Origin: Nitrospirae bacterium CG2_30_53_67
Lineage (GTDB): Bacteria > CG2-30-53-67
DNA: 7,232 nucleotides
Direction of reading: 5' to 3'
Assembly: GCA_001873285.1 (NCBI GenBank)
Contig: MNYV01000047.1
Coordinates: 1 to 7,232, forward strand
Shown: positions 1 to 7,232 of the stretch, in pieces
Position numbering within the stretch: position 1 is the first letter of the stretch
How the letters are laid out: each line of letters begins with the position of its first letter
Program-made: the position numbers and the translations under genes
The notes under the pieces: model-generated
The model's database searches: none
What the model saw: only the letters and a program-made list of their open reading frames with translations
Told to the model about the DNA's origin: nothing

Positions 1-171
1 CTGATCCGCGATGGTCAGGAAAAGCTTCTCATGGAAAATATCGACACCATCCGCCGGCAGGAAGATAATCTGGTTCTGCGGGATATTTTTGGGGAAGAAA
101 AGACGGTGAAGGCAAGGTTTCATGAAGCGGATATGCTGCATCACCGGATTGTTTTGGAAGAGATTTCCTGA
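1..171 (+). CDS. CooT-like small nickel-binding protein, 3' part only
   Basis: The frame is open from base 1 and ends at TGA 169-171, giving the last 56 residues of a protein that starts before the window. The text contains the pattern LLMENIDTIR, then LVLRDIFGEEKTVKAR, then LLHHRIVLEE. This matches my recollection of the CooT family, also annotated as small predicted RNA-binding proteins: about 60-70 residues, all beta, beginning with Met-Cys. In that family CooT binds nickel and assists carbon monoxide dehydrogenase maturation; most members are uncharacterised. The expected N-terminal Met-Cys metal site is outside the window, so metal binding cannot be judged. The gene converges on the - strand unit ending at 384. 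The family call is from remembered consensus, not a search. Confidence 0.65.
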   Translation: MIRDGQEKLLMENIDTIRRQEDNLVLRDIFGEEKTVKARFHEADMLHHRIVLEEIS

Positions 172-212
172 GAAGATCCACTTTGTGCCTTGATGTCTTG
201 GCGGCAAAAAGG

Positions 213-263
213 TTTAAAAAAAGGGGCCTGACACCCAGAGGAGGGGGAGGTGAAAGGCCCCTT
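213..263 (-). terminator. Probable intrinsic terminator of the minus-strand unit
   Basis: Read on the - strand, AAGGGGCCT (263-255) pairs perfectly with AGGCCCCTT (229-221) across a 25-nt loop. A run of seven T follows (complement of 216-222). It lies about 120 nt past the stop of the NifX-like gene, with no other - strand gene between. The long loop is atypical, but the 9-bp GC-rich stem and T-run make it the best exit point for that transcript. Confidence 0.6.
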
Positions 264-333
264 CGGCTTTCACCGGGAATCCGGATCAGAGGAGAAACCG
301 TTTCCCAATGTAAGCCATTTGGTCGCTTTTGCC

Positions 334-360
334 CCCTGCAGCCATCTGCAGGGAATTTTT
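334..360 (+). terminator. Possible + strand terminator downstream of the CooT-like gene
   Basis: CCCTGCAG (334-341) and CTGCAGGG (346-353) form a perfect 8-bp stem with a CCAT tetraloop, followed by AATTTTTG. It is about 160 nt beyond the CooT-like stop. If used, the converging transcripts would overlap between here and the - strand terminator at 263-213. The T-run is short and displaced by two A, so the call is tentative. Confidence 0.35.
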
Positions 361-383
361 GAGTTTCTAAAGAGTTTTTTGTT

Positions 384-776
384 TCATTCACTCCCTAACC
401 CTGCGGCAGACTGCAGGGTTGTCACTTGCTCTGCATGCTCAAACCAGGACCGCCCCTCGACCTGGTTCAGATTGAGTGATCTACTTGTTCTTCCTCCATT
501 CAGCAGACCCAGTACGGCCCGTTCAGCATCGTCGCGATCTTCCCGGATCGTTTTTATCCCTTTAACAGATAGGAGTTCTGAAATCGGTTCCGGACAATCT
601 TTGACGATCACCGTTTTGCAGTCCTCAACCGCGGCCATGATCCCGTGGATCTGAGTCCTTTTTGACCGGGCATGGATCCTGCCGTTTCTGATCTCGTAGA
701 TCAGGAAAATGAGGCTTCCGATCAGATGACCGCTGATCCTTTCTCCATCATTGGACGGCACGGCGATCTTGAACAT
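384..776 (-). CDS. NifX/NifB-type dinitrogenase iron-molybdenum cofactor domain protein (COG1433-like)
   Basis: A 130-residue soluble protein. It opens with MFKIAVPSNDGERIS, the usual start of the NifX/NifB C-terminal domain superfamily (typically M-K-I-A-V-P-S-N-D-G). Later come HGIMAAVEDCKTVIV (residues 44-58) and GIKTIRED (73-80), matching the family's second half. Members bind or carry Fe-S or Fe-Mo cofactors; many outside nif clusters have no known role. The usual H-F-G-R motif after the first strand is replaced by HLIGS (17-21), and the His-rich central loop is absent. Cys53 and Cys61 are the only cysteines. The frame extends 17 codons upstream (to 827), but ATG 776 is chosen because a GGAGGAGGG-type site precedes it and it overlaps the preceding stop as TAATG, implying translational coupling. 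Residues after about 94 do not look like the family and coincide with DNA hairpins. Confidence 0.75.
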   Translation of the reverse strand: MFKIAVPSNDGERISGHLIGSLIFLIYEIRNGRIHARSKRTQIHGIMAAVEDCKTVIVKDCPEPISELLSVKGIKTIREDRDDAERAVLGLLNGGRTSRSLNLNQVEGRSWFEHAEQVTTLQSAAGLGSE

Positions 777-922
777 TATTTCGGCCCTCCTCCGCAGCCT
801 GGTTCGGGCTTTTCGGTTAAGACCCATGAATCAGGGCCGGCCCCGCATGGACAAAGCTCCGGCGGCTCCTTGGCAGCGGGAACTTCCATCATGCAATCTT
901 CACAGATATAAACCTTGATCAT
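776..922 (-). CDS. 48-residue zinc-ribbon/rubredoxin-like miniprotein
   Basis: ATG at 922 to TAA at 778-776 encodes 48 residues. It begins MIKVYICEDC and continues with a PPELCPCGAG segment. The layout (aromatic, CxxC, about 13 residues, P-x-x-C-P-C-G) resembles a rubredoxin-type zinc ribbon. The second knuckle, however, is CxC (Cys24, Cys26) instead of the usual CxxC; the first pair is Cys7 and Cys10, with an extra Cys43 near the end. It probably binds Zn or Fe, by inference. A GAGGAGGG ribosome site precedes the start by a few bases. The gene starts 15 nt after the upstream four-Cys gene and its stop overlaps the NifX-like start as TAATG, so all three should be co-translated. Its 3' end also encodes the ribosome site of the next gene. 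No specific function can be assigned. Confidence 0.7.
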   Translation of the reverse strand: MIKVYICEDCMMEVPAAKEPPELCPCGAGPDSWVLTEKPEPGCGGGPK

Positions 923-937
923 TGTTCTATCCCTCCT

Positions 938-1387
938 CTAAGCGTCTACGGTTTCACGGGCCTTTCGCCAGCCTTCTTCTTGAAGTTTTCTGGCCCGGCT
1001 GATGCTCCATTCCCGTATCATCTGCAGATACTTTGCCTTATCGGTTTTGGCCACCTGGGCCAATGCCTCCTTCTCCTTGTTGGCCTGGTGAAGGTCCGTG
1101 GGCGTAAATCCCTGCCATGTGGAATACCCCTCATCGAAGATCAGATCCGGAGTGACGGCTTCTTTGCTCAGCCCCATCTTCGCTGCATAGAGGGAGACGA
1201 CCTCCATGTCATACTCGATGATCCAGCCGTTATCACGGATCATGGTCCCGGCATTAAAGCCAACATCCTCGCTGCAGGAAGGGCAGTAGATGGTCTTGAC
1301 GGTCTCGTAAGGAAGAATCGAATTCAAGTGATGAAGACGCGCCGCTTCTTTACCGCAAGCGCATTCTTTTTCAATGGCCATGCACAT
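938..1387 (-). CDS. Hypothetical four-cysteine (CxC...CxxC) protein
   Basis: A 149-residue protein I do not recognise by name. Residues 9-12 (CACG) and 35-38 (CPSC) place a CxC and a CxxC pair 23 residues apart, plausible ligands for one Zn or Fe-S site; Cys2 is additional. The middle (about 55-100) is mixed and contains GWIIEYD and GYSTWQGFTPTD. The C-terminal 45 residues are highly charged and probably helical (KEKEALAQ through EEGWRKAR). There is no signal peptide or membrane segment, so a cytoplasmic location is likely. ATG 1387 is preceded by an AGGAGG-type site 8 nt away; ATG 1381 (third residue) is an alternative. It is the first gene of the - strand trio behind the promoter at 1495-1467. 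Sharing an operon with a zinc-ribbon miniprotein and a NifX-like protein hints at metal or redox cofactor work, but this is inference only. Confidence 0.7.
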   Translation of the reverse strand: MCMAIEKECACGKEAARLHHLNSILPYETVKTIYCPSCSEDVGFNAGTMIRDNGWIIEYDMEVVSLYAAKMGLSKEAVTPDLIFDEGYSTWQGFTPTDLHQANKEKEALAQVAKTDKAKYLQMIREWSISRARKLQEEGWRKARETVDA

Positions 1388-1466
1388 GATGTAAACCTCC
1401 TCTTTTAAAATCCTAATAAATCAATCGGTTAACATAAACTATACTAAAATCATTCTGTTAATCATG

Positions 1467-1495
1467 AATATACACGGTCCTTTATCCTTTGTCAA
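1467..1495 (-). promoter_or_regulatory. Sigma-70-type promoter of the minus-strand three-gene unit
   Basis: On the - strand the -35 hexamer is TTGACA (1495-1490, exact consensus) and the -10 is TATATT (1472-1467, 5 of 6). They are separated by 17 nt. Transcription would begin near 1460, leaving a leader of about 70 nt before ATG 1387 in an AT-rich stretch. Confidence 0.7.
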
Positions 1496-1517
1496 GGGTC
1501 TCTTGAAAAAAAAGATT
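1489..1517 (+). promoter_or_regulatory. Weak candidate promoter for the cobalamin operon leader
   Basis: TTGTCA (1489-1494), a 17-nt spacer and AAGATT (1512-1517) would start transcription near 1524, suitably just before the first riboswitch stem at 1537. The -10 matches only 3 of 6 consensus positions, so this may be wrong or activator-dependent. The -35 overlaps that of the divergent promoter. Confidence 0.2.
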
Positions 1518-1529
1518 GACTCATATCAA
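1516..1529. promoter_or_regulatory. Crp/Fnr-family-like palindromic site
   Basis: TTGAC-TCAT-ATCAA differs at one position from the classical FNR pattern TTGAT-N4-ATCAA. It lies between the divergent promoters and just upstream of the riboswitch. A site here could tie transcription to oxygen, redox or nitrosative state. Its closeness to the expected start of the leader would favour repression of the cob operon, or control of the opposite unit. A chance match is possible. Confidence 0.3.
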
Positions 1530-1536
1530 CCCCAGT

Positions 1537-1900
1537 GGTAGGTTGTCGGCAAAGAACCTTTTCAGGTGCTGAAAAGCCTAAAAGGGAAGAGGGTGAGAAT
1601 CCCTCACGGACCCGCCGCTGTGATCGGGTTGTGTCATCGCAAAGTGGTCCTGTTCGTAAATATGGTGAAGCACCGAGAGGGTCGTAGGGCGGTCTCATCA
1701 AGGCGCGCGACTGCGGCGTACCCCATGTGGTACGCCGCAAAGAGCGGAACGCCGACGAGACGGCGCTACGGCACTCGAATGCCGCCGTATTTACGAATAG
1801 GGCCACTCAAAACCACTGTCTGCCTCAGGCGGACGGGAAGGTGCGATGAACTTCCTCCAACCGGACGTTGGAGGCGCCCGTAAGTCAGAAGACCTGCCTG
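1537..1900 (+). promoter_or_regulatory. Cobalamin (B12) riboswitch aptamer with an expanded peripheral arm
   Basis: The conserved B12 box AAGTCAGAAGACCTGCC occupies 1882-1898. Its 3' part (1891-1898) pairs with GGTAGGTT (1537-1544) to form P1. Further stems are visible: CTTTTCAG/CTGAAAAG (1558-1565 with 1569-1576), the conserved AAAGGGAAG core at 1581-1589, GAGGG/CCCTC around 1589-1605 and ACCCG/CGGGT (1610-1614 with 1625-1629) enclosing the CCGCTGT motif. TCATCGC/GCGATGA (1634-1640 with 1843-1849) closes the peripheral arm, and CCTCCAAC/GTTGGAGG (1854-1861 with 1867-1874) follows. Family members bind adenosyl- or other cobalamins and shut off downstream genes. The aptamer is 364 nt, well beyond the usual roughly 200, owing to the block at 1643-1807. 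A terminator and the cobU-cbiA operon follow directly. Confidence 0.93.
1643..1807. repeat. 165-nt self-complementary insertion within the riboswitch
   Basis: The block folds back on itself almost end to end. A 23-bp outer stem (1643-1665 with 1785-1807) has three mismatched or G-U positions. A middle stem (1683-1705 with 1750-1770) has a few mismatches and an AA bulge, and an innermost perfect 10-bp stem GCGGCGTACC/GGTACGCCGC (1713-1722 with 1729-1738) has a 6-nt loop. It sits inside the riboswitch stem 1634-1640/1843-1849 and encodes no plausible protein. The ends AGTGG...CCACT could be terminal inverted repeats, with a possible CAA on each side, as in a MITE-like element; three bases are too few to prove duplication. 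Alternatively it is a natural extension of a peripheral arm. Confidence 0.7.
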
Positions 1901-1913
1901 ATATGGAAAAATG

Positions 1914-1945
1914 TTCACCGGACTTCGAGGCTTAAGGGTGGTGAA
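1914..1945 (+). promoter_or_regulatory. Expression-platform hairpin of the cobalamin riboswitch
   Basis: TTCACC (1914-1919) pairs with GGTGAA (1940-1945) just after the B12 box and before the terminator. A hairpin here is typical of the regulatory partner element of cobalamin riboswitches. A loop-loop contact with the aptamer was not established by eye. Confidence 0.45.
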
Positions 1946-1960
1946 TGCGTGATCGTTCAG

Positions 1961-2000
1961 ACCCCGTTTTCCCTTTGGAAATCCGGGGTTTTTGTTTTTT
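1961..2000 (+). terminator. Riboswitch-controlled intrinsic terminator
   Basis: ACCCCG (1961-1966) pairs with CGGGGT (1984-1989). TTCC/GGAA extends the stem inside (1969-1972 with 1977-1980), and TTTTTGTTTTTT (1989-2000) follows. It lies between the B12 box and the cobU start at 2143, so cobalamin binding most likely promotes premature termination of the cob operon. Confidence 0.85.
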
Positions 2001-2033
2001 GAGAGGCATCTCCGAAGCAGGAGATTAAGACAT

Positions 2034-2110
2034 AAGGGTCCAAGGGGCCTAGGGGCCAAGGGGTCAAGTGAACCACTCGAACCCTTGAACCCTTGAACCC
2101 TCGAATCCTT
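2034..2110. repeat. 8-nt periodic repeat forming a 37-bp imperfect hairpin
   Basis: From 2036 the sequence runs in phase as octamers: GGGTCCAA, GGGGCCTA, GGGGCCAA, GGGGTCAA, GTGAACCA, CTCGAACC, CTTGAACC, CTTGAACC, CTCGAATC. The left units are near reverse complements of the right ones, so 2034-2070 folds on 2074-2110 with a 3-nt loop and several G-U or C-A positions. The same family recurs at 6563-6795. It lies between the riboswitch terminator and the cobU ribosome site. Confidence 0.8.
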
Positions 2111-2142
2111 CCACAAAATGGAAGAGGAGCCTTTTTCTGGAT

Positions 2143-2685
2143 ATGGGAAGATTCACCTTGATCATCGGTGGTGCGAGGAGCGGGAAAAGCCGGTTCGCCC
2201 TGAAGATAGGAGAGAAAGTCGGAAAGGACCGAATCCTTGTGGCCACGGCCCGGTCCACCGACCCCGAAATGGAGGGGCGTATCCTGAGGCACAAACTGGA
2301 ACGCGGACCCTTGTGGGAGACATTCGAAGAGCCGCTCGATGTCGTCTCCCTGCTCGGTTCTTTTCAGTCCGGCGCCCATGTGGTCGTGATCGACTGTTTG
2401 ACCGTGCTTCTTTCCAACCTGATGATTGAAAGGAAGTATGAAGATGAGGAGCTCCTGTGCGAGATCGACTCCCTCGCCTCGGCCGTTCATAAGTCTCCCT
2501 TTCCGGTGATCGCCGTGGCCAATGAGGTGGGCATGGGTCTGGTTCCCGCGGAGCCCCTGGGGAGACGGTTCAGGGACCTGGCGGGCATGGCCAACCAGCG
2601 TCTGGCAGAAGCGGCTGACGAGGTTTTTCTGGTCACGGCGGGAATCCCGCTTTGTCTAAAAAAATTGGAGATGCATGATGAGTGA
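2143..2685 (+). CDS. cobU: Adenosylcobinamide kinase / adenosylcobinamide-phosphate guanylyltransferase
   Basis: This bifunctional cytoplasmic enzyme phosphorylates adenosylcobinamide and then attaches GMP to give adenosyl-GDP-cobinamide, the activated corrinoid for CobS. The 180-residue product has the usual CobU length. The P-loop GGARSGKS is at residues 9-16. His50, in RILRHKLERGPLWETFEEP, corresponds to the histidine guanylylated in characterised CobU. The Walker B region VVVIDCLTVLLSN contains Asp84, and the signature VANEVGMGLVP is at 125-135. ATG 2143 places the P-loop correctly; the AGGAG at 2125-2129 is 13 nt upstream, a long spacing, so initiation may be modest. It is the first gene after the riboswitch and its 3' end overlaps cobT. 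No key residue appears missing. Confidence 0.95.
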   Translation: MGRFTLIIGGARSGKSRFALKIGEKVGKDRILVATARSTDPEMEGRILRHKLERGPLWETFEEPLDVVSLLGSFQSGAHVVVIDCLTVLLSNLMIERKYEDEELLCEIDSLASAVHKSPFPVIAVANEVGMGLVPAEPLGRRFRDLAGMANQRLAEAADEVFLVTAGIPLCLKKLEMHDE

Positions 2686-3745
2686 CAATGGGATGCAGAA
2701 GATCAACGAGGTGATCCGCAGGATCAGGCCCATGGACCCGGACCTGGACCGACGCGTACAGGCAAGGTTGGATGATCAGGTCATGCCCCTCCGCGCTTTG
2801 GGGAGGATCCAGTCCCTGGGAAAGCAGGTGGCCCTGATTCAGGGCAAAGAGCGGCCCGAGATCCGTCACAAGAGGATCTTTACCTTTGCAGGTGATCACG
2901 GTGTGGTGGAGGAGGGGGTTTCGGCCTTTCCTAAAGCAGTGACCCGGGAGATGGTGCGAAATTTCGTGAGGGGCGGCGCCGGCATCAATGTGCTGGCCCG
3001 GCATGCGGGCGCCGAGGTTGTGGTGGTGGATATGGGAGTGGACGGCGATCTTCTGGAGCTTTCGGGGATTGAACATCAAAAGGTGGCGCGGGGGACCCGG
3101 AATTTCACACAGGGTCCGGCCATGACCAGGGAGCAGGCCGTCTCGGCAATCAACATCGGGATCTCCCTTGCAGAGAAATACGGCGATCAAACAGACCTCA
3201 TCGGCACCGGAGACATGGGGATCGGGAACACCACCCCCAGCAGCGCGATGGCGGCCGTGCTCACGGACCGGCCCGTGGCCCAGGTCACGGGGAGAGGGAC
3301 CGGCATCGGGGACGAGGCGCTGCAGCGGAAGATCCGGGTGATCGAAAAGGGGATTGCAGTGAACCAGCCGGACCCTTCGGATCCTCTCGACGTCCTGCAC
3401 AAGCTCGGCGGTTTTGAGATCGCCGGGATTACAGGCCTGATCCTCGGTGCGGCGGCCCGCAGGATCCCGGTGGTCATCGACGGGCTGATCTCCACGGCCG
3501 GGGCCCTGATCGCTTATACCCTCGCGCCCCAGACGGCTCCTTATATGATTGCCGCTCACCGTTCCGTGGAGATCGGCCACCAGGTCATGCTCGACCGGAT
3601 GGGACTTCAGCCTCTCCTCGATCTCAATCTCCGTCTGGGAGAGGGGACCGGAGCGGCCCTCGGTTTCTTAATCGTTGAAGCGGGGGTCAAGGTCTTGAAT
3701 GAGGTTTTGACATTTGCGGAGGCGGGTGTGTCGGAGAAATCATGA
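2675..3745 (+). CDS. cobT: Nicotinate-nucleotide--dimethylbenzimidazole phosphoribosyltransferase
   Basis: CobT transfers phosphoribose from nicotinate mononucleotide to dimethylbenzimidazole (or another lower-ligand base), giving alpha-ribazole phosphate. The 356 residues match the family length. Hallmarks are AGDHGVVEEGVSAFP (72-86), the glycine-rich GTGDMGIGNTTPSSAM (177-192), VTGRGTGIGDE (204-214) and LRLGEGTGA (319-327); Glu323 is equivalent to the catalytic glutamate. Two adjacent ATGs, 2675 and 2678, compete. GGAG at 2667-2670 is 4 nt from the first and 7 nt from the second, so 2678 may be the real start. Either overlaps the end of cobU (by 11 or 8 nt), and the stop overlaps cobS as ATGA, indicating translational coupling. 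The base actually used cannot be read from the sequence. Confidence 0.95.
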   Translation: MMSDNGMQKINEVIRRIRPMDPDLDRRVQARLDDQVMPLRALGRIQSLGKQVALIQGKERPEIRHKRIFTFAGDHGVVEEGVSAFPKAVTREMVRNFVRGGAGINVLARHAGAEVVVVDMGVDGDLLELSGIEHQKVARGTRNFTQGPAMTREQAVSAINIGISLAEKYGDQTDLIGTGDMGIGNTTPSSAMAAVLTDRPVAQVTGRGTGIGDEALQRKIRVIEKGIAVNQPDPSDPLDVLHKLGGFEIAGITGLILGAAARRIPVVIDGLISTAGALIAYTLAPQTAPYMIAAHRSVEIGHQVMLDRMGLQPLLDLNLRLGEGTGAALGFLIVEAGVKVLNEVLTFAEAGVSEKS

Positions 3746-4512
3746 TGATCGATGATGGTATGATTCGTGAATGGCCCCGGCGGTTTGCCACGGCCTGGCG
3801 GTTCCTGACGATCATCCCTCTGGGTCCGGAGGCGGACCTCTCTCCGGAGAGGCTGGGGAAGTCCATGGCCATGTTTCCGGCGGTGGGGCTGGTCCTGGGG
3901 CTGATCCTGGTCGGGCTCCATGCTCTTCTTGGTTACGTATTCCCAACATTGCTTGTGGACCTCTCGGTGATTTCATCGCTGATCCTCATGACCGGAGGTT
4001 TGCATCTGGACGGGTTTGCGGATTCGATTGACGGACTGGCCGGCGGCAGGAACCGGGAAGAGATTCTGGAGATCATGCGGGACAGCCGGGTCGGGGTCAT
4101 CGGGGTCATTGCGCTCATTCTCCTGATCTTCTTCAAGGTGGTCTCCTTGGACCAGTGCCCCGAGAGATGGAAGCCGGGCCTGCTGCTCTGCATGCCCTGC
4201 ATGGGCCGATGGTCCATGCTTCAGATGTCCGCCTTTTCCAGATATGCCAGAGAGGGGGAGGGGACCGGGAGGGCCTTTGCCGATTTTTCGGGGCGGCCGG
4301 AGTATCTCGTGGGGTTTGTCTTTACCTCTGCGGCCGTGATTCCGGCCCTCGGGCTCAAAGGGCTCCTGATCCTCGGCCTGATCGGGCTTACGACCTATCT
4401 CACGACCCGGTTTTTCGAGGCCAGACTCGGAGGGGTGACCGGCGACACCCATGGGTTCACAGGGGAACTGAGTGAGGCCCTTTTTCTCTTGCTGGGAGCG
4501 GCCGTGTTATGA
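3742..4512 (+). CDS. cobS: Adenosylcobinamide-GDP ribazoletransferase (cobalamin synthase)
   Basis: CobS is the integral membrane enzyme that joins adenosyl-GDP-cobinamide with alpha-ribazole or its phosphate to complete cobalamin. The 256-residue product has hydrophobic segments at about 43-67, 70-85, 117-135, 187-222 and 243-256. Family motifs are visible: GGLHLDGFADSIDGLAGG (85-102, with the acidic residues thought to bind metal), MRDSRVGVIG (112-121), GRWSM (155-159) and GVTGDTHGFTGELSEA (231-246). Start and stop codons overlap both neighbours as ATGA, so it is coupled to cobT and cobC. The first seven residues contain two further Met codons, so the exact N-terminus is slightly uncertain. 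Confidence 0.94.
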   Translation: MMIDDGMIREWPRRFATAWRFLTIIPLGPEADLSPERLGKSMAMFPAVGLVLGLILVGLHALLGYVFPTLLVDLSVISSLILMTGGLHLDGFADSIDGLAGGRNREEILEIMRDSRVGVIGVIALILLIFFKVVSLDQCPERWKPGLLLCMPCMGRWSMLQMSAFSRYAREGEGTGRAFADFSGRPEYLVGFVFTSAAVIPALGLKGLLILGLIGLTTYLTTRFFEARLGGVTGDTHGFTGELSEALFLLLGAAVL

Positions 4513-5135
4513 AACCAATAAGAGCGCATCAAGTTCGGACCAGGGTTTATATCGCCAGGCACGGACAGGTGGAAAACTTCATATCCGGGGTCTACAACGG
4601 GCAGACCGATGTGCCGATTACACAGGTGGGGCGGGAGCAGATGCTCTCCCTGCTGGACAGGGTACGGGGCTGCGGCATCTCCGCGGTCTATTGCAGTGAC
4701 CTTTTCCGTACGGTGGAGGGAGCGGAGATCATCGCCGGAGGCCTGAACCTCCCCTACGAGAAGCTCCCGGGGCTCCGCGAGCGGAACTTCGGGGACTGGG
4801 AAGGTCTGACCTACGAGGAGATCGGAAGGGACTATCCGGATCTTTTCGGCTATTGGCAGAAAGACGTGACCGCGGTTCGGCCTCCCGGAGGCGGAGAGAG
4901 TTCCTATGACCTTTCCGAACGGGTGCTCAAGACCTATCTCCCTCTGCTGGAGAAACACAGTGGCGGGAATATCTTCATCGTTGCGCACGGCGGCGTGAAC
5001 CGTCTGATCCTCGCCCATGCCATGAAGCTTGAGATCCGATACATCTTCAGGATGGACCAGGCCTTCGGGTGCCTGAACATGATCGATTATTATGACGACG
5101 GGTTTGCACACGTGAAACTGATAAACGGGGTATAG
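4509..5135 (+). CDS. cobC: Histidine phosphatase, probable alpha-ribazole-5'-phosphate phosphatase
   Basis: A 208-residue member of the phosphoglycerate-mutase-like histidine phosphatases. The catalytic motif YIARHGQ contains His18. Further active-site elements are Arg67 in YCSDLFRTVEGAE, Glu91 in LRERNFGDWEG and the second histidine His160 in IVAHGG. The segment NGQTDVPIT after the first motif is typical of CobC/GpmB-type enzymes. Biochemically the superfamily is broad, so the substrate (alpha-ribazole phosphate or cobalamin phosphate) is inferred from position between cobS and cbiA. The start overlaps the cobS stop as ATGA. The roughly ten residues before the first strand are a little longer than usual, but coupling supports this start. 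Confidence 0.88.
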   Translation: MKPIRAHQVRTRVYIARHGQVENFISGVYNGQTDVPITQVGREQMLSLLDRVRGCGISAVYCSDLFRTVEGAEIIAGGLNLPYEKLPGLRERNFGDWEGLTYEEIGRDYPDLFGYWQKDVTAVRPPGGGESSYDLSERVLKTYLPLLEKHSGGNIFIVAHGGVNRLILAHAMKLEIRYIFRMDQAFGCLNMIDYYDDGFAHVKLINGV

Positions 5136-5144
5136 GAGCTGACA

Positions 5145-6524
5145 TTGAAACGTTTCGTCATTGCCGGTGTCTCGAGCGGTGCAGGGAAGACCACGGTCTC
5201 TCTGGGGCTGATGGCTGCGTTCATGGAGGATGGGCTTTCGGTCCAGCCGTTCAAGACCGGTCCGGATTTCATTGATCCGCTCTTTCACACAAAGATCTGC
5301 GGCCGCTCCTCACGCAACCTGGATGGATGGCTCATGGGAAGAGAGGCTGTCCTCTCCTCGTTCCAGAGGGCATCCCTGGGTGCGGATATCTGCGTGGTTG
5401 AAGGGGTCATGGGACTCTTCGACGGGTATGACGCAAGGTCCGAAGCCGGCTCCACGGCCGAGATCGCCAAGTGGCTGCATGCGCCCGTGATCCTCACGGT
5501 GGACGCCCGCTCCATGGCCCGAAGCGCGGGCGCCCTGGTCCGGGGGTTCGAGACGTTCGATTCGGCACTCAATGTCGCCGGGGTAATCTTCAACCGGATG
5601 GGGAGCGAGAGGCACATGAAGTGGCTGACCCAGGCCGTGGAGGATCACTGCGGGGCGAGGTGCCTGGGAGGACTCTTGCCGGATGCAGATCTGACCCTGC
5701 CCGAGCGTCATCTGGGGCTTTCCACGGATCAAGTGGGCCGGATCGACGAGGCCTGGATCCGGAGACTGGCTCTCGGCGTCCGGCAGGGGATGGATCTTTC
5801 AGGGCTCCTCGACCTTGCCGAAGCAGGACCGCTTCAGCCTTACAGTGACCCGTCCGGCACGCCCCATGTGGGTAAGGGAGTCCGGATCGGCGTGGCCATG
5901 GATGAGGCCTTCTGTTTCTACTATGAAGACAACCTTGACCTTCTCCGGGACATGGGGGCTGAACTCATCTTTTTCAGTCCGCTTCATGATTTGCGCCTTC
6001 CCGGGAATGTGGACGGGCTTTATCTGGGCGGAGGGTATCCTGAGGTCTATGCGGAACACCTGAGTCAGAACCAATCCCTGCTTATGGAGGTCAGGGAGGC
6101 GGCGGAGTCCGGGCTCCCCATCTATGCGGAGTGCGGCGGCATGATCTTCCTTTCCCGGGGGATCTATGATGCGGGGGGGGACCTCTATCCCATGGCCGGT
6201 GTCTTCCCCTTTGAAACCGAGATGCTCACCCGTCGGCAGGCACTGGGATATGTCACGGTCATCCTGGAGGAGGAGAACCTGCTGGGGAGCCCCGGTGATG
6301 TGATCCGGGGGCACGAGTTTCATTACTCCCGGATCAGAGAGATGGGCGGCGCTGTGCGGTGCACCACATCCGTGCAAAAACGGGCCGGAGAGGAGAAATA
6401 CCCCGAAGGGTTCATGGTGAAAAACACCTTCGGGAGTTATGTCCACCTCCATTTCGGTTCCCAGAAGAACCTTGCCGGCAATTTGGTACTGAGGATGAAA
6501 CAGGCCCGGGCCAAGACCGGGTAA
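5145..6524 (+). CDS. cbiA: Cobyrinate a,c-diamide synthase
   Basis: CbiA uses ATP and glutamine to amidate the a and c carboxylates of cob(II)yrinate. Its 459 residues are full family length. The N-terminal synthetase domain has the P-loop GVSSGAGKTTVS (8-19), FKTGPDFIDP (36-45) and VEGVMGLFDG (85-94). The C-terminal class-I-like glutaminase domain has GLYLGGGYPE (291-300), the nucleophile Cys330 in AECGGM, RGHEFHYS (388-395) and His436 in SYVHLHFGS. It begins with TTG at 5145, 6 nt after AGGAG (5134-5138); the first ATG downstream would delete the P-loop, so TTG is well supported. It follows cobC by 9 nt. In other settings this family amidates Ni-sirohydrochlorin (CfbB), but the B12 neighbours favour CbiA. 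The last 133 codons are repeated inverted at 7232-6831. Confidence 0.94.
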   Translation: MKRFVIAGVSSGAGKTTVSLGLMAAFMEDGLSVQPFKTGPDFIDPLFHTKICGRSSRNLDGWLMGREAVLSSFQRASLGADICVVEGVMGLFDGYDARSEAGSTAEIAKWLHAPVILTVDARSMARSAGALVRGFETFDSALNVAGVIFNRMGSERHMKWLTQAVEDHCGARCLGGLLPDADLTLPERHLGLSTDQVGRIDEAWIRRLALGVRQGMDLSGLLDLAEAGPLQPYSDPSGTPHVGKGVRIGVAMDEAFCFYYEDNLDLLRDMGAELIFFSPLHDLRLPGNVDGLYLGGGYPEVYAEHLSQNQSLLMEVREAAESGLPIYAECGGMIFLSRGIYDAGGDLYPMAGVFPFETEMLTRRQALGYVTVILEEENLLGSPGDVIRGHEFHYSRIREMGGAVRCTTSVQKRAGEEKYPEGFMVKNTFGSYVHLHFGSQKNLAGNLVLRMKQARAKTG

Positions 6525-6562
6525 AGAAAAGAGGATCATCTCCAAAAGAGTGGGTGAAAAAT

Positions 6563-6795
6563 CAGGGGTCAAGGGGTCAAGGATTCCAGGGGTCAAGTGA
6601 AGTGCTAAAGACATAAGGGGCCGAGGGTCATAGGGTTCAAGGATTCCAGTGTTTTTCTCTGGAGATTTTGCTTGCGTTTAAGTATTTCACTTGACCCCTT
6701 GAACCCTGGAATCCTCGAACCCTATGACCCTCGGCCCCTTATGTCTTTAGCACTTCACTTGACCCCTGGAATCCTTGACCCCTTGACCCCTGATT
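6563..6795. repeat. Octamer-periodic repeat block downstream of cbiA
   Basis: After a short unremarkable spacer (6525-6562), octamers run in phase from 6565: GGGGTCAA, GGGGTCAA, GGATTCCA, GGGGTCAA. From 6611 they continue GACATAAG, GGGCCGAG, GGTCATAG, GGTTCAAG, GATTCCAG. The right side (6687-6795) carries complementary units such as CTTGACCC and CTTGAACC. The family matches 2034-2110, including a shared GACATAAGGG lead-in. The part nearest the centre (about 6606-6649 with 6706-6749) may be a genuine hairpin and a bidirectional transcript end; the outer part of the right side belongs to the fold-back. No gene is visible between 6525 and 6830. Confidence 0.75.
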
Positions 6796-6830
6796 TTTCA
6801 CCCACTCTTTTGGAGATGATCCTCTTTTCT

Positions 6831-7232
6831 TTACCCGGTCTTGGCCCGGGCCTGTTTCATCCTCAGTACCAAATTGCCGGCAAGGTTCTTCTGGGAACCG
6901 AAATGGAGGTGGACATAACTCCCGAAGGTGTTTTTCACCATGAACCCTTCGGGGTATTTCTCCTCTCCGGCCCGTTTTTGCACGGATGTGGTGCACCGCA
7001 CAGCGCCGCCCATCTCTCTGATCCGGGAGTAATGAAACTCGTGCCCCCGGATCACATCACCGGGGCTCCCCAGCAGGTTCTCCTCCTCCAGGATGACCGT
7101 GACATATCCCAGTGCCTGCCGACGGGTGAGCATCTCGGTTTCAAAGGGGAAGACACCGGCCATGGGATAGAGGTCCCCCCCCGCATCATAGATCCCCCGG
7201 GAAAGGAAGATCATGCCGCCGCACTCCGCATA
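6831..7232 (-). pseudogene. Inverted partial copy of cbiA (residues 327-459)
   Basis: Read on the - strand, this stretch encodes exactly the last 133 residues and stop of the cbiA at 5145-6524, including Cys330 and His436, but none of the synthetase domain within the window. It has no start or ribosome site of its own. The nucleotide sequence is identical to the true gene, so it is most likely not an independent gene but part of the fold-back. If the right arm continues beyond the window, a second complete inverted cbiA could follow. Confidence 0.85.

Follow-up and report, generated by a model that had tools for sequence, protein, structure and literature searches.

A cobalamin riboswitch split by a palindromic block

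The window, a 7,232-nt stretch (positions 1–7,232 of contig MNYV01000047.1, assembly GCA_001873285.1) from Nitrospirae bacterium CG2_30_53_67, carries a cobalamin riboswitch 5′ of cobU-cobT-cobS-cobC-cbiA on the same strand; the riboswitch, the element and the genes described here lie on its forward strand. The first gene 3′ of the riboswitch is cobU-like (2143–2685; Pfam CobU, 5.9e-55), and Pfam matches identify cobT-, cobS-, cobC-like (histidine phosphatase) and cbiA/cobB-like genes at 2675–6524, a set that fits the expectation for a B12 leader. Two further repeats were seen in the window. Repeats of another family, the GGGTCAAGG/CCTTGAACC type, are present at 2035–2110 and, in palindromic form, at 6560–6790; the cobU leader of G001, a congener, was not alignable to the former place. 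The contig end (6123–7232, 1110 nt) is a 97% inverted repeat of itself in which the end of the cbiA/cobB-like gene occurs again; it probably arose when the assembly folded back at a palindromic repeat.

The riboswitch was recovered as two low-scoring matches to Rfam RF00174, at 1547–1671 (33.9 bits) and 1711–1915 (34.4 bits), both above the gathering score of 31.5 and each extending from its own side into a 165-nt nested palindrome at 1643–1807 that splits the aptamer. The 5′ part of the aptamer (1547–1642, from Rfam and the empty-site alignment below) continues through the 5′ strand of a host stem, and the 3′ part (1811–1915, from Rfam and the orthologue alignment) starts just before a CCACTG hairpin and includes the B12 box, AAGTCAGAAGACCTGCC. 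The host stem, TCATCGC (1634–1640) with GCGATGA (1843–1849), closes the element-bearing arm in both sequence and in silico folding and is intact. A terminator-like hairpin, CCCCG..CGGGG followed by a T-run (1962–2000), is kept in G001 and is the probable expression platform.

The block as a whole had a minimum free energy of −106.6 kcal/mol (z = −11.4); shuffled versions averaged −59.3, and 0 of 200 were as stable. Its left and right terminal inverted repeats (1643–1665 and 1785–1807), whose termini are kept across 50 copies, are complementary at 87% across 23 nt, and the two sides of the innermost hairpin, the apical stem at 1712–1739 (1712–1725/1726–1739), are 93% complementary. The original prediction of a 165-nt palindrome lodged in a cobalamin riboswitch, with the host stem unbroken around it, is thus borne out by the fold, the divided Rfam match and the intact pairing. 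Its three stems (23-bp outer, about 20-bp middle, 10-bp inner) were right as to a nested palindrome with 23-nt arms, but the fold contains more segments than three. Given the dispersed copies, the family's target duplications and the fold, we place the MITE-like palindromic element, GTGG...CCAC, at 1644–1806; counting in the outermost A/T of that duplication widens it to 1643–1807.

Dispersed copies and target-site duplication

The block is repeated throughout its own genome (2.36 Mb, 183 contigs), where a search recovered 40 scored places at identities of at least 86%, the window copy included; nearly all were full length, and partial and reverse-strand matches were found besides. A 20-nt terminus occurred 88 times forward and 87 times in reverse, compared with 1 and 0 for a reversed-pattern control, which corresponds to approximately 85–90 copies. 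Many copies were also found in all five sampled relatives from the same bacterial family, and none in either of the two sampled genomes from a second family of the same class. A few occurred in three bins labelled Desulfobacteraceae, Desulfosarcina and Deltaproteobacteria, which may reflect transfer or binning error; one element in the Desulfobacteraceae-labelled bin (L130, 670–831) has the same ends and a largely different core. The element termini had 0 matches in viral contigs, the element had none in a plasmid collection, and no Rfam family corresponds to it.

Copies are mostly 163–167 nt long, with variants of 48–270 nt that are still palindromic and two composites of 225 and 377 nt that contain a nested copy; all are too short to encode a transposase. 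The longer variants (L114, 1580–1786; L115, 1428–1616; L127, 1877–2067; L134, 6840–7109) carry extra hairpins, for example CCTGCCTGTGCC..GGCAGACAGG, and are palindromic throughout, which suggests modular growth. Only 2.9% of junctions fell in stop-free frames of at least 900 nt, versus 35.7% of random nearby positions, so the family is biased to intergenic sites. At one locus (L004, 1489–1502) a copy sits at an apparent stop codon just 5′ of another gene, and its TAA duplication preserves the stop. Elsewhere, no copy in the 57 loci searched overlapped an Rfam RNA, the nearest cases being adjacent tRNAs, 6S and SRP RNA.

Among the flanks of 100 distinct copies, 35 were TTA/TTA, 28 TAA/TAA and one TTA/TAA, giving a matched TTA or TAA pair at 63; C preceded and G followed the duplication in 66. 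These counts define the target as C-TWA-G (CTWAG) with TWA duplicated, and the family ends as GTGGYCCTRTTCG with that duplication. A 5-bp duplication of CTWAG was rejected and the 3-bp reading adopted because the inner G/C of GTGG...CCAC hardly vary among copies, unlike the outer C/G. The window copy is imperfect in this respect, with AAA (1641–1643) and TCA (1807–1809) at the left and right 3-nt duplication positions of the family frame. The CAA duplication proposed originally does fit when the frame is shifted by one base (CAA/CAA), but it departs from the family rule and is doubtful.

Empty sites in related genomes

The CobU of G001 is 88% identical to that of the window and likewise has a riboswitch 5′ of its gene, which was recovered as a single RF00174 match of 99.6 bits that lacks the block, compared with the two partial matches in the window. 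The cobU riboswitches of two further genomes, G003 and G005, are also undivided and block-free (single matches of 111.4 and 108.2 bits). At the insertion point, GTCATCGC-AAAAA-CCACTG in G001 aligns to CATCGCAA, the block (AGTGG...CCACT) and CAAAACCACTG in the window, with one A run in G001; when the window riboswitch is joined without the block, it differs from G001 by one A in that run, in either frame. In silico joins of fourteen other sites from the same genome were used as queries against G001, and five aligned across the junction and are therefore empty there, three of them colinear and gapless over 70 bases on each side and two (L003 and L017) with small indels nearby. The window riboswitch agrees with known RF00174 members in its core, B12 box, gene context and single-match orthologues, and differs in that the linker before the peripheral-arm CCACTG hairpin is broken by a mobile element.

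A weak cobalamin riboswitch in G002 (L102, 1501–1681; 37.6 bits), which matches poorly where the CCACTG hairpin usually lies, was considered as another interrupted case and rejected, having a low score but no block copy; it is a degenerate or variant riboswitch.

Conservation of the fold and search for a mobilising enzyme

Across 50 non-redundant copies, 97.6% of cells were in standard pairs and 15 pairs had changes on both sides. None of 500 shuffles reached the observed values, and slid controls were 33–46% paired, a comparison in which the tested structure is favoured because it was derived from the same copy alignment, although the double changes are unaffected by this. The stems covary across copies, and the family thus keeps its fold. 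This conservation could arise from selection on the RNA, from selection on the DNA hairpin during transposition, or from template-switch correction between the arms.

Genes matching DDE_Tnp_1, DDE_Tnp_1_2 and Y1_Tnp were searched, and none had element ends on both sides; a PF13586 profile search gave no matches, and in six loci with single element ends, whose reading frames were listed, no gene lay between two ends. DDE_Tnp_1 was rejected as the parent, as its matches, three of them in the same genome, lack element ends and one has ends of its own (GAGCCTGTTGCACAA). Y1_Tnp genes were present in all eight genomes searched. At one Y1 locus (L249 of G005, 1319–1355) a lone element end lies approximately 12 nt 5′ of where a Y1 (RAYT-like) transposase gene starts, an arrangement that could be due to chance.

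Predicted effect on the riboswitch

When folded in silico, the block forms nearly all its pairs with itself (0.004 expected pairs to the host), and the pair probabilities of the host computed with the block and without it have a correlation of 0.988, in a thermodynamic model that ignores pseudoknots, ligand and RNase III. Relative to G001, the core (1585–1642) has one difference in 58 positions (98.3% identical), the B12-box stretch (1886–1915) none in 30 (100%) and the downstream leader (1916–2000) two in 85 (97.6%), whereas the upstream spacer (1395–1530) has 21 in 136 (84.6%). This contrast points to constraint on the riboswitch overall; the constraint would have persisted after insertion, with conservation from before that event forming an inseparable part of the same signal. 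There is no T-run 3′ of the element stem, which should therefore not act as a terminator, and the downstream hairpin with its T-run is conserved. Folding and conservation together suggest that the riboswitch likely works with the block in place and that the insertion was probably near-neutral for ligand sensing. The proposal that it was tolerated as an independent arm agrees with these two lines of evidence, and it is on these grounds that we retain it.

Origin of the block and alternative explanations

The element has terminal inverted repeats, short length without a transposase, dispersed copies, a target duplication (imperfect at the window copy) and empty sites, all features of a MITE; an autonomous partner with matching ends was not found among the DDE_Tnp_1, DDE_Tnp_1_2 and Y1_Tnp genes searched. 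The block belongs to a new MITE-like family, with one insertion in a riboswitch. Dispersed copies, empty orthologous riboswitch sites, family-wide target duplications and five other empty sites all support the mobile insertion put forward in the original prediction, and we consider it highly probable that the block is a non-autonomous palindromic MITE-like copy that transposed into the peripheral-arm linker, should fold on itself and is probably near-neutral for sensing. The empty orthologous sites show that the element entered a single-stranded linker just 5′ of the CCACTG hairpin; folding and conservation suggest that, once transcribed, it would fold alone as a side arm on the intact host stem. 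The core of the aptamer and its B12 box, as well as the terminator-like hairpin further downstream, would then stay free to work.

The other reading offered originally, that the riboswitch arm is natively this long and binds a second partner, could draw on the covarying stems and on the location of the block in a peripheral arm, but it is almost certainly wrong: a native extension would be expected to recur at this position in orthologues and nowhere else, and here the orthologous riboswitches of G001, G003 and G005 lack the block, the genome holds some 85–90 occurrences of it, and no other copy among the searched loci overlaps an Rfam RNA. Nor is the block confined to this riboswitch among relatives, which would have counted against mobility, since it is dispersed genome-wide and in 5/5 of them. 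Misassembly of the metagenome could in principle have placed a repeat inside the riboswitch, the assembly being fragmented and the end of this very contig being an inverted repeat of itself, but we regard this as highly improbable, because the window copy has private substitutions, both flanks continue one orthologous riboswitch, and other copies occupy sites that are empty in G001.

Y1 (IS200/RAYT-type) transposases, rather than a DDE transposase, might have moved the family as a REP-like palindrome, as the Y1_Tnp genes in 8/8 genomes and the one just after a solo element end (L249) would allow; REP/RAYT palindromes would be expected to show linkage to a RAYT gene and no target duplication, and Y1 elements are not known to duplicate their target. 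With clear 3-bp duplications in this family, and 19 of the 20 Y1 loci fetched lacking a convincing element end, we find this route quite unlikely. It is also unlikely that the insertion disables or alters the riboswitch, through misfolding or RNase III cutting of the 23-bp stem, leaving the B12 operon constitutive, off or differently processed. In its favour are the length and near-perfect pairing of the outer stem, and the proposal that RNA from the Neisseria NEMIS/Correia MITEs is an RNase III target (PMC2229807), but the window and G001 hardly differ in the core, B12 box and downstream leader while the spacer has diverged by 15%, and host pairing in silico is the same with and without the block. 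Finally, if the element fold were under RNA selection, its insertion in the aptamer could have turned the riboswitch into a composite one, with B12 control receiving a second input from the MITE hairpin via RNase III or a host protein, a scenario to which we give a very slim chance.

Comparison with known elements and implications

Like other prokaryotic MITEs (PMC10969869; for example QMITE2, Correia/NEMIS and RUP), the element is short and non-coding, with terminal inverted repeats of 20–30 bp, a target duplication, many intergenic-biased copies and a very stable hairpin transcript. It differs in being almost fully palindromic, and no parental insertion sequence was found among the transposase families searched. 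Palindromic repeats in structured RNAs are already known: Rickettsia palindromic elements (RPE) sit in tmRNA and RNase P M1 RNA (Ogata 2002, as cited in PMC2229807). As described there, these share with the window element a similar size and tolerance within a structured functional RNA, whereas the host here is a ligand-binding riboswitch aptamer. A pneumococcal BOX element lies between two T-box riboswitches of trp (PMC3049150) and is, similarly, a small mobile repeat that shares its transcript with riboswitches, in a leader that apparently still functions, but it lies between two riboswitches rather than inside one aptamer. In the open literature that we searched, an incomplete sample, no published insertion within a riboswitch aptamer was found, the closest being this BOX/T-box case and speculation in a review.

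The family described here, whose stems covary and whose 3-bp target is defined, spans an uncultured lineage and is undescribed as far as we searched. Its insertion in the cobU leader provides a natural test of how modular a ligand-binding RNA is, namely a self-folding 165-nt unit placed in one peripheral-arm linker, and the empty site in G001 offers a comparison for the riboswitch with and without the block.
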